64,000 bases of DNA from Clostridium sp. (GTDB taxonomy: Bacteria > Bacillota > Dethiobacteria > Dethiobacterales > Dethiobacteraceae), in NCBI GenBank assembly GCA_018335695.1, contig JAGXRV010000089.1, forward strand, positions 1 to 64,000. Reading direction: 5' to 3'. Of the stretch, positions 1 through 64,000 are shown piece by piece. The notes under the pieces were generated by a model, which had not been told where the DNA came from, made no database searches, and saw only the letters and a list, made by a program, of their open reading frames with translations. Numbering within the stretch: the stretch's first letter is position 1; every line of letters starts with the position of its first letter. The position numbers and the translations under genes were made by a program.

Positions 1-333
1 CTAAAACATAAACATTAATTTTCATCTTCATACTGCAGGGGGAGATCGTTAATTTCCTTGGAGGCATTCAAAGACCTCGCTGGTTAGCGTGATCCCCCCT
101 CACCTCCCATAAGTGCGTATTTGTACGATGGATAAAACCCGGATCATTGCCAGGTTGCACCTCTGTGGCTTGAGTAGGTGAGGCCCCTGAGTTGTTATGA
201 AGAAGAAAGTTGATAAAACAAACCCTGCTAGTTGCTGTTAATTTTTTACATTTTGACAGAAGGGTATTCTTTTGTCTTTTAGCAATTGACAATAGTACGC
301 TATGCTATATGAGAAAGCCTGCCGGAGGAAATG
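1..333. other. Edge region without a supported gene
   Basis: About 330 bases with no open frame that I can defend. A 74-codon minus-strand frame exists (68-292) but lacks a recognisable ribosome binding site or family, so I do not call it. The DNA between about 90 and 215 is GC-richer than its flanks and could be the end of a gene or mobile element lying mostly outside the window. No terminator or promoter was clear. Confidence 0.4.
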
Positions 334-960
334 ATGCTAAATTCGATCGCAGCTCTGCTAAAAATAATGAGCAGTAAGGCGTCTTCTCCCGGCTTTGAAG
401 GGCGGCGCTTCTGGGCGCAAGTCTTGCAAAACAACGGAGATAGTGCGCTTTTAGAATCGTCCGGCGAAAAATTTTCGGCAATATTACAGACGGCTGTTAA
501 TCCCGGCGAAAAACTGCTCTTAGAGCAGCTTTTCGCTAAGGATAACAAGCTCTACTGTAAGATTTTACAGCAGCAGCCGGCTGCGGAGCCGGGAAATCTG
601 CCTAATAATTCGTTTTATCTGTTTTGGCAGCAGAGGGAAACACTTCGCACTCCCTATCTGTTAACGGCAACAGAGGAGGAAGGGAGGTCGGAGTGTGCAG
701 CAGGAGGTCAGCAATGGAGCTTTACACTCTATACTGAAAATTTAGGAGCTGTAACGATTTTGGCTCGCTATAAACAAGGCTGTGCGGAATGCAGTATCCT
801 GGTAGATAATGAAGACGCCGCAAGCAGCCTTGCTCATCTTATTGATTTGTTTTCACCGCCTGAATCGTCAACTTCCCTGCTAACGGGCATCCGGATTGTG
901 AAGCCGGCTGGGAAGAGCAATACAAGCGGTACAGGCGGATGTCTTGACCATGTAAGGTAA
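334..960 (+). CDS. Hypothetical protein, YlqG-like position
   Basis: A 208-residue protein with no signal peptide or membrane segment and no catalytic motif I recognise. It directly precedes a YlqH-like gene, with nine bases between its stop and that gene's ATG. In Bacillus subtilis the same place is held by YlqG, a protein with weak similarity to the C-terminal part of the flagellar hook-length protein FliK. That comparison is from gene order and general character only; I cannot align it here. Two ATG codons stand in tandem (331 and 334). I prefer 334 because the GGAGG at 324-328 then has a five-base spacer. The function is unknown. Confidence 0.7.
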   Translation: MLNSIAALLKIMSSKASSPGFEGRRFWAQVLQNNGDSALLESSGEKFSAILQTAVNPGEKLLLEQLFAKDNKLYCKILQQQPAAEPGNLPNNSFYLFWQQRETLRTPYLLTATEEEGRSECAAGGQQWSFTLYTENLGAVTILARYKQGCAECSILVDNEDAASSLAHLIDLFSPPESSTSLLTGIRIVKPAGKSNTSGTGGCLDHVR

Positions 961-969
961 GGAGTTGTG

Positions 970-1266
970 ATGAAAAAGCGGAAAAAGGCGGTTGCCTTGC
1001 GTTACAGTCAGGAAAAGGAGCAGGCACCTCGTGTGGTGGCTTCCGGTGCGGGTTTTCTAGCTGAAAAAATTCTGGAAATTGCGCAAAAAAACGGCGTATC
1101 CGTCAGAGAAGATAGTGTGTTGGCAGAGGCACTGAGCCTTGTCGAGTTTGGCAGTGAAATCCCTGAAGAATTGTATCTTGCAGTGGCTCAAATTTTGGCG
1201 GAAATCATTAGCGCAGATCAAAAACAGCAGAAATACATCTCCCCTCTCCCTCCGGCAGAGGGCTAG
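970..1266 (+). CDS. FlhB C-terminal-like protein (YlqH family)
   Basis: A 98-residue protein matching the cytoplasmic C-terminal domain of FlhB/EscU export-switch proteins: the pattern AVALRY, then APRVVASGAGFLAEKI, then NGV near residue 40 and EIPEELY near residue 65. It lacks the transmembrane part and the NPTH autocleavage motif of full FlhB, as expected for the YlqH family, whose function is unknown. ATG 970 is preferred over GTG 967 because AAGGAG at 959-964 is five bases from it. The last ten or so codons lie in a CCCTCTCCC-type intergenic repeat, so the native C-terminus may have been replaced by repeat sequence. Confidence 0.8.
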   Translation: MKKRKKAVALRYSQEKEQAPRVVASGAGFLAEKILEIAQKNGVSVREDSVLAEALSLVEFGSEIPEELYLAVAQILAEIISADQKQQKYISPLPPAEG

Positions 1267-1270
1267 GGTG
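1241..1270. repeat. CCCTCTCCC/GAGGG palindromic repeat
   Basis: Imperfect palindrome of the form CCCCTCTCCC...AGAGGGCTAGGG. It overlaps the last codons and stop of the YlqH-like gene. The pattern resembles common dispersed intergenic repeats of bacteria. No second full copy was noticed in the window. Confidence 0.4.
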
Positions 1271-1306
1271 ATGGCAGACGCCGAACATGAGCAAGCAAAT
1301 CTATAC

Positions 1307-1360
1307 AAAACCGGGTAGAAGATTGACCCTTTAGGTCTGACTTCTACCCGGTTTTTTTTG
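1307..1360 (+). terminator. Intrinsic terminator after ylqH-like gene
   Basis: Stem AAACCGGGTAGAAG pairs with CTTCTACCCGGTTT and is followed by a run of T. This is a strong rho-independent terminator for the two upstream genes. Confidence 0.9.
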
Positions 1361-1648
1361 TTGGAAATTATATCAAAACACGGAGCGTTTTTATTAGGTA
1401 TTGCATACTCACCCAGCTGCTTCGCTCGCACGTTTTCGTGGTCCAAGGGGACAGGTGATTTGTCCCACTCTTCCACGCGACCACCCCGCCCTTGCGGGCA
1501 CCCCTCCAGGGGAGGGGAATTTTTGTAGCAGGAAATTATATTGTTTCCGACGTAATGGGGGTGTCGCAGGGCGGCTCCTTTTCGGGCGGGTTTCAAACCC
1601 GCCCTGCAAGACGCGTCAGCTGATAGAAAACGAGAAGCGTCTTTTTTG
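1361..1648. repeat. GC-rich repeat cluster between ylqH-like and ychF-like genes
   Basis: No gene is supported here. The stretch holds a CACCCCTCCA-GGGGAGGGGAATT element (1480-1523) also present, slightly diverged, at 50710-50753; a perfect GGGCGGGTTT-CAA hairpin (1584-1604); and a terminator-like element (1608-1647) repeated at 48706-48749. Short open frames across it are composed of repeat sequence and are not credible genes. Confidence 0.6.
1608..1647 (+). repeat. Dispersed terminator-like repeat, copy 1
   Basis: AAGACGC...GCGTCTTTTTT hairpin with a loop containing GTCAGCTGATAGAAA. The minus-strand element at 48706-48749 is almost identical, including the loop. It ends one base before the stop of the ychF-like gene. 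Confidence 0.65.
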
Positions 1649-2701
1649 TCATACATTAAAACGAAAATTGATAATGTCTCCGTCTTTAACCAAATATTCT
1701 TTTCCTTCCAGGCGCAGTTTGCCTTGATCACGCGCGACTTTCAGTGAGCCGCCCAGCGCGAGAAAATCGGTATAATTTATCACTTCAGCACGAATGAAAC
1801 CGCGTTCGATATCGGAGTGAATTTTGCCGGCCGCTTTTTTAGCCGCTGTGCCGGATCTGACAGTCCAAGCGCGCACCTCATCTTCGCCTACCGTAAAAAA
1901 TGAAATTAGTTCAAGTAGGCTGTAAGCAGCAGCAGCGAAACGGGCAATGCCTGACTGAGTCAGTCCGTACTCGGCAAGAAAAACTTCCTGCTCTTGTTTA
2001 TTCATCCGGCTGATTTCCATTTCTAAGCTGCCGCAAAACTCTACCAGCGGGTAACCGTTCTCCTTGGAGAGTGTCTGCAAACTTGCACGACCTTCATAGG
2101 TTAGATTTTGCAGTTGTTCCTCGTCAAGATTTATAGCTGCCAAGATTGGTCGAGAAGAGAGAAAAGCATAGTTTTTCAGAACAGGCTCATCGTCTGCGCT
2201 CCAAGAACCGGCAAAAATAGGCTTTGTCTCTTCCAGCAGCTCCTGACACTTCCTTAAGACTCTTTCTTCCTCCGGAGTGCGTTTCTTATCTTTGTTGCGG
2301 GCTAAAATTGTTTCCACTTGACAGAGATCACTAAGAATCATTTCATGCAAAAAACCGGAAAAAGCAGCATCCGGCGGCACAGGCGATTTTGGCCAAGGCA
2401 CTGATTGATCATTATGCGCGCGCACAACAACGGCCAAAGCATCACATGCTTTTAAGCGGCCGGCAATTTCCCCTGTAATCTCGCAACCGCTGCCAAGAGA
2501 AGGGAAGTCGGCGCATTCAACTGTTGCGTATGTAGTTTTTTTGGGTTTAAAAATTTTAACCAATTCTTCAATTCGCTCGTCAGGAACTCGTGCTGCTCCC
2601 TGGAGGACGGTTCCTTTGCTGTTTGTTCCGCAAGCGCCGGTTAACAGCTGAAAAAGGATTGTTTTGCCTGATAAAGCCGGGCCGATAATGCCAATTTTCA
2701 T
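1649..2701 (-). CDS. YchF/OBG-family nucleotide-binding protein
   Basis: A 350-residue P-loop protein of the OBG/YchF class. The P-loop is GPALSGKT near residues 7-14. The base-recognition motif reads NLDE instead of the GTP-specific NKxD; ATP-preferring YchF proteins carry a similar NMxE. The C-terminus (GFIRAEV..., then KVARDQGKLRLEGKEYLVKDGD) is the DUF933/TGS-like domain that closes YchF proteins. The family binds ribosomes and has been linked to translation and stress responses. The P-loop departs from the classical GxPNVGKS, so this may be a divergent paralogue and not the house-keeping YchF. ATG 2701 is preferred over an upstream in-frame ATG at 2803 because GAGGTGG precedes it and the P-loop then lies at the usual distance. 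Confidence 0.8.
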   Translation of the reverse strand: MKIGIIGPALSGKTILFQLLTGACGTNSKGTVLQGAARVPDERIEELVKIFKPKKTTYATVECADFPSLGSGCEITGEIAGRLKACDALAVVVRAHNDQSVPWPKSPVPPDAAFSGFLHEMILSDLCQVETILARNKDKKRTPEEERVLRKCQELLEETKPIFAGSWSADDEPVLKNYAFLSSRPILAAINLDEEQLQNLTYEGRASLQTLSKENGYPLVEFCGSLEMEISRMNKQEQEVFLAEYGLTQSGIARFAAAAYSLLELISFFTVGEDEVRAWTVRSGTAAKKAAGKIHSDIERGFIRAEVINYTDFLALGGSLKVARDQGKLRLEGKEYLVKDGDIINFRFNV

Positions 2702-3064
2702 CTTCTTTTCCACCTCACGATACACATCATAGCGCAGGCACAGGCTGCTGTCAACACCGGTGACTTCTACTTTTTTTTTTGCTGAAAAATGTGGGATTTT
2801 CACTTTCGCCTGAACATTCGGAATGATTTTTATTTTATCTTACGGCTCCAGCAGGAATTTGCTTAATTATCGCTAATATATATTTTCAGTAAAACTGATG
2901 GTCAGACCAGTCTGCGAATTTTTTGAAAGAGGCTTACTATTGAATTAATAAGCGTATCGTAAACCCTGGAAGTCTGTCAGGTAACTTGACGGAGGTGATT
3001 TGCGGAGAAAAAGCTATAAACTTTCTTTTACATCAGTGAAAACAAAAATTAAGGAGGGGAAAAA
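2702..3064. other. Divergent intergenic region (ychF-like / dctP)
   Basis: About 360 bases without a gene between two divergent transcription units. It contains the candidate GntR operator at 2899-2909. A possible plus-strand promoter lies near TTGCTT (about 2859) with an AT-rich stretch 16 bases downstream; it is weak. AAGGAGGGG at about 3051-3059 is the dctP ribosome binding site. Confidence 0.5.
2899..2909. promoter_or_regulatory. Candidate FadR/GntR-type operator
   Basis: Perfect palindrome TGGTCAGACCA, 156 bases upstream of dctP. It fits the TNGTNNNACNA operator of FadR-subfamily GntR regulators (PdhR, LldR and FadR sites are of this form). A FadR-type regulator is encoded downstream in the same gene run at 6187-6933, so autoregulation of the transporter-racemase operon is a reasonable inference. 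Confidence 0.6.
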
Positions 3065-4169
3065 ATGTTTAGCAAACGTAAGTTAATGGTAGTTTCGTTC
3101 TTTCTGATTACTGCATTACTGGTAGTTGCCGGTTGCGCCAACAGACAGCCGGCTGCTCCTGCGGGCGGTCAGGCGGCGCCTCAGCAAACCTTCAGAGCTA
3201 CAAGTGGCCACCACTTGGCCGAGTTCTATCATGCTGCACCAGATGCCGGTCAGATGGGCGGAGGATGTTAATAAAGCCAGCGGCGGCCGCCTGCAAATTG
3301 AAGTCCACCCTGCCGGCGCGCTTGTCGGCGCACCCGAAGTGCTCGATGCCACTAACACCAAAACGATTGACGGCTACCATACTTTTGGCGGCTACTGGAT
3401 CGGCAAAATGCCTGCTGCTCCTTTCTTTTCCGCAGTACCGATGACGCTTGAGCCGTTTATGCATTTGGTCTGGATTTATGAGGGCGGCGGCCTTGATCTC
3501 TGGCAGAGAATGTACGATGAGGCAGGCTATAATGTTAAAATCCTGCCGCTTGGTATCACTCACCCGGAGATACTCGCTTGGTCAAACAGGCCGTTGAGTA
3601 AAATTGAAGATTGGCGAGGGCTTAAATACCGCACAGTCGGCTGGTGGGCGGAAATTTTACGGGAAAACAATGTTGCTGTAACCACACTGCCGGCGGCAGA
3701 GTTGTATCCTTCGCTGGAACGCGGAGTGCTTGATGCTCTTGAATTCAGCACACCGTATAATGACCAAGTATTAGCCTTTAATGAAGTTGCCAAATATCTT
3801 GCAGGCCCCGGAATGCACCAGCCTGCCACACTTTTCTATGTAGGTATCAACAAAGATTCCTGGAACGCTCTGCCGGATGATTTGAAAGCTCTGCTGGAGA
3901 CAACGGCTCGTTCCACCACGCTTTGGAGTTGGTCAAAGGATTTCAACGAGAGCATGAAAGCACTTGAAGCTTTTGAAAAAGCGGGAGTAAACTTGGTTGA
4001 AGTCGATGAAGCCACCCAGCAAAAACTAAAAGAAGATACTTGGGCGTTATTAGATAAGCGCGCTCAGGAACAGGGCGGAATATTTGCCGAGACTTGGCAG
4101 TCAATTAAAGATTTCCGCGCCAGGTTTGTCGATTATGAAGACTTTATGATGCCTATCAGAATCGAATAA
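3065..4169 (+). pseudogene. dctP: TRAP transporter substrate-binding protein DctP, frameshifted
   Basis: The gene starts well: AAGGAGGGG, ATG 3065, then a lipoprotein signal with lipobox VVAGC ending at Cys24. That frame stops at 3269-3271. From about 3195 the rest of the protein (ELQVATTWPSS... to the stop at 4169) continues in the +1 frame, giving the standard DctP/TakP-like fold with the solute-binding stretches KTIDGYHTFGGYWIGK and the LKYRTVGWWAEIL segment. One extra base between about 3190 and 3198 explains it. DctP binds the solute outside the membrane and passes it to DctQM. The remaining sequence shows no other damage, so a sequencing error or a very recent mutation is more likely than an old pseudogene. 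Substrate is unknown; neighbours larA/larB suggest a 2-hydroxy or 2-oxo acid. Confidence 0.85.
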
Positions 4170-4186
4170 ACAAAGATAACTACGGC

Positions 4187-4224
4187 GTAAAGCTTGCCGC
4201 TGGCCAAAAGCAGGCAAGCTTTAC
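4187..4224 (+). promoter_or_regulatory. Intercistronic stem-loop between dctP and dctQ
   Basis: Perfect 12-bp stem GTAAAGCTTGCC / GGCAAGCTTTAC with a 14-base loop. No T-run follows, so it is unlikely to be a full terminator. Such hairpins behind binding-protein genes commonly protect the upstream mRNA and lower expression of the membrane subunits. Confidence 0.7.
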
Positions 4225-4264
4225 CCGGTTTCAAAGCCGTCCGCGGCGGAAAGGAGTGACAGGT

Positions 4265-4783
4265 TTGCAGATACTGAGAACTATTTTGGGAACGGTAGAC
4301 AAAGTTAATGAAACACTTGCTAAAACATTTTCCTGGGGCATGTTCTTGCTTGTGATTACCATGGCCTACGAAGTAACGGCTCGCTATGTGTTTCAAAGCC
4401 CGACCATCTGGAGCTATGATGTCAGTTATTTTCTTTCAAGCCTTGCGCTGATGATGGGTATGGCCTACACGCTAAAGAGCAAGGGTCATGTCAATATCGA
4501 TATTATTTACGGTCGCTTTTCTCCCAGAAATAAAGCGCGGATAGACATTGTTTTTGCGTTGCTGCTCTTTTTTCCTTTGTGGCTGCTGATGAGCGGTGTA
4601 ATGATCGAACATGTGCAGTTTTCCTGGGGGATGCGAGAAAGAAGCTGGGTCGGTTCTTGGCTGCCAATTATTTACCCCTATAAAACCTGGGTAACTATCG
4701 GTGTGATTATGTTGTTATTGCAGGGAACGGCTGAGTTTATCCGTGACATTTATGTTGCCATTACCGGAGGTGAACGCCCTTGA
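4265..4783 (+). CDS. dctQ: TRAP transporter small permease DctQ
   Basis: A 172-residue membrane protein with four predicted hydrophobic segments (about residues 20-40, 50-70, 90-115 and 135-155). It carries DctQ-family features: the YEVTARYVF stretch after the first segment, then WSYDVSYFL and GHVNIDI. DctQ joins DctM in the membrane to form the Na+-driven TRAP permease. The likely start is TTG 4265, eight bases after AAGGAG (4251-4256); a GTG at 4256 lies inside that site. The stop overlaps the dctM start by three bases, indicating translational coupling. Confidence 0.85.
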   Translation: MQILRTILGTVDKVNETLAKTFSWGMFLLVITMAYEVTARYVFQSPTIWSYDVSYFLSSLALMMGMAYTLKSKGHVNIDIIYGRFSPRNKARIDIVFALLLFFPLWLLMSGVMIEHVQFSWGMRERSWVGSWLPIIYPYKTWVTIGVIMLLLQGTAEFIRDIYVAITGGERP

Positions 4784-6102
4784 CTCCCGAAGCTATTATC
4801 TATTCCATGTTGCTTTCTCTTATCGTACTGATTATCTTGGGTTATCCGGTAGCCTTCGTGCTTGGCGGTATCGCCGCGATTTTCGGCCTGCTTTTTATCG
4901 GTCCTCAGGTTGTCAATATTTTTATGTTGCGTATTTTCGGTATTACATCGGATTATTTGTTGATTGCTATCCCGTTATTTGTCTTCATGGGGGTAGCCAT
5001 TGAAAAGTCAGGTCTTGCAAGCCGATTGTATGACGCTATTTATGTGTTAACCGGGCGCCTGCGTGGAGGATTGGCTTTAGCCGCTGTTATCACCTGCACT
5101 ATTTTTGCTGCCGCCACCGGGGTAGTCGGCGCGGCAGTAGTCAGTATGGGTCTGCTGGCGCTGCCATCTATGCTGAGATACAAGTATAACAAGTCCCTTG
5201 CTACCGGCTCAATTTGTGCCGGCGGTACGCTGGGGATTTTAATTCCGCCTAGTGTGTTAATTCTCGTCTATGCACCTCTGGCAGGCATCTCCGCCGGGGA
5301 GCTTTTGATGGCAGCCTTTATTCCCGGTTTTGTGCTTTCGATTCTTTATATACTGTACATTGCCATCCGTTGTTATTTCCAACCGGAATTAGGGCCTGCC
5401 ATGCCGGCTGAAGCCCTGGCGCAGTTTACCTGGCAGAAAAAACTAAACATGTTCCTGACTTCGGTCGTGCCGGTCAGCGTTTTGATTCTCGCAGTACTCG
5501 GCAGTATCTTTTTTGGTCTTGCCGCACCGACGGAAGCTGCCGGTATCGGCGCTTTTGCTTCTTTGTTGCTGGCAGCCGCCTACGGCCAGTTAAACTTAAA
5601 AAACTTAAAAGAGATTGCCGAGCGTTCCGTAGTTATTAGTTGTATGGTTTATCTTGTAATGATCGGAGCCAGCTTTTTCACGACCGTGTTTATTCATTTA
5701 GGCGGCGGAACGATGATCACTAACTTAGTGCTTGGTCTGCCTTTCCCTGACTGGGGCATAGTTCTTTCGATGTTTTTAATCGTTTTTGTGATGGGCGCTT
5801 TTATTGATTGGATTGGTATTTTAATGATTGTTGTGCCGCTATTTTCGCCTATTGCCGCAGCGCTTGGTTTGAATCCTATTTGGTTTGCGATGATGGTAAT
5901 CGTGATTATGCAAACCTCGTTCCTGACGCCGCCTTTTGCCTACTCTATTTTCTATCTGAAAGGGATTGCGCCGCCGGAGGTGCAAACGGCAGATATTTAC
6001 CGTGGAGTGGTGCCGTTTATTATACTGCAGTTTATTGGTATTGGCCTGCTAGCTATTTTCCCGCAACTTATTTTGTGGCTGCCCAGTTTGATGGGAAGAT
6101 GA
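4780..6102 (+). CDS. dctM: TRAP transporter large permease DctM
   Basis: A 440-residue polytopic membrane protein with about twelve hydrophobic segments and the DctM signatures GVVGAAVVSMG, GGTLGILIPPS and FLTPPFAYSIFYLKG. It is the ion-coupled transport subunit of the TRAP system. The start is TTG 4780 overlapping the dctQ stop, with GGAGG about ten bases upstream. Length and motif order are normal for the family. The gene is followed by 84 bases and then the regulator gene. Confidence 0.93.
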   Translation: MTPEAIIYSMLLSLIVLIILGYPVAFVLGGIAAIFGLLFIGPQVVNIFMLRIFGITSDYLLIAIPLFVFMGVAIEKSGLASRLYDAIYVLTGRLRGGLALAAVITCTIFAAATGVVGAAVVSMGLLALPSMLRYKYNKSLATGSICAGGTLGILIPPSVLILVYAPLAGISAGELLMAAFIPGFVLSILYILYIAIRCYFQPELGPAMPAEALAQFTWQKKLNMFLTSVVPVSVLILAVLGSIFFGLAAPTEAAGIGAFASLLLAAAYGQLNLKNLKEIAERSVVISCMVYLVMIGASFFTTVFIHLGGGTMITNLVLGLPFPDWGIVLSMFLIVFVMGAFIDWIGILMIVVPLFSPIAAALGLNPIWFAMMVIVIMQTSFLTPPFAYSIFYLKGIAPPEVQTADIYRGVVPFIILQFIGIGLLAIFPQLILWLPSLMGR

Positions 6103-6186
6103 CTAATGTTCACTGCTGTGATATATTAAGAGATGAATTTATAAAAATTTAGCTTGAGAGCCAGAGGAGATGTGTGGGAGAAGAAG

Positions 6187-6933
6187 ATGTTTAGACCAAT
6201 CAAACAAAAAAGAGTTTACGAAGAAATTCTCTGTCAAATTAAAGATCTGCTTGCTAAGGGGGCGCTGAAGCCTGGTGATCGCCTGTTTTCTGAGCGCGAG
6301 CTGGCTGAAATGCTGCAGGTCAGCCGTGCTTCTATTCGCGAGGCGTTTAGCGCCCTTGATATGCTTGGTATCCTAGAGAGCAAACCTGGGGAAGGTACTT
6401 TTATCCGCCAGTCGCCGCTCGATTCTCCTTTTAATCCGCTTGCGCTTGTTTATCTGCTTTATGGAGATAGCAACTTACAGATGATGGAAGTTAGGATGAT
6501 TCTGGAGGCAGAGAGCGCTGCCATAGCAGCTAAGCGTGCCAGCCTGAAAGATCTGGAAAAAATCAGTGCTTGCCTGAAACAGATGGAAACTGATCTGGCA
6601 AACAATGACTTGGGTGAGCTTTCAGACGCTCAATTTCATCTTGCTGTTGCGGAGGCTACCGGGAACAATGTATTGCTGCATATGATGGATACCATCTCGG
6701 GAATGATTGTGGAAACTTTGCGCCATAGCAGACTGCAACTATTTCAGACTTTTGGCAACAAGGAGAAACTCTTGGCGCAGCATAAAAAAATCTTCCAAGC
6801 TATATTTAACAAAAATCCGGAACAGGCTCACGCTGCGATGAAGGAACATCTGCGCTTTGTCATTGAAAAAACGATGGCCTACGAGACAGAACGCACGGAA
6901 TATTTGGCAGAACTTAACCGGAAAGCCGAGTAA
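6187..6933 (+). CDS. FadR-subfamily GntR transcriptional regulator
   Basis: A 248-residue regulator. Residues 5-75 are a GntR winged helix (LKPGDRLFSERELAEML, VSRASIREAFSALDMLGIL, GEGTFI). The remainder is an all-helical FCD ligand-binding domain with the metal-binding histidines expected for the class (FHLAVAEATGN, and a C-terminal MKEHL). FCD regulators sense organic acids such as lactate or pyruvate. ATG 6187 is chosen because GGGAG lies a few bases upstream; an in-frame TTG at 6154 is less likely. It sits between the transporter and larA, so it most likely controls this operon through the palindrome at 2899-2909. Confidence 0.88.
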   Translation: MFRPIKQKRVYEEILCQIKDLLAKGALKPGDRLFSERELAEMLQVSRASIREAFSALDMLGILESKPGEGTFIRQSPLDSPFNPLALVYLLYGDSNLQMMEVRMILEAESAAIAAKRASLKDLEKISACLKQMETDLANNDLGELSDAQFHLAVAEATGNNVLLHMMDTISGMIVETLRHSRLQLFQTFGNKEKLLAQHKKIFQAIFNKNPEQAHAAMKEHLRFVIEKTMAYETERTEYLAELNRKAE

Positions 6934-6950
6934 AGGAGTTGTCAGCAGCT

Positions 6951-8234
6951 ATGCAAGAGCATAAACTTGCATTCGGTAAAAACCACCAGACTCTTACCCT
7001 GGAGCAGGATAAGCTTTTAGGGGTACTGCGACCCAAAAAGCTAGTATCTCCGGAAGACGAAGCGACTGTTGTGCGTAATGCACTTTTAAATCCGATCGGT
7101 TCTCCTCGCCTGCGCGAGATTGCCCAAGCGGGAGAGACGGCTTGCATCGTTGTCGGTGATATGACTAGGTTGTGGGCGCGTTATCATGTGTTGGTACCGC
7201 CGATTCTTGCAGAACTGAATGAGGCAGGGATACCGGATAAAAATATTACGATTGTTTCCGCTACAGGAGCGCATCGTGCCCAGAGCAGTGATGAACACGC
7301 TAAACTGGTGGGAGATGAAGTCTATCGCCGCGTACGCATGGTAGAACACGACTGTCATGCCTCAGATTTGGTTGATTTTGGCAGCACATCCAGAGGCACG
7401 CCTGTTCGTATCAACCGGCATGTGGCTGAAGCCGACAGGGTAATTCTAACGAGCGGTATTGTGCACCATTTTCTCGCCGGTTACGGCGGCGGTAAGAAAG
7501 CAATTATGCCTGGAACGGCTAGTTTTGAGGGAATTATGGCCAACCATCGTCTTTCCTTAAACCCGCATGGTTCCGGATTAAACTCTGAAGTACGTGCCGG
7601 AAAATTGGCCGGCAACCCATTATCGGACGATATGATTGAAGCAGCACGGATGGTTGGAATTGATCTGATAGTTAACTCTATTATCAGTGAAGAACACAAA
7701 GTGGCACACGCTGTTGCTGGAGATTTGGTTGCTGCTCACGAGGCGGGCGCAAACTTAGTAGACGAATATTTTGGTGTGCCGATTTCTGAACAGGCTGATT
7801 TAGTAGTCGCCTCCTGCGGCGGTTATCCGAAAGACATCAATTTTTACCAGACATATAAAACGGCGTACAATATGGTAAGAGCGCTGAAAAAAGGTGGCGT
7901 CGGTATCCTGCTTTCCGAATCTTGCGAAGGTATCGGCAACGAAAAGTTTTTTACTATCTGTGCAGGTTTTGCCGACAACGTTGCGCGAGAGAAAGAACTT
8001 CGTCAGAACTACGAAATTGCCAGCTTTATGGGTTATACTCAGTTGCTTTGGGCTCAGGAAAACAGGCTGATTGTGGTGAGCAGCCTGCCGGAAAAACAGG
8101 TTTGCGAAATGGCAATGACTCCGGCTAAAACAGTGGAAGAAGCGATGCAACTGGCCAGGACTTGGTTACCGGATGATTTTAGCGCTTATATTATGCCTGC
8201 CGGCGCCGCCACTTTTCCTATCTTAAAAAACTGA
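6951..8234 (+). CDS. larA: LarA-family nickel-pincer-dependent 2-hydroxyacid racemase/epimerase
   Basis: A 427-residue LarA-family enzyme. In this numbering the key positions agree with Lactiplantibacillus plantarum lactate racemase: His108 (in TGAHR), the HHF pair at about 172-173, the GGGKK lysines at 182-183 where the nickel-pincer nucleotide is attached, and His199 in ANHRL. LarA racemises lactate; many relatives act on other 2-hydroxyacids, so the substrate is open. ATG 6951 gives the family-like N-terminus; AAGGAG is 12 bases upstream, somewhat far. It follows the regulator and precedes larB. The cofactor genes larC and larE are not in the window and must be elsewhere if the enzyme is active. 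Confidence 0.88.
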   Translation: MQEHKLAFGKNHQTLTLEQDKLLGVLRPKKLVSPEDEATVVRNALLNPIGSPRLREIAQAGETACIVVGDMTRLWARYHVLVPPILAELNEAGIPDKNITIVSATGAHRAQSSDEHAKLVGDEVYRRVRMVEHDCHASDLVDFGSTSRGTPVRINRHVAEADRVILTSGIVHHFLAGYGGGKKAIMPGTASFEGIMANHRLSLNPHGSGLNSEVRAGKLAGNPLSDDMIEAARMVGIDLIVNSIISEEHKVAHAVAGDLVAAHEAGANLVDEYFGVPISEQADLVVASCGGYPKDINFYQTYKTAYNMVRALKKGGVGILLSESCEGIGNEKFFTICAGFADNVAREKELRQNYEIASFMGYTQLLWAQENRLIVVSSLPEKQVCEMAMTPAKTVEEAMQLARTWLPDDFSAYIMPAGAATFPILKN

Positions 8235-8259
8235 TCAGCCGAATTTAAAGGAGAAATCA

Positions 8260-9024
8260 ATGGAAGAGATTTTACAGGCCCTGCTGCGGGGCGAAATAGA
8301 TATGGAGACAGCCAAACATAAGCTTAATGTGCTGCAAATCAAACAAATTGGCAACATAGCTAAGCTGGACGTCAACCGCGCCAGGCGGACAGGAGCCCCG
8401 GAAGCAATTCTGGCGCATGACAAAGAGACAGAAGATGTATATCGGCTTTCTCTGGCGATGGCGGAAGCAAGCGGCTATGCTTTGATTACCAGAGCAAAAG
8501 AAAGCGATATAGCAGCTTTGGAGCAAGCGGTGCCGGATGGATATGAATTCGAAGTCAACCGCAAAGCGAGAACTTGTCTGCTTAAACGCCGGGGGCATGT
8601 TTTTGCGCATTCCGGTCGTATTGGCGTGCTGGCTGCCGGCACGGCTGATATCGGTGTGGCGGAGGAAGTTGTTATCACTGCTCAGGTTATGGGTTGTGAG
8701 GTAAGCAAGGCTTATGATGTGGGAGTTGCCGGAATCCATAGGCTGTATGGTCCCCTGACAGAAATGATGGAGCAAGGGGTAGCCGCCATAGTGGTTGTTG
8801 CCGGAATGGACGCTGTACTGCCTATTGTTGTTTCCAGTCATGTCAGCGTACCTGTCATCGGTGTGCCGACATCAGTTGGTTACGGGATGGGCAAAGATGG
8901 TCTTGCCGGGCTGATGACTATGTTGCAAACATGCTCTCCGGGGCTTGCGGTCGTCAATATAGACAACGGGTTTGGCGCCGCTGTTTTTGCTTCGCTGATT
9001 GCCAGACAAACAGTGAGAAGATAA
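8260..9024 (+). CDS. larB: Nickel-pincer cofactor biosynthesis protein LarB
   Basis: A 254-residue LarB protein. LarB carboxylates and hydrolyses nicotinic acid adenine dinucleotide, the first step toward the nickel-pincer nucleotide used by LarA. The C-terminal half is PurE-like (GRIGVLAAGTADIGVAEE, PVIGVPTSVGYG). ATG 8260 follows AAAGGAG at a normal distance. It is the last gene of the run; only nine bases separate its stop from the stop of the convergent protease gene and there is no hairpin between them. Confidence 0.93.
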   Translation: MEEILQALLRGEIDMETAKHKLNVLQIKQIGNIAKLDVNRARRTGAPEAILAHDKETEDVYRLSLAMAEASGYALITRAKESDIAALEQAVPDGYEFEVNRKARTCLLKRRGHVFAHSGRIGVLAAGTADIGVAEEVVITAQVMGCEVSKAYDVGVAGIHRLYGPLTEMMEQGVAAIVVVAGMDAVLPIVVSSHVSVPVIGVPTSVGYGMGKDGLAGLMTMLQTCSPGLAVVNIDNGFGAAVFASLIARQTVRR

Positions 9025-9033
9025 CCATGCCGG

Positions 9034-10014
9034 TTATTTTGCAAAATGCAGCGGGGCAACACGCAACAAAGTACCGATTACGTCTCTCGTCTGTCGGCCG
9101 CCATCTTGATGCCCCGGCTGCAAAATTGGATCTCCAATATTAGCCAGACTGTCTGAACCGTTTGTCGCGTTAGCCAGGACATGATTATTTGAGAGAATTA
9201 CTTTTTCACCGCTCCGATTGTCATAAGCTACGGCGCCGAACGTACCGGTAGCAAAAAAATAATGGCCGATACTCAGTCCGGGTTGTGCCGGCCTCATTCT
9301 TATTCTTCTATCCGGGTGCGAACCGTCAGATGCAACCTGAGTGTCGGCAGTCAAAATGCCGGTTTCCACTACATCGGTGGGAATAGCTCCAATCATGGAA
9401 GGAACGGTTTCCTCAGCTCTGAGGTAGTGAACAGGCAATTTACGGGAAACAAGCACAGTTATGCAAAATTCTCCTGTTTCATAGCCGGCGACAATTTTTT
9501 TGCCGATACCAATCCCTACTACATTAGGCAGTTGGAGCATTTCATTTCCCCTAAGCCGGCAAAGTTCATGGAAAGATCTGAATTCATCGTTTTCCGGAGT
9601 TGCCAGGCGGTCAGCCGGAAATGTCAAATGGATATCCAGCGCCTGCAACACATCAGCAATCGGGTGATAAATCGTTACTTTAGCACTGCCGGCAAAGAGC
9701 AAGCCGATGGCACGGTTTGCTCCGTCCAACAGCAAAGAACCGCTGTCGCCTGCTTCTCCCATTTTTGAAGTGATAATCTGCTGAGTGAACTGAGCAAAGC
9801 GACCGAAAGGAAAGCCAATATTTACTGTGGCCCCAATCACAGCTACACGTCCGGTTGTGTAGCCGCTGGAGCGGCCGCTTTTTTTTACTAAAAGTGACAA
9901 TTCTGCTTTTGCTAGACCGTTAACGGCACCAATGCCTAAAATGTCGCTTTTTACGCTCTCTGGCTCAAGGGGCTTGGCCAAGGCAGCATCCAACTGATAA
10001 TTTTTTTTCTCCAT
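9034..10014 (-). CDS. Trypsin-like serine protease with circularly permuted domain order
   Basis: A 326-residue protein built from the two halves of a known bacterial trypsin-like family, in reversed order. In ordinary members, as I know them, the order is NVVGxG region, SNNHVLAN (catalytic His), then VDAA (Asp), SGRTTG and GDSGS (Ser). Here Asp is residue 9 (QLDAALA), Ser is 91 (GDSGS), and the NVVGIGIG block and His278 (NNHVLA) come afterwards. The frame is open through the join (about residues 130-155). All three catalytic residues are present, so an active enzyme is possible. There is no signal peptide. ATG 10014 follows GGGGTGA; an ATG at 10047 lacks a binding site and directly follows a stop codon. 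The role is unknown. Confidence 0.8.
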   Translation of the reverse strand: MEKKNYQLDAALAKPLEPESVKSDILGIGAVNGLAKAELSLLVKKSGRSSGYTTGRVAVIGATVNIGFPFGRFAQFTQQIITSKMGEAGDSGSLLLDGANRAIGLLFAGSAKVTIYHPIADVLQALDIHLTFPADRLATPENDEFRSFHELCRLRGNEMLQLPNVVGIGIGKKIVAGYETGEFCITVLVSRKLPVHYLRAEETVPSMIGAIPTDVVETGILTADTQVASDGSHPDRRIRMRPAQPGLSIGHYFFATGTFGAVAYDNRSGEKVILSNNHVLANATNGSDSLANIGDPILQPGHQDGGRQTRDVIGTLLRVAPLHFAK

Positions 10015-10187
10015 CACTTCACCCCATCGTGCATATTTCTCTATCATTTATCGTATGCAAAGAGCCGGAGGAGGTGTAAAAATTCAAGACGCAAAAAAGG
10101 AATAACGGTCATCAAAGCAGAAAATATCAGCAATTGAACTGAAAGAGAAAACCAGGCGAGATTATTTGCTATCAGGAGGGACATTGC

Positions 10188-11129
10188 TTGGGCTTGCGCT
10201 TGTTCTGGGAGGTAAGTGAAGACAAACTTTTTAAATTTACAAAAGTACTGGTCTTACCGTTGCCTCGCTTACGTTTTAAATATAGTGCGGGAAAAATCAT
10301 CCCAACTGAGCTGACTTTAACAACAGGCTTTGAAAATTGCATAGAGGACAAAAATCTGCAAAAAGCTGCTTTACTTAGGGATTTATTTGCCAGGAGGATA
10401 TTAGACAAGAGCAAGCGGCGCTTTTTGGCTGGATCCCGCCTGCTGCTGGATGAGAGAACAGAGTGGGCGGCTGAAATATTCCGTAAAATTACAATCAGAG
10501 ATGAAACGCAGGCTGACGCATTTTTTGCCTTGGCTCTCTGTTGCCTTGACCCGCAGGAACAGTTGCAGGCAATAGAGCGGACTTTATTGCTAAGAAGAGA
10601 GTATACCCGTTTAAGTAAAGAAGCCGGTGTTGCGTTTTGCGCTGTCTTCTCCGGCTGCGACGGCAGACAGATACGTGTGGTGAATGATTTACAGGGGCTT
10701 GAAATATTGGCGGCAGAAATCTTTCAGATTCATGGAAAGCTGGAAGATGCATGGCGTTTGCTTGAGCATTCACAGCATGCTGATTCAGACATTTTCCGTT
10801 TTTCTCGCGGCGAATTACTGCTGAGGTTAAAGCGCTATGAGGAGGCAATCGACGTTTTAAAACGACTTAAACCTAACGAGCATCTGGTTAGTCAGTCGTC
10901 TTATCTCATGGGTTTCGCTTTAGAAAAACTTGGCTATCACTCTACCGCTGTACAAGTTTATCGTGGTTGCTTAAGGGACGAGAAAATCAGTAAACGGTTG
11001 GAACTGGAGGTTCGCCGGCAATTGGTAGCCCTTTTGGAACGGGAAAAAAAGATGCATTTGGCACAACGTGAAAGCGAATTGCTGGCTGCCTTGGAGAGAC
11101 TTCTGGAGCTTGAGCAAAAAAAACCGTAA
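10188..11129 (+). CDS. TPR-like repeat protein
   Basis: A 313-residue, highly helical protein with tetratricopeptide-like units in its second half, for example about residues 175-200 (LEILAAEIFQIHGKLEDAWRL), 205-230 (RGELLLRLKRYEEAIDVL) and 240-265 (YLMGFALEKLGYHSTAVQVY). Such proteins serve as scaffolds; no partner can be named. TTG 10188 is the start because AGGAGGG at 10174-10180 is seven bases upstream. It is divergent from the permuted protease gene. The stop codon lies inside the stem of its own terminator. Confidence 0.75.
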   Translation: MGLRLFWEVSEDKLFKFTKVLVLPLPRLRFKYSAGKIIPTELTLTTGFENCIEDKNLQKAALLRDLFARRILDKSKRRFLAGSRLLLDERTEWAAEIFRKITIRDETQADAFFALALCCLDPQEQLQAIERTLLLRREYTRLSKEAGVAFCAVFSGCDGRQIRVVNDLQGLEILAAEIFQIHGKLEDAWRLLEHSQHADSDIFRFSRGELLLRLKRYEEAIDVLKRLKPNEHLVSQSSYLMGFALEKLGYHSTAVQVYRGCLRDEKISKRLELEVRRQLVALLEREKKMHLAQRESELLAALERLLELEQKKP

Positions 11130-11164
11130 CTACCGGCGCAATCGTCCGGATGTTACGGTTTTTT
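11119..11164 (+). terminator. Intrinsic terminator after TPR gene
   Basis: AAAACCGTAAC pairs with GTTACGGTTTT, followed by T residues. The TAA of the upstream gene is part of the stem. Confidence 0.9.
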
Positions 11165-11244
11165 GCTTGCAGACTTTTACCAGTTTTCAGCAAAGTTCAG
11201 TGAAACCTCTAACGAAATTTACGGCATTACCTTGCCAGTTACGG

Positions 11245-11298
11245 AAATATATGTTAATATCTAAAAAGTTACTATTTTATATTAACGAACATATATTT
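11245..11298. promoter_or_regulatory. Inverted repeat at the methyltransferase promoter
   Basis: AAATATATGTT (11245-11255) is repeated in inverse as AACATATATTT (11288-11298); AATAT/ATATT extends the arms with a four-base offset. It lies 20-75 bases upstream of the methyltransferase ATG and covers the AT-rich stretch where the promoter should be. It may be the operator for the helix-turn-helix at the enzyme's own N-terminus. The right arm also resembles a LexA box with one key mismatch. Confidence 0.5.
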
Positions 11299-11318
11299 GG
11301 GTCAGGGAGGGCAGAGAT

Positions 11319-12668
11319 ATGTACTTAGATAAATATAAAATACGTGAAGCTATGGCTGAGAAAGGAATCACTACTCAGACAGAGTTGGCCTGCAATTTGG
11401 GGATAACTAAGAATCAATTATCAGTGTTGTTATCAAAAAAATTTAATCCCATTAAAAGTAACGTAATGCTAATGTGTGATTATTTGGGGGTATCTCCGCT
11501 ATCAATTATTTCTGAGGAAATTCCTGAGGGATATCAAACTCGAATATTTGATTTGCTAAATAACGAAACAACAGCAAAAAAATATTGTCATCATTCAAAA
11601 CAGACGAAAGACACTAAAAGAAAAAAGGAAAACCTGCCTAATGCTAACTTAGAACTTGGTTATCCTGTTAGGGTGCTTGAACTTTTTGCAGGTGGAGGTG
11701 GGCTTGCATGCGGTTTAGAGAAGGCTGGCCTTAATAGTGTAGCACTGATCGAGATAGATAAGAAGTGCTGTGACACTCTTAAAAAGAACAGACCTTCCTG
11801 GAATATAATCAATGCTGACATACATGATGTTAATTTTTCCCAGTTTAATGTAGACGTTGTTACGGGTGGCTTCCCATGCCAAGCATTTAGTTATGCCGGT
11901 AAGAAGCTTGGGTTTGAGGATACTCGTGGAACATTATTTCATGAATTTGCAAGGTGCCTAAAAGAGACAAGACCTCTTCTTTTTATGGCTGAAAATGTCA
12001 GAGGATTAATTAGTCACGACCATGGCAAAACCCTAAATACAATTCTAAGGGTGTTTGCAGAGCTCGGCTATAAAGTCCAATATAAACTTCTCAATGCAGT
12101 AAATTATGGTATACCTCAAAAGAGAGAAAGGATTGTAATAGTCGGCACATTGGCTGGAGTAGATTTCGAATACCCTGAGAAAGAAGAGGCGGTAAAAACT
12201 ATTAGAGACGCTTTAACTGATGTGCCGCCCTCCGAGGGGATGCAATACTCTGAAAACAAGAAGAGAGTACTGCAACTCGTCCCGCCTGGCGGATGTTGGC
12301 GTAGTTTGCCTGAAGATATTCAAAAATTTTACATGGGTAAAAGCTATTATTCAAGTGGTGGACGCACTGGTATGGCGAGAAGACTATCTTGGGACGAACC
12401 AAGTTTGACGTTAACATGCTCGCCCACACAAAAACAGACAGAGCGTTGTCACCCTGAGGAAACACGCCCACTTACAGTAAGAGAATATGCCAGAATACAG
12501 ACATTCCCTGATGATTGGATCTTTGCAGGCACAATTAGCGATAAATACAGGCAGATTGGCAATGCAGTACCTGTCGAGTTGGGCTATAAATTAGGCGTGC
12601 AGATCGTCCAGGCCATATATGCTTTTAAAAGTAGGATTGAGTCTGCGGAACAAGAAATTTTCGGCTAA
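11319..12668 (+). CDS. HTH-C5 DNA cytosine methyltransferase (type II)
   Basis: A 449-residue fusion. Residues 1-68 form an XRE-like helix-turn-helix (TQTELACNLGITKNQLSVLL). From about residue 115 it is a 5-methylcytosine methyltransferase: motif I LELFAGGGGLACGLEKAG, motif IV GGFPCQAFSYAG with the catalytic Cys, motif VI ENVRGL, motif VIII QKRERIVIVG, and motif X GNAVPVELG. N-terminal HTH domains of this kind (M.SsoII, M.EcoRII) repress their own gene. The recognition sequence cannot be read from the protein; the partner nuclease suggests a GGWCC- or GGNCC-like site. AGGGAGG precedes the ATG. Base composition is more AT-rich than the neighbours, typical of mobile restriction systems. Confidence 0.93.
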   Translation: MYLDKYKIREAMAEKGITTQTELACNLGITKNQLSVLLSKKFNPIKSNVMLMCDYLGVSPLSIISEEIPEGYQTRIFDLLNNETTAKKYCHHSKQTKDTKRKKENLPNANLELGYPVRVLELFAGGGGLACGLEKAGLNSVALIEIDKKCCDTLKKNRPSWNIINADIHDVNFSQFNVDVVTGGFPCQAFSYAGKKLGFEDTRGTLFHEFARCLKETRPLLFMAENVRGLISHDHGKTLNTILRVFAELGYKVQYKLLNAVNYGIPQKRERIVIVGTLAGVDFEYPEKEEAVKTIRDALTDVPPSEGMQYSENKKRVLQLVPPGGCWRSLPEDIQKFYMGKSYYSSGGRTGMARRLSWDEPSLTLTCSPTQKQTERCHPEETRPLTVREYARIQTFPDDWIFAGTISDKYRQIGNAVPVELGYKLGVQIVQAIYAFKSRIESAEQEIFG

Positions 12669-12688
12669 ACTGAAAGTCATAGATACAG

Positions 12689-13396
12689 CTAAAAGTTAAG
12701 TTTTTCTTCTATCTCTTTAGCAAGCTCTTCCACAACTTCTTCTAAGAAGTTGCTGCCGTCGATTCCAAGTGCAACTTCACCGATCGCTCGAATCAAATCA
12801 TGGTAACAGTTTTCTGCACCTGTTAAACGGTGCCAAAAATCCTTACCTATAATAACAGGATAATCTTTGTCAATTTTTTTGTAGTGATAACTAAGTTCCT
12901 GAGGAGTGCCATACATTACACCTACAATGAGATCGCCGATGTTTAACTGGAGATTATTAGCTCGTGCGATATTCTTGATGTTTTTAAAATTACCAATGAT
13001 TGAGCCTACATCTCCACTGTTTATAGTGCTAGGTCCTGACTTTAGTTGGCAGTATTTCTTTCGTCCATCCAAATGGTCAATAAATTCAATATCTATGCCT
13101 TGTGTTGTGGAGCCAAATCCTCCTAAAACATTACTACAAAACTTTTGAGTGTTCTGACCAAATGATGTAGATATTGAAGTTCCTAGTGCCCTTGGATAGA
13201 CTAAAGCTCTGGCCATGCTTTTTGGGTCACTATTGCCAGCAAAAAAGTTAGCAACATAACTAATCAGGAAAGGGTTAATCTTAAACTCTTTCAAATTCCT
13301 AAGCTTCATTGTATTGTTAATATGTTTTGGTACTATTTCTTCTTTGAAAAACCTTTGAGCCTTTGCTAGGACTTCGTCTCTCAATTGCTGTTCCAT
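12689..13396 (-). CDS. Type II restriction endonuclease, Eco47II-like
   Basis: A 235-residue nuclease convergent with the methyltransferase (20 bases between stops). The core GIDIEFIDHLDGRKKYCQLKSG holds the PD-(D/E)xK arrangement, with acidic residues before and QxK after the hairpin, followed by PSTINSGDV. This agrees with the Eco47II family, members of which cut GGWCC-type sites; the exact specificity is an inference. Two ATG codons are in tandem (13399, 13396); GGGGGAG is better spaced for the second. The gene starts only about 15 bases after the leuB stop on the same strand, so it could be transcribed from the leuB promoter. Confidence 0.82.
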   Translation of the reverse strand: MEQQLRDEVLAKAQRFFKEEIVPKHINNTMKLRNLKEFKINPFLISYVANFFAGNSDPKSMARALVYPRALGTSISTSFGQNTQKFCSNVLGGFGSTTQGIDIEFIDHLDGRKKYCQLKSGPSTINSGDVGSIIGNFKNIKNIARANNLQLNIGDLIVGVMYGTPQELSYHYKKIDKDYPVIIGKDFWHRLTGAENCYHDLIRAIGEVALGIDGSNFLEEVVEELAKEIEEKLNF

Positions 13397-13411
13397 CATT
13401 GCTCCCCCAAG

Positions 13412-14464
13412 TTAGAGGTTTTTGACTACTAAATCGCCCACTTCCTGCGTACTATAGCCCATCTTGCCGGCAGCCAGGCTTTTAATGTGGGATTGGCAGA
13501 TTTTTATCACAGAGTTTTCTACTCTGGAGGCGGCATCAGTTTCATTAATGTTCTCCAGCAACATCGCGGCAGCGCCGATGGCAGCCAAGGGATTCACCAC
13601 ATTTAGCCCGGTATATTTCGGGGCAGACCCGCCGATAGGTTCAAACATGGAAACGCCTTCAGGGTTGATGTTACCACCGGCGGCTATCCCCATCCCACCC
13701 TGAATCATGGCTCCCAAATCGGTGATGATATCGCCAAACATATTTTCCGTTACGATCACATCAAACCATTCTGGGTTTTTCACCATCCACATTACTGTGG
13801 CATCAACATGAGCATAATCCCTTGTGATCTCCGGGAATTCTTTTTGACCAACTTCATGGAAAGCTCGCTCCCAGAGGTCAAATACATATGTGAGTACATT
13901 AGTCTTACCGCAGAGTGTTACTTTTTTATCTTTATTCCGTTTCCTGGCGTATTGAAACGCATAGCGAACGCAACGCTCCACCCCTTTGCGAGTAGCGATT
14001 GATTCTTGCAGAGCGATTTCATCTGCAGTCCCCTTGCGGAGAAAACCACCGGCACCGGCGTATTGACCCTCTGTATTTTCCCTTACGACTACAAAATCAA
14101 TCTCTTTGGGACCTTTGTCTTTAATTGGTGTTTCTACGCCAGGATAAAGCTTTACCGGTCGAAGATTTATGTACTGATCCAGCTCAAAACGCAACCGTAA
14201 GAGCAGTCCTTTTTCCAGGATGCCTGGCTTGACATCAGGATGACCGATAGCTCCCAGATAAATAGCGTCAAACGTTCTTAACTCCTCTACCACACTGTCC
14301 GGAAGAATTTCACCTGTGCGCAGGTAACGTTCGCCACCTAAATCATAATGCGTATACTCCAATTTGAAACCGTTAGCTTCACTGACGGCATCAAGAACTT
14401 TCAAGCCTTCACGCACTACTTCAGGACCTGTCCCATCTCCGGGAAGAACAGCAATTTTATACAT
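13412..14464 (-). CDS. leuB: 3-isopropylmalate dehydrogenase (isocitrate/isopropylmalate dehydrogenase family)
   Basis: A 350-residue NAD-dependent beta-decarboxylating dehydrogenase. Family landmarks: GDGTGPEV at residue 10, LRPVKLYPG with the substrate-binding arginines near 100, [15 protein letters not shown], and the metal-binding [16 protein letters not shown], followed by the NAD-binding [12 protein letters not shown]. The leucine-pathway reaction oxidises 3-isopropylmalate to 2-oxoisocaproate. Relatives act on tartrate or other malate derivatives, so substrate is probable, not certain. leuA is 27 kb away and leuCD are not in the window. ATG 14464 has AAAGGAGG upstream; the longer frame to 14500 is discounted. 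Confidence 0.78.
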
Positions 14465-14639
14465 CTGGGTGCCTCCTTTATTGACCACTATTAACCACAA
14501 AAATATACGCTTACTATTTTAATATAAAACAGAGTAAAAGGGAAGAGCGAAAAGGGATTTGAGAGGATTAAGGCGAATTTGTCAAGTTGCTTGCCACGAT
14601 GAGAAATCTCCGCCGCTTAAATACTGGGGGATGGCTGAA

Positions 14640-17600
14640 ATGACAATTCGTTTTATCTTGGGCAGAGCAGGCAGCGGAAAAACTACTGCCTGCCTGCATG
14701 CGATCGCAAAATTAAGTAAACTTGAGCCGCTCGGTCCGCCACTAATCTTTCTGGTACCTGAACAAGCAACTTTTCAAATGGAACGTGAACTGGCTCTGCT
14801 TTGCGGTGGCGGAACTTTCAGGGCGCAGGTACTCTCCTTTCAACGACTTGCTTACAAACTTCTGCAGGAAGGGAAAAAGCCTTTGGCTCTAATCAGCGAG
14901 CAAGGAAAACAGATGGTTTTGCGACGGCTGCTGCAGAAACACTTTGCTGAAATGAGTATGCTAGGCAAAGCAGCCAAGCAGCCTCGTTTTTGCCTGCAGT
15001 TGTCGGCTCAGTTACGCGAATTGAACAATTATAGGATAACGCCGGAAAATTTGCGGGAACATGCGGAAAAAGCTAAGCACTCCTCTGTTTTACAAGGAAA
15101 GTTGCGTGATTTAGCTGAAATATTTAGTGCCTACGAAAAACATATCAGTAATCGCTTTATCGATCCCGAAAATCTGCTTCAGCTCTTGGCTGCCACGATA
15201 GAAAACGGCGGGTTGCCTGCCGGCACGATGGTCTGGGTTGACGGGTTTGCCGGATTCACACTGCAAGAATATGCGGTATTAAGCGCAATCAGTAAGGCTG
15301 CCTCACAAGTAGAGCTTACGCTTTGCCTTGACCCTGCGCTAGCTATCTCCGAGCCGTCAGAGGAAGCACTGTTTCATCCAACCTTAGATAGCAGGCAAAG
15401 ACTTATGAAACTTGCTATGCAAGCAAATATCTGCTTACTGCCGCCATTAATTTTACCCCTGCAAGGCCAGGAAACCCGTTATACATATTCTCCGCCATTA
15501 GCGCATCTGGAAGCACAGGTTGATTGCTTTCCTTTCAAACCTTTTGAGCAGTCGACTGCGAATATAAAATTGGTGAAAGCTGCCGGCATGCGCGCGGAAG
15601 TTGAAGCAATGGCACGGGACATTTACCGGATTGTCAGAGAAAACGGCTGGCGTTACGCTGATATCGGCGTTATACTCCGCAATTTTTCAGGTTATCATGA
15701 TTTGGTGGCAGCAGTGTTTCACGAATACAATATTCCTTGTTACATAGATACGAGATATTCCGCGGCAACACATCCGCTGGTAGAATTTCTGCGTTCCGCA
15801 CTGGAGGCAGTCTTGAGCAACCTGAGTTCCACGACAGTCATTCAATTATTGAAAACGGATTTATTCCCGCTTGACAGACTGGAAACGGACAGGCTCGAAA
15901 ACTATGTTCGTGCTCACGGAATCCGAGGAAGGCGTTGGCTCGATAAAAAACCGTGGACTTTCAGCTTAAATTTGGCACTGGAAGATCAACAGGATGAGCA
16001 ACTTGAAGTGACGGCCGACTTGGCCGCCATCAATAAGGCAAAAGAGCTCTTTACTCTTTACTTTGATCCTTTTTATAAAAGAGTGACAAGTTCAGGACAG
16101 GAAGTGACTGTCTATTGTCAGGCTGTCTGGGAATTGCTTGAAAGTATTGGCGCTCAGTCAACTTTGCAGGCATGGGCGGAAGCACAGACAGCAGACGGTG
16201 AAATATATCAGGCGGCGCAACACCGCCTGGTCTGGCAAGGAGTTATAGAACTGCTCAGTCAGGCTTATGAAGTTTGGGAAGGACAAACAATGAGCCTGCA
16301 GGAATTTACGCAGCTCATTTTTACTGGACTGGAAAGTCTGACATTGGGCATAACTCCGGTAGGACTCGACCAGGTAATTGTTGGCAGCATAGAGCGCTCT
16401 CGTATGCCGCGAATTAAGGCGGCGTATGTGCTGGGGTTAAGCGAAGGCGATTTTCCGGCCAGACTGCAAGAAGAAGGAATATTCGCTGATGAGGAACGCG
16501 ATTTGCTGGCAACGGCAGGGATGGAAATGTCGGCAACGCGACGGCAAAAATTATTTCACGAACAATACTTATCGTATATTGCCCTGACCCGTAGCTCCGA
16601 ATATCTCTGGGCAAGTTACTCATTGGCAGATGAAGAGGGTAGGGGGAAAAGGCCTTCCATCCTTTTTAAGCGGCTGCAACAGATTTTTCCTAAGAATGAG
16701 ATTTGCTTTATACTTAATCAACCCGATAATAGTGATGATTTAACTCTCTTAACCGAACCGAAGAAAACGGCGGCAAACCTATTGCTGCAGGCCAGCCGCT
16801 GCATTAATAACGGTCAGTTTTCAGCTTTTTGGGCTGCTGTTTATAATGAATCTTTACAGCAGCCGCAGATATTCGATGCCATGAAAGTGCTTTGGCGCGC
16901 ACTGAAAGAAACCAATATTGTCGGTCCTCTTGCCGGCTCTACACTTGAGGCATTATCTGGCAAGCCGCTAAAGAGCAGCGTTTCTCGCCTGGAACTGTTT
17001 GCCCGCTGCCCATTTGCCCACTTTGCACGCTACGCTCTTCGACTTGAGGAGAGGAAAGAGTACCGCTTGGAAGCACCTGATGTAGGCGTATTTTATCATG
17101 CAGCGCTAAGTAAGTTTGTAGCCGGGTTGCTAAATGAACGGGAAAGTTGGCTTAACCTTGGTGACGCGGAAATCCGAGAAAAAATGAGTCAAATTGTAGA
17201 AGATTTGACTCCTCGCTTGCGCAGTGAAATTCTTATTTCCACCTTACGGATGCGATATTTAGCTGAAAAGTTGAAAAAAATTTTAGGACAAGCAGCAGTG
17301 GCATTGACAGAACTTGCACGCAGCAGCAGTTTTCTGCCTATAGCTCTGGAACTTTTCTTTGGTCACAAAATTTTGTCACCATGGCGACTTGCAGGCGGGG
17401 GAGTAGAACTTTTGCTCTATGGTCAGATTGACCGGGTGGACTTGGCTGAAAGTGAGGGACGAGCATATCTGGTTGTCATTGATTACAAAACAAATCCACT
17501 GGATTTAAAGTTGAGTGATGTCTGGCATGGCATAGCATTACAACTGCTTACTTATCAGGCAGTTGTCTTGGAACAGTCGGCTCAGTTTACAAAATTGCCT

Positions 17601-18056
17601 GTTACCGCTGCCGGCGTATATTATTTTGGTGTTCAGCAACCGATACTGCGAATGACAAACCCTCCGCCCGCTGTGCAAACAGAAAAAAGTGCCGGTCTGC
17701 TTGACGGCCTGACACTCGCCGATGATAAAGTAATAAAACTGCTGGGAGGCACAAGTTTCTTGCGCCGGGTAGAACAAAAGAAAGACGGAACTTTTACTAA
17801 GGCATCCAGGGTAGCAGACGAACGGCAGATGTGTTTGCTCTTAACTTGGCTTCAAAGTAAACTGCTTGAATTAGCGGGTAATATCCTTGCCGGTGAAGTC
17901 TCCGCCCGACCATACCGCAAACCAAACGGCCAACGCGCCTGTTCCTTCTGTCCGTATTTAGCGTTTTGCCGCTTTGATCTTACTGTTGAGGGAAATAGTT
18001 ATCGGCTGCTGGAAAATATGAGAGATGAGGATGTTTTGTCTGCGGTTACGCGTTAA
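14640..18056 (+). CDS. addB: ATP-dependent nuclease AddAB, subunit AddB
   Basis: A 1138-residue AddB subunit, normal length. It begins with FILGRAGSGKTTACL (Walker A at about residues 6-13) and has the inactivated helicase core typical of AddB. The C-terminal RecB-type nuclease holds VIDYKTN, and an Fe-S staple is formed by one cysteine before it (LFARCPF) and three after it (CSFCPYLAFC). AddAB processes double-strand breaks to start RecA-dependent repair. ATG 14640 puts the P-loop at the family-usual distance and has GGGGGAT upstream; ATG 14631 and a TTG at 14559 are in frame. addA follows after 20 bases. Confidence 0.95.
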   Translation: MTIRFILGRAGSGKTTACLHAIAKLSKLEPLGPPLIFLVPEQATFQMERELALLCGGGTFRAQVLSFQRLAYKLLQEGKKPLALISEQGKQMVLRRLLQKHFAEMSMLGKAAKQPRFCLQLSAQLRELNNYRITPENLREHAEKAKHSSVLQGKLRDLAEIFSAYEKHISNRFIDPENLLQLLAATIENGGLPAGTMVWVDGFAGFTLQEYAVLSAISKAASQVELTLCLDPALAISEPSEEALFHPTLDSRQRLMKLAMQANICLLPPLILPLQGQETRYTYSPPLAHLEAQVDCFPFKPFEQSTANIKLVKAAGMRAEVEAMARDIYRIVRENGWRYADIGVILRNFSGYHDLVAAVFHEYNIPCYIDTRYSAATHPLVEFLRSALEAVLSNLSSTTVIQLLKTDLFPLDRLETDRLENYVRAHGIRGRRWLDKKPWTFSLNLALEDQQDEQLEVTADLAAINKAKELFTLYFDPFYKRVTSSGQEVTVYCQAVWELLESIGAQSTLQAWAEAQTADGEIYQAAQHRLVWQGVIELLSQAYEVWEGQTMSLQEFTQLIFTGLESLTLGITPVGLDQVIVGSIERSRMPRIKAAYVLGLSEGDFPARLQEEGIFADEERDLLATAGMEMSATRRQKLFHEQYLSYIALTRSSEYLWASYSLADEEGRGKRPSILFKRLQQIFPKNEICFILNQPDNSDDLTLLTEPKKTAANLLLQASRCINNGQFSAFWAAVYNESLQQPQIFDAMKVLWRALKETNIVGPLAGSTLEALSGKPLKSSVSRLELFARCPFAHFARYALRLEERKEYRLEAPDVGVFYHAALSKFVAGLLNERESWLNLGDAEIREKMSQIVEDLTPRLRSEILISTLRMRYLAEKLKKILGQAAVALTELARSSSFLPIALELFFGHKILSPWRLAGGGVELLLYGQIDRVDLAESEGRAYLVVIDYKTNPLDLKLSDVWHGIALQLLTYQAVVLEQSAQFTKLPVTAAGVYYFGVQQPILRMTNPPPAVQTEKSAGLLDGLTLADDKVIKLLGGTSFLRRVEQKKDGTFTKASRVADERQMCLLLTWLQSKLLELAGNILAGEVSARPYRKPNGQRACSFCPYLAFCRFDLTVEGNSYRLLENMRDEDVLSAVTR

Positions 18057-18076
18057 CAATAAAGGAGGGAACTCCT

Positions 18077-21000
18077 GTGAAAAAATCCTGGACAGATGAA
18101 CAGCTTGCAGCGATTACCGCGACGGGTGCCAATTTATTAGTCGCCGCAGCAGCAGGGGCTGGTAAGACGGCTGTGCTGGTGGAGCGGATTATTCGTATAG
18201 TTTGTGACAGAACAGCTCCTGTTGATATAGATCGTTTGTTAGTTGTTACATTTACGGAAGCTGCGGCGGCAGAAATGCGTGAACGAATTAGTGCAGCACT
18301 TGAAAAAGAAATCAATGATTCCGGCCGCCAGGAACTTAGTAAGCAACTTTCACTGGTAAACGGAGCGTCCATTTCCACACTCCATTCTTTTTGTCTTTCC
18401 GTGATTCGCCGCTATTTCTATTTGTTAGAGATTGATCCCGGATTTCGTGTGGCTGACGAAGCCGAAGCCGCTATGCTTCGTCAAGATGTTTTAACTGAGC
18501 TGTTGGAGCAGGCTCTCGTCAAAGATGACCCGGTAATTTTAGAACTGTTGTCTGGTTATGGCGGCAAAAAAGGTGATGAAGGACTGGGGCAACAAATTCT
18601 GCGGCTATATTCTTTTGCCTGGAGTAATCCTGACCCGGACAGATGGTTGGCAAATGCCGTCACATTGTTTGAGAGAGCAAAGCAACTACCAGCAGCAGAG
18701 ACGCTTGCCCCTTGGTTAGCTTCAATTTCTCGGCAGCTCTTGTTTGAGTCGGCACATGCGGAAATTTTGTTGACGAGAGCAATTTCTTTATGCAATCTGC
18801 CTCAGGGGCCGCTTGTCTATGAAAAAGTTTTGCAGGCAGAACTGGAGCAGATTAAACGGCTGATAGAGCTTGTCAAAATCTCGTCCTGGGAGGTGCTGCG
18901 CGAGGCTTGGCTGGGAATCACTTTTAATAGGCTGCCAACCGCAAGAGGTGTGTGTGAGGAAAAGAAAGAACAGGTTAAAGAATTGCGTGACAAAGCAAAG
19001 TTAATAATCCGCAGCGCGGCTGATGTCTATTTTAAACGCACGTCCACAGATTATCTGGATGAAATACGGATGCTGACCCCACTGGTTGCGGCATTGGCAG
19101 AGCTGACGAGACGCTTTGAAGAAATGTATGCATGGAAAAAAAGACAAATAGGGCTGCTTGATTTTAATGACCTGGAACATCTCTGTCTGCAAATTTTGCG
19201 GAAAGCCAACAGTGCAGAAACTGTCCCTTCTGAGGCGGCTTTGGAATTGCGCCGGCACTTTTGTCATGTGCTTGTAGATGAATACCAAGATATCAATCCG
19301 GTTCAGGATGCAATTCTTACCTTGGTATCGAGGCAGGGCGAACCTTCTCCCAATCTGTTTATGGTGGGAGACGTGAAACAAAGTATTTACCGCTTTCGTA
19401 TGGGGGAGCCTGCCCTCTTTCTTAAGCGTTACTCCTGTTATCCTACCGGAGGGAAAGGCTTCGAACGAAAGATACTGCTCAGCAAAAACTTTCGTTGTCG
19501 GACCGACGTGGTTTCTGCCGTCAACTTCCTTTTTCGCCAAATGATGATTGAAGCGGCTGCAGAAATTGAGTATAACAAAGATGCGGAACTCATTTGCGGT
19601 GCAGATTACCCTGAAGATGAGCATGGTTCTGTTAGTCAGACTGCGGTGGAAATACATTTTCTGCCGCGAGAGCAACCGTTTAGCGGCACGCCGGAAATCC
19701 AAGCTGAAGAAGAAGAGGAAGGGGACGAGCTGGATGTTTTAGAGCGGGAAGCGCTGCTAGTAGCACAAAGGATAAAGGAAATGTTGGAAAGTGCGGAAGG
19801 GTCGTTTAAAATATGTGACCAGGAAACCGGCGAATATAGGCCGGCTTGCTATAGGGATATAGCTATTCTTTTGCGAGCCACCAATAACAGAGCAAACCGT
19901 CTGATTGATATTCTAGGCAGGTTTGGAATCCCTGCTTATGCAGATCTTTCAACCGGTTATTTTGCCGCCACCGAGGTGGAGACCATGTTGTCCCTGTTGA
20001 AAGTGTTAGATAATCCCTGTCAAGATATTTCGCTGGCCGCAGTTCTGCGTTCGCCGCTTGTTGGTCTCTCCTTGGAAGAGTTAGCGCTTATACGGATAGC
20101 GGGCGAAAAAAATGCCGATTTTTTTGAATGCGTTAATTTAACTGCAAAAGCGGCAATTCCTCACCTCTCAGAAAAGTTGCGACATTTTCTCTCTCAATTG
20201 GAACGCTGGCGGAGTAAAGCCAGGCAGGAAAAACTGACGTCACTGATTGCCGCAATCTACCGGGAAAGCGGTTATGCTGACTATGTTGCCGGGCTTCCAA
20301 ACGGTGCGCAACGCCAGGCAAATCTTTATGCCCTTTTTTCTCGTGCCCGGCAGTTTGACCGTTTTTCACGACAAGGTCTGTTCCGTTTCTTAGAATTTAT
20401 AGCGCAACTGCGCCGTTCAGGCGAAGATCTGGGAGCGGCTAGGGCACTTGCTGAAAACGAAAATGTGGTGCGCATTATGAGCATCCATAAATCTAAGGGG
20501 CTGGAATTTCCCATTGTTTTTATATGCGATCTTGGAAAAGAATTCAACTTTCTTGATCAACGGGCAGATATTTTAATACACAAAGATCTTGGCATAGCTC
20601 CGTTGATTGTAGATACTCAGAAAATGGTTCGCTATCCTTCTTTGCCTTATCTTGCTCTTAAGCTTGCCGGGGAAGCGGAGGTTAGGGCAGAGGAAATGCG
20701 TATCCTTTATGTCGCACTGACTCGTGCCCGTGAAAAATTAATCCTTATTGGCTCGGCACGTAATCTCTCAGATAAGCTGGCTGGTTGGCGGCAGCTCCTT
20801 ACATACGCAGAAAAATCGTTGCCGGTTTCAGAACTCGTTCGAGCCAGATGTTATCTCGATTGGCTGGGACAGGCACTCATCCGTCACTATGACATGGAAG
20901 GAGCGCAAAAACATTTTTCGTGGCTAGCAGGGGAAGATTCCCGCTTCAGTGTTTCATTCTGGAACGATAAAGAGAAACAGCTCCCTAATCTACCATTGCC

Positions 21001-21778
21001 CAATCGGTCTGCTGCAAAAAATCGGGATGATATTCTTGCTCTGCGACCGGTAGAATTTGCCGGTTCAAAAGATCAGCAAAGCATGATTCGCAGTCAACTC
21101 CTATACAACTACCCGCACACCACCGGCAATATCTCTGCTAAACTCTCTATCAGTGAATTAAAGGACTATTTGACAATTGAAAATAAGGCAGAGGGGGAAA
21201 GGCTCCATTTTTCACCGCAAGCCTGGGATCGTCCCGCCTTTCTGCAGAAGCAAGAACAAATATCTCACTTGGAGTTAGGAATTCTCTATCATCGTGTATT
21301 TCAGCATCTAAAATTAGTGCCGCCCTTGGGTGTAACGGAAATTGCCGCTCAAATCGCCTCTTTTGTCGAAACGGGAATCCTAGGTGAAGCTGAAGCAAAT
21401 GCTTTAAATCCTGCGCAAATCGCACTTTTTTTCAAAGGGACGGCCGGACGAATGGTCTTGGCTCATCCTAACCAAACCTACAGAGAATGGCCCTTTACAC
21501 TGATATTGCCTGCTAAAGAGCTTGTATGTACCGAATCAACTGAAAAGGTGCTGATTCAGGGTATTATTGACTTGTTGATCAAAACCGGGGAAGGATATGT
21601 GTTGGTCGATTTCAAAACTGATAAAATCCCGCAAGGAGGAGTGGAGGAACTGGCAACACGCTATAGTGAACAACTTAAATATTATGCCAGAGCAGTTGAA
21701 ACTATTCTTGCTGCCCCGGTGCTAGCCGCATATCTCTATCTGATAACGGCGGGAGAGACTCTGCAAGTACGCTTGTAA
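18077..21778 (+). CDS. addA: ATP-dependent helicase/nuclease AddAB, subunit AddA
   Basis: A 1233-residue UvrD-like helicase with C-terminal nuclease. Visible motifs: Q-motif and Walker A (DEQLAAI, AAAGAGKTAVLVERI) within the first 45 residues, the Walker B stretch HVLVDEYQDINPVQ, GDVKQSIYRFR, and near the C-terminus the nuclease VLVDFKTDKI. It is the motor and second nuclease of the AddAB recombination complex. The start is GTG 18077, eight bases after AAAGGAGG. It forms an operon with addB and possibly cobT (33 bases downstream). Confidence 0.96.
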   Translation: MKKSWTDEQLAAITATGANLLVAAAAGAGKTAVLVERIIRIVCDRTAPVDIDRLLVVTFTEAAAAEMRERISAALEKEINDSGRQELSKQLSLVNGASISTLHSFCLSVIRRYFYLLEIDPGFRVADEAEAAMLRQDVLTELLEQALVKDDPVILELLSGYGGKKGDEGLGQQILRLYSFAWSNPDPDRWLANAVTLFERAKQLPAAETLAPWLASISRQLLFESAHAEILLTRAISLCNLPQGPLVYEKVLQAELEQIKRLIELVKISSWEVLREAWLGITFNRLPTARGVCEEKKEQVKELRDKAKLIIRSAADVYFKRTSTDYLDEIRMLTPLVAALAELTRRFEEMYAWKKRQIGLLDFNDLEHLCLQILRKANSAETVPSEAALELRRHFCHVLVDEYQDINPVQDAILTLVSRQGEPSPNLFMVGDVKQSIYRFRMGEPALFLKRYSCYPTGGKGFERKILLSKNFRCRTDVVSAVNFLFRQMMIEAAAEIEYNKDAELICGADYPEDEHGSVSQTAVEIHFLPREQPFSGTPEIQAEEEEEGDELDVLEREALLVAQRIKEMLESAEGSFKICDQETGEYRPACYRDIAILLRATNNRANRLIDILGRFGIPAYADLSTGYFAATEVETMLSLLKVLDNPCQDISLAAVLRSPLVGLSLEELALIRIAGEKNADFFECVNLTAKAAIPHLSEKLRHFLSQLERWRSKARQEKLTSLIAAIYRESGYADYVAGLPNGAQRQANLYALFSRARQFDRFSRQGLFRFLEFIAQLRRSGEDLGAARALAENENVVRIMSIHKSKGLEFPIVFICDLGKEFNFLDQRADILIHKDLGIAPLIVDTQKMVRYPSLPYLALKLAGEAEVRAEEMRILYVALTRAREKLILIGSARNLSDKLAGWRQLLTYAEKSLPVSELVRARCYLDWLGQALIRHYDMEGAQKHFSWLAGEDSRFSVSFWNDKEKQLPNLPLPNRSAAKNRDDILALRPVEFAGSKDQQSMIRSQLLYNYPHTTGNISAKLSISELKDYLTIENKAEGERLHFSPQAWDRPAFLQKQEQISHLELGILYHRVFQHLKLVPPLGVTEIAAQIASFVETGILGEAEANALNPAQIALFFKGTAGRMVLAHPNQTYREWPFTLILPAKELVCTESTEKVLIQGIIDLLIKTGEGYVLVDFKTDKIPQGGVEELATRYSEQLKYYARAVETILAAPVLAAYLYLITAGETLQVRL

Positions 21779-21811
21779 AACCAGTCTGACTTAGAACAGG
21801 GAGGAAATCTA

Positions 21812-22870
21812 ATGGAAAAACTAAACAAAACACTTGCCAAGATTAAACCGGTGGATCTTGAGGCAAGTATTCGTTGCAAGCAACATCTTGACAATCTTAC
21901 AAAACCACCGGGAAGTTTAGGAGTGCTTGAGGAAATTGCGCAAAAGCTGGCGGCTATTAACGGTGAAATAAAGCCAAAGTTGCCTAAAAAAACAGTCGTT
22001 CTCATGGCCGGTGATCACGGAGTGGTGGCTGAGGGGGTTTCAGCTTATCCGCAAGAAGTAACCCCGCAAATGGTGATGAATTTTCTTTCCGGTGGAGCTG
22101 CTATGAATGTACTTGCGAGGCACGCTGATGCAGAACTGGTAGTCGTTGATATAGGGGTAGCCGTCGACCTGCCTGGCCACCCCTGTTTACAAAACAGAAA
22201 GGTTGCCTATGGCACAAACAATCTGGCAAAAGGGCCGGCGATGACTAGAAAACAAGCTGTAGCTGCCCTGGAATGCGGCATTGATGTAGCAGAAGAATGT
22301 ATTGCCAGGGGAACCGGGATTTTTGGCACCGGCGAAATGGGGATTGGCAATACCACTTCCAGTGCAGCCATCACCGCAGTTTATAGCGGCGAAGATATTG
22401 CGGCAGTCTGTGGTCGCGGCACCGGACTTGATGATGGTAAGCTGCAAAATAAGATACGCGTAATTCGGAAAGCGATCAATTTAAACAAACCTGATACTAC
22501 AGATGCCCTTGATGTGCTCTCTAAACTGGGCGGATACGAGATAGCGGGAATGGCCGGAGTAATGTTGGCTGCCTCAGCTCATTCCATCCCCGTCTTAGTG
22601 GATGGCTTCATCTCCGGCGCTGCCGCATTGATTGCCGGCAAGCTTCACCCTCATGCCAGCCAGTACATGCTGGCTTCGCATCTGTCTGAAGAACCGGGAC
22701 ATGGCGTCGCCCTGGAAATATTAGGTCTGATGCCTTTCTTAAAGATGAATATGCGCTTGGGTGAGGGTACAGGCTCAGCACTGGCAATGACCGTGGTCGA
22801 TGCCGCTATAAAAATTTGTGCTGAAATGGCCAGTTTTGCTGATGCAGGTGTCACAAAAGCAATGGAATAA
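21812..22870 (+). CDS. cobT: Nicotinate-nucleotide--dimethylbenzimidazole phosphoribosyltransferase
   Basis: A 352-residue CobT. It joins the lower-ligand base to the ribose phosphate of nicotinate mononucleotide, giving alpha-ribazole phosphate for cobamide assembly. Signatures: LTKPPGSLGVLE near residue 30, AGDHGVVAEGVSAYPQEVT, GEMGIGNTTSSAA, and the catalytic Glu in MRLGEGTGSALAM. GGAGG precedes the ATG. No other cobalamin gene or cobalamin riboswitch was seen in the window. Confidence 0.95.
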   Translation: MEKLNKTLAKIKPVDLEASIRCKQHLDNLTKPPGSLGVLEEIAQKLAAINGEIKPKLPKKTVVLMAGDHGVVAEGVSAYPQEVTPQMVMNFLSGGAAMNVLARHADAELVVVDIGVAVDLPGHPCLQNRKVAYGTNNLAKGPAMTRKQAVAALECGIDVAEECIARGTGIFGTGEMGIGNTTSSAAITAVYSGEDIAAVCGRGTGLDDGKLQNKIRVIRKAINLNKPDTTDALDVLSKLGGYEIAGMAGVMLAASAHSIPVLVDGFISGAAALIAGKLHPHASQYMLASHLSEEPGHGVALEILGLMPFLKMNMRLGEGTGSALAMTVVDAAIKICAEMASFADAGVTKAME

Positions 22871-22881
22871 AAATGCACGAA

Positions 22882-22920
22882 AAAAGCATGATAGTCATGG
22901 ACTGTGAGCATCATGCTTTT
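22882..22920 (+). terminator. Intrinsic terminator after cobT
   Basis: AAAAGCATGA pairs with TCATGCTTTT, with a smaller AGTC-ATG-GACT hairpin inside. The T-run is short, so efficiency is uncertain. Confidence 0.65.
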
Positions 22921-23036
22921 CCTTCATTTTCATTGATAAACATTGATAAATTTGGCACAAAAATATGCACAATTTAAGTTTAGCGGAGGATATGATAAGA
23001 TGGTTAGCAAAGTATGGTTAAAAAAGGAGGAAATTG

Positions 23037-23705
23037 ATGATTCCCATAAAGGATTCTCCTACAACCCGGCGCTTTCCCCTTGTTAACCTAACCCTGATTT
23101 TAATTAATATTTTAATTTTCTTCAGACAGTTGACTCTTACCGAGGATGAATTGCATGGTTTTATTTTTTCTCATGGACTGATTCCCGCAAATTTGACAGC
23201 CGGATTTTTCGAAGGAAATCCGGCTGTTGTTCTAACGCCGCTTTTAGCGTACCAGTTCATGCATGGAGGCTGGTTGCATATTGGCAGCAATATGCTTTAT
23301 CTTTGGGTTTTTGGTGACAATATAGAGGATCGGTTAGGCCATTTAAAATACTTGCTTTTCTATCTTTTAATGGGAATTATCTCCGGGCTGGCGCAAGTAG
23401 CTTTTGATCCGGGAAGTAATACTCCAATCATCGGTGCGAGCGGCGCAGTAGCCGGTATCCTGGGCGCATATTTAGTAAGTTGTCCCCGTGCACGCGTATT
23501 AGCTCTGGTTCCAATTTTTATAGTTTTTACAGTGGCAGAGTTGCCGGCCGTAGTATTTCTTGGTTTTTGGTTTTTATTACAGCTTTTTCAAGGGGTAGCA
23601 AGTATTGGAGTTGACGTTTCAATTGCTTGGTGGGCGCATATTGCCGGATTTATAGGCGGAATGACTTTGGTTGCTTTCTTTGGCAAGCATAACAATTGTA
23701 ATTAG
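23037..23705 (+). CDS. Rhomboid-family intramembrane serine protease
   Basis: A 222-residue membrane protein with six to seven hydrophobic segments. The catalytic serine lies in GASGAVAG (about residue 138) and the histidine in WWAHIAGFIGG (about residue 203); the upstream QFMHGGWLHIGSNMLYLWVFG with its HxxxN also fits. Rhomboids cut transmembrane helices; no substrate can be inferred. ATG 23037 is six bases after AGGAGG; an overlapping TTG at 23034 is less likely. Its stop overlaps the stop of the convergent DUF456 gene. Confidence 0.92.
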   Translation: MIPIKDSPTTRRFPLVNLTLILINILIFFRQLTLTEDELHGFIFSHGLIPANLTAGFFEGNPAVVLTPLLAYQFMHGGWLHIGSNMLYLWVFGDNIEDRLGHLKYLLFYLLMGIISGLAQVAFDPGSNTPIIGASGAVAGILGAYLVSCPRARVLALVPIFIVFTVAELPAVVFLGFWFLLQLFQGVASIGVDVSIAWWAHIAGFIGGMTLVAFFGKHNNCN

Positions 23706-24178
23706 ATGGCGAAAAAGAAGGCTATAATCATTAAAACTCCGATAAAAATCTTAAGCGCTGTGGCACCAACTATCCCAATCAGAGTGCCGAAGCCCGAACG
23801 AATAGCATTGTTCATATTTTTGCCAAGCAAAATTTCAGCAATAACGGCTCCCAGAAAGGAACCAAGGATAATGCCGAAAGGACCAAAAAGCAGTAAGCCA
23901 AGCAGGATTCCTATAACGGCGCCCCAAACAGCATTTTTGCTGCCGCCAAAGCGCTTTGTGCCCACGGCGGTAGCGATAAAATCTAAGCTGGAAGCCAAGA
24001 GAACTACTAATCCCTGCAGGAGGAAAAAGTTGGCATCAAGTGTGGTAAATTGTGTCATTATCCCGTAAAGAAGCATGCCGGCATAAATCAAAATAATCCC
24101 CGGCAATACCGGCAGTACTATGCCTGCCAGACCCAAAACAAAGAGTATAACCGACAAGATTAGCGCTAATTCAGTCAT
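23702..24178 (-). CDS. DUF456 family membrane protein
   Basis: A 158-residue hydrophobic protein with four to five membrane segments and repeated small-residue motifs (GLAGIVLPVLPG, GGSKNAVWGAVIGILLGLL, FGPFGIILGSFLGAVIAE). This is the DUF456 pattern; function is unknown. ATG 24178 has GGAGGG upstream, while the longer frame to 24277 has none. The last four bases are shared with the end of the rhomboid gene on the other strand. Confidence 0.85.
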   Translation of the reverse strand: MTELALILSVILFVLGLAGIVLPVLPGIILIYAGMLLYGIMTQFTTLDANFFLLQGLVVLLASSLDFIATAVGTKRFGGSKNAVWGAVIGILLGLLLFGPFGIILGSFLGAVIAEILLGKNMNNAIRSGFGTLIGIVGATALKIFIGVLMIIAFFFAI

Positions 24179-24355
24179 CCTAAACCCTCCTTGATTTAAG
24201 TGTCCTTTTAGCCAATATATTCGTATTAAAATCTTCAGTTCCTGCTCCTTAGTATATTCTGCAACATTTTTCTGCAAGATAAGACAGTAAACAAGTCAGT
24301 CTTATCATAAAGTTTAAGTTAAAGGAAGGTGATCGCCGGTAATTGCCGGTGAAGG

Positions 24356-26053
24356 ATGCAGCATAGAGCAGGATTACCACGAGTTGCTTATTTTTGTATG
24401 GAGTACGGCTTAAATTCACGCCTTCCGATCTATGCGGGAGGTCTAGGTGTGCTCGCCGGAGACTACTTAAAGGCAGCCAAAGACTTAAATCTGCCGATGG
24501 TTGGCATTGGCATTTTGTGGCGCCATGACTACACTGAACAATTTATCGGCGAGGACGGCTGGCCCTACGATATTTACCCGAATTATGATTATGATTTCGT
24601 TAAAGACACCGGGATTACTGTTAAAGTTCAAGTGGAGGGAAAAGAGGTTACCTGTAAAGTTCGTTTGGTAGATCAGTATAATAATGCGCCGCTCTACTTA
24701 CTGGATACTAATTTCCCCGGCAGCGAACACGGTTGGATTACCAACAAACTTTATGGCGGAGGCACGCACGAACGCATTGCCCAGGAAATTATCTTGGGGG
24801 TGGGCGGAATTCGTTTACTGCGGGCACTTAAAATTGATGTCGATGTCTACCACTTTAATGAGGGTCATGCTGTTCTGGCAGGTGTCGAATTAATTCGCGA
24901 GAAAATGGCGGAGGGTGCATCCTTTGACGATGCCTGGAAAGCAGCGCGCAGTATGATTGTTTTTACCACGCATACACCTGTGGAGGCAGGCAATGAAAAA
25001 CATGCTCATCATGAATTGCAACAGATGGGTGCATACAATGGATTGGAATATCAACAGATGGTCAAGTTGGGCGGCGATCCGTTTAATATGACTGAGGCAG
25101 CTTTGCGTCTCTGTACTGTGGCTAATGCAGTTTCCAATTTGCATGGACATACAGCCCGCGCAATGTGGCGGCACGTTGTTGATACCGGTCCAATAATCTC
25201 TATAACTAATGGCGTTCATGTTCCTACATGGCAAACAGCAGACATCCGTCGGGATTTTGCGTCAGGACAAGATTTGCGTAAGGCGCATATGAAGGCAAAA
25301 ATGGAACTGGTACACTTCGCCTACAAACAGAATAAGGCGGTACTGAACCCGGAGGCGCTGATTGTCGGTTTTGCGCGCAGAACAACGGCTTACAAGCGTT
25401 CCGATCTTATATTTCGCAACTCGGAAGTAGTAGATCCACTCTTACGTACAGGCAAAATGCAACTGATTTTTTCCGGCAAAGCTCATCCTCGTGATGACGA
25501 GGGTAAGCGAATCATCCGTGATTTAGTAATGATGAACAGGAAATACAAGGATGCCGTTGTCTTCTTGGAAAACTATAACATGGAGATTGCCCGCCTGATG
25601 GTCAGCGGCTGCGACGTCTGGCTAAATAACCCAGTTCGACCCCTTGAGGCCTCCGGCACATCTGGGATGAAGGCAGCCATGAACGGTGTAATTAACTTGA
25701 GTGTTGTAGACGGCTGGGTGGGCGAAGGTCCGCAACACGGTGTCTCCGGCTGGCTGTTGGATGTTCATCATAGCGCATCTGATCCCCACCAGCAAAATTT
25801 ACATGATTTAAACACATTGTACAAAGTCTTATTTGATGAAGTTATTCCCACCTATTACGATAATCCAGACCGATGGCACGACATGATGCGCGCCAGTATT
25901 GATATGTCGCACTACAAGTTTTCATCTGCCAGAATGATCCGAGAATATTATGAGTTGATGTACAAAAGGGTGACTGAGAGACATGATGCTCTGTCGGCAG
26001 CTTGGATGACTAGCTCGCCAACACACTATGAACAATTGCATTTTCCAAATTAA
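24356..26053 (+). CDS. glgP: Alpha-glucan phosphorylase (short GlgP family)
   Basis: A 565-residue member of the short alpha-glucan phosphorylase family, which releases glucose 1-phosphate from glycogen or maltodextrin. Landmarks: the N-terminal YFCMEYGLNSRLPIYAGGLGVLAGD, HFNEGHAVLA near residue 165, FTTHTPVEAGNE, and EASGTSGMKAAMNG with the lysine that binds pyridoxal phosphate. ATG 24356 is the only credible start; a GTG at 24329 runs into a stop. The protein starts a little closer to the first motif than most relatives. It ends with a strong terminator and is apart from the other glycan genes at 32.7-40.9 kb. Confidence 0.92.
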   Translation: MQHRAGLPRVAYFCMEYGLNSRLPIYAGGLGVLAGDYLKAAKDLNLPMVGIGILWRHDYTEQFIGEDGWPYDIYPNYDYDFVKDTGITVKVQVEGKEVTCKVRLVDQYNNAPLYLLDTNFPGSEHGWITNKLYGGGTHERIAQEIILGVGGIRLLRALKIDVDVYHFNEGHAVLAGVELIREKMAEGASFDDAWKAARSMIVFTTHTPVEAGNEKHAHHELQQMGAYNGLEYQQMVKLGGDPFNMTEAALRLCTVANAVSNLHGHTARAMWRHVVDTGPIISITNGVHVPTWQTADIRRDFASGQDLRKAHMKAKMELVHFAYKQNKAVLNPEALIVGFARRTTAYKRSDLIFRNSEVVDPLLRTGKMQLIFSGKAHPRDDEGKRIIRDLVMMNRKYKDAVVFLENYNMEIARLMVSGCDVWLNNPVRPLEASGTSGMKAAMNGVINLSVVDGWVGEGPQHGVSGWLLDVHHSASDPHQQNLHDLNTLYKVLFDEVIPTYYDNPDRWHDMMRASIDMSHYKFSSARMIREYYELMYKRVTERHDALSAAWMTSSPTHYEQLHFPN

Positions 26054-26058
26054 GACCA

Positions 26059-26085
26059 AACAGGCCGCTGGGCCTGTTTTTTTTT
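26059..26085 (+). terminator. Intrinsic terminator after glgP
   Basis: AACAGGCC-GCTG-GGCCTGTT followed by more than seven T residues. Confidence 0.92.
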
Positions 26086-26180
26086 GAACTCATAAAAATA
26101 TTTCTCTCTTTTTCCGGCAGGCAGGAAAAGCTTCCATAATAGTAGAAGATTACCGGGCGAGAGAAGGTGAGGCAAAGCAT

Positions 26181-26594
26181 ATGATTATCAGTCTTCCTTT
26201 AACAGAGTATGTTTCTTTTAGTTTTCAGGAGCTGCTTGAACTTGAACTAAAGCGAGCCTACCGCGGCAAACAGCCTTTTTCTTTGACACTGCTTTCATTC
26301 TCTAACGGAACACAGGCTGACTGTTCGCTGCTTGTGCTGCAGGAAACTCTGCGTGATACAGACACGGTATTTCGTCACGGAGAAGCCAGCTTTCTGGTTT
26401 TTATGCCTATGACAAATAAGGAAGGCCTGGAGATTGTAGTTGACAGGTTGAAACAGTCGCTCGTTTCACGCGATTATTTAGATGACAATGCTGTACACAC
26501 TGATTTTAGAGCGGTAAGTGTAACATTTCCGGAAGATGGCGACAGTAAAAATCTTTTGCTTAATCGCCTTGAAGAAAGAGCAAAAAATATCTAA
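26181..26594 (+). CDS. Degenerate GGDEF-like protein
   Basis: A 137-residue cytoplasmic protein resembling a short, catalytically dead diguanylate cyclase domain. The order LLELELKRAYRGKQPFSLTLLSF, then LRDTDTVFRHGEASFLVFMP, then RLKQSL mirrors GGDEF domains, but the signature loop reads HGEAS instead of GGDEF. It therefore should not make cyclic di-GMP; it could be a binding or scaffold domain. The assignment is by pattern and only moderate. AAGGTGAGG precedes ATG 26181, and the MenA-like gene follows after 14 bases. Confidence 0.55.
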   Translation: MIISLPLTEYVSFSFQELLELELKRAYRGKQPFSLTLLSFSNGTQADCSLLVLQETLRDTDTVFRHGEASFLVFMPMTNKEGLEIVVDRLKQSLVSRDYLDDNAVHTDFRAVSVTFPEDGDSKNLLLNRLEERAKNI

Positions 26595-26608
26595 CGGGGG
26601 AATGCAAG

Positions 26609-27529
26609 ATGCAAAAATTGTGGCGCGGTTTTTGGCAAGTAGCAGATCCAAAAATCTGGATTGCCTCATTTGTTCCGATGGCCGTGGGAGGATCGCTGGC
26701 TTATGGTTTAACCGGAAATTTTAGCTGGTTTTGGTTTGCAGTCAGTCTAATCGGTGTTTTTTTTATTGAAATTGGCAAAAACGCGGCTAATGACCTTGTA
26801 GATTATCAAAGCGGCGTTGACCTAATGGTAGAGCCTGACAAACGAACACCTTTTAGCGGCGGAAAGCGTGCTATCGTAGATGGCAATCTGACTATATCTC
26901 AGGCTGCTTGGATTACCATCCTCACCCTGGCGGCCGGCAGTGCCATCGGTATTTATATTGCTTTCTTTCGTGAACCTGCTATTCTCTGGATTGGCTGTAG
27001 TGGTCTCTTTTTTGCTGCCGCTTACAGTTTGCCGCCGTTTAAATTGGCATATCGCGGTCTGGGTGAGCTGGTTGTCGGACTGACTTTTGGACCGTTAATT
27101 GTCAGCGGCGCATTTGTAGTGCAAACTCACTTTCTTTCCTGGGAAGTATTTTTAGTTTCTCTGCCGATCGGTTTTTTAATTGCCAATGTACTTTTTATTA
27201 ACCAATTTCCTGACTATGAGGCTGATTTACAAGGGAACAAACGAAACTGGGTTGTTCGTCTCGGAAAAGAGAAGGGGATTACTGTTTATAAGGGACTCTT
27301 TGTGGCAGCTTATTTCTCAATAGTAGTCTTGTTTGCAGTGACTGGAAATCCATTCTGGTTGGTACCTTATATAAGTGTTCCTCTAGTGCGAAATGCAGTG
27401 AATTGCGCCATCAAATATAGAGAAGACATCCCCCGACTTATTCAAGCCAATGCAAACACTATCAAAACGTATCAATTGACAGGTATTACCATGGTGCTAG
27501 CCGGTCTGATGAGCCGCTATTTTATCTAA
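26609..27529 (+). CDS. menA: UbiA-family prenyltransferase, MenA-like
   Basis: A 306-residue membrane protein with eight or nine hydrophobic segments. The first prenyl-diphosphate motif is NAANDLVDYQSGVD (about residues 59-72) and the second NQFPDYEADLQGNKRNWVVRLG (about 195-216), as in 1,4-dihydroxy-2-naphthoate prenyltransferase of menaquinone synthesis. Other UbiA members use different aromatic acceptors, and no further men gene is present here. GGGGG precedes ATG 26609. The gene ends at a perfect terminator. Confidence 0.8.
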   Translation: MQKLWRGFWQVADPKIWIASFVPMAVGGSLAYGLTGNFSWFWFAVSLIGVFFIEIGKNAANDLVDYQSGVDLMVEPDKRTPFSGGKRAIVDGNLTISQAAWITILTLAAGSAIGIYIAFFREPAILWIGCSGLFFAAAYSLPPFKLAYRGLGELVVGLTFGPLIVSGAFVVQTHFLSWEVFLVSLPIGFLIANVLFINQFPDYEADLQGNKRNWVVRLGKEKGITVYKGLFVAAYFSIVVLFAVTGNPFWLVPYISVPLVRNAVNCAIKYREDIPRLIQANANTIKTYQLTGITMVLAGLMSRYFI

Positions 27530-27542
27530 CTGTACAGTATTT

Positions 27543-27577
27543 GCCGCACGGTAAATTGTTACCGTGCGGCTTTTTTT
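27543..27577 (+). terminator. Intrinsic terminator after menA-like gene
   Basis: Perfect GCCGCACGGTAA-ATTG-TTACCGTGCGGC stem followed by seven T residues. Confidence 0.95.
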
Positions 27578-27681
27578 AGAGAACTTAGTAAATATAAAGA
27601 AATTTAAGTTTCGCTATTCTCTGGTATAAGCTTTACTCTGTTGTGCATACTAATTTAACAGGTAAAGGAGAAGGTGAGAGA

Positions 27682-28314
27682 ATGGCTGAAGATTATTATT
27701 TGTCTGATTTTCATGGAGAAATTCAATCTGAAGCAGAACAAGTATTTAATGCGACAACCAGTAAAAAGAATCTCAGCGGCGTAAGGGGGAGGGCTTCACG
27801 AACCGGGCGCAAAGGACCTGTGATGACACCGGTGGATTTTTTGCATGGCAAGGCTAAAAAAGAGTATATGCAAAACAGTGAGGTGATAAGATACAATATG
27901 TACGAGAACAAAGTATTACTCTACGATGATTTTAAGGAATTGCCGGTTGAAAAACAAATAGTCCTGATGACAAAATGGCGAGATGAAATAGGTACAAGCA
28001 ATATTATTAAAGATATGAAAATATCGCGTAAAAAATTTTACAGCGAAGTGTTAAAAACGCTAGGCATTGAAACTAAGCCTAGAGGCCGGCGTCCTAAGCG
28101 TGATGCTCAAGAATGGAAAGAGATAACCGTCAAAGAAGCAGTTACCGCAAATGCAGAGGCATTCTCACAGGAAGGCGCTTTCATGATAGTCTTTAACGGA
28201 CGATTCATCGGTCAGGCACTGACAAATCGATTAGCTCGGTTGGCACGAGTTTTTGATTCCGCCGGTGAATACGAAATAAGAGTAGAAGTGAAGGAGATAA
28301 ACAATCTCCTCTGA
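27682..28314 (+). CDS. Unknown protein with HTH-like and basic segments
   Basis: A 210-residue protein that I do not recognise. Residues about 95-125 (VLMTKWRDEIGTSNIIKDMKISRKKFYSEVL) look like a helix-turn-helix with the turn near GTSN. It is followed by a basic RGRRPKR stretch like an AT-hook. The N-terminus is acidic and the region 30-50 is rich in R, K and G. A DNA-binding or regulatory role is possible but unproven. ATG 27682 has AAAGGAGAAGGTGAG upstream; a GTG-like earlier frame is discounted. It stands alone between two terminators, facing speD. Confidence 0.65.
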   Translation: MAEDYYLSDFHGEIQSEAEQVFNATTSKKNLSGVRGRASRTGRKGPVMTPVDFLHGKAKKEYMQNSEVIRYNMYENKVLLYDDFKELPVEKQIVLMTKWRDEIGTSNIIKDMKISRKKFYSEVLKTLGIETKPRGRRPKRDAQEWKEITVKEAVTANAEAFSQEGAFMIVFNGRFIGQALTNRLARLARVFDSAGEYEIRVEVKEINNLL

Positions 28315-28357
28315 AAGTATAAGGGCGAAGCAACAGCCGGCTTCGCCCTTATACTTT
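28314..28357. terminator. Bidirectional terminator between unknown gene and speD
   Basis: Perfect 17-bp stem AAAGTATAAGGGCGAAG / CTTCGCCCTTATACTTT with a ten-base loop. The speD stop codon lies in one arm. It can serve both convergent genes, although T-runs are short. Confidence 0.8.
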
Positions 28358-29155
28358 AGAAATATTACGTCCGTAGAAGATTTCCAGCATTTCTCTTTTA
28401 AGGCGTTGTTTTATTTTACGTCGCTCACTCTGTGTTAAATCTTTTTTTGCAATACCAAAGAGATAATTGTCCAGATCGAATTCCCTAAGAATCATTTTAG
28501 TATGGAAAATATTTTCCTGATAGACATTTACATCAATCGACTGATATTTTTCCTTTGTACTGCCGGGAATATAATTCTGGATAGAATTAATCTTATGGTC
28601 AATAAAATACTTTCGGCCGTTAACATCACGTGTAAAACCTCTCACTCGATAATCAATAGTCATAATGTCCGATTCAAAACTGTGAATTAAGTAATTCAAA
28701 GCTTTTAACGGGGAAATATGACCACAAGTCGAAACGTCAATATCAGCGCGAAAAGTACTGATTCCGTCATCTGGGTGGCTTTCCGGATAAGTATGCACCG
28801 TTATGTGACTTTTATCCAAGTGACCGACAATAGATTCAGGCAGTGGTCCCGGCGCCTCATTCTCTGACTGGGCATCATATGCTTGGCCTTCTGCAATCAA
28901 AATCGTCACACTCGCACCTTGCGGGTCGTAATCCTGTTTAGCAATATTTAAGACTGTGGCTCCGATAATCACAGCTACGTTCGAGAGAATACTGGTGAGA
29001 CGTTCAGCGTTATATTGTTCATCAATATAATCAATGTAGCCTCGCCTGTCATCTTCTTTTTTGGCATAACAGATATCATACATATTAAAGCTGAGTGATT
29101 TTGTCAGGTTATTAAAGCCGTATAGCTTTAGCTTTTTAAAGGATTTAATTTCCAT
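28349..29155 (-). CDS. speD: S-adenosylmethionine decarboxylase proenzyme (Escherichia coli type)
   Basis: A 268-residue SpeD of the long, E. coli-like class. It decarboxylates S-adenosylmethionine for spermidine synthesis after self-cleavage that makes a pyruvoyl group. The cleavage site is the KS bond at about residues 115-116 in [16 protein letters not shown]. The N-terminus [17 protein letters not shown] and the [14 protein letters not shown] stretch are typical. Two in-frame ATG codons exist (29164, 29155); I prefer 29155. speE is not adjacent. Confidence 0.95.
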
Positions 29156-29237
29156 CTTCCACATCCTGGATTTTAGTAAGTGTCTCCCAGTTCATATTAT
29201 AACCATTCGCCCTGATTAGAAACATAAACTGTTCTGC

Positions 29238-29633
29238 TTATTTAGGCGGATGACAGCCAATGCAGTTATTATACGTTGCCTCAGGGAAAGTAAACATCGC
29301 ATCATGAGAAGGCACAATTTCCTCATGACAGCCCAGGCAAAAAGACATCGTGCCTGCAACCGGATGAGGAGTCTTGGGAGCTCCGCCGTGACAGAGCATG
29401 CAGTTGTCAAAATAGCCAAAGGTAGCTTTATGCCAATCAATCTCTTGCCTGTGGCAAATATCACAATTACCTTCATAACGGCCGTCAAGTCCATGGCTCA
29501 CTAATATCGGCCCGGCTGCCGATAGTTCGGGCGCCATCAGAACCACACGCACAAAAATGCCAAAGACAATCATTACTGCAAAAGAAAATAGAAAAAATTC
29601 CTTCGTCGACTTTACTTTCTTCGGATTTCCCAT
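29238..29633 (-). CDS. Membrane-anchored tetraheme cytochrome c
   Basis: A 131-residue protein with one N-terminal membrane helix (about residues 12-33) and four CxxCH heme sites: Cys57-His61, Cys78-His82, Cys99-His103 and Cys124-His128. It should sit on the outer face of the membrane and carry electrons. There is no reductase gene next to it. Histidines between the heme sites could serve as distal ligands. ATG 29633 follows AGGAGGT. The size suggests a small NapC/cyt c3-like module, but I cannot assign a subfamily. Confidence 0.85.
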   Translation of the reverse strand: MGNPKKVKSTKEFFLFSFAVMIVFGIFVRVVLMAPELSAAGPILVSHGLDGRYEGNCDICHRQEIDWHKATFGYFDNCMLCHGGAPKTPHPVAGTMSFCLGCHEEIVPSHDAMFTFPEATYNNCIGCHPPK

Positions 29634-29851
29634 AGTTACCTCCTGCATCTACAATTAATAAAACATAATTCCAGCTAATATTTATTCTCTCCTAAAGACA
29701 ATAAACCCTGCCGCCGGTGAAAATTTTGTCAGATGATTTGCATAACTAATTACGCAAATTTTAATAAGTTAACATAATATATATTATCGGACGTTTTAAG
29801 AGTGAATTGCCTCTAGTTTTAAGCGCTTATCTCTGCGCTAAGAAATTCTAA

Positions 29852-29875
29852 AGCCGGCAAAATTTTTTGCCGGCT
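29852..29875 (-). terminator. Hairpin behind the Isf-like flavoprotein gene
   Basis: AGCCGGCAAAA/TTTTGCCGGCT stem with a two-base centre, just beyond the stop at 29882 on the minus strand. It is probably a terminator, though the T-run after it is interrupted. Confidence 0.6.
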
Positions 29876-29881
29876 GTTGCT

Positions 29882-30712
29882 TTAGTTGTACTTCTCCAAT
29901 TTTTCCTTTATTGCCTCTCGATTTTGCATATATCTGCCGCGTGTCGCTTTTATCCAATCTTCCAGATGGCGCTTACGATGTGCCGGTGTCCAAAAGGCAT
30001 GTTCCAGTGCTTCTGTTGGCACATTAATCTGATAATCCTGATCAAGAGTTCCCTCAACCAGGCAAAACGGGCATTGAATCTTATTATTGTCAAGCAGGCG
30101 AACTGAGCGGCTGTAGCAAAACGGGCATTGATTCGCTAATGGTTTGCGGGATGCAGCTTTACCTTGAAGGTATAGGACTAAGCCCTCGCCAAGAGAATTG
30201 ACTGCCTGCATAGTTTCTTCCTGTAAAAGGATTTCACCGGGACCAGGTGCGTATGCTTCCAGGTAATCGTATACCGGAAAGCCGTAGGAAAGAGCAAACT
30301 GATTCATCATCTCCATACCAATGGGGTTCCAATCAGACTTGCCGGCGATGGTTATGGTGAGAGCACCTCTCTTTTTCTCTGTCAACTCGTCAGCATAAAG
30401 CGACATCATTAAAGCACGATCCATTACTTTTTTAATGATTGATGCGGGACTAAGCAAATATATCGGCGCAGCAACAATCAGGCCGTCTGCTTTCAACAGT
30501 TTTTCCACTAAAATACCCATTTGATCTTCTTCCCTGCATTTTCCGCGAAATACACAGGCTAGGCAGCCTTCACAAGCTGTAATATTAAAAGAAGCGATAT
30601 TCAGAATTTCCACTTCGGCACCCGCCTGTTTTGCAGCGGCTGAAGCTTGCTTGGCAAGAATTTCACTGTTACCGGGGCTACGCCGAGAAGCAACTAACGT
30701 CAATATTTTCAT
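29882..30712 (-). CDS. Iron-sulfur flavoprotein (Isf-like NADPH-dependent FMN reductase family)
   Basis: A 276-residue flavodoxin-fold protein. The N-terminus MKILTLVASRRSPGNS is the FMN phosphate loop. The compact cysteine motif CEGCLACVFRGKC (about residues 48-60) is that of Isf proteins, which bind a 4Fe-4S cluster and FMN and reduce quinones, oxygen species or other acceptors. A second CPFC...CPFC pair (about residues 196-218) looks like a zinc ribbon and is less usual. AGGAGGTAG precedes ATG 30712. A palindrome lies 42 bases upstream. Confidence 0.82.
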   Translation of the reverse strand: MKILTLVASRRSPGNSEILAKQASAAAKQAGAEVEILNIASFNITACEGCLACVFRGKCREEDQMGILVEKLLKADGLIVAAPIYLLSPASIIKKVMDRALMMSLYADELTEKKRGALTITIAGKSDWNPIGMEMMNQFALSYGFPVYDYLEAYAPGPGEILLQEETMQAVNSLGEGLVLYLQGKAASRKPLANQCPFCYSRSVRLLDNNKIQCPFCLVEGTLDQDYQINVPTEALEHAFWTPAHRKRHLEDWIKATRGRYMQNREAIKEKLEKYN

Positions 30713-30753
30713 TAAGCAACTACCTCCTCTCTTATATCTTCGCCATAAGCAAT

Positions 30754-30780
30754 AATTTACCTGCCTAAGGCAGGTAAATT
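30754..30780. promoter_or_regulatory. 27-bp palindrome upstream of Isf-like gene
   Basis: AATTTACCTGCC-TAA-GGCAGGTAAATT, perfect arms of 12 bases. It lacks a T-run in either direction, so a repressor operator for the flavoprotein gene is as likely as a terminator for the upstream adenine deaminase gene. Confidence 0.55.
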
Positions 30781-30827
30781 AGTAAGACTGAAAGTTAATT
30801 TTTAGTCTCTAAAAGTATCTGGTGAAA

Positions 30828-32630
30828 CTAACTCTCTTCCGGGAATAAGCCGACAAAAGCGAATGCATTAACGTCCACTAAACCGCGGTTTGTTAAACGC
30901 AGATCAGGAATCACCGGCAGAGATAGCAGCGCCATTGTCATAAAAGGCGAGACAAGCTTACAGCCTAAGGTTTTCCATGCTTTAGTCAAGGAAGATACTG
31001 CGTCAGCTACTTCCTCAACCGGACGGTCTGACATTAAACCGGCCACAGGCAACTCTACGAGAGCCAGTACTTCTCCAGCTGAAACAGCCACCATACCGCC
31101 GCCGACATCCGCTAAAATATTGCCTGCCAGAGCCATGTCAGCGTCGTTAGTACCGACAATCAACAGATTGTGACTGTCGTGGGCTACGGTGGAGGCAACC
31201 GCGCCGGCGGTGAAACCAAAGCCGCTGACAAAACCTAACGAGCCTCCGCCACTGCCACTGTGACGCTCAAATACAGCCACTTTTGCTAAATCTCTAGTGG
31301 GATCGGCTCTCACAAAACCATTTGTTACAGGTACAGATAGCAGCAACTCTTTTGTGCCAACCTGAGCTTCTTCGATTTTCATCGCCCGAATAGTAACATT
31401 TTCCTTGTAAGCAGGTGCCTTGACTTGAAAGTCTGCTTCAACTAAAGGTTTCGCTAAGCGGACTGAATTCCGGACGAATTCAGGATAGCTGCGTACAGGT
31501 AGCTCAAAAAGCAGTTTCCCCTCTTTGGCAACCGGGATACCAGCAATAAAGACCTGCTCAACTTTAACTCGCGCTAAATCGGAGAGCAACAGCATGTCTG
31601 CATACTTCCCCGGTGCAATGCTGCCCAATTCGTGATCAACCTTAAAATAGCGCGCTGTATTAATTGTAGCCATTTGAATGGCACGTATCGGGTTTACTCC
31701 CTCCTGAATGGCTCGCATGACGACATGATTAAGATGTCCTCGCTGCAGAAGTGTGTCTGGATGGGTATCGTCGGAGCAGAGAATACAGAAGGAGCTGTCT
31801 ATTCTATGTTCAGTAATCGCTCGGATGGTTTCTTTTACGTCATGCCAAGCCGACCCTTCCCTGAGCATGGCAAACATGCCGCTGCGCACCTTTTGCAAAA
31901 CATCATCTTTATGAACCGACTCATGGCAGGACGTAATTCCGGCGGCAATATATGCTTGCAGCCCGGGACCTTTGGTCGGCACAGCATAATGGCCTGTCAC
32001 CACTTTGCCTGCAGCCAGTGTTTCTTTAATGATAGCGTGGATGGCACGATCATTTGCCAGCACGCCGGGGAAATTCATCATCTCCCCTAATCCAACTACC
32101 CCGTCCCAACTCATCGCCTCTTTCACTTCGGCGGGGCCAATAACCGCGCCTGCATCTTCAAACCCGGGTGCCGCCGGGACACAAGCAGGCATAGTGGTGA
32201 AGACACGCAAAGGAAGATCTTTTCCTTCCTCATGCATTAAACGAATGCCTTCCAAGCCTAGAACATTTGCAATTTCATGCGGATCCATAAAAATAGCTGT
32301 GGTGCCGTGAGGCAAAACAGCTTGAGCAAATCCTGTGACATTTACCATGCTGCTTTCCACATGAATATGTCCGTCTAAGAAACCGGGTACCATAGTCATG
32401 CCGTCTGCATCAATTACGATTGTCTCCGGACCGATTGTATGACAAGCATCACCTACAAGAGCAATTCGGCCTTCAGCAACCGCCACATCAATGTTTGGCA
32501 ATATCTCAGCCGAATGCACATTTACCAGTCTTGCTTTTCGAACTACCAAATCGGCATATTCTCTGCCCATAGCCACATCAATTAGACGTTGTGAGACGTC
32601 AGAAAGAAGATTTTCAGAGAAGCAACCCAT
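30828..32630 (-). CDS. ade: Adenine deaminase
   Basis: A 600-residue metal-dependent amidohydrolase of the adenine deaminase family, converting adenine to hypoxanthine and ammonia. Visible features: the metal-binding DGHIHVESSM near residue 85, PHGTTAIFMDPHEIANVLG, GHYAVPTKG, CSDDTHPDTLL, and the C-terminal adenine deaminase domain with VAHDSHNLLIVGTND. ATG 32630 has GGGGGA upstream. It follows the debranching gene by 28 bases on the same strand and may be read from the glycan operon, without an evident metabolic link. Confidence 0.95.
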   Translation of the reverse strand: MGCFSENLLSDVSQRLIDVAMGREYADLVVRKARLVNVHSAEILPNIDVAVAEGRIALVGDACHTIGPETIVIDADGMTMVPGFLDGHIHVESSMVNVTGFAQAVLPHGTTAIFMDPHEIANVLGLEGIRLMHEEGKDLPLRVFTTMPACVPAAPGFEDAGAVIGPAEVKEAMSWDGVVGLGEMMNFPGVLANDRAIHAIIKETLAAGKVVTGHYAVPTKGPGLQAYIAAGITSCHESVHKDDVLQKVRSGMFAMLREGSAWHDVKETIRAITEHRIDSSFCILCSDDTHPDTLLQRGHLNHVVMRAIQEGVNPIRAIQMATINTARYFKVDHELGSIAPGKYADMLLLSDLARVKVEQVFIAGIPVAKEGKLLFELPVRSYPEFVRNSVRLAKPLVEADFQVKAPAYKENVTIRAMKIEEAQVGTKELLLSVPVTNGFVRADPTRDLAKVAVFERHSGSGGGSLGFVSGFGFTAGAVASTVAHDSHNLLIVGTNDADMALAGNILADVGGGMVAVSAGEVLALVELPVAGLMSDRPVEEVADAVSSLTKAWKTLGCKLVSPFMTMALLSLPVIPDLRLTNRGLVDVNAFAFVGLFPEES

Positions 32631-32658
32631 AGTTTAAAATCCCCCAGATATATTTTCT

Positions 32659-34653
32659 TTAACTTTCTTCACTATTGACTTCACTTATCCATAGAGATTC
32701 AGGACGCTTATCGAGTATATCCTGATGATAAGCGCGCAGCACTTCCGCTACACTCCAGGCTTGGTGAGGACACCCACGCGGAGTATGCGGATGTTCCCCA
32801 TCGAAGATTTCAGCAATCGATGCCAGTCCAAAATCAAAGAGATGGTGGAAAAAAGGAGCCAAGATACGCGCTGCAATTTGCCTGGAAAGACGAGAGTAAT
32901 TGTGGCTACGCCGGTAGGCAGTAATATATGGGCCGATCAGAAAAGCCCAGGCAGTTCCCTGGTGATATGCACCGTCACGGCTAATGCGATCTCCTTTACA
33001 ATTTGGACGGTAATCCGTCTCATACGGAGCCAAGGTGCGCAAACCAAAAGGAGTGTATAGATGCCGTCCCACCGCATTTAAGACTTGTCTTTCTTGGCGG
33101 TGAGAAAGTAAGCGATATGGCAGGCTAAGCGCAAAAAGCTGATTGGGACGCAACCGCTCATCACGCACGCCTCGGTAAACTACGTCCGCAAGGTAGTCAT
33201 GTCGCATGCACCAAAAGGTTGAGGGAAACTTTTCCTGCACACGCAGCGCCAACTCACCATATTGTCTGCGTGCGTCATGGTCGCCTAACCTGCCTGAGAG
33301 CAGCGTCATAAAATAGAGAGCGTTATACCAGAGCGCGTTAACTTCCACCGCTTTGCCCGTTCGCGGCGTTACTACCCAGTCTCCCACTTTAGCATCCATC
33401 CAAGTTAACTGAACACCCTTTTTGCCGGCCGTTATCAAACCGTCGGCATCCATGACGATCCCGTAGTCAGTACCGATGCTGTAATTGTGAATGACTTTTT
33501 TAAGGATAGGATAAATTTCTTCGCGAATAAAGTCCAGGTCACCGCTATAGTCTAAATATGCTTTAACCGCCTGAAAATACCAAAGTGAAGCATCTACCGT
33601 ATTATAGTGAGGCGCTGAACCATCTGCAGGTATAAAATTTGGCATTAAGCCGTTGTTCTCAAGGCGAGCGTATTTAGCCAGGATCTTTTTTGCTTCCGCC
33701 AAGCGGCCGGTGATAAGCAGCAGGCCGGGCAAAGCAATAAACGTATCACGCCCCCACTCCTCAAACCATGGATAGCCGGCAATAATAGCAGGTTCTTCAT
33801 CTTTATGAATCACGAACTTGTCTGTGGCTCGTGCAAGTTCACGACAAAGCGGGTTCTTGCTTGTCATGCGCGAGAGGATTGCCTTTTGTCTAATTAATTC
33901 TTCCTGATAGAATCGCTTATAATCAGCAGCGAGGGAACCGGAGAGCGATGCGGAAACGGCAAACTCACCTCCCGCAGTCAATTCTGTTTCCCAGAATCCG
34001 GGAATAAAATGGTGCTCCAAATATTCCTCATCTCTCTCTTGTTCGTGCGCATAATACATATTATAGTACCAGGCGTACATCTCTTGGAAAGTGCCGCTAG
34101 TGCTTGAAAGGGTTATAAGCGGGCCATGAGGCGACTTGATTTTCACGGTGCTCCCGCTGATTTCTTTCCCAAACGGCCAGGCCGGGTTATTGTTGACAGT
34201 ATGATGCGAACGATCATTTACCAGTGGATACAACCGAAGCTTGCAAATTCGGTTTGCTTCTACCCGATAACGGATGATTGTTGTGGCTTCACCTTCGACC
34301 ATGAAAATTTCCTTGATTAGATAGATATCTTCCATACGATAGACAAAAGTGATTATGGGAGCAGTAAAAAACTCCACCAGATGGAGATGACCTGTTTGAT
34401 ATTGATCATGCGCCAGTTGATTAGAAGCCAAAAAGTATGTGCGTCCTTCCACCGTCAATTCTTCGTGAATTTTCGAGAGAAAAAGACGCCTTTCTCCTCC
34501 TTCCAAAGGACTTGAAATCAGCAACCCATGATAACGACGTGTATTAGAACCGGCAATAGTACCACTGGCGTAGCCGCCGCTCCCGTTTGTCAGCAACCAT
34601 TCTTTTTCAGTTGCCTTATCCCACTCAGAGACTATATGAGGTCCAAAACGCAA
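32659..34653 (-). CDS. Glycogen debranching enzyme (GH133 amylo-alpha-1,6-glucosidase)
   Basis: A 664-residue enzyme with the bacterial/archaeal GDE layout. The N-terminal beta domain holds EWLLTNGSGGYASGTIAGSNTRRYHGLL; the C-terminal alpha/alpha barrel holds YPWFEEWGRDTFIALPGLLL (about residues 288-307) and GLMPNFIP. It hydrolyses alpha-1,6 branch stubs in glycogen. The start is TTG 34653; its ribosome binding site (AGGAGAGG) lies within the end of the ROK kinase gene, five bases upstream, so the two are probably coupled. Confidence 0.92.
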   Translation of the reverse strand: MRFGPHIVSEWDKATEKEWLLTNGSGGYASGTIAGSNTRRYHGLLISSPLEGGERRLFLSKIHEELTVEGRTYFLASNQLAHDQYQTGHLHLVEFFTAPIITFVYRMEDIYLIKEIFMVEGEATTIIRYRVEANRICKLRLYPLVNDRSHHTVNNNPAWPFGKEISGSTVKIKSPHGPLITLSSTSGTFQEMYAWYYNMYYAHEQERDEEYLEHHFIPGFWETELTAGGEFAVSASLSGSLAADYKRFYQEELIRQKAILSRMTSKNPLCRELARATDKFVIHKDEEPAIIAGYPWFEEWGRDTFIALPGLLLITGRLAEAKKILAKYARLENNGLMPNFIPADGSAPHYNTVDASLWYFQAVKAYLDYSGDLDFIREEIYPILKKVIHNYSIGTDYGIVMDADGLITAGKKGVQLTWMDAKVGDWVVTPRTGKAVEVNALWYNALYFMTLLSGRLGDHDARRQYGELALRVQEKFPSTFWCMRHDYLADVVYRGVRDERLRPNQLFALSLPYRLLSHRQERQVLNAVGRHLYTPFGLRTLAPYETDYRPNCKGDRISRDGAYHQGTAWAFLIGPYITAYRRSHNYSRLSRQIAARILAPFFHHLFDFGLASIAEIFDGEHPHTPRGCPHQAWSVAEVLRAYHQDILDKRPESLWISEVNSEES

Positions 34654-34658
34654 CGCAA

Positions 34659-35639
34659 CTACCTCTCCTTTCTTATCTCCGCTTCTTTCAGTAGACAGAG
34701 CATGCCCGTTACTCCGGCTTCTACTCCTAAAGTCGCCTTCTTCAGTGTGACTGAAGCAGCCGCAGGCGGTATCGCAGAATTTTCGATCGTTTTTTCGAGC
34801 GGAGCAAATAGCTGTTCTCCCGCCTCGGAAACGCCGCCACCAATAACCACAATTTCAGGATTTAACATGTTTACCAAATTAACGAGCGCAATTCCGAGAT
34901 AATAAATGGCTTCAGAGACAATTTCCTGCGCAGTTTCGTCTCCATCATGGGCAGCACGAAAAACAGAGGCAGTGTTCACACTTCCTCCTTGCTGACGGGC
35001 CATATCCCGCAAGATGGTTGTTTTGCCGCTTTGCAATGCCAGATTAGCCGCACGGGTTATGGCAGTACCTGAAGCCACCGTTTCTAAGCAGCCATGCCGC
35101 CCACAGCCGCAGAGAAATCCGTCAGGTTTAACCACCATATGGCCTGCTTCGCCGGCAAAACCCCGAGAGCCACGATAAATTTGACCGTCCAATACCAAGC
35201 CGGCACCTATCCCTGTGCTGACAGTGATATATAATACATCCTGACTGCCGGATGCGGCACCGCAACGCGCTTCGCCAATAGCTGCGGCGTTTGCATCATT
35301 TTCTGCCAGAACTGATACGCCTAGTTTTTTAGATAAACGCTCTTCTACTCCGAACTGATCAAAGCCGGGGATATTTGGGGAATGAATCAGCAAGCGCTTT
35401 TGCCAATCGAAAAAACCCGCCAGACAAACTCCCACTGCGCTAAGGTGACTCAGCCCGGCACCTGTCTGTGCCAATACATCCCTAACAGAATTTGCCATCT
35501 GCTCTAAAATTGCCTCCGGCCCTTCATGAACCAACGTCTCATAACGAACACTGCTTAAAATACGGCCGCGATTATCTGCCAATACCGCATAGATTTTGGT
35601 ACCGCCAAGATCTACGGCAGCATAAAGTTTATCCTGCAT
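34659..35639 (-). CDS. ROK-family sugar kinase (probable glucokinase)
   Basis: A 326-residue ROK protein. It has the ATP-binding DLGGTKIYAVL, ENDANAAAIGEA, STGIGAGLV, EAGHM, and the zinc motif CGCGRHGCLE near residue 180. There is no N-terminal helix-turn-helix, so it is a kinase and not a ROK repressor. In this cluster it would phosphorylate glucose released by the glucoamylase and debranching enzyme. ATG 35639 has GGAG upstream; GTG 35642 and TTG 35645 are alternatives. Confidence 0.9.
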   Translation of the reverse strand: MQDKLYAAVDLGGTKIYAVLADNRGRILSSVRYETLVHEGPEAILEQMANSVRDVLAQTGAGLSHLSAVGVCLAGFFDWQKRLLIHSPNIPGFDQFGVEERLSKKLGVSVLAENDANAAAIGEARCGAASGSQDVLYITVSTGIGAGLVLDGQIYRGSRGFAGEAGHMVVKPDGFLCGCGRHGCLETVASGTAITRAANLALQSGKTTILRDMARQQGGSVNTASVFRAAHDGDETAQEIVSEAIYYLGIALVNLVNMLNPEIVVIGGGVSEAGEQLFAPLEKTIENSAIPPAAASVTLKKATLGVEAGVTGMLCLLKEAEIRKER

Positions 35640-35663
35640 CACCAATTCTCCATTTCCAATGAT

Positions 35664-37646
35664 TTACCAATGACAGGTAATAGAAGTCAACTGTTTATAT
35701 TTTTCCAGGTAAGCGCACACGGTAGCTACGTAAGTGGCATGTGACCAAGTGAGCGGCGCAACAGACAGAGCTTCGCCGCTGTAGGGGTGAAGCTGCTCCG
35801 GCAGCACACCGCTAAATAAGGAAGAGCGATCGACCCAATGCAGCAATTCTACTGCCCGCGACAATTCATCTGTTTTTGTAGCTCTGGCAATATACCACTG
35901 AGCCAGCCACAAAGTACAGATTATCCAAGGATTTCCTGGAACAGTATTAATATCACTCGTTTTCTGGAAATAGTAATCGTCAGTATAACGCGCAATGCCG
36001 CCCACACCTGTTTTTACCCAAAGGCCTGCTTCAATAGCTTGCATGGTGCGTACAATCCGTTCGTCATCCGCCGGCAGCACGTCGAAAGCAAAAAGAGCCC
36101 AAAGCGAACTTTCCAGCGTGGTGTCTTTCTCATAACTGCCGTCCGCTTTGACAAGGTAACCGCGAATAAATCGTCCCAGTTCTTGATCATAAAGATGCTC
36201 TAAAATTCCTTGGTGGAGTTTTTGAGCCGCCTCCTGATAAACATGTTGTTTTTCGTCCTCTCCCAGGACTTCGGCAAAGTGAGCAGCCGCCTTCAGCGCC
36301 GCATATACGGTAGCAGCCGTATATGTGAAAATTCCGCGCCTTTCTTCCCAGAGGTCGTAGCTAGGCTTTGGCAAATTGAAAATATCTTCAATATAATTGA
36401 TCATGAAATCGGCAGCAGGCTTAACAAATCCGCGGTAACAAAACTGAATAAAATTAAGGTCACGGTGCCGTTTATAATATTCCCATAACGCGCAGATTAC
36501 CAGCGCAGTCTCATCTTCCTGAATTGGAATTTGCGATCTGCCGTGTTCTACCCAAGCATGCCAAGACGAGCCTACCGAACCGTCCGGGTTATATTTATGC
36601 AGTAAAAATCCTTTGTCTGTAAGAGAATTTTCACAAAAATAGAAGAACTGAATAACCATTTCATGATAACCGGCTTGAATTGCCGCCATAGCCACCAGAG
36701 CACCGTCGCGGGGCCACATATAGCTGTAGTGGTCGCGGTTGTAGTGCAGAATGTCCGAATCATTAGCGGCAATAATCGCACCAATATTGCGGTCTATCTG
36801 GGTACGCAGAATAAGGAGGCTGCGTTTGTATTGATCGACAAGATTTTGAGGCAAATCGAGAAAAGCCGTTTCCTGTTTATTAACCCACTTCTGCCAGAAT
36901 GTTTCAATCCGATCCAGCAGCCGCGCAGGCGAACGGTCAACGACATATTCGTTAAGCTGGCGAACTTCCTGATAGTTTTTACCAACAACCAGCCAGTAAT
37001 ACAAAATCTTTTCTTCTCCAGCCTCCAGAAACATCCGAAAAGAAATAGTGCTGTCTACAGAACCTTGAGCAATGGGATTGTTAGCCAATCGACCGTCCTC
37101 AGCATCACGCCAAGTTCCTTCAGAGCCGCCAAAACGTTTTATACCGGTCGTGTATTCAAAAATCCTCTCACCGTGTGCCCGACCGTTTGCTAAGAAATAT
37201 CTGTTACGTTTGTAATGGTACACTGCCGAAATTTCAGGATTATAGACAGCCGTGTCGCCGACTTCGCTCTCGTCAATCGAAAAATCATGTGTGAAAAAAA
37301 TTCGTACCTCACGGCGACGTGCCGCCGTGTTTTTCACTTTCATCCGTTTAAGGTATATATTATCAGTGAAATGCACGGCATCATTAATCAATAACTCAAG
37401 CTCCAATCCACTGTTGGAAGCTTTTATCTCACTAACCAGTGTTTCCTGCTTGTAACCGCTGATTTTTTCCCAAGCCGAAGAATAGCACCAAGAAAAATGA
37501 CCTTCAGTCCAAATACCAAAGGTGCAAAAATGACCGCCCACATGGTTTAGCTGACCGACATAGGGAAAATATAGATCACGGATACTTAGTGAAGCATCCA
37601 TATTCACAAGTAATTGACCGTTTCCGAAGACAAGCGGTCTTGGCAT
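35664..37646 (-). CDS. Glycoside hydrolase family 15 protein (glucoamylase/trehalase-like)
   Basis: A 660-residue GH15 enzyme. The N-terminal supersandwich domain (LVFGNGQLLVNMDASLSIRDLYFPYVG) is followed by an alpha/alpha barrel from about residue 260, with HYNRDHYSYMWPRDGALVA, the general-acid region SYDLWEERRGIFTYTAA and late SHATYVATVCAYLEKY. GH15 enzymes remove glucose from chain ends or split trehalose; the choice cannot be made here. There is no signal peptide, so it works in the cytoplasm. AGGAGG precedes ATG 37646, 11 bases after the upstream stop. Confidence 0.9.
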   Translation of the reverse strand: MPRPLVFGNGQLLVNMDASLSIRDLYFPYVGQLNHVGGHFCTFGIWTEGHFSWCYSSAWEKISGYKQETLVSEIKASNSGLELELLINDAVHFTDNIYLKRMKVKNTAARRREVRIFFTHDFSIDESEVGDTAVYNPEISAVYHYKRNRYFLANGRAHGERIFEYTTGIKRFGGSEGTWRDAEDGRLANNPIAQGSVDSTISFRMFLEAGEEKILYYWLVVGKNYQEVRQLNEYVVDRSPARLLDRIETFWQKWVNKQETAFLDLPQNLVDQYKRSLLILRTQIDRNIGAIIAANDSDILHYNRDHYSYMWPRDGALVAMAAIQAGYHEMVIQFFYFCENSLTDKGFLLHKYNPDGSVGSSWHAWVEHGRSQIPIQEDETALVICALWEYYKRHRDLNFIQFCYRGFVKPAADFMINYIEDIFNLPKPSYDLWEERRGIFTYTAATVYAALKAAAHFAEVLGEDEKQHVYQEAAQKLHQGILEHLYDQELGRFIRGYLVKADGSYEKDTTLESSLWALFAFDVLPADDERIVRTMQAIEAGLWVKTGVGGIARYTDDYYFQKTSDINTVPGNPWIICTLWLAQWYIARATKTDELSRAVELLHWVDRSSLFSGVLPEQLHPYSGEALSVAPLTWSHATYVATVCAYLEKYKQLTSITCHW

Positions 37647-37657
37647 TCATCTACCTC

Positions 37658-40468
37658 CTACTCTGCTTTCTGGGTCGGCTGTGTATCCTCCCAGACTTTT
37701 TTATAGATTTGATTCGTTTGCTTAGCAAGTGTTTGCCAAGAATATGCGGCAATTGCTCTTTCCCTGCCTTGTAGACCCAGACGTTCTCGCAGCGGTGGAT
37801 CAGCCAGCAAAGTATTGATTGCTGCAGACAAAGCAAGATGGTTTCCCGGCGGAAACTTTAACCCGTCGCTGCCGTGACGAACAACTTCCCCCAACCCCCC
37901 CACATCGGAAACAATCAGTGGGGCTGCCGTCGCCATGGCTTCAAGCGCTACAATCCCAAAAGGCTCATACAAACTCGGCAATACAGTAATATCGGCAGTA
38001 GCCAGCAGCCGGTTTCGTTCTTCGTCAGTCACAAAACCGGTAAAGAGTACGTTGTCAGCTATCCCATACTCCTCCGCTTGCTTTTTCAACAGAGGAAGCA
38101 TCGGACCTTTCCCACTGATTACCGTCTTAGTATTCGGAAAAACCGGCAGGACGGAAGTCAAAGACTTGATAAGCACTTCTACTCCTTTTTCACGCACCAA
38201 GCGGCCGATAAAATAGATGATCGCCTCATTATCATTGGCATATCTGCGCCTTTGCTCAGCTTGCAGGCGTAATGCCGCAACCTTTTCCGGCATTACGCCA
38301 TTTTGAATCACCGAAATTTTGCTCAGAGGTACTGAGAAGAGGCGTGAAACTTCCAAAGCCATAAATTCACTGCAACAAATAAGCTGGTCTGCACCTTCAG
38401 CCAATTTCTGCTCCTGCGCGTGAATTTTTTTCTGCAAGTCAGTATATAAGCCCCCGTTGCGGCCAAATTCGGTCGAATGTATAGTGACTACAAGGGGAAG
38501 CTGCCAATAGCGTTTCAGCTCTAAGGCTGCTGTTCCCACAAGCCAGTCATGAGCGTGAAGAACAATAAGTTTATTTGAGGAAATAAGTTGTTGTGCTAAG
38601 TTAAAAAACAAAAGATTGAGCTGCATTACCCAGTCGTAGAAATCAATCTCTTCCCCTGCTTTCTGGTAAGGGGACAGCCGGTAGACAGATACACCGTCGT
38701 TAAGCTCATACGATGGGGTATTGCCTGAGCGGGAAGTCAAGACGGCAACCGGCTGACCTTGTTTGGCCAGTGTCTGGCTCAGATCCTCCACATGCCGGGC
38801 AAGCCCCCCCATAATCTCAGGCGGGTATTCCCAAGAGAGCATCAAAACAGTAGGCTCTGCTTCCCGAGAGGATAAGACGGAAAACTGCTCCGTAACAAAA
38901 GATTGCGGCCTCAAGATTGGAAATATATCTGAGCCGGTCATCTCCATGGCTGACAGTTCCGGGGCGCAATTTTGGCCGTTTGCAATCATTTTGTCTAAGC
39001 GACTAAAGTTTTCAAGGTGAGCAAGGACTCTATGTGTGGCATACTGATGTGTTGTGCCGGCATTTAGCATAAAAGCCCAATCTGAACTTTGCGCCAACAA
39101 AAGTTCACGCGTCATCTGGTTTAGAATCAGTTTTTTCTCCTGGTCAGGATTAGGGAGTGCTGCGGCACGACGTATCAGACGTTTTTCCGCCTGGTGATAA
39201 CGCGGATAGAGCCAGTCATTTTTTGGGTTTAGCCAAACCTTGCTGTACCCTCCCTCTCCCCAGCTGGAATGAAACAATTCGGCTGTATCAGGGCATCCGA
39301 AGGCATCAAGATAGCGGGAAGGAGTGGAAAGTGTGTAGACATCAGAGTATTCAGCCGCCTTGCGAAATAAAGACTCAAGAAAATCAGAACCCTCAAACCA
39401 CCAATGACCAAAAAGCTCGGCGTCATAAGGTGCGGTCACCACCGGGACGGCAGACTGCGCGGCTGCCAAAAATTCAATTTGCCGTTCACGATTAAAATGA
39501 AAGTTGCCGGCATGCTCCCGCGCCCTCTCTAAAGCCTGCCAAGGGTTGTAAGGTTCTTTGGGGAGGTTATTCCCCGTCACACGCCAGTACTTAAAGCCGG
39601 TGTTCACTCGAACCGGATAAGGCAAAAAATTACGAAGATAAGCTTCATCTAAATCAAAACCTATGTCACGGTAATATTCTCTGTAATCATGATCACCGGG
39701 ATAACCAGACTGATTGCTCCACACCTGAGCAGATGTCTCAGGGTCACGGGCAAAAATAGCGACGCCGGCTGGTGTGCGCACCGGAGCGTAAACATTGTTT
39801 TGCGGTGGAGGCCAAGCGTTTCTCAAGCCGTGAGTATCAACAAAAGTAAACTCGACCTGGTTTTTAAACAAAATCTTATCTAAACCAGGGAAATAGCCGC
39901 ATTCAGGCAACCAGATTCCACGAGGCCGATAGCCAAAACAGGCAGTAAAAGCATCGAGACCCACCTCAATCTGTGCGCTTACAGCTTCATTTGTTTGCAT
40001 CAACGGTAAATAGCCGTGGGTCGCACAGGTAGTGATTAATTCAAGATTTCCATTCTCTGCCAAAGTTGCGAAGCCGGCAGTAATATTGCCATGGTAATGC
40101 TCAAGGTAAGTTTGCTGCAGAGTGTAGAGGCGATCTCTATAGTAGCATGCCAGACGTTGAAATGCCTCCTGTCCTTTGGTACGTCTAACTTCGCTCTCCG
40201 CCAATCTAAGCAGGCGCTGCAAATAATCCTCGTATCTTCTCGCCAATACAGGATGATTCAGCATCGAAAGCAGCGTGGGTGAAAGAGAAAGTGTGAGAGC
40301 ATAATCAACATTTTGTTTTCTCAAACGTTCCAAAACTACCAGCAAAGGCAGATAGGACTCTGTCATTGCTTCAAAAAACCAGCGTTCTTCCAAATGGTGC
40401 TCTTCTTTGGCAGAGTAAACAAAGGGCAAATGTGCATGCAAGACAAGATTAAAATGACCTTTTGCCAC
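37658..40468 (-). CDS. GH57 alpha-glucan branching domain fused to GT4 glycosyltransferase
   Basis: A 936-residue two-enzyme fusion. Residues about 1-520 are a GH57/DUF1957 domain: it opens GHFNLVLHAHLPFV, has the nucleophile in GIWLPECGY and the acid in TAPYDAELFGHWWFEG. From about 545 (LMLSWEYPPEIMGGLARHV) it is a GT4, glycogen-synthase-like domain with HAHDWL, FIGRLVREKGV and the EPFGIVALEAM E-x7-E motif. One chain could thus both elongate and branch glucan. GTG 40468 gives the family-usual GH57 start and has AGGTGA upstream; its base neighbour is the stop of the DUF4912 gene, one base away, indicating coupling. The in-frame extension to 40537 is not needed. Confidence 0.9.
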   Translation of the reverse strand: MAKGHFNLVLHAHLPFVYSAKEEHHLEERWFFEAMTESYLPLLVVLERLRKQNVDYALTLSLSPTLLSMLNHPVLARRYEDYLQRLLRLAESEVRRTKGQEAFQRLACYYRDRLYTLQQTYLEHYHGNITAGFATLAENGNLELITTCATHGYLPLMQTNEAVSAQIEVGLDAFTACFGYRPRGIWLPECGYFPGLDKILFKNQVEFTFVDTHGLRNAWPPPQNNVYAPVRTPAGVAIFARDPETSAQVWSNQSGYPGDHDYREYYRDIGFDLDEAYLRNFLPYPVRVNTGFKYWRVTGNNLPKEPYNPWQALERAREHAGNFHFNRERQIEFLAAAQSAVPVVTAPYDAELFGHWWFEGSDFLESLFRKAAEYSDVYTLSTPSRYLDAFGCPDTAELFHSSWGEGGYSKVWLNPKNDWLYPRYHQAEKRLIRRAAALPNPDQEKKLILNQMTRELLLAQSSDWAFMLNAGTTHQYATHRVLAHLENFSRLDKMIANGQNCAPELSAMEMTGSDIFPILRPQSFVTEQFSVLSSREAEPTVLMLSWEYPPEIMGGLARHVEDLSQTLAKQGQPVAVLTSRSGNTPSYELNDGVSVYRLSPYQKAGEEIDFYDWVMQLNLLFFNLAQQLISSNKLIVLHAHDWLVGTAALELKRYWQLPLVVTIHSTEFGRNGGLYTDLQKKIHAQEQKLAEGADQLICCSEFMALEVSRLFSVPLSKISVIQNGVMPEKVAALRLQAEQRRRYANDNEAIIYFIGRLVREKGVEVLIKSLTSVLPVFPNTKTVISGKGPMLPLLKKQAEEYGIADNVLFTGFVTDEERNRLLATADITVLPSLYEPFGIVALEAMATAAPLIVSDVGGLGEVVRHGSDGLKFPPGNHLALSAAINTLLADPPLRERLGLQGRERAIAAYSWQTLAKQTNQIYKKVWEDTQPTQKAE

Positions 40469-40469
40469 T

Positions 40470-40919
40470 TCACTCACCTCTCCCAGATTGCAGATTTGTT
40501 GGAGAATAGGCAAAAGGAAGAGAGGGAGGGATGGCAAGCGGAGAAGTAATTAAACCTTCTGCCCGCTCTTCAACCCTGCTGTCAGGAGGCAATAAAACTG
40601 AGACAGAACGTATCAGCGTAAATAAACCACCATGACAAGCAGCTGCAAGTTCCGCAAAGTATGTACTATAAGGTTTCTGGCCAGTAAAATATAGCGAACC
40701 ATTAGTTATCTGCTCTAAAATAATGCGGTTTTCCACTACTTCGGGACCGTTTTTTCCCTCCTTCAGCAGACGAAGCCAAACTCCGGCAATCTCTTCTTGA
40801 AGAGCAGATTTCACTAGAGCAAGAAATTCCTCTGTAATTTCCCAATAAACAAATAGGGAAGTTGGTGTCTGCACCATTAGATGCAAGCTGCTTTCGGCGC
40901 TTATCTCGCTCTTAGACAT
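40470..40919 (-). CDS. DUF4912 domain protein
   Basis: A 149-residue protein with the DUF4912 pattern: LHLMVQTPTSLFVYWEI near the start and SLYFTGQKPYSTYFAELAA in the middle. DUF4912 proteins often sit in front of GH57/glycogen genes, as here; the fold resembles carbohydrate-binding beta sandwiches, and a glucan-binding or scaffold role is an inference. ATG 40919 has AAAGGGG nine bases upstream. It is the first gene of the minus-strand glycan run and is divergent from leuA. Confidence 0.82.
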   Translation of the reverse strand: MSKSEISAESSLHLMVQTPTSLFVYWEITEEFLALVKSALQEEIAGVWLRLLKEGKNGPEVVENRIILEQITNGSLYFTGQKPYSTYFAELAAACHGGLFTLIRSVSVLLPPDSRVEERAEGLITSPLAIPPSLPFAYSPTNLQSGRGE

Positions 40920-41064
40920 GGTCAAGACCCCTTTGCCTGAAATTTTCATTAATTTTAAGTTTAAAGTTCGATAAATTTTCAGTAATTTCCTTCCCTTCGC
41001 AGTTAAATTGGCTAATTGCAATCCTTTATTAATATTCACCGACTAAACAATCATGAAAAAATAT

Positions 41065-41092
41065 TTGACTTTTCCATTATTTTTGTTATGAT
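41065..41092 (+). promoter_or_regulatory. Sigma-A-type promoter of leuA
   Basis: TTGACT (41065-41070), a 16-base spacer and TATGAT (41087-41092), about 50 bases before the leuA ATG. No T-box or attenuator was found in the short leader. Confidence 0.65.
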
Positions 41093-41142
41093 TAGCGGAA
41101 GCATTTTATTTTAGAATTAATTCAAGCTTGGGAGGGTTAATC

Positions 41143-42690
41143 ATGAGCGAAAAAGTGATGATTTTTGACTCTACACTTCGTGACGGTGAGCAAACGCCTG
41201 GTGCCCGTCTTAATCTAGAGGAAAAACTAAAAATTGCCAAGCAGTTGGCAAAATTAAATGTGGATATAATTGAGTGTGGCTTTCCGGTTTCTTCCCCTGG
41301 CGAATTTATGGCGGTGCAAACTATTGCAAAACAAGTTAAAGGCCCAATAATTACCGCTCTGGCCAGGACTATTCAAGCGGATATTGATGCTGTCTGGGAA
41401 GCTATTAAATATGCGGAACGACCTCGGATACACACCTTCCTCGCCTCATCTGAAATACATATGAGGCATAAGTTGCGTAAAGATCCTGAAGTTTTGCTGG
41501 AAATGGCGGTGGAAGCTGTTAAATACGCCAAAAAATTTACCTCAGATGTCCAATATTCACTTGAAGACGCTACACGCAGCGAATTTAATTATATGTGTCG
41601 TGTGATTGAAGCCGTTATTAAAGCCGGCGCCACCGTAATCAATATTCCTGATACAGTGGGCTACGCTGTCCCCGAGCAATACGGTCAATTGATAAGCGAA
41701 CTTATAAAGCACGTGCCAAATATTGATAAAGCCACTATCAGCGTCCACTGCCATGATGATTTAGGCTTAGCAGTAGCCAATTCACTGGTTGCCGTGCAAA
41801 ACGGTGCGCGTCAGGTGGAATGCAATATTAACGGTATCGGCGAACGGGCGGGCAATGCCGCATTGGAAGAAATAGTAGTTGGACTGCTGGTACGTCAGGA
41901 TTACTTTTCCCGGTTCCACACCGAAGTCAACCAGAAGGAAATATACAAAACAAGCAGATTAGTATCCAGCCTTACCGGCATTCCCGTACCGGTAAATAAA
42001 GCTGTAATAGGGATGAATGCTTTTGCTCATTCCTCCGGTATTCACCAAGACGGTATTTTGAAAAATATGTCCACATATGAGATTATCAGCGCAGAACTTA
42101 TTGGCGGAAAAGCGGCGCAGATGGTGCTTACAGCTCGCTCAGGTCGACATGCTGTGCGCCACGAATTACAGGAGATGGGTTTTAATCTTAGTGATAGCGA
42201 ATTTGAAGAATTTTTCGCTGAATTTTTAGTTCTGGGCGACAAGAAAAAAGAAGTTTTCCGTGAGGACTTAGAAGCGCTCATGGCAGACCGTCTAGCCTAT
42301 ACCGCCCCTACCTATACACTGGAATATCTGCAAACAGTCAGTGGTTCAAAAAGCATCCCCGCCGCTGTCGTCAAGTTAAAAAAAGGCGAGCAGGTATTTG
42401 TGGAAACAGATTGCGGTGCCGGTCCCATTGATGCGGCCTATAATGCCATTGATAAAATCACAGGCATCAGTCCTCGTTTGGAAACTTATAACCTGCGCGG
42501 CGTCACAGAAGGCCGTGATGCTTTGGGTGAAGTTTCAATTATGATAAAATACCAAGACAAGACGATTGTAGGTCGCGGTACTTCTACAGATGTGATTGAG
42601 GCTTCAATCAAAGCCTATTTAAACGGAATTAATAAACTGCTTTCTTTGGCAAAATTAAACGGCACTAACAGTACTCCGGAAGAAAGGTAA
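41143..42690 (+). CDS. leuA: 2-isopropylmalate synthase
   Basis: A 515-residue LeuA. It condenses acetyl-CoA with 2-oxoisovalerate in leucine synthesis. The TIM barrel shows DSTLRDGEQTPG at the start, metal ligands in SVHCHDDLGLAVANS, NGIGERAGNAALEE, and GIHQDGILKN. The last 120 residues are the leucine-binding regulatory domain, which separates it from homocitrate synthases lacking it. ATG 41143 has GGGAGGG upstream; the longer start at 41128 lies in that site. Confidence 0.92.
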   Translation: MSEKVMIFDSTLRDGEQTPGARLNLEEKLKIAKQLAKLNVDIIECGFPVSSPGEFMAVQTIAKQVKGPIITALARTIQADIDAVWEAIKYAERPRIHTFLASSEIHMRHKLRKDPEVLLEMAVEAVKYAKKFTSDVQYSLEDATRSEFNYMCRVIEAVIKAGATVINIPDTVGYAVPEQYGQLISELIKHVPNIDKATISVHCHDDLGLAVANSLVAVQNGARQVECNINGIGERAGNAALEEIVVGLLVRQDYFSRFHTEVNQKEIYKTSRLVSSLTGIPVPVNKAVIGMNAFAHSSGIHQDGILKNMSTYEIISAELIGGKAAQMVLTARSGRHAVRHELQEMGFNLSDSEFEEFFAEFLVLGDKKKEVFREDLEALMADRLAYTAPTYTLEYLQTVSGSKSIPAAVVKLKKGEQVFVETDCGAGPIDAAYNAIDKITGISPRLETYNLRGVTEGRDALGEVSIMIKYQDKTIVGRGTSTDVIEASIKAYLNGINKLLSLAKLNGTNSTPEER

Positions 42691-42721
42691 GGATAATATT
42701 TTTTTTGCCACTTCTAAATCT

Positions 42722-43045
42722 TTAAGGCAGAACTATTTCCTGCCCCGGATAAATGAGCACGCTGGTTAGCCTATTTTTTTCTAAAACTTCATCCAAGTAA
42801 TCCCGAACATCCATGCCGCAGGGGGCATGGATGTTCGCTAACGTCCACAGTGTATCGCCGCTGTCAACAACCACCTTTACAGGCTGGCTTACTTCGCTTT
42901 CAGCTGGACTGCCTGACAGAACGATCCCACCCGCTATCAACAACCAGGATGCAAATGCCAGTGAGAAGCGCCATATTTTTCGGATATGTTTCTTCTTCTT
43001 CTTGCGACGAGAATTAAAAGCTGCGTAAGTTTTAATAGCAGTCAC
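42722..43045 (-). CDS. yneA: LysM protein, YneA-like SOS cell-division suppressor
   Basis: About 107 residues: a basic N-terminus (RRKKKKK), one membrane helix (WRFSLAFASWLLIAGGIVL, about 28-46) and a C-terminal LysM domain (VDSGDTLWTLANIH...IYPGQEIVLP). Size and layout match YneA, which delays division during the SOS response in Bacillus. Two LexA boxes in its promoter support that. The start is uncertain: GTG 43045 is chosen; TTG 43051 lies inside a LexA box. The predicted mRNA leader is only some 15-20 bases. It lies next to the glutamate synthase genes and not beside lexA as in Bacillus. Confidence 0.8.
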   Translation of the reverse strand: MTAIKTYAAFNSRRKKKKKHIRKIWRFSLAFASWLLIAGGIVLSGSPAESEVSQPVKVVVDSGDTLWTLANIHAPCGMDVRDYLDEVLEKNRLTSVLIYPGQEIVLP

Positions 43046-43048
43046 CCC

Positions 43049-43062
43049 CAAACATATGTTTG
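43049..43062 (-). promoter_or_regulatory. LexA box 1 (yneA-like)
   Basis: Perfect palindrome CAAACATATGTTTG, close to the Gram-positive SOS box CGAACRNRYGTTYG. It covers the expected transcription start region. Confidence 0.8.
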
Positions 43063-43067
43063 CTTAT

Positions 43068-43096
43068 AATCTAACACAAACATATGTACGTGTCAA
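43068..43096 (-). promoter_or_regulatory. Promoter of yneA-like gene
   Basis: On the minus strand: TTGACA (43096-43091), 17-base spacer, TAGATT (43073-43068). Both LexA boxes overlap or flank it. Confidence 0.65.
43077..43090 (-). promoter_or_regulatory. LexA box 2 (yneA-like)
   Basis: CAAACATATGTACG, centred 28 bp from box 1 and lying in the promoter spacer. Confidence 0.75.
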
Positions 43097-43159
43097 GAAG
43101 AAAGTCAATCGGCCGGTTTGAAAAGTCTTAAAGTCAATTTTGCATGAGAATCTGCTGTT

Positions 43160-43930
43160 TTAACTGTCTACGGGGTAAGCAAAACAATAAAATTTGTGGA
43201 AAGGACGACTGTCTGACGGAATAATTTTAACAAATTCACGTTCAATGAAAGGTGCAGGGTCAAAGCCAAAATGAGCGCAATATTCTTCCGTCAGACGTCT
43301 GACGCGCTCCTCATCTTCTCTGCTTGGCGAAAGCAGCCTGGCTCCGATTCCGGGGAGATAAGCAGGGACATCATAGTTGAAAATATAGATCTCTCCCCCA
43401 TGTATGCCTGTTGCCAGTGTTTTCTCGGCCTGTCCGCAAACACTGGCTTGTTCATTTTGCCGGTTTAAGACAATCAGTGTCCCTCCTGCCATATACTCGC
43501 CCAGAAAGTCACCCGCCGTACCGCCGATTACTACTGTCGGTTTCATTTCCCTGTACTCCTTCATATGGATACCGACACGGTACCCCACGTTATCCCGGAT
43601 AAAAAGCCTGCCGCCACGCATTCCATAAGCCAATGCGTCTCCGCCCATACCATGCACAACAACAGTGCCGCTGTCCATCGTATTGGCAATCGCATTCTGT
43701 CCGTGCCCATGCACAATTACCTGCGGTCCGCCTAAACAGAAGGCTAAATCCTCTCCGGGAACGCCTTCCACTTCCAAGAGCAAGTCACCCTCTGTAAGTC
43801 CGGCAGCAATATAGCGCTGACCACGTACTCCTTTAAGAATAATATGCCGCTCACCCTGTGACAGCAGCACGCGAACCATTTCATTCAACTTCCTGTAATC
43901 TATCCCCTTAGACTCGATAATTGCTGTCAT
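43160..43930 (-). CDS. Glutamate synthase GXGXG domain subunit
   Basis: A 256-residue protein equal to the C-terminal beta-helix domain of the large glutamate synthase chain (also related to FwdC). The repeats are visible: GGPQVIVHGHGQNAIANTM, GTVVVHGMGGDALAYGMRGG, GGTAGDFLGEYMAGG, GIHGGEIYIF. As a separate subunit it holds the domain interface rather than active-site residues. It is the third gene of a split gltB operon, eight bases after the FMN-domain gene. Confidence 0.88.
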   Translation of the reverse strand: MTAIIESKGIDYRKLNEMVRVLLSQGERHIILKGVRGQRYIAAGLTEGDLLLEVEGVPGEDLAFCLGGPQVIVHGHGQNAIANTMDSGTVVVHGMGGDALAYGMRGGRLFIRDNVGYRVGIHMKEYREMKPTVVIGGTAGDFLGEYMAGGTLIVLNRQNEQASVCGQAEKTLATGIHGGEIYIFNYDVPAYLPGIGARLLSPSREDEERVRRLTEEYCAHFGFDPAPFIEREFVKIIPSDSRPFHKFYCFAYPVDS

Positions 43931-43938
43931 CTTGCCAC

Positions 43939-45447
43939 CTACTCTCCGGCATGTTTGATTCCTAAAATTTCCAGCTCTTTAGCCGATAATCCTACCCCGC
44001 GCAAAAGCAAGCGGTTTCCGCGGAATGAGCCGATATCGTAAATTCCGTTTAAGCCCATAACTTCTTTCATTTCATGGTGCCACGCCTCAATCAAATTACT
44101 TAAGCGCTCAACCGCCCACTCTACCTCCAGGCGTTTGCTGATAACAGGGTCATTCGTGGTTAATCCCCAAGCACATTTTCCGCTCTGACAACGTTGGCAG
44201 CCATAACAACCACAACTAACCAAAAAAGCAGTACCGATAGCCACGGCATCTGCACCAAGAGCGATTGCCTTCATAACATCCGCACTATTGGAGAAGCCGC
44301 CAGCTACCACCAAGGAGGCTTTATGCCTTATCCCTTCATCACGCAGGCGCTGGTCTACCGCAGCCAGTGCCAGCTCCGTCGGTATGCCTACATTGTCGCG
44401 GACGATTACTGGTGTAGCCCCTGTACCGGCACGGTAACCATCCAGGTAGACCATGTCGGCTCCCGCATGCACTACCCCCGTTGCAATAGAAGCCACGTTA
44501 TGAACAGCAGCAATTTTAACGCAAACCGGCTTATAGCCGCTTGCTTCCTTAACGGCATTAATGAGGAGGCGTAAGTCCTCTATGGAATAAATATCATGTT
44601 GGGGAGCAGGGGAAATGGCATCACTTCCTATTGGGATCATCCGAGTCCTGGAGACGCCGTCAAGCACTTTTTCTCCGGGAAGATGTCCACCGATTCCCGG
44701 CTTGGCGCCTTGTCCGATTTTGATCTGATAAGCACGTGCTTTTGTGAGATAATCGGGGTCAACACCAAATCGACCGGAAGCTATCTGCAAAACAGCACAA
44801 TCGCTATAATCGTTAAGCTCTTCGTGTAGACCGCCCTCACCGGAGTACCAAAGAATCCCTTTTTTTCTGGCTGTTATAGCAAAGGCTTTTTGAAGCCGTA
44901 AATTAATACTGCCATACGACATGGGTGCAAAGACCAGCGGCAGACTCAACCTGAGTAACTGATCTGCTTTAAGACCGTCGGCTTTTTTCAGGCTCGCCGG
45001 TTTTCTCCCTAAATAAGTTATAGTTTCCATCGGTTCTCTTTGTGGGTCAATTGCTGGATTTGTAACCTGACAAGCGTTAAACAAAATCCGCTCCCAGTAA
45101 GTGGGGATAGTTGTGCCGGCGCCAAATCCTGTAAGCGGTACCGCTCCGGAGGCTGACTGGAGATGTACATGCATGACGGCAGCTTCGTTCCAAATAGCGT
45201 GAGGATGCAGCGTAAGCGGCCGCTTCTCAATATATATTGCGCCGCGTGGACAGAAAACAGCACAACGTTGGCAGGCACCGCATGTCTTGCCGGTTGCTTG
45301 TGGTATTTTTTTATCCTTGCGCGAATCAAGACGAATTTCGTTAAAAGTACACTGGCTGGCACAGTCGCCGCAGCCGATGCATAAAGCTCTGTCAAATACC
45401 GGCCTATATAAAGAGCGTAGACCTGGCTGCTCCGGACGAATTTTCAT
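43939..45447 (-). CDS. Glutamate synthase FMN-domain subunit with ferredoxin module
   Basis: A 502-residue protein. Residues 20-75 carry two 4Fe-4S motifs (CIGCGDCASQC, CGACQRCAVFC). The rest is the FMN-binding glutamate synthase barrel (SYGSINLRLQKAF, GQGAKPGIGGHLPG, DGYRAGTGATP) with a cysteine cluster CGCYGCQRCQSGKC near residue 415. It makes glutamate from 2-oxoglutarate using ammonia from the amidotransferase subunit. This is the archaeal-type, split arrangement; the ferredoxin module suggests ferredoxin or a separate GltD-like partner as electron donor. The ATG overlaps the preceding stop (ATGA type). Confidence 0.9.
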   Translation of the reverse strand: MKIRPEQPGLRSLYRPVFDRALCIGCGDCASQCTFNEIRLDSRKDKKIPQATGKTCGACQRCAVFCPRGAIYIEKRPLTLHPHAIWNEAAVMHVHLQSASGAVPLTGFGAGTTIPTYWERILFNACQVTNPAIDPQREPMETITYLGRKPASLKKADGLKADQLLRLSLPLVFAPMSYGSINLRLQKAFAITARKKGILWYSGEGGLHEELNDYSDCAVLQIASGRFGVDPDYLTKARAYQIKIGQGAKPGIGGHLPGEKVLDGVSRTRMIPIGSDAISPAPQHDIYSIEDLRLLINAVKEASGYKPVCVKIAAVHNVASIATGVVHAGADMVYLDGYRAGTGATPVIVRDNVGIPTELALAAVDQRLRDEGIRHKASLVVAGGFSNSADVMKAIALGADAVAIGTAFLVSCGCYGCQRCQSGKCAWGLTTNDPVISKRLEVEWAVERLSNLIEAWHHEMKEVMGLNGIYDIGSFRGNRLLLRGVGLSAKELEILGIKHAGE

Positions 45448-46529
45448 GCCACCTCACCCTCCCTCGGCTCTAAATTGTCCCGATAAAGCGCTACCACAGG
45501 TTCGCCGGCACGAGGTGTAACGACCTGTCGTAAATCTTCTTGCATTTCGTACAAAGCCGACACCTCGCTGGCAAAATAAGTATAATTGTCCTGGATGGCA
45601 ACCGTCATTGGACGCAGCTTAGTGTTGTCCGTTAGGCTGAACATGCCGCCGGAAAAGGCTGCCAGCACGGCGAACGGCCCGTTTAACATGGCCTGCTCAT
45701 AAATGATTTTTAATAATTGCTGAGACTCTTTTTCTTCCCTGTCAGCCATTCGTTCTACAGTAGCCCAGTAGGGAGGAGCCAAAACGGAGGCAGCCTCCCG
45801 GATGCTAAGACCATGACGCCGAATGAGCAGGTCAAAAAGGTACGCTATCACTTCGCTGTCGGTTTGCAAATGGCAGTAATAGCCCTGCGATTCAAGATAA
45901 CGACGGTTAATCCCGTATGACGATATCTCGCCATTATGGATGATAGACCAATCCAGCGCGTTAAAAGGATGAGCACCGCCCCACCAGCCCGGTGTATTTG
46001 TAGGGAAGCGGTTGTGTGCAAGCCAAGAATGTCCCTGATAATTGTCTAACATAAAAAAATCATAGATGTCTGTAGGAGTTCCGACACCTTTAAATACTCC
46101 CATGTCCTTCCCGCTGGAAAATGCGTAGGCGCCGTGTACTTCTTTATTCATCTGCATCATCTTCTTCAATACATACTCATCTTCGCTCTCTTGTTTGCCG
46201 TAACAAAGAAGTGATGAATGAGCCGGTTTTACAAAAAACCGCTGGAAATATGGATGATCAATAATCACTTTATCCCAAACAGGTATTGGCTCCTGCTTTT
46301 GCACTGCAAACCAACGTCTGATAAACAAAGCTGCCTGATTAACCGCATCCTCTGAAGAAGCCATAATATGGATGGCATAAAGATCTTCATAGCCCGGATA
46401 AATACCATAAACCCCGTATCCCGCCCCTAAGCCGTTGCCACGTTCATTCTGCAAGACGATAGCTCTTTTTATTCGGCTACCGTTCTCCCTAATCTTGTCA
46501 AGATTAATTAAACCAGCAACACCACACAT
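45444..46529 (-). CDS. Glutamate synthase glutaminase (GATase type 2) subunit
   Basis: A 361-residue class II glutamine amidotransferase. The protein begins MCGVAG, so removal of Met exposes the catalytic Cys. Also seen are AHNRFPTNT, HNGEISSYG and TDSEVIAYL. It hydrolyses glutamine and passes ammonia to the FMN subunit. AAAGGAG precedes ATG 46529. First gene of the three-gene glutamate synthase run, 100 bases after dapL. Confidence 0.9.
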   Translation of the reverse strand: MCGVAGLINLDKIRENGSRIKRAIVLQNERGNGLGAGYGVYGIYPGYEDLYAIHIMASSEDAVNQAALFIRRWFAVQKQEPIPVWDKVIIDHPYFQRFFVKPAHSSLLCYGKQESEDEYVLKKMMQMNKEVHGAYAFSSGKDMGVFKGVGTPTDIYDFFMLDNYQGHSWLAHNRFPTNTPGWWGGAHPFNALDWSIIHNGEISSYGINRRYLESQGYYCHLQTDSEVIAYLFDLLIRRHGLSIREAASVLAPPYWATVERMADREEKESQQLLKIIYEQAMLNGPFAVLAAFSGGMFSLTDNTKLRPMTVAIQDNYTYFASEVSALYEMQEDLRQVVTPRAGEPVVALYRDNLEPREGEVA

Positions 46530-46629
46530 ATTTACAGCTCCTTTGCCCTTTAGCTTCTTTGGCTTAAGACCAAACTTCCATTATTTTAAAAAAATTAACG
46601 ATATACAACTTGACATCCTGAAAGTGCCT

Positions 46630-47811
46630 TTAACGACACGAAAGCGCCTTTCTAATCCGTGCCATTGCTTCGCTGATTCTGGCAGTCTCCACCGTCAGAG
46701 CCAGGCGAAAATAACCTTCGCCATACTCTCCGAAGCCTCTTCCCGGAGTAAGCACCACGCCGGTCTTCTCAAGAACATAACTGACAAATTCCACGGAAGT
46801 GGCAAAACCGGCAGGAAGCGGTGCCCAAATGTAAAAGGTGCCCAGCGGAGCCCGCACGTCAAACCCCATCTCAAGCAAAGCTGAAACAGCCGTATCACGC
46901 CTTTCCCGATAAAGGCGGCACATCTCTTTCCTAAAGAGCTCGGCTGACGGGCTGTTAAACGCTTCCGCACCGGTATGCTGGATAGCCTTAAATGTTCCGG
47001 AATCAATGTTGGTTTTGTAACGGTTCAATACCTCCACCACCGCGCTGCAGCCAACCGCGTAACCGATCCGCCAGCCCGTCATATTGAAAGTTTTCGAAAG
47101 CGAACCAAATTCAATGCCTATTTCTTTAGCTCCCGGTACCTCAAGAAAAGATGGCGGCAAATAGTCATCATAGTAGATTTCACTGTAGGACAAGTCATGG
47201 CAGACTATAATCTGCCGTTTCTTTGCAAACTCTACCACTTCGGCAAAAAACTCCGGTTTCGCAACCGACCCGGTAGGATTATTGGGATAGTTCAAAAACA
47301 TCAGTTTAGCACGGTCAGCAACGACCGAATCAACGGCAGATAGATCCGGCAGGAAATCATTTTTTTTCAGTAAAGGCATTCGGTATGTTTCTCCACCGGC
47401 AAACATCGTGCCAATGCCGTATACAGGATAACCGGGATCCGGTATTAGATTAATATCACCTGGATTTACAAAACAGGCGGAAATATGAGCGATGCCCTCC
47501 TTGGAGCCCAGTAATACACAAACCTCCCTCTGCGGGTCAAGCGTTACATTGTGACGGCGCAAATAATAATCGGCAACCGCTTGTTTGAACTCAAAAAGTC
47601 CCTCGTCAGGAGGGTAATTATGATTGCTCGGCTGTTGCACTTCGCTCGTCATGCGCCGCACAATATATTCGGGTGTAGGCATATCCGGGTCACCGATGCC
47701 TAGTCTGATAACATCTACTCCTCTTTCCTTTGCTTCTCTGACTTTTCTATCAATCTCCGCAAACAAATAACGAGGCAATTTACTGATTCGTTCAGCAGGT
47801 TGTATAAGCAA
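46630..47811 (-). CDS. dapL: LL-diaminopimelate aminotransferase
   Basis: A 393-residue fold-type I aminotransferase. It makes LL-diaminopimelate directly from tetrahydrodipicolinate for lysine and cell wall. Signatures: RLGIGDPDMPTP, LNYPNNPTG, the PLP lysine in GSLSKTFNMTGWRIG and the closing GEGYFRLALTVE. Its start overlaps the 3' end of dapF by 20 bases, so the pair is coupled. Confidence 0.92.
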   Translation of the reverse strand: MLIQPAERISKLPRYLFAEIDRKVREAKERGVDVIRLGIGDPDMPTPEYIVRRMTSEVQQPSNHNYPPDEGLFEFKQAVADYYLRRHNVTLDPQREVCVLLGSKEGIAHISACFVNPGDINLIPDPGYPVYGIGTMFAGGETYRMPLLKKNDFLPDLSAVDSVVADRAKLMFLNYPNNPTGSVAKPEFFAEVVEFAKKRQIIVCHDLSYSEIYYDDYLPPSFLEVPGAKEIGIEFGSLSKTFNMTGWRIGYAVGCSAVVEVLNRYKTNIDSGTFKAIQHTGAEAFNSPSAELFRKEMCRLYRERRDTAVSALLEMGFDVRAPLGTFYIWAPLPAGFATSVEFVSYVLEKTGVVLTPGRGFGEYGEGYFRLALTVETARISEAMARIRKALSCR

Positions 47812-48652
47812 TTTTCTTCATCTCCTCCCTCAATTCTCCGCTAAAAACCTCGCTGGCAGGTCCGCTCAGATACACATGACCGTCTTCCCGCCATTCCACA
47901 AGAAGCGCACCGCCCGGTAGGTGTATTTTTGCCCTGCGGCTTAAGGCTCCGTTTAATACGCCGGCCACCAATACGGCACAGGCACCGGAACCACATGCCA
48001 AAGTCTCTCCCACCCCTCGCTCGAAAACACGCACACGCACTTCCTCTGTTGAGAGTACTTCGGCAAACTCCACGTTAGTTTTCTTTGGAAAAAGCGGATG
48101 AGTTTCAATAGCGGAACCCCATTCAACAAGCGGTACTGTTTCTGGGTTATCGCTAAAGATAACGCAGTGCGGATTACCCATTGAAACAGCGGTAATTCTA
48201 AAATGCAGCCCGGCGACCGCCAACTCTTCATTGACCACCATTCTTGCCGGACCACTAACCGGTATAGCGGCACTCTCCAGTATCGGACTACCCATGTCAA
48301 CCTCAACGGCTGAAACCTGATCGCCTGTGAGTTCGAGGCGCAGCGTTTTAACGGCTTGCTGCATTTCCAGCCGAAAAACAGCTTCATTGACAAAACCACG
48401 CTCATAGAGATACTTACCGGCAACACGCAGCGCATTTCCGCACATTTCCGCTTCACTGCCGTCAGCATTAAAAATTCGCAACCGGTAAGCTGTCATCTCA
48501 CCTCTTTGTATTAAGGCCAACCCGTCAGCGCCGACGCCAAAGCGACGGTGGCAAAGTAGGCGAGCCATCTTTGGCCAGTTCATATTATCATCCGAGATGT
48601 TTTCAATAACCACAAAGTCATTGCCCAAGCCATGCATTTTTGTAAACCGCAT
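47792..48652 (-). CDS. dapF: Diaminopimelate epimerase
   Basis: A 286-residue DapF, converting LL- to meso-diaminopimelate. It starts MRFTKMHGLGNDFVVIE; the two catalytic cysteines are in AEMCGNALR (about residue 76) and ACGSGACA (about 225). ATG 48652 follows GGAGGTG. A longer open frame to 48799 runs through a terminator-like repeat and is not real protein. Confidence 0.95.
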   Translation of the reverse strand: MRFTKMHGLGNDFVVIENISDDNMNWPKMARLLCHRRFGVGADGLALIQRGEMTAYRLRIFNADGSEAEMCGNALRVAGKYLYERGFVNEAVFRLEMQQAVKTLRLELTGDQVSAVEVDMGSPILESAAIPVSGPARMVVNEELAVAGLHFRITAVSMGNPHCVIFSDNPETVPLVEWGSAIETHPLFPKKTNVEFAEVLSTEEVRVRVFERGVGETLACGSGACAVLVAGVLNGALSRRAKIHLPGGALLVEWREDGHVYLSGPASEVFSGELREEMKKIAYTTC

Positions 48653-48705
48653 TAAGCACACCTCCATCCAGCCGGTTAATATAGAATAACAACATTTCCT
48701 GGTGT

Positions 48706-48749
48706 AAAAAAGACGCTTCGTGCTTTCTATCAACTGACGCGTCTTTTTT
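48706..48749 (-). repeat. Dispersed terminator-like repeat, copy 2
   Basis: Read on the minus strand it is AAAAAAGACGC, a loop with GTCAGTTGATAGAAA, then GCGTCTTTTTT. Almost identical to 1608-1647 on the plus strand. It lies 54 bases before the dapF ATG, between glnA and dapF, and can act as a bidirectional terminator. Confidence 0.7.
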
Positions 48750-48750
48750 A

Positions 48751-48840
48751 TTCCGCTAGGGGCTGCCGCCCCTTCGGCGGGCCTGCCGGCCCTGAGCACC
48801 CCGCAAGAGTAAGGGGCACGCCCCTTACAAACCCCAACGC
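48751..48840. repeat. GC-rich palindromic intergenic segment
   Basis: Contains GGGGCTGCCGCCCC, GGCGGGCCTGCCGGCCC and TAAGGGGCACGCCCCTTA, three small palindromes in a row. No coding potential is supported; its composition differs sharply from the flanking genes and looks like a dispersed intergenic repeat. Confidence 0.5.
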
Positions 48841-48884
48841 ATAGGATCGTAGCTTCCCTGAACGATATAATTTCCTATGCTACG

Positions 48885-48927
48885 AAAAAGCGAGGAAACC
48901 AGCCTTTACAGACCAGGCATCCTCGCC
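48885..48927 (-). terminator. Terminator after glnA
   Basis: On the minus strand GCGAGGA...TCCTCGC with additional imperfect pairing inside, followed by TTTTT. Confidence 0.65.
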
Positions 48928-48949
48928 TGAAATCACAATCCCTTAAGGG

Positions 48950-50278
<1,329 letters not shown>

Positions 50279-50390
50279 TCTTCAACAACTCCTTATTTTC
50301 GTTTTTGTTTAACTCTCGACGATCTCACGATCATCAGTGTGACGATTTCTCGTCCGCGTATGCAAGATTTACCTGCATCACGTGTAAAAC

Positions 50391-50424
50391 AAAAAAACCC
50401 CCTTGAGAAGAAAATTTTTTTCTT
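50391..50424 (-). terminator. Intrinsic terminator inside the glnA leader
   Basis: Minus strand: GAAGAAAA-AAA-TTTTCTTC stem, with CCC/GGG pairing outside, followed by seven T residues. It would stop transcription about 110 bases before glnA unless prevented. Confidence 0.7.
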
Positions 50425-50466
50425 CCCGGGCGCCATTGCCTTTGCTTCATGTTTAGTTGTACATTC

Positions 50467-50502
50467 CTATTTAAGTCTGTTTAAATTCACTCTGGCGCTC
50501 AT
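50467..50502 (-). CDS. Possible 11-codon leader peptide in the glnA leader
   Basis: ATG 50502 to TAG 50467, peptide MSARVNLNRLK, preceded by GGGGGTGA at a good distance. It lies within the folded leader, so its translation could alter folding. It contains no run of glutamine codons, so classical amino-acid attenuation is not obvious. It may also be coincidence. Confidence 0.35.
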   Translation of the reverse strand: MSARVNLNRLK

Positions 50503-50607
50503 AAGTCACCCCCAGTAAACAAAAGACGCCTCCGCAAAGAACTAATCTCTGCTGTTGGCGCCGCTGCCCGGTACAACATTGTACCTTATGCCGTTTTTTT
50601 GATTATA

Positions 50608-50763
50608 AAACAAAGCAAAAGAATATGCAACAACAAATTTAGAAAATCAACCGGAGGGACGGTTCTCGTGGATTACTTTTGGAGGGAGAGAAGCCCAAGC
50701 GGGTTGAAAACCACCCCAGTGCTGCGCACCACCCCTCCAAGGGAGGGGAATTTGCGCTCTTGT
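50608..50763. other. Intergenic region upstream of glnA promoter, behind cysH
   Basis: No gene is supported. It holds the glnA -35 box and a GC-rich element (50710-50753) with CACCCCTCCAAGGGAGGGGAATT that matches the repeat at 1480-1523. No convincing terminator for cysH was seen. Confidence 0.5.
50710..50753. repeat. CACCCCTCC/GGAGGGG repeat, copy 2
   Basis: Palindromic core CCCCTCCAAGGGAGGGG next to GTGCTGCGCAC. The homologous element at 1480-1523 has CCCCTCCAGGGGAGGGG next to GCCCTTGCGGGC, so the outer hairpin differs in sequence while the core is kept. Confidence 0.6.
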
Positions 50764-51438
50764 CTAATCTTCTTTCATACTTACGGTATGGAGGCCGCAC
50801 TCCAGTTTACGCCCACCCCAACGTCCACTACGTGTATGCTCGCCTGCGGCTGGTTTAGCAGTGCAAGGTTCACAGCCGATGCTGGTATAGCCATCGCTGT
50901 AGAGTGTGACGATAGGGATATCGTTTGCGCTGAGGTAGGCGAAGACCTCAGCGGTAGTCCAGTCGTAAAGCGGGCTGACCTTTGTGAGCGTGCGGCCGTC
51001 CGGGAAACGGTGCGTTTCGAAAGGCTGGAGATTTGCGCGCGTTGGGCTCTGTTCGCGTCGGAGTCCAGTCAACCAGAGGTCGTATTTTTCGATGCCGCGC
51101 ATCAGGGGTTCGACTTTGCGCACGTGGCAGCAGCGGCTGGGGTCGGTTTCGTAGAGCTTGCCAAACTCTGCTTCCTGTGCCACGACCGACTGCTTCGCTT
51201 CTATGTTCACCAGATTAAGCTTCCACTCGTGAGCCAAGCGATCCCGGTATGCAATGAGCGAAGCAAAGTGATAGCCGGTTTCAAGGAACAAAACAGTGAT
51301 GCCGGGGAGTTGCCTGCGGACCAGGTCGAGGATCGCGACATCTTCAGCCTGGAACGAACAGGTCAAACAGGGCTTTTCGGAATTTATAAGCGCTTTGGCA
51401 ATAATTTCCCGTGCCGATTCAGCCGGATTAGATAACAT
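50764..51438 (-). CDS. cysH: Adenylyl-sulfate reductase (thioredoxin-type CysH)
   Basis: A 224-residue CysH. Two cysteine pairs (DPSRCCHVRK and GCEPC) bind a 4Fe-4S cluster, which marks the APS-reducing type; the catalytic Cys is in the closing ECGLH. It reduces APS to sulfite, so no APS kinase is needed and none is seen. The ATG overlaps the cysN stop by one base (TAATG). GC content is visibly higher than in glnA or ssuA. No sulfite reductase is in the window. Confidence 0.93.
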   Translation of the reverse strand: MLSNPAESAREIIAKALINSEKPCLTCSFQAEDVAILDLVRRQLPGITVLFLETGYHFASLIAYRDRLAHEWKLNLVNIEAKQSVVAQEAEFGKLYETDPSRCCHVRKVEPLMRGIEKYDLWLTGLRREQSPTRANLQPFETHRFPDGRTLTKVSPLYDWTTAEVFAYLSANDIPIVTLYSDGYTSIGCEPCTAKPAAGEHTRSGRWGGRKLECGLHTVSMKED

Positions 51439-53057
51439 TAGATTCCCTCCTCTTCCCCGAACGCGTGATGCGTGTCGAGGGTAATCTTGGCGCGGATTGC
51501 CATAATGGCTCCGCGCAGGTCCTTTTCTTCCACTACTACGTCAGGGGTACCCTCGTGATCGCCGAGAGTGAGAACGATAAGCCCAAGGCGGCGAAGTTCA
51601 GGCTGTTCCGTGCGAACAGTATGACGGTTTTCATTCAGCAGAATTCGCTCAATTGCATCAGCAAGCTCACTTGCTTTTGAAAGATCGATCCAAGCGCCGA
51701 GGTGACCGCGCAGGCGCAAGCGCTCTCCCGGTAAAAGCGGACCGCTCCCGGTTATGTTTTCGGACTCACTTTCGATTAGGCCGGCACCGAGCGTAATGTT
51801 CGAGATACGGTCAACTATAATGAAACCGCCTGTGGCGCGGTTCTCGCGGTAAGGATCGAAAAGCAAGGATTCTGCGGCTTCGATTTCGATAACACCGATT
51901 TCGTTTAATGAAAGCGAATTAGCGCCAAACATTTCGAGCCTCTCCACATCTAAGCGGTGGATGATGCGGGAGACGCGAGCCGAAACAATTCGTGGTCCTT
52001 GCTGAATCATGTATGTGCGGCCGGCAACAAGCGGCTCCTCACTCATCCAGACTACCGTGGCTTCGACTTTCTGAGCCTGAGATGCGACCTGAGAGGTGGC
52101 AACAATCATATCGCCGCGAGCAATGTCCCGCTCGTCTTCGAGCATAAGAATCACTGACATCGGCGCAAAGGCTTCCTCGAGGTCGCCGTCAAATGTGACG
52201 ATTCGTGTCACGCGGCTCTGCTGTCCGCCGGGGAGAACAGTAACATCATCGCCTACGGACAAACGGCCGCTGGCAACCTGCCCGGCGAAGCCGCGAAAAT
52301 CGGGGTCAGGGCGAATCACAGTCTGCACCGGGAAGCGAAACGGCAGGGTGGTGATGTCTACGCGTGGCCGAGCGTTCTCGAGAATCTCCAGCAGTGACGG
52401 ACCGTCGTACCAGGGGGTACGTTCGCTCTTTGTGACAACATTATCGCCGTCTAAGGCACTGACCGGAATGAAATGGATCTGAACACCATCCAGCAGCGAA
52501 AGCAAACTGTCTGCTTGTTTGCGGATCTCCTCGAATATCTGACGGCTAAACCCTATAAGATCCATCTTGTTAACGGCAAAAACGAGGGTGCGCACTCCCA
52601 GCAACCAGGAAATGAAGGCGTGACGTCTCGATTGCTCAAGAAAACGCTTGCGCGCATCAATCAAGATGACGGCGAGATCCGATGTAGATGCACCTGTAGC
52701 CATATTGCGTGTGTACTGCTCATGGCCAGGCGTGTCTGCTACGATGAACTTACGGCGAGTGGTGTTAAAGTAACGGTAGGCGACATCGATGGTGATCCCC
52801 TGTTCGCGCTCAGCCCGCAGGCCATCAGTGAGGAGCGAGAGGTCGAGGCCGCGAGCTGCGCGGTTCACTTTGCTCTTTTTTACATCGTCAAGATGATCAT
52901 CGAGCACGGCTTTAGTGTCGAACAGTAACCGGCCGATGAGGGTGCTTTTTCCGTCGTCAACACTTCCTGCGGTCGACATGCGAAGTAACGGCAATTCATC
53001 GCAGGAGGCGGTGAATTGGGCGAGGGTGACTGTTTTAGTCTGTGCGACAACGCTCAT
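51438..53057 (-). CDS. cysN: Sulfate adenylyltransferase subunit 1 (CysN)
   Basis: A 539-residue GTPase subunit of ATP sulfurylase with an elongation-factor-like layout. It has STAGSVDDGKSTLIGRLL (P-loop, residues 25-42), DTPGHEQYTRNM and NKMDLIGF. The C-terminus ends without a CysC kinase domain but has about 100 extra residues after the EF-Tu-like beta barrels. GTP hydrolysis drives APS formation by CysD. Its ATG overlaps the cysD stop (TGATG). Confidence 0.93.
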   Translation of the reverse strand: MSVVAQTKTVTLAQFTASCDELPLLRMSTAGSVDDGKSTLIGRLLFDTKAVLDDHLDDVKKSKVNRAARGLDLSLLTDGLRAEREQGITIDVAYRYFNTTRRKFIVADTPGHEQYTRNMATGASTSDLAVILIDARKRFLEQSRRHAFISWLLGVRTLVFAVNKMDLIGFSRQIFEEIRKQADSLLSLLDGVQIHFIPVSALDGDNVVTKSERTPWYDGPSLLEILENARPRVDITTLPFRFPVQTVIRPDPDFRGFAGQVASGRLSVGDDVTVLPGGQQSRVTRIVTFDGDLEEAFAPMSVILMLEDERDIARGDMIVATSQVASQAQKVEATVVWMSEEPLVAGRTYMIQQGPRIVSARVSRIIHRLDVERLEMFGANSLSLNEIGVIEIEAAESLLFDPYRENRATGGFIIVDRISNITLGAGLIESESENITGSGPLLPGERLRLRGHLGAWIDLSKASELADAIERILLNENRHTVRTEQPELRRLGLIVLTLGDHEGTPDVVVEEKDLRGAIMAIRAKITLDTHHAFGEEEGI

Positions 53058-54010
53058 CAGAAGTAACCCTCCCGCTTCTTAAGCTCCATTGAACCTTCCT
53101 GGTCGTGGTCAATAACGCGATTTTCACGTTCGCTACGGCGGAAGGAGGCAAGCTCTTTAATGATCAAATCGATAGTGTCGGCTTCTGAGCGGATTGCCCC
53201 GCTGCAGGGCGTGCAACCCAACGTACGCATGCGACATTTGATATTTTCCGGGCGCTCCCCGTCTAAGAGCTTGACATTGCTCTGCAGCGGAATCAGTGTC
53301 TGCCCACGTACGACGACATCTCGCGGCTTAGCAAAGTAAAGGGGAACGATAGGAATGTTCTCAAGTCCGATGTAACTCCAGATATCGTTCTCTGTCCAGT
53401 TGGAGAGCGGAAAGACGCGAATGCTCTCGCCGGGGTTAACGGCGCCGTTGTAGAAATTCCAGAGCTCTGGCCGCTGGTTACGAGGTTCCCAGCGACCGGC
53501 ACTGTCGCGAAAGCTGAAGACCCGCTCCTTGGCGCGGGACTTTTCTTCGTCTCGGCGCCCGCCGCCAATCGCAGCGTCGTAGTTGCCTTCTTTGAGCCCT
53601 TCGACAAGAGCGCGGGTGCGGAGTAGATGACAACACTTGGCGGTACCGTGGTCGTAGGGGTTCGCACCGGCGTTGATCGCCTCCAGATTTGTGTAGACGC
53701 GAAGTTCGGCTCCGATCTCTTTGGTGAAACTGTCACGAAATTCGATCATCTCCGGATATTCGTAGGTTGTGTCAATGTGCAGAAGCGGGAACGGAAACTT
53801 ACCGGGATAGAACGCTTTGCGGGCGAGATGCACCAGCACGGAACTATCCTTCCCGATAGAGTATAACAGAACCGGATTACGGAACTGTGCGGCGGTCTCA
53901 CGGAGTATATGGATACTTTCCGCTTCGAGCGCTCGCAAGTGCGATAAAAGGTAACACTTGCTGCTATCGATCAATTTGCTGTTTTGCTCTGTGTAGTTAA
54001 CTTGTCTCAA
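53057..54010 (-). CDS. cysD: Sulfate adenylyltransferase subunit 2 (CysD)
   Basis: A 317-residue PP-loop ATP pyrophosphatase. It shows [23 protein letters not shown] (PP-loop SIGKDSS), [30 protein letters not shown] and the closing [22 protein letters not shown], all typical of CysD. The start is TTG 54010 with AAGGAG eight bases upstream. First of the cysDNH block, 69 bases after the ssuC-like gene. Confidence 0.94.
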
Positions 54011-54079
54011 AGCTATTCTCCTTCTGTGATTAATTCTCCCTTATGTTCCACAGCGACGAGCCGACTGTTAGGACTGAGA

Positions 54080-54838
54080 TCAGCCCTTGGTCAACCCCCA
54101 ACGGTAAAGGACAGCATGCTCCATCCTGCCAAAAACCAGTCGATCAATCAGCAGACCCATGACGACAATCACAAACATAATTCCTACCACCTGGTTCATA
54201 TCATGGAGATCACGTCCCATAATCAATACATAGCCAAGACCGGAAGTGGGCGTCAGCAGTTCCCCGGCCATCAAAGCCCTCCAGGCAAAAGACCAGCTCT
54301 GCTTCATCCCCGAGATAATGGAAGGAAAAGCGGCAGGAATCGTAACGGAGGTGTAACGGCGCAAGCCTTTGGCACCCATTGTTTTCGCCGCCTTGATGTA
54401 GAGGGGCGGGACATTTTTAATACCCGAAACAACGGACATGGAGATGGAAAAAATGGAACCGATGGCGATAACGAAGATTATCGCCTCTTCTCCCAGACCA
54501 AACCAGAGAACGGCCAAAGGAAGCCAGCAAATACTTGGCAAGGTCTGCACACCCAGCAGGAGCGGAGAAAGCGCTTCATCCAAATACTTAATGCGGTCGA
54601 TTAAAACACCTAGCAGCAAACCGATCACAAGAGAGATAAAATAACCGATAAGAAGGCGCTGCAGACTGATATGCGCAGCAATAGGTATGCTTAGATCCTG
54701 CATGCCTCTGCTCAGGTTCTGCAGCACCCCCGAAGGTGATGGAAAGAGGAAAGAAGGCCAGATGCCAGTTCTATATACCATTTCCCAGATTAGTATCAGG
54801 CCGAGATACAAAGGAATTACTTTTAAGACACCAGTCAC
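54080..54838 (-). CDS. ssuC: ABC transporter permease (SsuC/TauC-like)
   Basis: About 252 residues with six membrane segments and the permease loop GAKGLRRYTSVTIPAAFPSIISGMKQSW (EAA-like motif). It belongs to the nitrate/sulfonate/taurine permease family. The start is uncertain: the frame is open to a TTG at 54859, which would overlap ssuB by 89 bases; GTG 54838 has AGAGGAA eight bases upstream and is preferred. Next to cysDNH, sulfonate or sulfate is a likely substrate. Confidence 0.85.
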   Translation of the reverse strand: MTGVLKVIPLYLGLILIWEMVYRTGIWPSFLFPSPSGVLQNLSRGMQDLSIPIAAHISLQRLLIGYFISLVIGLLLGVLIDRIKYLDEALSPLLLGVQTLPSICWLPLAVLWFGLGEEAIIFVIAIGSIFSISMSVVSGIKNVPPLYIKAAKTMGAKGLRRYTSVTIPAAFPSIISGMKQSWSFAWRALMAGELLTPTSGLGYVLIMGRDLHDMNQVVGIMFVIVVMGLLIDRLVFGRMEHAVLYRWGLTKG

Positions 54839-55607
54839 TGTCAAGTTCCTCTTTGGCAACCTTCTCCACCTCCTCTTTCAGTTCGCTGAGTATTTGCCCT
54901 ACGATTCTTGTCAGATCAATGTCTTCTATGTTTCTTGGTCTGCCTAATTGAACCCGGAACTCTTTTTTTATTCTGCCGGGATTGGCAGTCATAACAACAA
55001 CCCGGTCTGCCAACAAAACAGCTTCTTCCACATTATGCGTCACAAAGATGATCGTCTTTTTTGTGGCGCCCCAGATTTGCTGCAGTTCTGTGTGAAGAAT
55101 ATTTTTAGTTTGGCTGTCCAAAGCGGCAAAAGGCTCATCCATTAAAAGCACATCCGAGTCCATAGCCAGGGATCTGGCCAAAGCCACCCGCTGACGCATG
55201 CCGATGGAAAGTTCATGCGGATAAGCAGCCGCAAAACGAGTCAGGTGAACCATTCTCAGGTAATACATAGCCTTTTCCCTTCTCTCCTGCTTGCTTATCC
55301 CTTTAATTTTCATCCCATACTCTACATTGTCGATAATTTTGAGCCAAGGGAAAAGTGCCGCTTCCTGGAACATCACCATTCGATCGGGTCCTGCATCCAG
55401 GATTGGCCTGCCCTCTTTGCAAATCTCGCCGGAAGTAGCCCTTTCCAAACCGGCAATAATGCTCAGAAGAGTTGACTTTCCACAACCTGAAGGTCCAACT
55501 AAGACAACAAATTCTCCTTTTTTTATATTGAGATGGACATCTTGCAAGGCGTAGGTCGTTCCATTTTTTGTCTTAAAAACTTTGCATATGTTTGATATCT
55601 CCAACAC
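54771..55607 (-). CDS. ssuB: ABC transporter ATP-binding protein (SsuB/TauB-like)
   Basis: A 278-residue ATPase: Walker A GPSGCGKSTLL near residue 40, Q-loop MFQEAALFPWL, signature LSIGMRQRVALARSL, Walker B VLLMDEPFAALD and the H-loop FVTHNVEEA. The signature starts LSIG instead of LSGG. It is about 20 residues longer at the C-terminus than typical SsuB, overlapping ssuC. The start is GTG 55607 (TTG 55604 also possible). Confidence 0.92.
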   Translation of the reverse strand: MLEISNICKVFKTKNGTTYALQDVHLNIKKGEFVVLVGPSGCGKSTLLSIIAGLERATSGEICKEGRPILDAGPDRMVMFQEAALFPWLKIIDNVEYGMKIKGISKQERREKAMYYLRMVHLTRFAAAYPHELSIGMRQRVALARSLAMDSDVLLMDEPFAALDSQTKNILHTELQQIWGATKKTIIFVTHNVEEAVLLADRVVVMTANPGRIKKEFRVQLGRPRNIEDIDLTRIVGQILSELKEEVEKVAKEELDSDWCLKSNSFVSRPDTNLGNGI

Positions 55608-55657
55608 AAAATCAACCCCTCTGAAATCGCTTGACTCCGGACATTTAATCTTAAAGA

Positions 55658-56764
55658 CTATTTTACTTCTGCCAAACCCTTCTCTTTTAAAACCTTATTT
55701 AGTGGAGCCAGATTGAAAAGCTGGGAAATGTCCGGTTTCTGTTTGAGGTAACCGGTATCGGCCATCAATGTTGCAAATTTCTGTATTGAGCTGACTTCAG
55801 GATCGTAAGTCACTAAAAGACGTTCAAAGGAACTCCCGAGCACATCCTGGGGCAGGGATTTTTGTGTTAATATCTCAAACTGTTTGTTGAAAACCTGTTT
55901 ATAGGTTTCAGGATCGTTATTGATTCGCTCTGTTAATTCCACATGGGCAGCCAGCCATTTCTCCACCAGTTCAGGTTGCTCTTCCAGAAATTTTGTGGTG
56001 GCAATCACGACTGTTGTTGCATAGCTTCCGTCGTCCCATAGCTGATCGGCTTCTAATACGACATCGGCGCCTGTCTCTTTGACGATTCTAGAGCCCCATG
56101 GTTCAGGCACAAGAGCGGCATCCACCTCGCCTTTGGCAATCAGAGTCAATATATCAGGGTTTTCTGCAGGAACAACCGTTACCGTGCCTCCTCTGGAAGC
56201 ATCCTTTAAGCCCGCACCTTTCATTAGCCTCCGCAGAGTAAGATCTTGGGTGGCGGCTAACTGGGGAACAGCTACTTTTCTGCCGTCAAGATCTGCCACA
56301 TTTTTAATATTGGTGCCTTTAGCAGCTACCAGAATGGCCCCCTCGTTAGCTGCGCCTGCGATGATTTGCAGACCTTTATTGGAGACAATATAACCGTTGA
56401 TTGCCGGTACCGGTCCGATGTAGCCTAAATCAATTTCTCCTGTTAACAACGCTTGAATTAGTTTAGGCCCGGCGTTAAAGATACTTTCAGCAATCACCAC
56501 CTGTTCTCCCAGAGCATTTTGAAACGTACCGTCATTCTGACCCACCATTGCTTGGATATGGGTTATATTGGGAAAATATCCCACCCTTATAGTTTGTTTT
56601 TGATTGACGCCCGTCTGAGCGTTCAATGACTGACCATTATTTCTGAACCCACAGCCAGCCGCTGCCACGGTGGCCAGAAAAAACAACAGACCGGCTGCGG
56701 TGATCCACTCCCTGCTCAGCCGTAAACCTCTCCCATAGCCTGATCTTCCGTATTTTACTGCCAC
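55658..56764 (-). CDS. ssuA: ABC transporter substrate-binding lipoprotein (SsuA-like)
   Basis: A 368-residue binding protein with a signal peptide and lipobox ending AAGC at about Cys37. The mature part is of the NMT1/SsuA class (IRVGYFPNITHIQAMVG, LTGEIDLGYIGPVPAING, LVPEPWGSRI). GTG 56764 is chosen because GGAGG stands seven bases upstream; a TTG at 56797 is in frame. First gene of the ssuABC-cysDNH run. A palindrome at 56835-56850 lies in its promoter region. Confidence 0.88.
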   Translation of the reverse strand: MAVKYGRSGYGRGLRLSREWITAAGLLFFLATVAAAGCGFRNNGQSLNAQTGVNQKQTIRVGYFPNITHIQAMVGQNDGTFQNALGEQVVIAESIFNAGPKLIQALLTGEIDLGYIGPVPAINGYIVSNKGLQIIAGAANEGAILVAAKGTNIKNVADLDGRKVAVPQLAATQDLTLRRLMKGAGLKDASRGGTVTVVPAENPDILTLIAKGEVDAALVPEPWGSRIVKETGADVVLEADQLWDDGSYATTVVIATTKFLEEQPELVEKWLAAHVELTERINNDPETYKQVFNKQFEILTQKSLPQDVLGSSFERLLVTYDPEVSSIQKFATLMADTGYLKQKPDISQLFNLAPLNKVLKEKGLAEVK

Positions 56765-56834
56765 CTTCTTGCCTCCGTTCTTTTGGATGTATCCCAAGCA
56801 TATTAAAACCTTTACTAAATTCGAACCTTAATTA

Positions 56835-56850
56835 CCTATAAATATATAGG
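56835..56850. promoter_or_regulatory. Palindrome upstream of ssuA
   Basis: CCTATA-AATA-TATAGG, 70 bases before the ssuA GTG and 75 bases before the lexA SOS box. It could be an operator for sulfur control; no known consensus is matched with certainty. Confidence 0.4.
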
Positions 56851-56924
56851 AAAAGTATGTTATTTGAGAATATTATATTAGACATTCTCCAAATATGTCA
56901 AGTGTCTAAAAAAAATTTTATATA

Positions 56925-56938
56925 CGAACGAATGTTTG
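56925..56938 (+). promoter_or_regulatory. LexA box of lexA
   Basis: CGAACGAATGTTTG matches the Gram-positive SOS box and overlaps the -35 region of lexA, so lexA is probably autoregulated. Confidence 0.85.
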
Positions 56939-56963
56939 ATTTTTTTACTAGTTATGGTATAAT
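56936..56963 (+). promoter_or_regulatory. Promoter of lexA
   Basis: TTGATT (56936-56941), 16-base spacer, TATAAT (56958-56963). Confidence 0.75.
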
Positions 56964-56988
56964 GCAGCTAAAAGGGTGGTGTTGCCGT

Positions 56989-57603
56989 TTGGACGACCTG
57001 ACAACAAGGCAACTGCAAATCCTAAATTATATCCGACACGAAGTAAAGGCAAAAAATTATCCGCCTTCCGTTCGGGAAATTGGGGAAGCGGTCGGCTTGT
57101 CCTCCAGTTCGACCGTTCATGCCCATCTGGCAAAATTAGAGGAAAAAGGGTTTATCCGCCGAGATCCAACTAAGCCGCGAGCCATTGAATTGCTAGATTA
57201 TGTTGCTGTATCTCCGTTTATTCAGGATATTGTCAGCGTTCCGGTAGTTGGCCATGTTACTGCGGGTGAACCGATTCTGGCAGAGCAAAATATTGAGGAT
57301 TATTTTCCCTTGCCTAGGACGCTGGTGCATCAGGACACGGTGTTTTTGCTTAAAGTACGCGGCGACAGTATGGAGAAAGCCGCAATTATGGACGGAGACT
57401 TGGTAGTGGTACGCCAGCAAGCAACTGCTCAAAATGGAGAAATTGTAGTGGCTATGTTGGAGGGTGAGGCGACGGTAAAACGTTATTATAAGGAAAAAGA
57501 CTACATTCGCCTGCAACCGGAGAATGATTTCTATGAACCGATTTTTTCCCCGCACATCGTTGTGATAGGAAAAGTTATCGGTGTGTTCCGCCATATTTCT
57601 TAA
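56989..57603 (+). CDS. lexA: LexA repressor
   Basis: A 204-residue LexA. The N-terminal winged helix reads [34 protein letters not shown]. Self-cleavage site Ala92-Gly93 (HVTAGEP), catalytic Ser127 (RGDSM) and Lys164 (ATVKRYY) are all present. The start is TTG 56989, since the alignment begins LDDLTTRQ and AAAGGGTGG lies upstream; the longer frame from 56857 crosses the promoter. LexA boxes in this window are at 56925 and 43049/43077. Confidence 0.96.
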
Positions 57604-57610
57604 CGAATAC

Positions 57611-57638
57611 AAAAATGCCGGCTGATGCCGGCATTTTT
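57611..57638 (+). terminator. Intrinsic terminator after lexA
   Basis: AAAAATGCCGGC-TGAT-GCCGGCATTTTT perfect stem. Confidence 0.92.
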
Positions 57639-57699
57639 GCTGAGAAGGTAATCAAAAATTTATAAATTATGTATCATGGAAGGCTTTGCAAAAGGACAA

Positions 57700-58350
57700 T
57701 CAACCGCGTGTCTCAGAAGAGATACAACGCTGTTCTGTTTTAGCCGAATTGCTTGGCCATTCAGGGACAATCACGCCACCGGAAATAATTAATTTTAGCG
57801 CTTCTTCCACCGACATTTCCAGCGGTATCAGTTCTTCCCGCGGCACCAAAAGCAGAAAACCGGAAGTAGGGTTAGGCGTTGTCGGTACAAACAGAGCCAC
57901 CACATCTTGCGCGGTCTTCTCCTGTACTTCTCCCAAGCCGCTGCTGGTTATAAAGCCAATACCGTAAATTCCTTTGCGCGGATATTCAATCATGGCTACC
58001 GATTCAAAGACACTTTTGCGTTGTGCAGAAAATCCATCTATTATCTGACGGGTTGCAGTATAAATTGGCTTAATCAAAGGAATACTTGCAAAAGCATTCT
58101 CCACCATTTTTAAGACTCTGCTGCCAAAAACATTATTTGCTACCAAACCTACAAAAAGGATTGCGCTTACCGTAATCAGAAATCCCAGTCCCGGTATTCT
58201 GACACCCAGATATTGACGTAAAAGATTGCCAAGCAGTGAGTCTGCCCAGTTAAAAGTCAAGCCTAAAACATAAATACTGATTATTGCCGGCAGCAATATT
58301 GCCAGACCGGTCAGAAATATTCTCCTTAATAAGCGCAAAAAATCCACCAA
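57700..58350 (-). CDS. DUF502 family membrane protein
   Basis: A 216-residue protein with two N-terminal membrane segments (about 10-32 and 53-72) and the DUF502 core: PLIKPIYTATRQIIDGF, MIEYPRKGIYGIGFITS, VFVPTTPNPTSGF-like FVPTTPNPTSGFLLLVPREEL and SVEEALKLIISGGV. The function is unknown. It follows nth by three bases on the same strand. Confidence 0.9.
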   Translation of the reverse strand: MVDFLRLLRRIFLTGLAILLPAIISIYVLGLTFNWADSLLGNLLRQYLGVRIPGLGFLITVSAILFVGLVANNVFGSRVLKMVENAFASIPLIKPIYTATRQIIDGFSAQRKSVFESVAMIEYPRKGIYGIGFITSSGLGEVQEKTAQDVVALFVPTTPNPTSGFLLLVPREELIPLEMSVEEALKLIISGGVIVPEWPSNSAKTEQRCISSETRG

Positions 58351-58353
58351 CCT

Positions 58354-58998
58354 TTACTCTTCTTTTTTGTTTTGGAAATAATCACAGTGTTCTCTCAGAG
58401 AACACTGTGAGCAGTGCGGGTTGCGAGCATGACAAATGTAACGACCGTGTAAAATCAGCCAGTGGTGAGCATTAGCCCATAACTCACGACCTATTATAGC
58501 AGTTAATTGCTTTTCTGTGGCTGCCGGCGTCTTTGCCTTAGCCAAACCGATGCGGTTGGCTACACGAAAAACGTGTGTATCGACAGCTAAAGCCGGTATA
58601 GCAAATGCATTTGCCAAAATTACATTCGCCGTCTTTTGTCCCACCCCAGGCAAGGACAGCAAAGAGTCAAGGTCTGACGGCACTTCACCACCGAATCTCT
58701 CCAGCAATGTTTTTGCCGAAGCAAGCAAATGTCTGCTCTTTGTGCGAAAAAGACCGATACTTTTTATGTCTTTCGCTAATTCATCCGGCGTCAATACAGC
58801 AAGCTGGGCGGGAGAAGGATATTTTTCAAACAAAAGAGAAGTCACTTTATTCACTTGCTTGTCGGTCGACTGAGCGGAGAGCATAGTGGCCACGAGCAAT
58901 TGCCATGGTGTCTTGAAATTCAATTCTGTTTCGGGGTGCGGGTTTTGTTCCGCCAAAATAGCAAATATTCGTTTTGCCTTTTCTTTTTTTCTACTCAT
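58354..58998 (-). CDS. nth: Endonuclease III
   Basis: A 214-residue DNA glycosylase/AP lyase for oxidised pyrimidines. Helix-hairpin-helix LLSLPGVGQKTANVIL with the catalytic Lys, catalytic Asp in VDTHVFRVANR, and the Fe-S loop with four cysteines (C-x6-C-x2-C-x5-C: CHARNPHCSQCSLREHC). The ATG is one base after the copA stop. Confidence 0.96.
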   Translation of the reverse strand: MSRKKEKAKRIFAILAEQNPHPETELNFKTPWQLLVATMLSAQSTDKQVNKVTSLLFEKYPSPAQLAVLTPDELAKDIKSIGLFRTKSRHLLASAKTLLERFGGEVPSDLDSLLSLPGVGQKTANVILANAFAIPALAVDTHVFRVANRIGLAKAKTPAATEKQLTAIIGRELWANAHHWLILHGRYICHARNPHCSQCSLREHCDYFQNKKEE

Positions 58999-58999
58999 T

Positions 59000-61225
59000 T
59001 TAGTTCTCTTTATCCAATTTTTGGCGCCGTAGGCGAAGTGAGTTTAAAAGCACTGAAACCGAAGAAAGAGCCATAGCAAGTGCTGCAATTGCCGGGCTTA
59101 AGCGGCCAGAGGAAGCAATCGGGATTGCCAGCAAATTATATGCGAACGCCCAAAATAAGTTCTGACGAATAATCCTAAAGGTTTGGCGTGACAAACGAAT
59201 CGCTGTCACTACCGAAGTAAGATCACCTCGGATAAGAGTTATATCGCTTGCCTCAATGGCAATATCTGTGCCGCTGCCAATGGCGATACCGACATTTGCC
59301 TGTGCCAGTGCCGGGGCATCATTAATTCCATCACCGACCATCGCCACCACTCGTCCCTCTTTCTGTAAACGCCGCACTTCTGCTTCTTTCTGATCGGGCA
59401 GTACCTGCGCCAATATCCGATCAATGCCCACCTGCAGGGCAATTGTTTTTGCCGTACGCTCGTTATCACCGGTAAGCATAGCGGTGGCTAACCCCTCCTT
59501 GGCCAATGAAGCAATGGCACGTCTGCTGTCTTCTTTAATAATATCGGCGACTGCTATAATGCCAGCTAATTGCCCGTTGACTGCCATTAACATAGCAGTT
59601 TTTCCTTGTTCTTCCAACTTTGCCATCGTATTTTCCAGATTTTCAGTCTGAATCTCCATTTCAGCCATCAGCTTTCTATTGCCCAGCAGTATGTCTTTAC
59701 CTGCAATTACAGCTCTGATTCCTTTGCCGGGGATGGCTTGAAAATCAGTTGCATTCTCCGATACTATGGCACGTTCAAAGGCAGCGCGTACTATTGCCTG
59801 GCCAAGAGGATGTTCTGAACCGGTTTCACCGCCGGCTGCCAAGCGAAGCAATTCATCTTCCGTCAGCTCACCTGTACTGATGATTTCTGTGACAGCAGGC
59901 TCACCTTTGGTAATAGTTCCGGTTTTATCAAAAATTATTGTGTCTACATCTAATAAAGCCTGCAGGCTGGTGGCATCTTTGATCAAAATACCGCGCTCCG
60001 CACCGATGCCGGCACCTACCATAATGGCTGTAGGGGTAGCCAATCCCAAGGCGCAGGGACAAGCAATCACCAGTACGGCAATGGCGGCAAAAACAGCCCG
60101 GTCTAATGCTTCCAGTCCGCCAAGCAATAGCCAACCAGACAAAGTAGCCAGCGAAATGATTATTACTACGGGAACGAAGTAGCCTGTGACTTTATCCGCC
60201 AATTCTTGAATAGGTGCTTTGGAGCCCTGAGCCTCCTCTACCATCCTGATAATTTGTGCCAAAAAAGTATCCTTGCCAACTTTTGTCGCTCTAAATTGAA
60301 TAACTCCGTTCTTATTAATAGTGGCACCCACCACTTGGTCTCCAACTGTTTTCTCAGTAGGCAAACTTTCACCGGTAACCATCGATTCATCAATAGTTGT
60401 ATAACCCTGAATAATTTCGCCGTCAACAGGGATTTTCTCTCCGGGACGGACAATAATTACATCTCCTGCCTGTACCAGTTCAACAGAAATCTCTCTTTCA
60501 ACGCCATCCTCAATGATACGAGCGGTTTTAGCGCCAAGTTCCAGCAGTTTTCTGATGGCACTTGATGTTTTGCTTCTGGCAATAGCCTCTAAATAGCGTC
60601 CCAAGAGGTGAAAAGACATAATCATGCCGGAAATCCCCATGAATGAAACTGTATAAGGAATAAAAAAGGCGACGATCCCCCAGGCATAAGCGGATAATGT
60701 ACCAAGAGAAATTAATACGTCCATATTAGCACTACCGTGTCTTATGGAACGCCAAGCGCCACGGTGAGTAGGCAACCCGGCCCAAAAGACAATCGGTGTG
60801 GCAGCGGCCAGCATTACCCAGTTATGGTAGGGAAGATGGAAATAATGAAGAAGCTCCAGCAACATAACGATTTCAATAATTGCTGTAATTGACATAGCTA
60901 TTATCACAATTCGCTTTCGCGCAAGGAGTTGTGCTTGTTCCAGCGCTTCCTTGTCAAAACCGGTTTGCCCCTCAGTGTTTTGCCGGGTAAGCACACCGTA
61001 GCCCAAGTCTTCAATGACAGAAATTATTTCACGCCGATTCGTCTCGGTTCTATCATATAAAATTGTAACTTTTCCGGCAGCAAAATTTACTACCGCCTCC
61101 ATTATTCCGGGTTTCTTTTGCAGCGCTTTTTCGATGCTGTTTGCACAGGCCACACAAGTCATACCAGTCACTTCGAGTGTTTCTTTGACCAGGAATTTTT
61201 CTTCTTTGCCGGTTAACCGTTCCAT
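59000..61225 (-). CDS. copA: Copper-translocating P-type ATPase
   Basis: A 741-residue P1B-ATPase. One N-terminal heavy-metal domain ([15 protein letters not shown], residues 21-35), the CPC motif in [13 protein letters not shown], phosphorylation site [11 protein letters not shown], the SEHPLGQAI loop, and [22 protein letters not shown]. This pattern fits Cu(I) export. ATG 61225 follows GGAGG with a seven-base spacer. No copZ or csoR is adjacent, which is unusual. Confidence 0.94.
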
Positions 61226-61352
61226 CTTTTCGCCTCCATCACTATACCCCCCCACCCTAAGGGATATGATGTCTTAAGATTAACAGTATCTTTGCAGCGC
61301 GTCAACAATTATCTCCAAAAACTTTGGTAGGATTTGATGACTTCTTGAGCCC

Positions 61353-61384
61353 AAAAAGCCCGCGAAAACGATGCGGGCTTTTTG
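61353..61384. terminator. Bidirectional terminator between glnA copy 2 and copA
   Basis: AAAAAGCCCGC / GCGGGCTTTTT stem with a nine-base loop and T-runs on both strands. It lies just beyond the stop of the second glnA. Confidence 0.88.
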
Positions 61385-61408
61385 GTAACTTTAAAAGTGG
61401 ATAATCTT

Positions 61409-62740
61409 TTAAAAAACTGTCAGATAATTATCGACTTCCCACTGATGCACTTGGGTACGATACTGAGTCCACTCAATGGTTTTTGCTTCCATGAAATGCT
61501 CATAAATATGTTTCCCCAAAGCTTCCCTAATTACACTGTTAGCCGACAACTCAATGAGGGCTTCCCCCAAAGTTTTTGGCAAACTCTCTATCCCAAGTGC
61601 CTCCCTTTCACCAGCAGACATATCATAAATATTTTGAGTCACTGAAGCCGGCGGCATAATTTTATTTTTAATTCCGTCTAAACCGGCACTCAAAGTAACA
61701 GCCAAGGTAAGATAAGGGTTGCAGGAAGGGTCGGGGTTACGCAATTCAATTCTGGTACCTACGCCGCGTCTTGCAGGGATGCGGATTAGCGGGCTGCGGT
61801 TGTGTTCGCTCCAAGCGATATAGACAGGCGCTTCGTAACCCGGTACAAGCCGCTTGTAAGAGTTAACCAACGGATTGGTGATCGCAGTAAAACCTTTGAC
61901 ATGGCGCAGTAAGCCGCCGATATAATAGCGGGCAATATCGGAGAGCTGAGAAGGATCGGACGGATCATAAAACGCATTCTGACCGTTTTTGGAAAGAGAT
62001 TGATGAGTATGCATGCCGGAGCCGGCAATACCAAAAATTGGCTTAGGCATGAAAGTAGCATGAAGATTATGGCGCATGGCGACGGTACGTACCACGAGCT
62101 TGAAGGTGGCTATATTGTCAGCAGTCGTGAGAGCATCAGCATATTTGAAGGCAATTTCATGTTGTCCCGGCGCAACCTCATGATGGGAAGCCTCCACTTC
62201 AAAACCCATTTCTTCCAGAGTCAGCACCATATCACGGCGTGCCGATTCCCCCAAATCAACCGGCATAAAGTCAAAATAGCTGCCGCGATCATGCGTTTTC
62301 GTAGTGGCGCGACCTTGTTCATCTTTCAAAAAGAGAAAAAACTCGGCTTCCGGACCGGCGTTTAGCTCATAGCCAAGAGCTGCCGCCTCTGCGATAGAGC
62401 GGCGCAATGTATTGCGTGGACAACCCTCAAATGGCGTTCCGTCCGGATTATAAATATCGCAAATCAGTCGCGCTTCCCCACCGCCGGCATGAGCATTCCA
62501 GGGGAAAACGGCAAACGTGTTAACATCCGGACGCAAGTACATATCAGACTCTTCAATCCGCACAAAGCCTTCAATGGACGAACCGTCAAACATCAGTTCA
62601 CCATCTAATGCCTTTTCCAATTGCTCCACCGGAATTGCCACATTTTTAGAGATTCCCAAAACGTCCGCAAACTGAAGGCGAATAAATCTGATTTTTAAAT
62701 CTTTAACGAAATGCAACACATCGTCTCTAGTGTACGCCAT
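61409..62740 (-). CDS. glnA: Glutamine synthetase, type I (copy 2)
   Basis: A 443-residue GlnA paralogue, collinear with copy 1 over the whole length ([68 protein letters not shown]). All catalytic blocks are intact. It differs mainly near residues 85-95 (HAGGGEA insertion) and at the C-terminus. Unlike copy 1 it has no long leader; only 71 bases separate it from the upstream lyase gene. The two copies are probably regulated differently. Confidence 0.94.
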
Positions 62741-62811
62741 ACCATCGTCCTCATTTCTGTTCTTAAAGTTTTTTCATCTTTTACGATTATAGCGTTTGCC
62801 TGCAAAAATTG

Positions 62812-64000
62812 TCAATAAAGGTGGCTTTTCAAAACCGACAAGATCTCAGCCAGTGCCAGCTTACAATGTTCATATGTAAGCCCACCCTGAAGAAATGCCG
62901 TATATGGCGGCCGCAAAGGCCCATCAGCAGAAAATTCGCTGCTCGCCCCCTGAACAAAAGTTCCCGCCGCCATAATAATTTCATGCTCATAGCCCAGCAT
63001 AGGAGCTGGATGCGGCGTCAGATGACTGTCTACAGGAGAAGCTGCCTGCACAGCACGACAAAATAGTTTCAACAGTTCCGGACTACCCAAAGAAATTGAC
63101 TGCACAATATCTCCTCTCTTCTCGGTTGGACTGGGGTCGACAGAGTAACCGAGGCGCTCAAAAAGCGCTGCAGCCAAGACCATTCCTTTTAAAGCCTGAC
63201 CGACTTGGTGCGGAGCGAGAAACAACCCTTGAAAAATTAGTCGCTTAACCGTACCCATAGCTCCGACACCTGCGCCTAGACCTGGGGCGGTTAAACGCCA
63301 GGCAGCTCTTTCCACTAAATCAGCGCGCCCTACTATATAACCGCCTCCTGCAGCTAAACCGGCACCGGGATTTTTAATTAAAGAACCGGCAACTAAATCG
63401 GCCCCGCCATGACAAGGCTCAAGTTCCTCTACAAATTCCCCATAGCAATTATCGACAAAGATAATGCTCTCTGGCTGTCTTTTTTTTACCGCCAAAATTA
63501 AATCAGCAATATCGGCGATAGTCAGTGCCCGGCGCTGCGCATAGCCGCGCGAGCGTTGAATCAAGACAACCTGAGCCTTTTCAGCCAAAATATGGTCTAG
63601 CAGCTCCTGGTCCAGCCCCGCTGTCAGGTCGGCTTCAGCGTAACTAATCTTTTGGCTATGCAGACCACCATTGCCCAAGGAAGATAGGCCTAAGGCTTTT
63701 TGTAAAGTGTCATAAGGCCTTCCCGTCAACGAAACGAGTCGGCTGCCGGGGGAGAGAACACCATAGAGAGAGCAGGCAATGGCATGGGTGCCTGAGACAA
63801 ACTGAGGGCGAACCAACCCAGCCTCGGCGCCAAATACCCTAGCATAAAGATTATCAAGTTTCTGCCTTCCCAAGTCATGATAGCCATATCCTGTAGATTC
63901 ATAAAAGCAGGTTTCGTCCACTTCTTCTGCGCGGAAAGCGTCCAGCACTCTGGCTTGGTTAATCAGCATCAAATCATCAATCTTTTGAAAAGTCGCAATA
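62812..64000 (-). CDS. Methionine gamma-lyase family PLP protein (YnbB-like), 5' end cut
   Basis: At least 396 residues of the family often annotated aluminium-resistance protein or YnbB, a fold-type I PLP enzyme. Landmarks: STGYGYHDLGRQKLDNLYA, RPQFVSGTHAI, IFVDNCYGEFVE and the PLP lysine in GSLIKNPGAGLAAGGGYI. The reaction is not established. The frame stays open to the window end (codons upstream of 63972 read IATFQKIDD), and the family has a longer N-terminus, so the start lies outside. Confidence 0.85.
   Translation of the reverse strand, partial: IATFQKIDDLMLINQARVLDAFRAEEVDETCFYESTGYGYHDLGRQKLDNLYARVFGAEAGLVRPQFVSGTHAIACSLYGVLSPGSRLVSLTGRPYDTLQKALGLSSLGNGGLHSQKISYAEADLTAGLDQELLDHILAEKAQVVLIQRSRGYAQRRALTIADIADLILAVKKRQPESIIFVDNCYGEFVEELEPCHGGADLVAGSLIKNPGAGLAAGGGYIVGRADLVERAAWRLTAPGLGAGVGAMGTVKRLIFQGLFLAPHQVGQALKGMVLAAALFERLGYSVDPSPTEKRGDIVQSISLGSPELLKLFCRAVQAASPVDSHLTPHPAPMLGYEHEIIMAAGTFVQGASSEFSADGPLRPPYTAFLQGGLTYEHCKLALAEILSVLKSHLY

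Follow-up and report, generated by a model that had tools for sequence, protein, structure and literature searches.

In the window, by which we mean the whole stretch of 64,000 nucleotides analysed here, a single open frame on the minus strand (10047-9034) encodes a putative trypsin-like serine protease. From its longest ATG, at 10047, this frame would be translated into 337 aa; the in-frame ATG at 10014, which gives 326 aa, appears the likelier start compared with the upstream one, since it is preceded by the box GGGGTGAA, which resembles the boxes of the two nearest relatives. Counted from 10014, the chain presents Asp9 (in LDAALAKP), an SGR motif, Ser91 (in GDSGS), a linker, the motif NVVGIGIG at residues 164-171, and His278 (in NNHVLAN), in keeping with the motifs, the residue numbers, and the order within a single frame that a preliminary description of this DNA had given. 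The features are collected in Table 1. No second homologue was found in the window's genome.

Table 1. Features of the permuted protease gene in the window, with the evidence for each
Feature	Position	Strand	Evidence
Whole permuted protease gene	9034..10014	minus	326 aa + stop; colinear in 11 genomes
Shine-Dalgarno-like box GGGGTGAA	10018..10025	minus	Sequence; similar box in L002 and L003
Catalytic Asp9 codon (Asp102 type)	9988..9990	minus	Unchanged across 11 permuted and 24 aligned normal-order sequences
Catalytic Ser91 codon in GDSGS (Ser195 type)	9742..9744	minus	Invariant; aligns with streptogrisin GDSG
Catalytic His278 codon in NNHVLAN (His57 type)	9181..9183	minus	Invariant
Residues 1-129: barrel 1 strand 6, inter-barrel connection, barrel 2 (old C-terminal half)	9628..10014	minus	AF2 elements; streptogrisin match
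Residues 130-142: new linker between old C- and N-termini	9589..9627	minus	12-16 residues in 11/11; low pLDDT
Residues 143-225: old N-terminal helix and NAL1_N domain	9340..9588	minus	Pfam PF25608; NAL1 match
Residues 226-255: poorly ordered loop before barrel 1	9250..9339	minus	pLDDT <50 at 239-257
Residues 256-326: barrel 1 strands 1-5 with catalytic His; new C-terminus after strand 5	9037..9249	minus	Alignment; AF2

When the protein was scanned against Pfam and NCBIfam, no model scored above its cut-off, the match to Pfam PF25608 (NAL1_N, E = 5.5e-4) lying below the curated one, and neither NCBIfam nor PADLOC gave a match. Trypsin-fold homology holds for each half, since in searches with a profile of the permuted family the Asp/Ser half matches streptogrisins (best E = 1e-9) and the His half matches rice NAL1 (E about 1e-6), with PDB chains of NAL1 aligned at profile positions 144-283. 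Judged from its sequence, the protein belongs with the NAL1-like serine proteases of the chymotrypsin fold but has a circularly permuted order. The triad of S1/PA proteases is described in the linear order His, Asp, Ser (PMC3434108), and because the window protein has the order Asp, Ser, His, we call it a permuted relative rather than an ordinary S1-like member of the PA clan.

Eleven genomes from 8 genera, the window's and 10 others, show the permuted order over the full length of the protein, and all of them belong to the family of the window's genome. The closest named relative is a contig of a Dethiobacter sp. MAG (L031), and on this ground the window is assigned to a Dethiobacter-like family. 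The other 10 proteins are 50-79% identical to that of the window, and Asp9, Ser91, His278, and the GDSGS motif are invariant in the alignment of the 11, which bears out the earlier claim of a circular permutant that keeps every catalytic residue. Among 20 genomes of the family, the permuted gene is intact in 11, decayed in 1 (G002), and absent from 8, a distribution that marks it as dispensable, and a normal-order copy was found in none of the 20. In the decayed locus (L025), which belongs to the window's genus, the frame is broken about 70 residues in; the remainder is missing, and larB-like sequence follows directly. The permuted form is no single oddity: it is fixed in the Dethiobacter-like family, where it stands in for the normal-order gene. 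The dN/dS ratio between three same-genus copies is 0.17-0.19, with both halves constrained, the linker least so, and the two catalytic segments evolving most slowly of all parts of the protein. By these sequence comparisons, the permuted gene is under purifying selection, and a reading of the window gene as a pseudogene was considered and rejected.

The surroundings of the gene are partly conserved. With neighbours named according to their sequence motifs, a gene resembling isocitrate/isopropylmalate dehydrogenase lies near the permuted gene in 11 of 11 genomes, and AddB/AddA-like genes and a GTPase-like gene lie close to it in most of them. In four genomes that do not carry the permuted gene (G010, G015, G016, and G019), the neighbouring genes are present and joined directly. 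No clear functional partner was found among the neighbouring genes, and a link to the larA/larB-like genes was rejected because these lie on the opposite strand and are adjacent only in the window's genus. Elsewhere in the window, a gene resembling C5-cytosine methyltransferases with an N-terminal helix-turn-helix region (11319-12668, plus strand) faces a 236-aa gene (12689-13399, minus strand), possibly its restriction enzyme, the two being inserted between a TPR-like and a dehydrogenase-like gene. The same two flanking genes adjoin in the same-genus genomes G001 and G003, which have neither member of the pair, so that 11319-13399 looks like a recently gained restriction-modification island.

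Outside the family of the window's genome, the permuted order was found neither in 98 genomes of the class nor in a 299-genome sample of the phylum, where the order was taken from the match table, nor in 77 other named loci, nor in viral contigs, and homologues outside the family align to the permuted protein as two swapped pieces. Of 80 named loci, 3 are permuted and colinear like those of the window's family, while 77 are His-first. Moorella and Halonatronum are among the sources of normal-order relatives. A search of phages and viral contigs for the permuted form returned none, and the viral-contig homologues that contain both halves are all His-first; a giant-phage homologue considered as half a protein is actually a normal-order frame of 336 aa. 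The Aeropyrum coil-shaped virus, an archaeal ssDNA virus, encodes a protein related to the His half that is annotated as a putative serine protease (HE681887.1, 10532-11044). Plasmid homologues match the permuted protein in pieces. Five of the plasmid matches (H5, H7, and H9-H11, from Streptomyces, Tsukamurella, and Rhizobium plasmids) are NAL1-like His-half stretches under genes annotated as DNA/RNA non-specific endonucleases, possibly a protease-nuclease fusion.

A tree built from 119 rows groups all 11 permuted proteins in a single clade nested among normal-order proteins, with an SH-aLRT value of 99 for both halves joined and of 98 and 94 when the halves are treated separately. This single nested clade, together with the absence of the order from the genomes, loci, and contigs surveyed outside the family, disposes of the possibility, left standing by the preliminary description, that the arrangement is ancestral or common. 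The permuted order is instead derived, the normal one being common to plants, to relatives in archaea and bacteria, and to other chymotrypsin folds, and as far as the data show, the permuted form would have a single origin, in the Dethiobacter-like family or early in its history.

The chymotrypsin fold comprises two six-stranded beta barrels that hold the catalytic triad between them, and both the His57-type and the Asp102-type residues belong to barrel 1. In the permuted protein, the chain is cut between strand 5 ('DVIGTLLRVAPLHF') and strand 6 ('DAALA'), immediately ahead of the catalytic Asp, and since both residues are part of barrel 1 and the break falls in the strand 5-6 loop, the cut lies inside this barrel. 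On this point we depart from the preliminary description, which had placed the cut in the loop between the two barrels: the inter-barrel connection is intact within the Asp/Ser half, and the permuted profile matches streptogrisin B onward from just past strand 6. In many normal-order relatives, an insert of about 45 residues, variable and in part helical, interrupts the strand 5-6 loop, while in some (e.g., L108) hardly anything separates the two halves there. Because the insert varies in many relatives and is nearly absent in some, we deem this loop a naturally tolerant site. At the other end of the rearrangement, the old C- and N-termini are fused in frame, as had been proposed, by a linker of 12-16 residues in 11 of 11 proteins, which has a mean pairwise identity of 18% and runs into the old N-terminal helix.

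The AF2 model of the permuted protein, computed from an input alignment (A3) of 4 full-length permuted rows and 85 half-chains, has a pLDDT of 87.2 and a pTM of 0.88, and only residues 239-257 fall below 50. It places strand 6 at residues 11-15, barrel 2 at about 42-118, and the other strands of barrel 1 toward the C terminus, the assignment to barrels being inferred from the fold. The model of a normal-order relative (L035) contains the same elements in rotated order. Compared with the PDB streptogrisins and alpha-lytic protease, the permuted model aligns over 101-114 columns, about half the length of these targets, with TM scores by target of 0.42-0.49, versus about 255-265 columns, nearly their full length, and 0.76-0.84 for the normal-order model, whose top match, the rice NAL1 structures, extends over nearly 380 columns. 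Half-length matches are what a sequential aligner is expected to return for a permuted chain. Among the 50 PDB matches listed for the permuted model, none exceeded a TM score of 0.30 by query, so no solved structure of the permuted connectivity stood out among them. The models suggest that, once folded, the two segments make up the two-barrel enzyme known from the normal order, with an ordinary triad whose residues follow one another as D-S-H along the chain.

Misassembly, against which the preliminary description had cautioned, and chance are further readings of the order. The genome to which the window belongs is fragmented, the window being one of its 101 contigs, which would favour such a reading, but ten further, independent assemblies hold the identical order end to end with the junction in frame, and we discount it almost entirely. 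The usual arrangement NAL1_N, His, Asp, Ser has become Asp, Ser, linker, NAL1_N, His, and the route may have been, though we say this less surely, a tandem duplication whose copies were then fused in frame and lost their outer halves. Permutation by duplication predicts both tandem copies and partly duplicated forms (PMC3320104). In G210 (L237), two normal-order genes of the family stand back to back in different frames, their ends overlapping by a few bases, and in the Anaerolineae loci L039 and L072, normal-order proteases carry within the same chain a second NAL1_N after barrel 2, at the C terminus. The duplication steps that the route needs thus occur in the protein family, in lineages other than that of the window. 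As to the L237 pair itself, one copy has SNCHVLAN for SNNHVLAN and the other SGAASG for SGRTSG; in other Chloroflexi, the second NAL1_N stretch is a separate frame just downstream of the protease. The tandem-duplication origin put forward earlier is therefore plausible as regards the existence of a tandem pair in a relative, while the window and its lineage yielded neither remnants of the lost halves nor a duplication intermediate. The same protein could have been produced by fission and fusion, a recognised route of permutation (PMC3320104), or by reinsertion elsewhere of a circular DNA copy. This we hold possible, given that the locus of the permuted gene differs from that of the normal-order genes in the same class and that a partly duplicated form was not seen in the family; against it stand the G210 pair and the C-terminal NAL1_N duplications of the Anaerolineae, and, for fission and fusion in particular, separately encoded halves were not seen.

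In the permuted chain, assembly of the triad requires both chain ends to be packed together, and the gene has been lost or has decayed in some members of the family, as might befit a degenerate pseudo-enzyme retained as a binding protein or scaffold; we consider this quite unlikely, as 11 proteins with an overall identity of only about 50% all keep the triad and GDSGS unchanged, and the slowest evolution is seen in the two catalytic segments. Chains acting in trans or as domain-swapped dimers, so that the permutation would reflect a swapped oligomer, are likewise unlikely: the shortness of the linker and the several chains per PDB entry of the plant homologue NAL1 speak for such an arrangement, but the monomer is modelled confidently as one unit, and the linker combines a near-constant length with a poorly conserved sequence, as in a simple connection. 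In our preferred reading, the product of the gene is very probably a functional NAL1-like serine protease of the PA clan, located in the cytoplasm, and a natural circular permutant of single origin. The cytoplasmic location is suggested by the lack of an apparent signal peptide, and the most likely role is that of a regulatory or processing protease predicted to cleave an intracellular substrate. Plant NAL1 proteins degrade TOPLESS-type corepressors (PMC12915138). In one relative (L004, 1279-2484, in G012), the new N terminus carries, immediately ahead of the catalytic Asp, a fused beta-sandwich-type CarboxypepD_reg domain (E = 4e-10), and another relative (L006, 1501-2694, in G009) has a similar N-terminal extension with a weak CarboxypepD_reg match; judged by these fusions, the permutation has opened a position next to the active site at which further domains can be attached.

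The protein shows the marks of a natural circular permutant: the homologous segments are swapped, both halves are present, the old ends are joined, the order recurs in independent genomes, and it is derived. Full-text searches, outside whose reach most subscription journals lay, returned no natural case of circular permutation in the chymotrypsin fold. With modest confidence, we propose that this is the first natural circular permutant known in the PA clan, a predicted active Asp-Ser-His protease that would build barrel 1 from both ends of its chain and reuse its N terminus, possibly for regulation (CarboxypepD_reg in G012). Protease clans are defined in part by the linear order of their catalytic residues, given for S1/PA proteases as His-Asp-Ser (PMC3434108). 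A conserved Asp-Ser-His form indicates that evolution can break a much-studied fold inside barrel 1, beside the active site, and retain the fold. Permuted and normal-order proteins, roughly 40-50% identical per half, make up a natural pair with which the effect of connectivity on folding, the autonomy of the barrels, and catalysis can be tested. Tools that depend on order miss permuted proteins, as seen here, where no Pfam or NCBIfam model scored above its cut-off.

As for known systems, NAL1 (NARROW LEAF 1) of rice and maize and its bacterial relatives (Pfam NAL1_N/Nal1_C) share with the permuted protein the NAL1_N domain and the trypsin-like His, Asp, and GDSGS, but NAL1 and the normal-order bacterial relatives are arranged as NAL1_N-His-Asp-Ser, whereas the permuted protein reads Asp-Ser-NAL1_N-His. 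The streptogrisins and alpha-lytic protease (S1) have in common with it GDSG and, as its model predicts, the chymotrypsin double-barrel fold; they differ in having no NAL1_N and in following the order His-Asp-Ser instead of Asp-Ser-His. The same kind of evolutionary event is known from other folds, namely, saposin/swaposin and the DNA methyltransferases (PMC3320104), so that what would be new here is not circular permutation as such but a natural case of it in the chymotrypsin fold.
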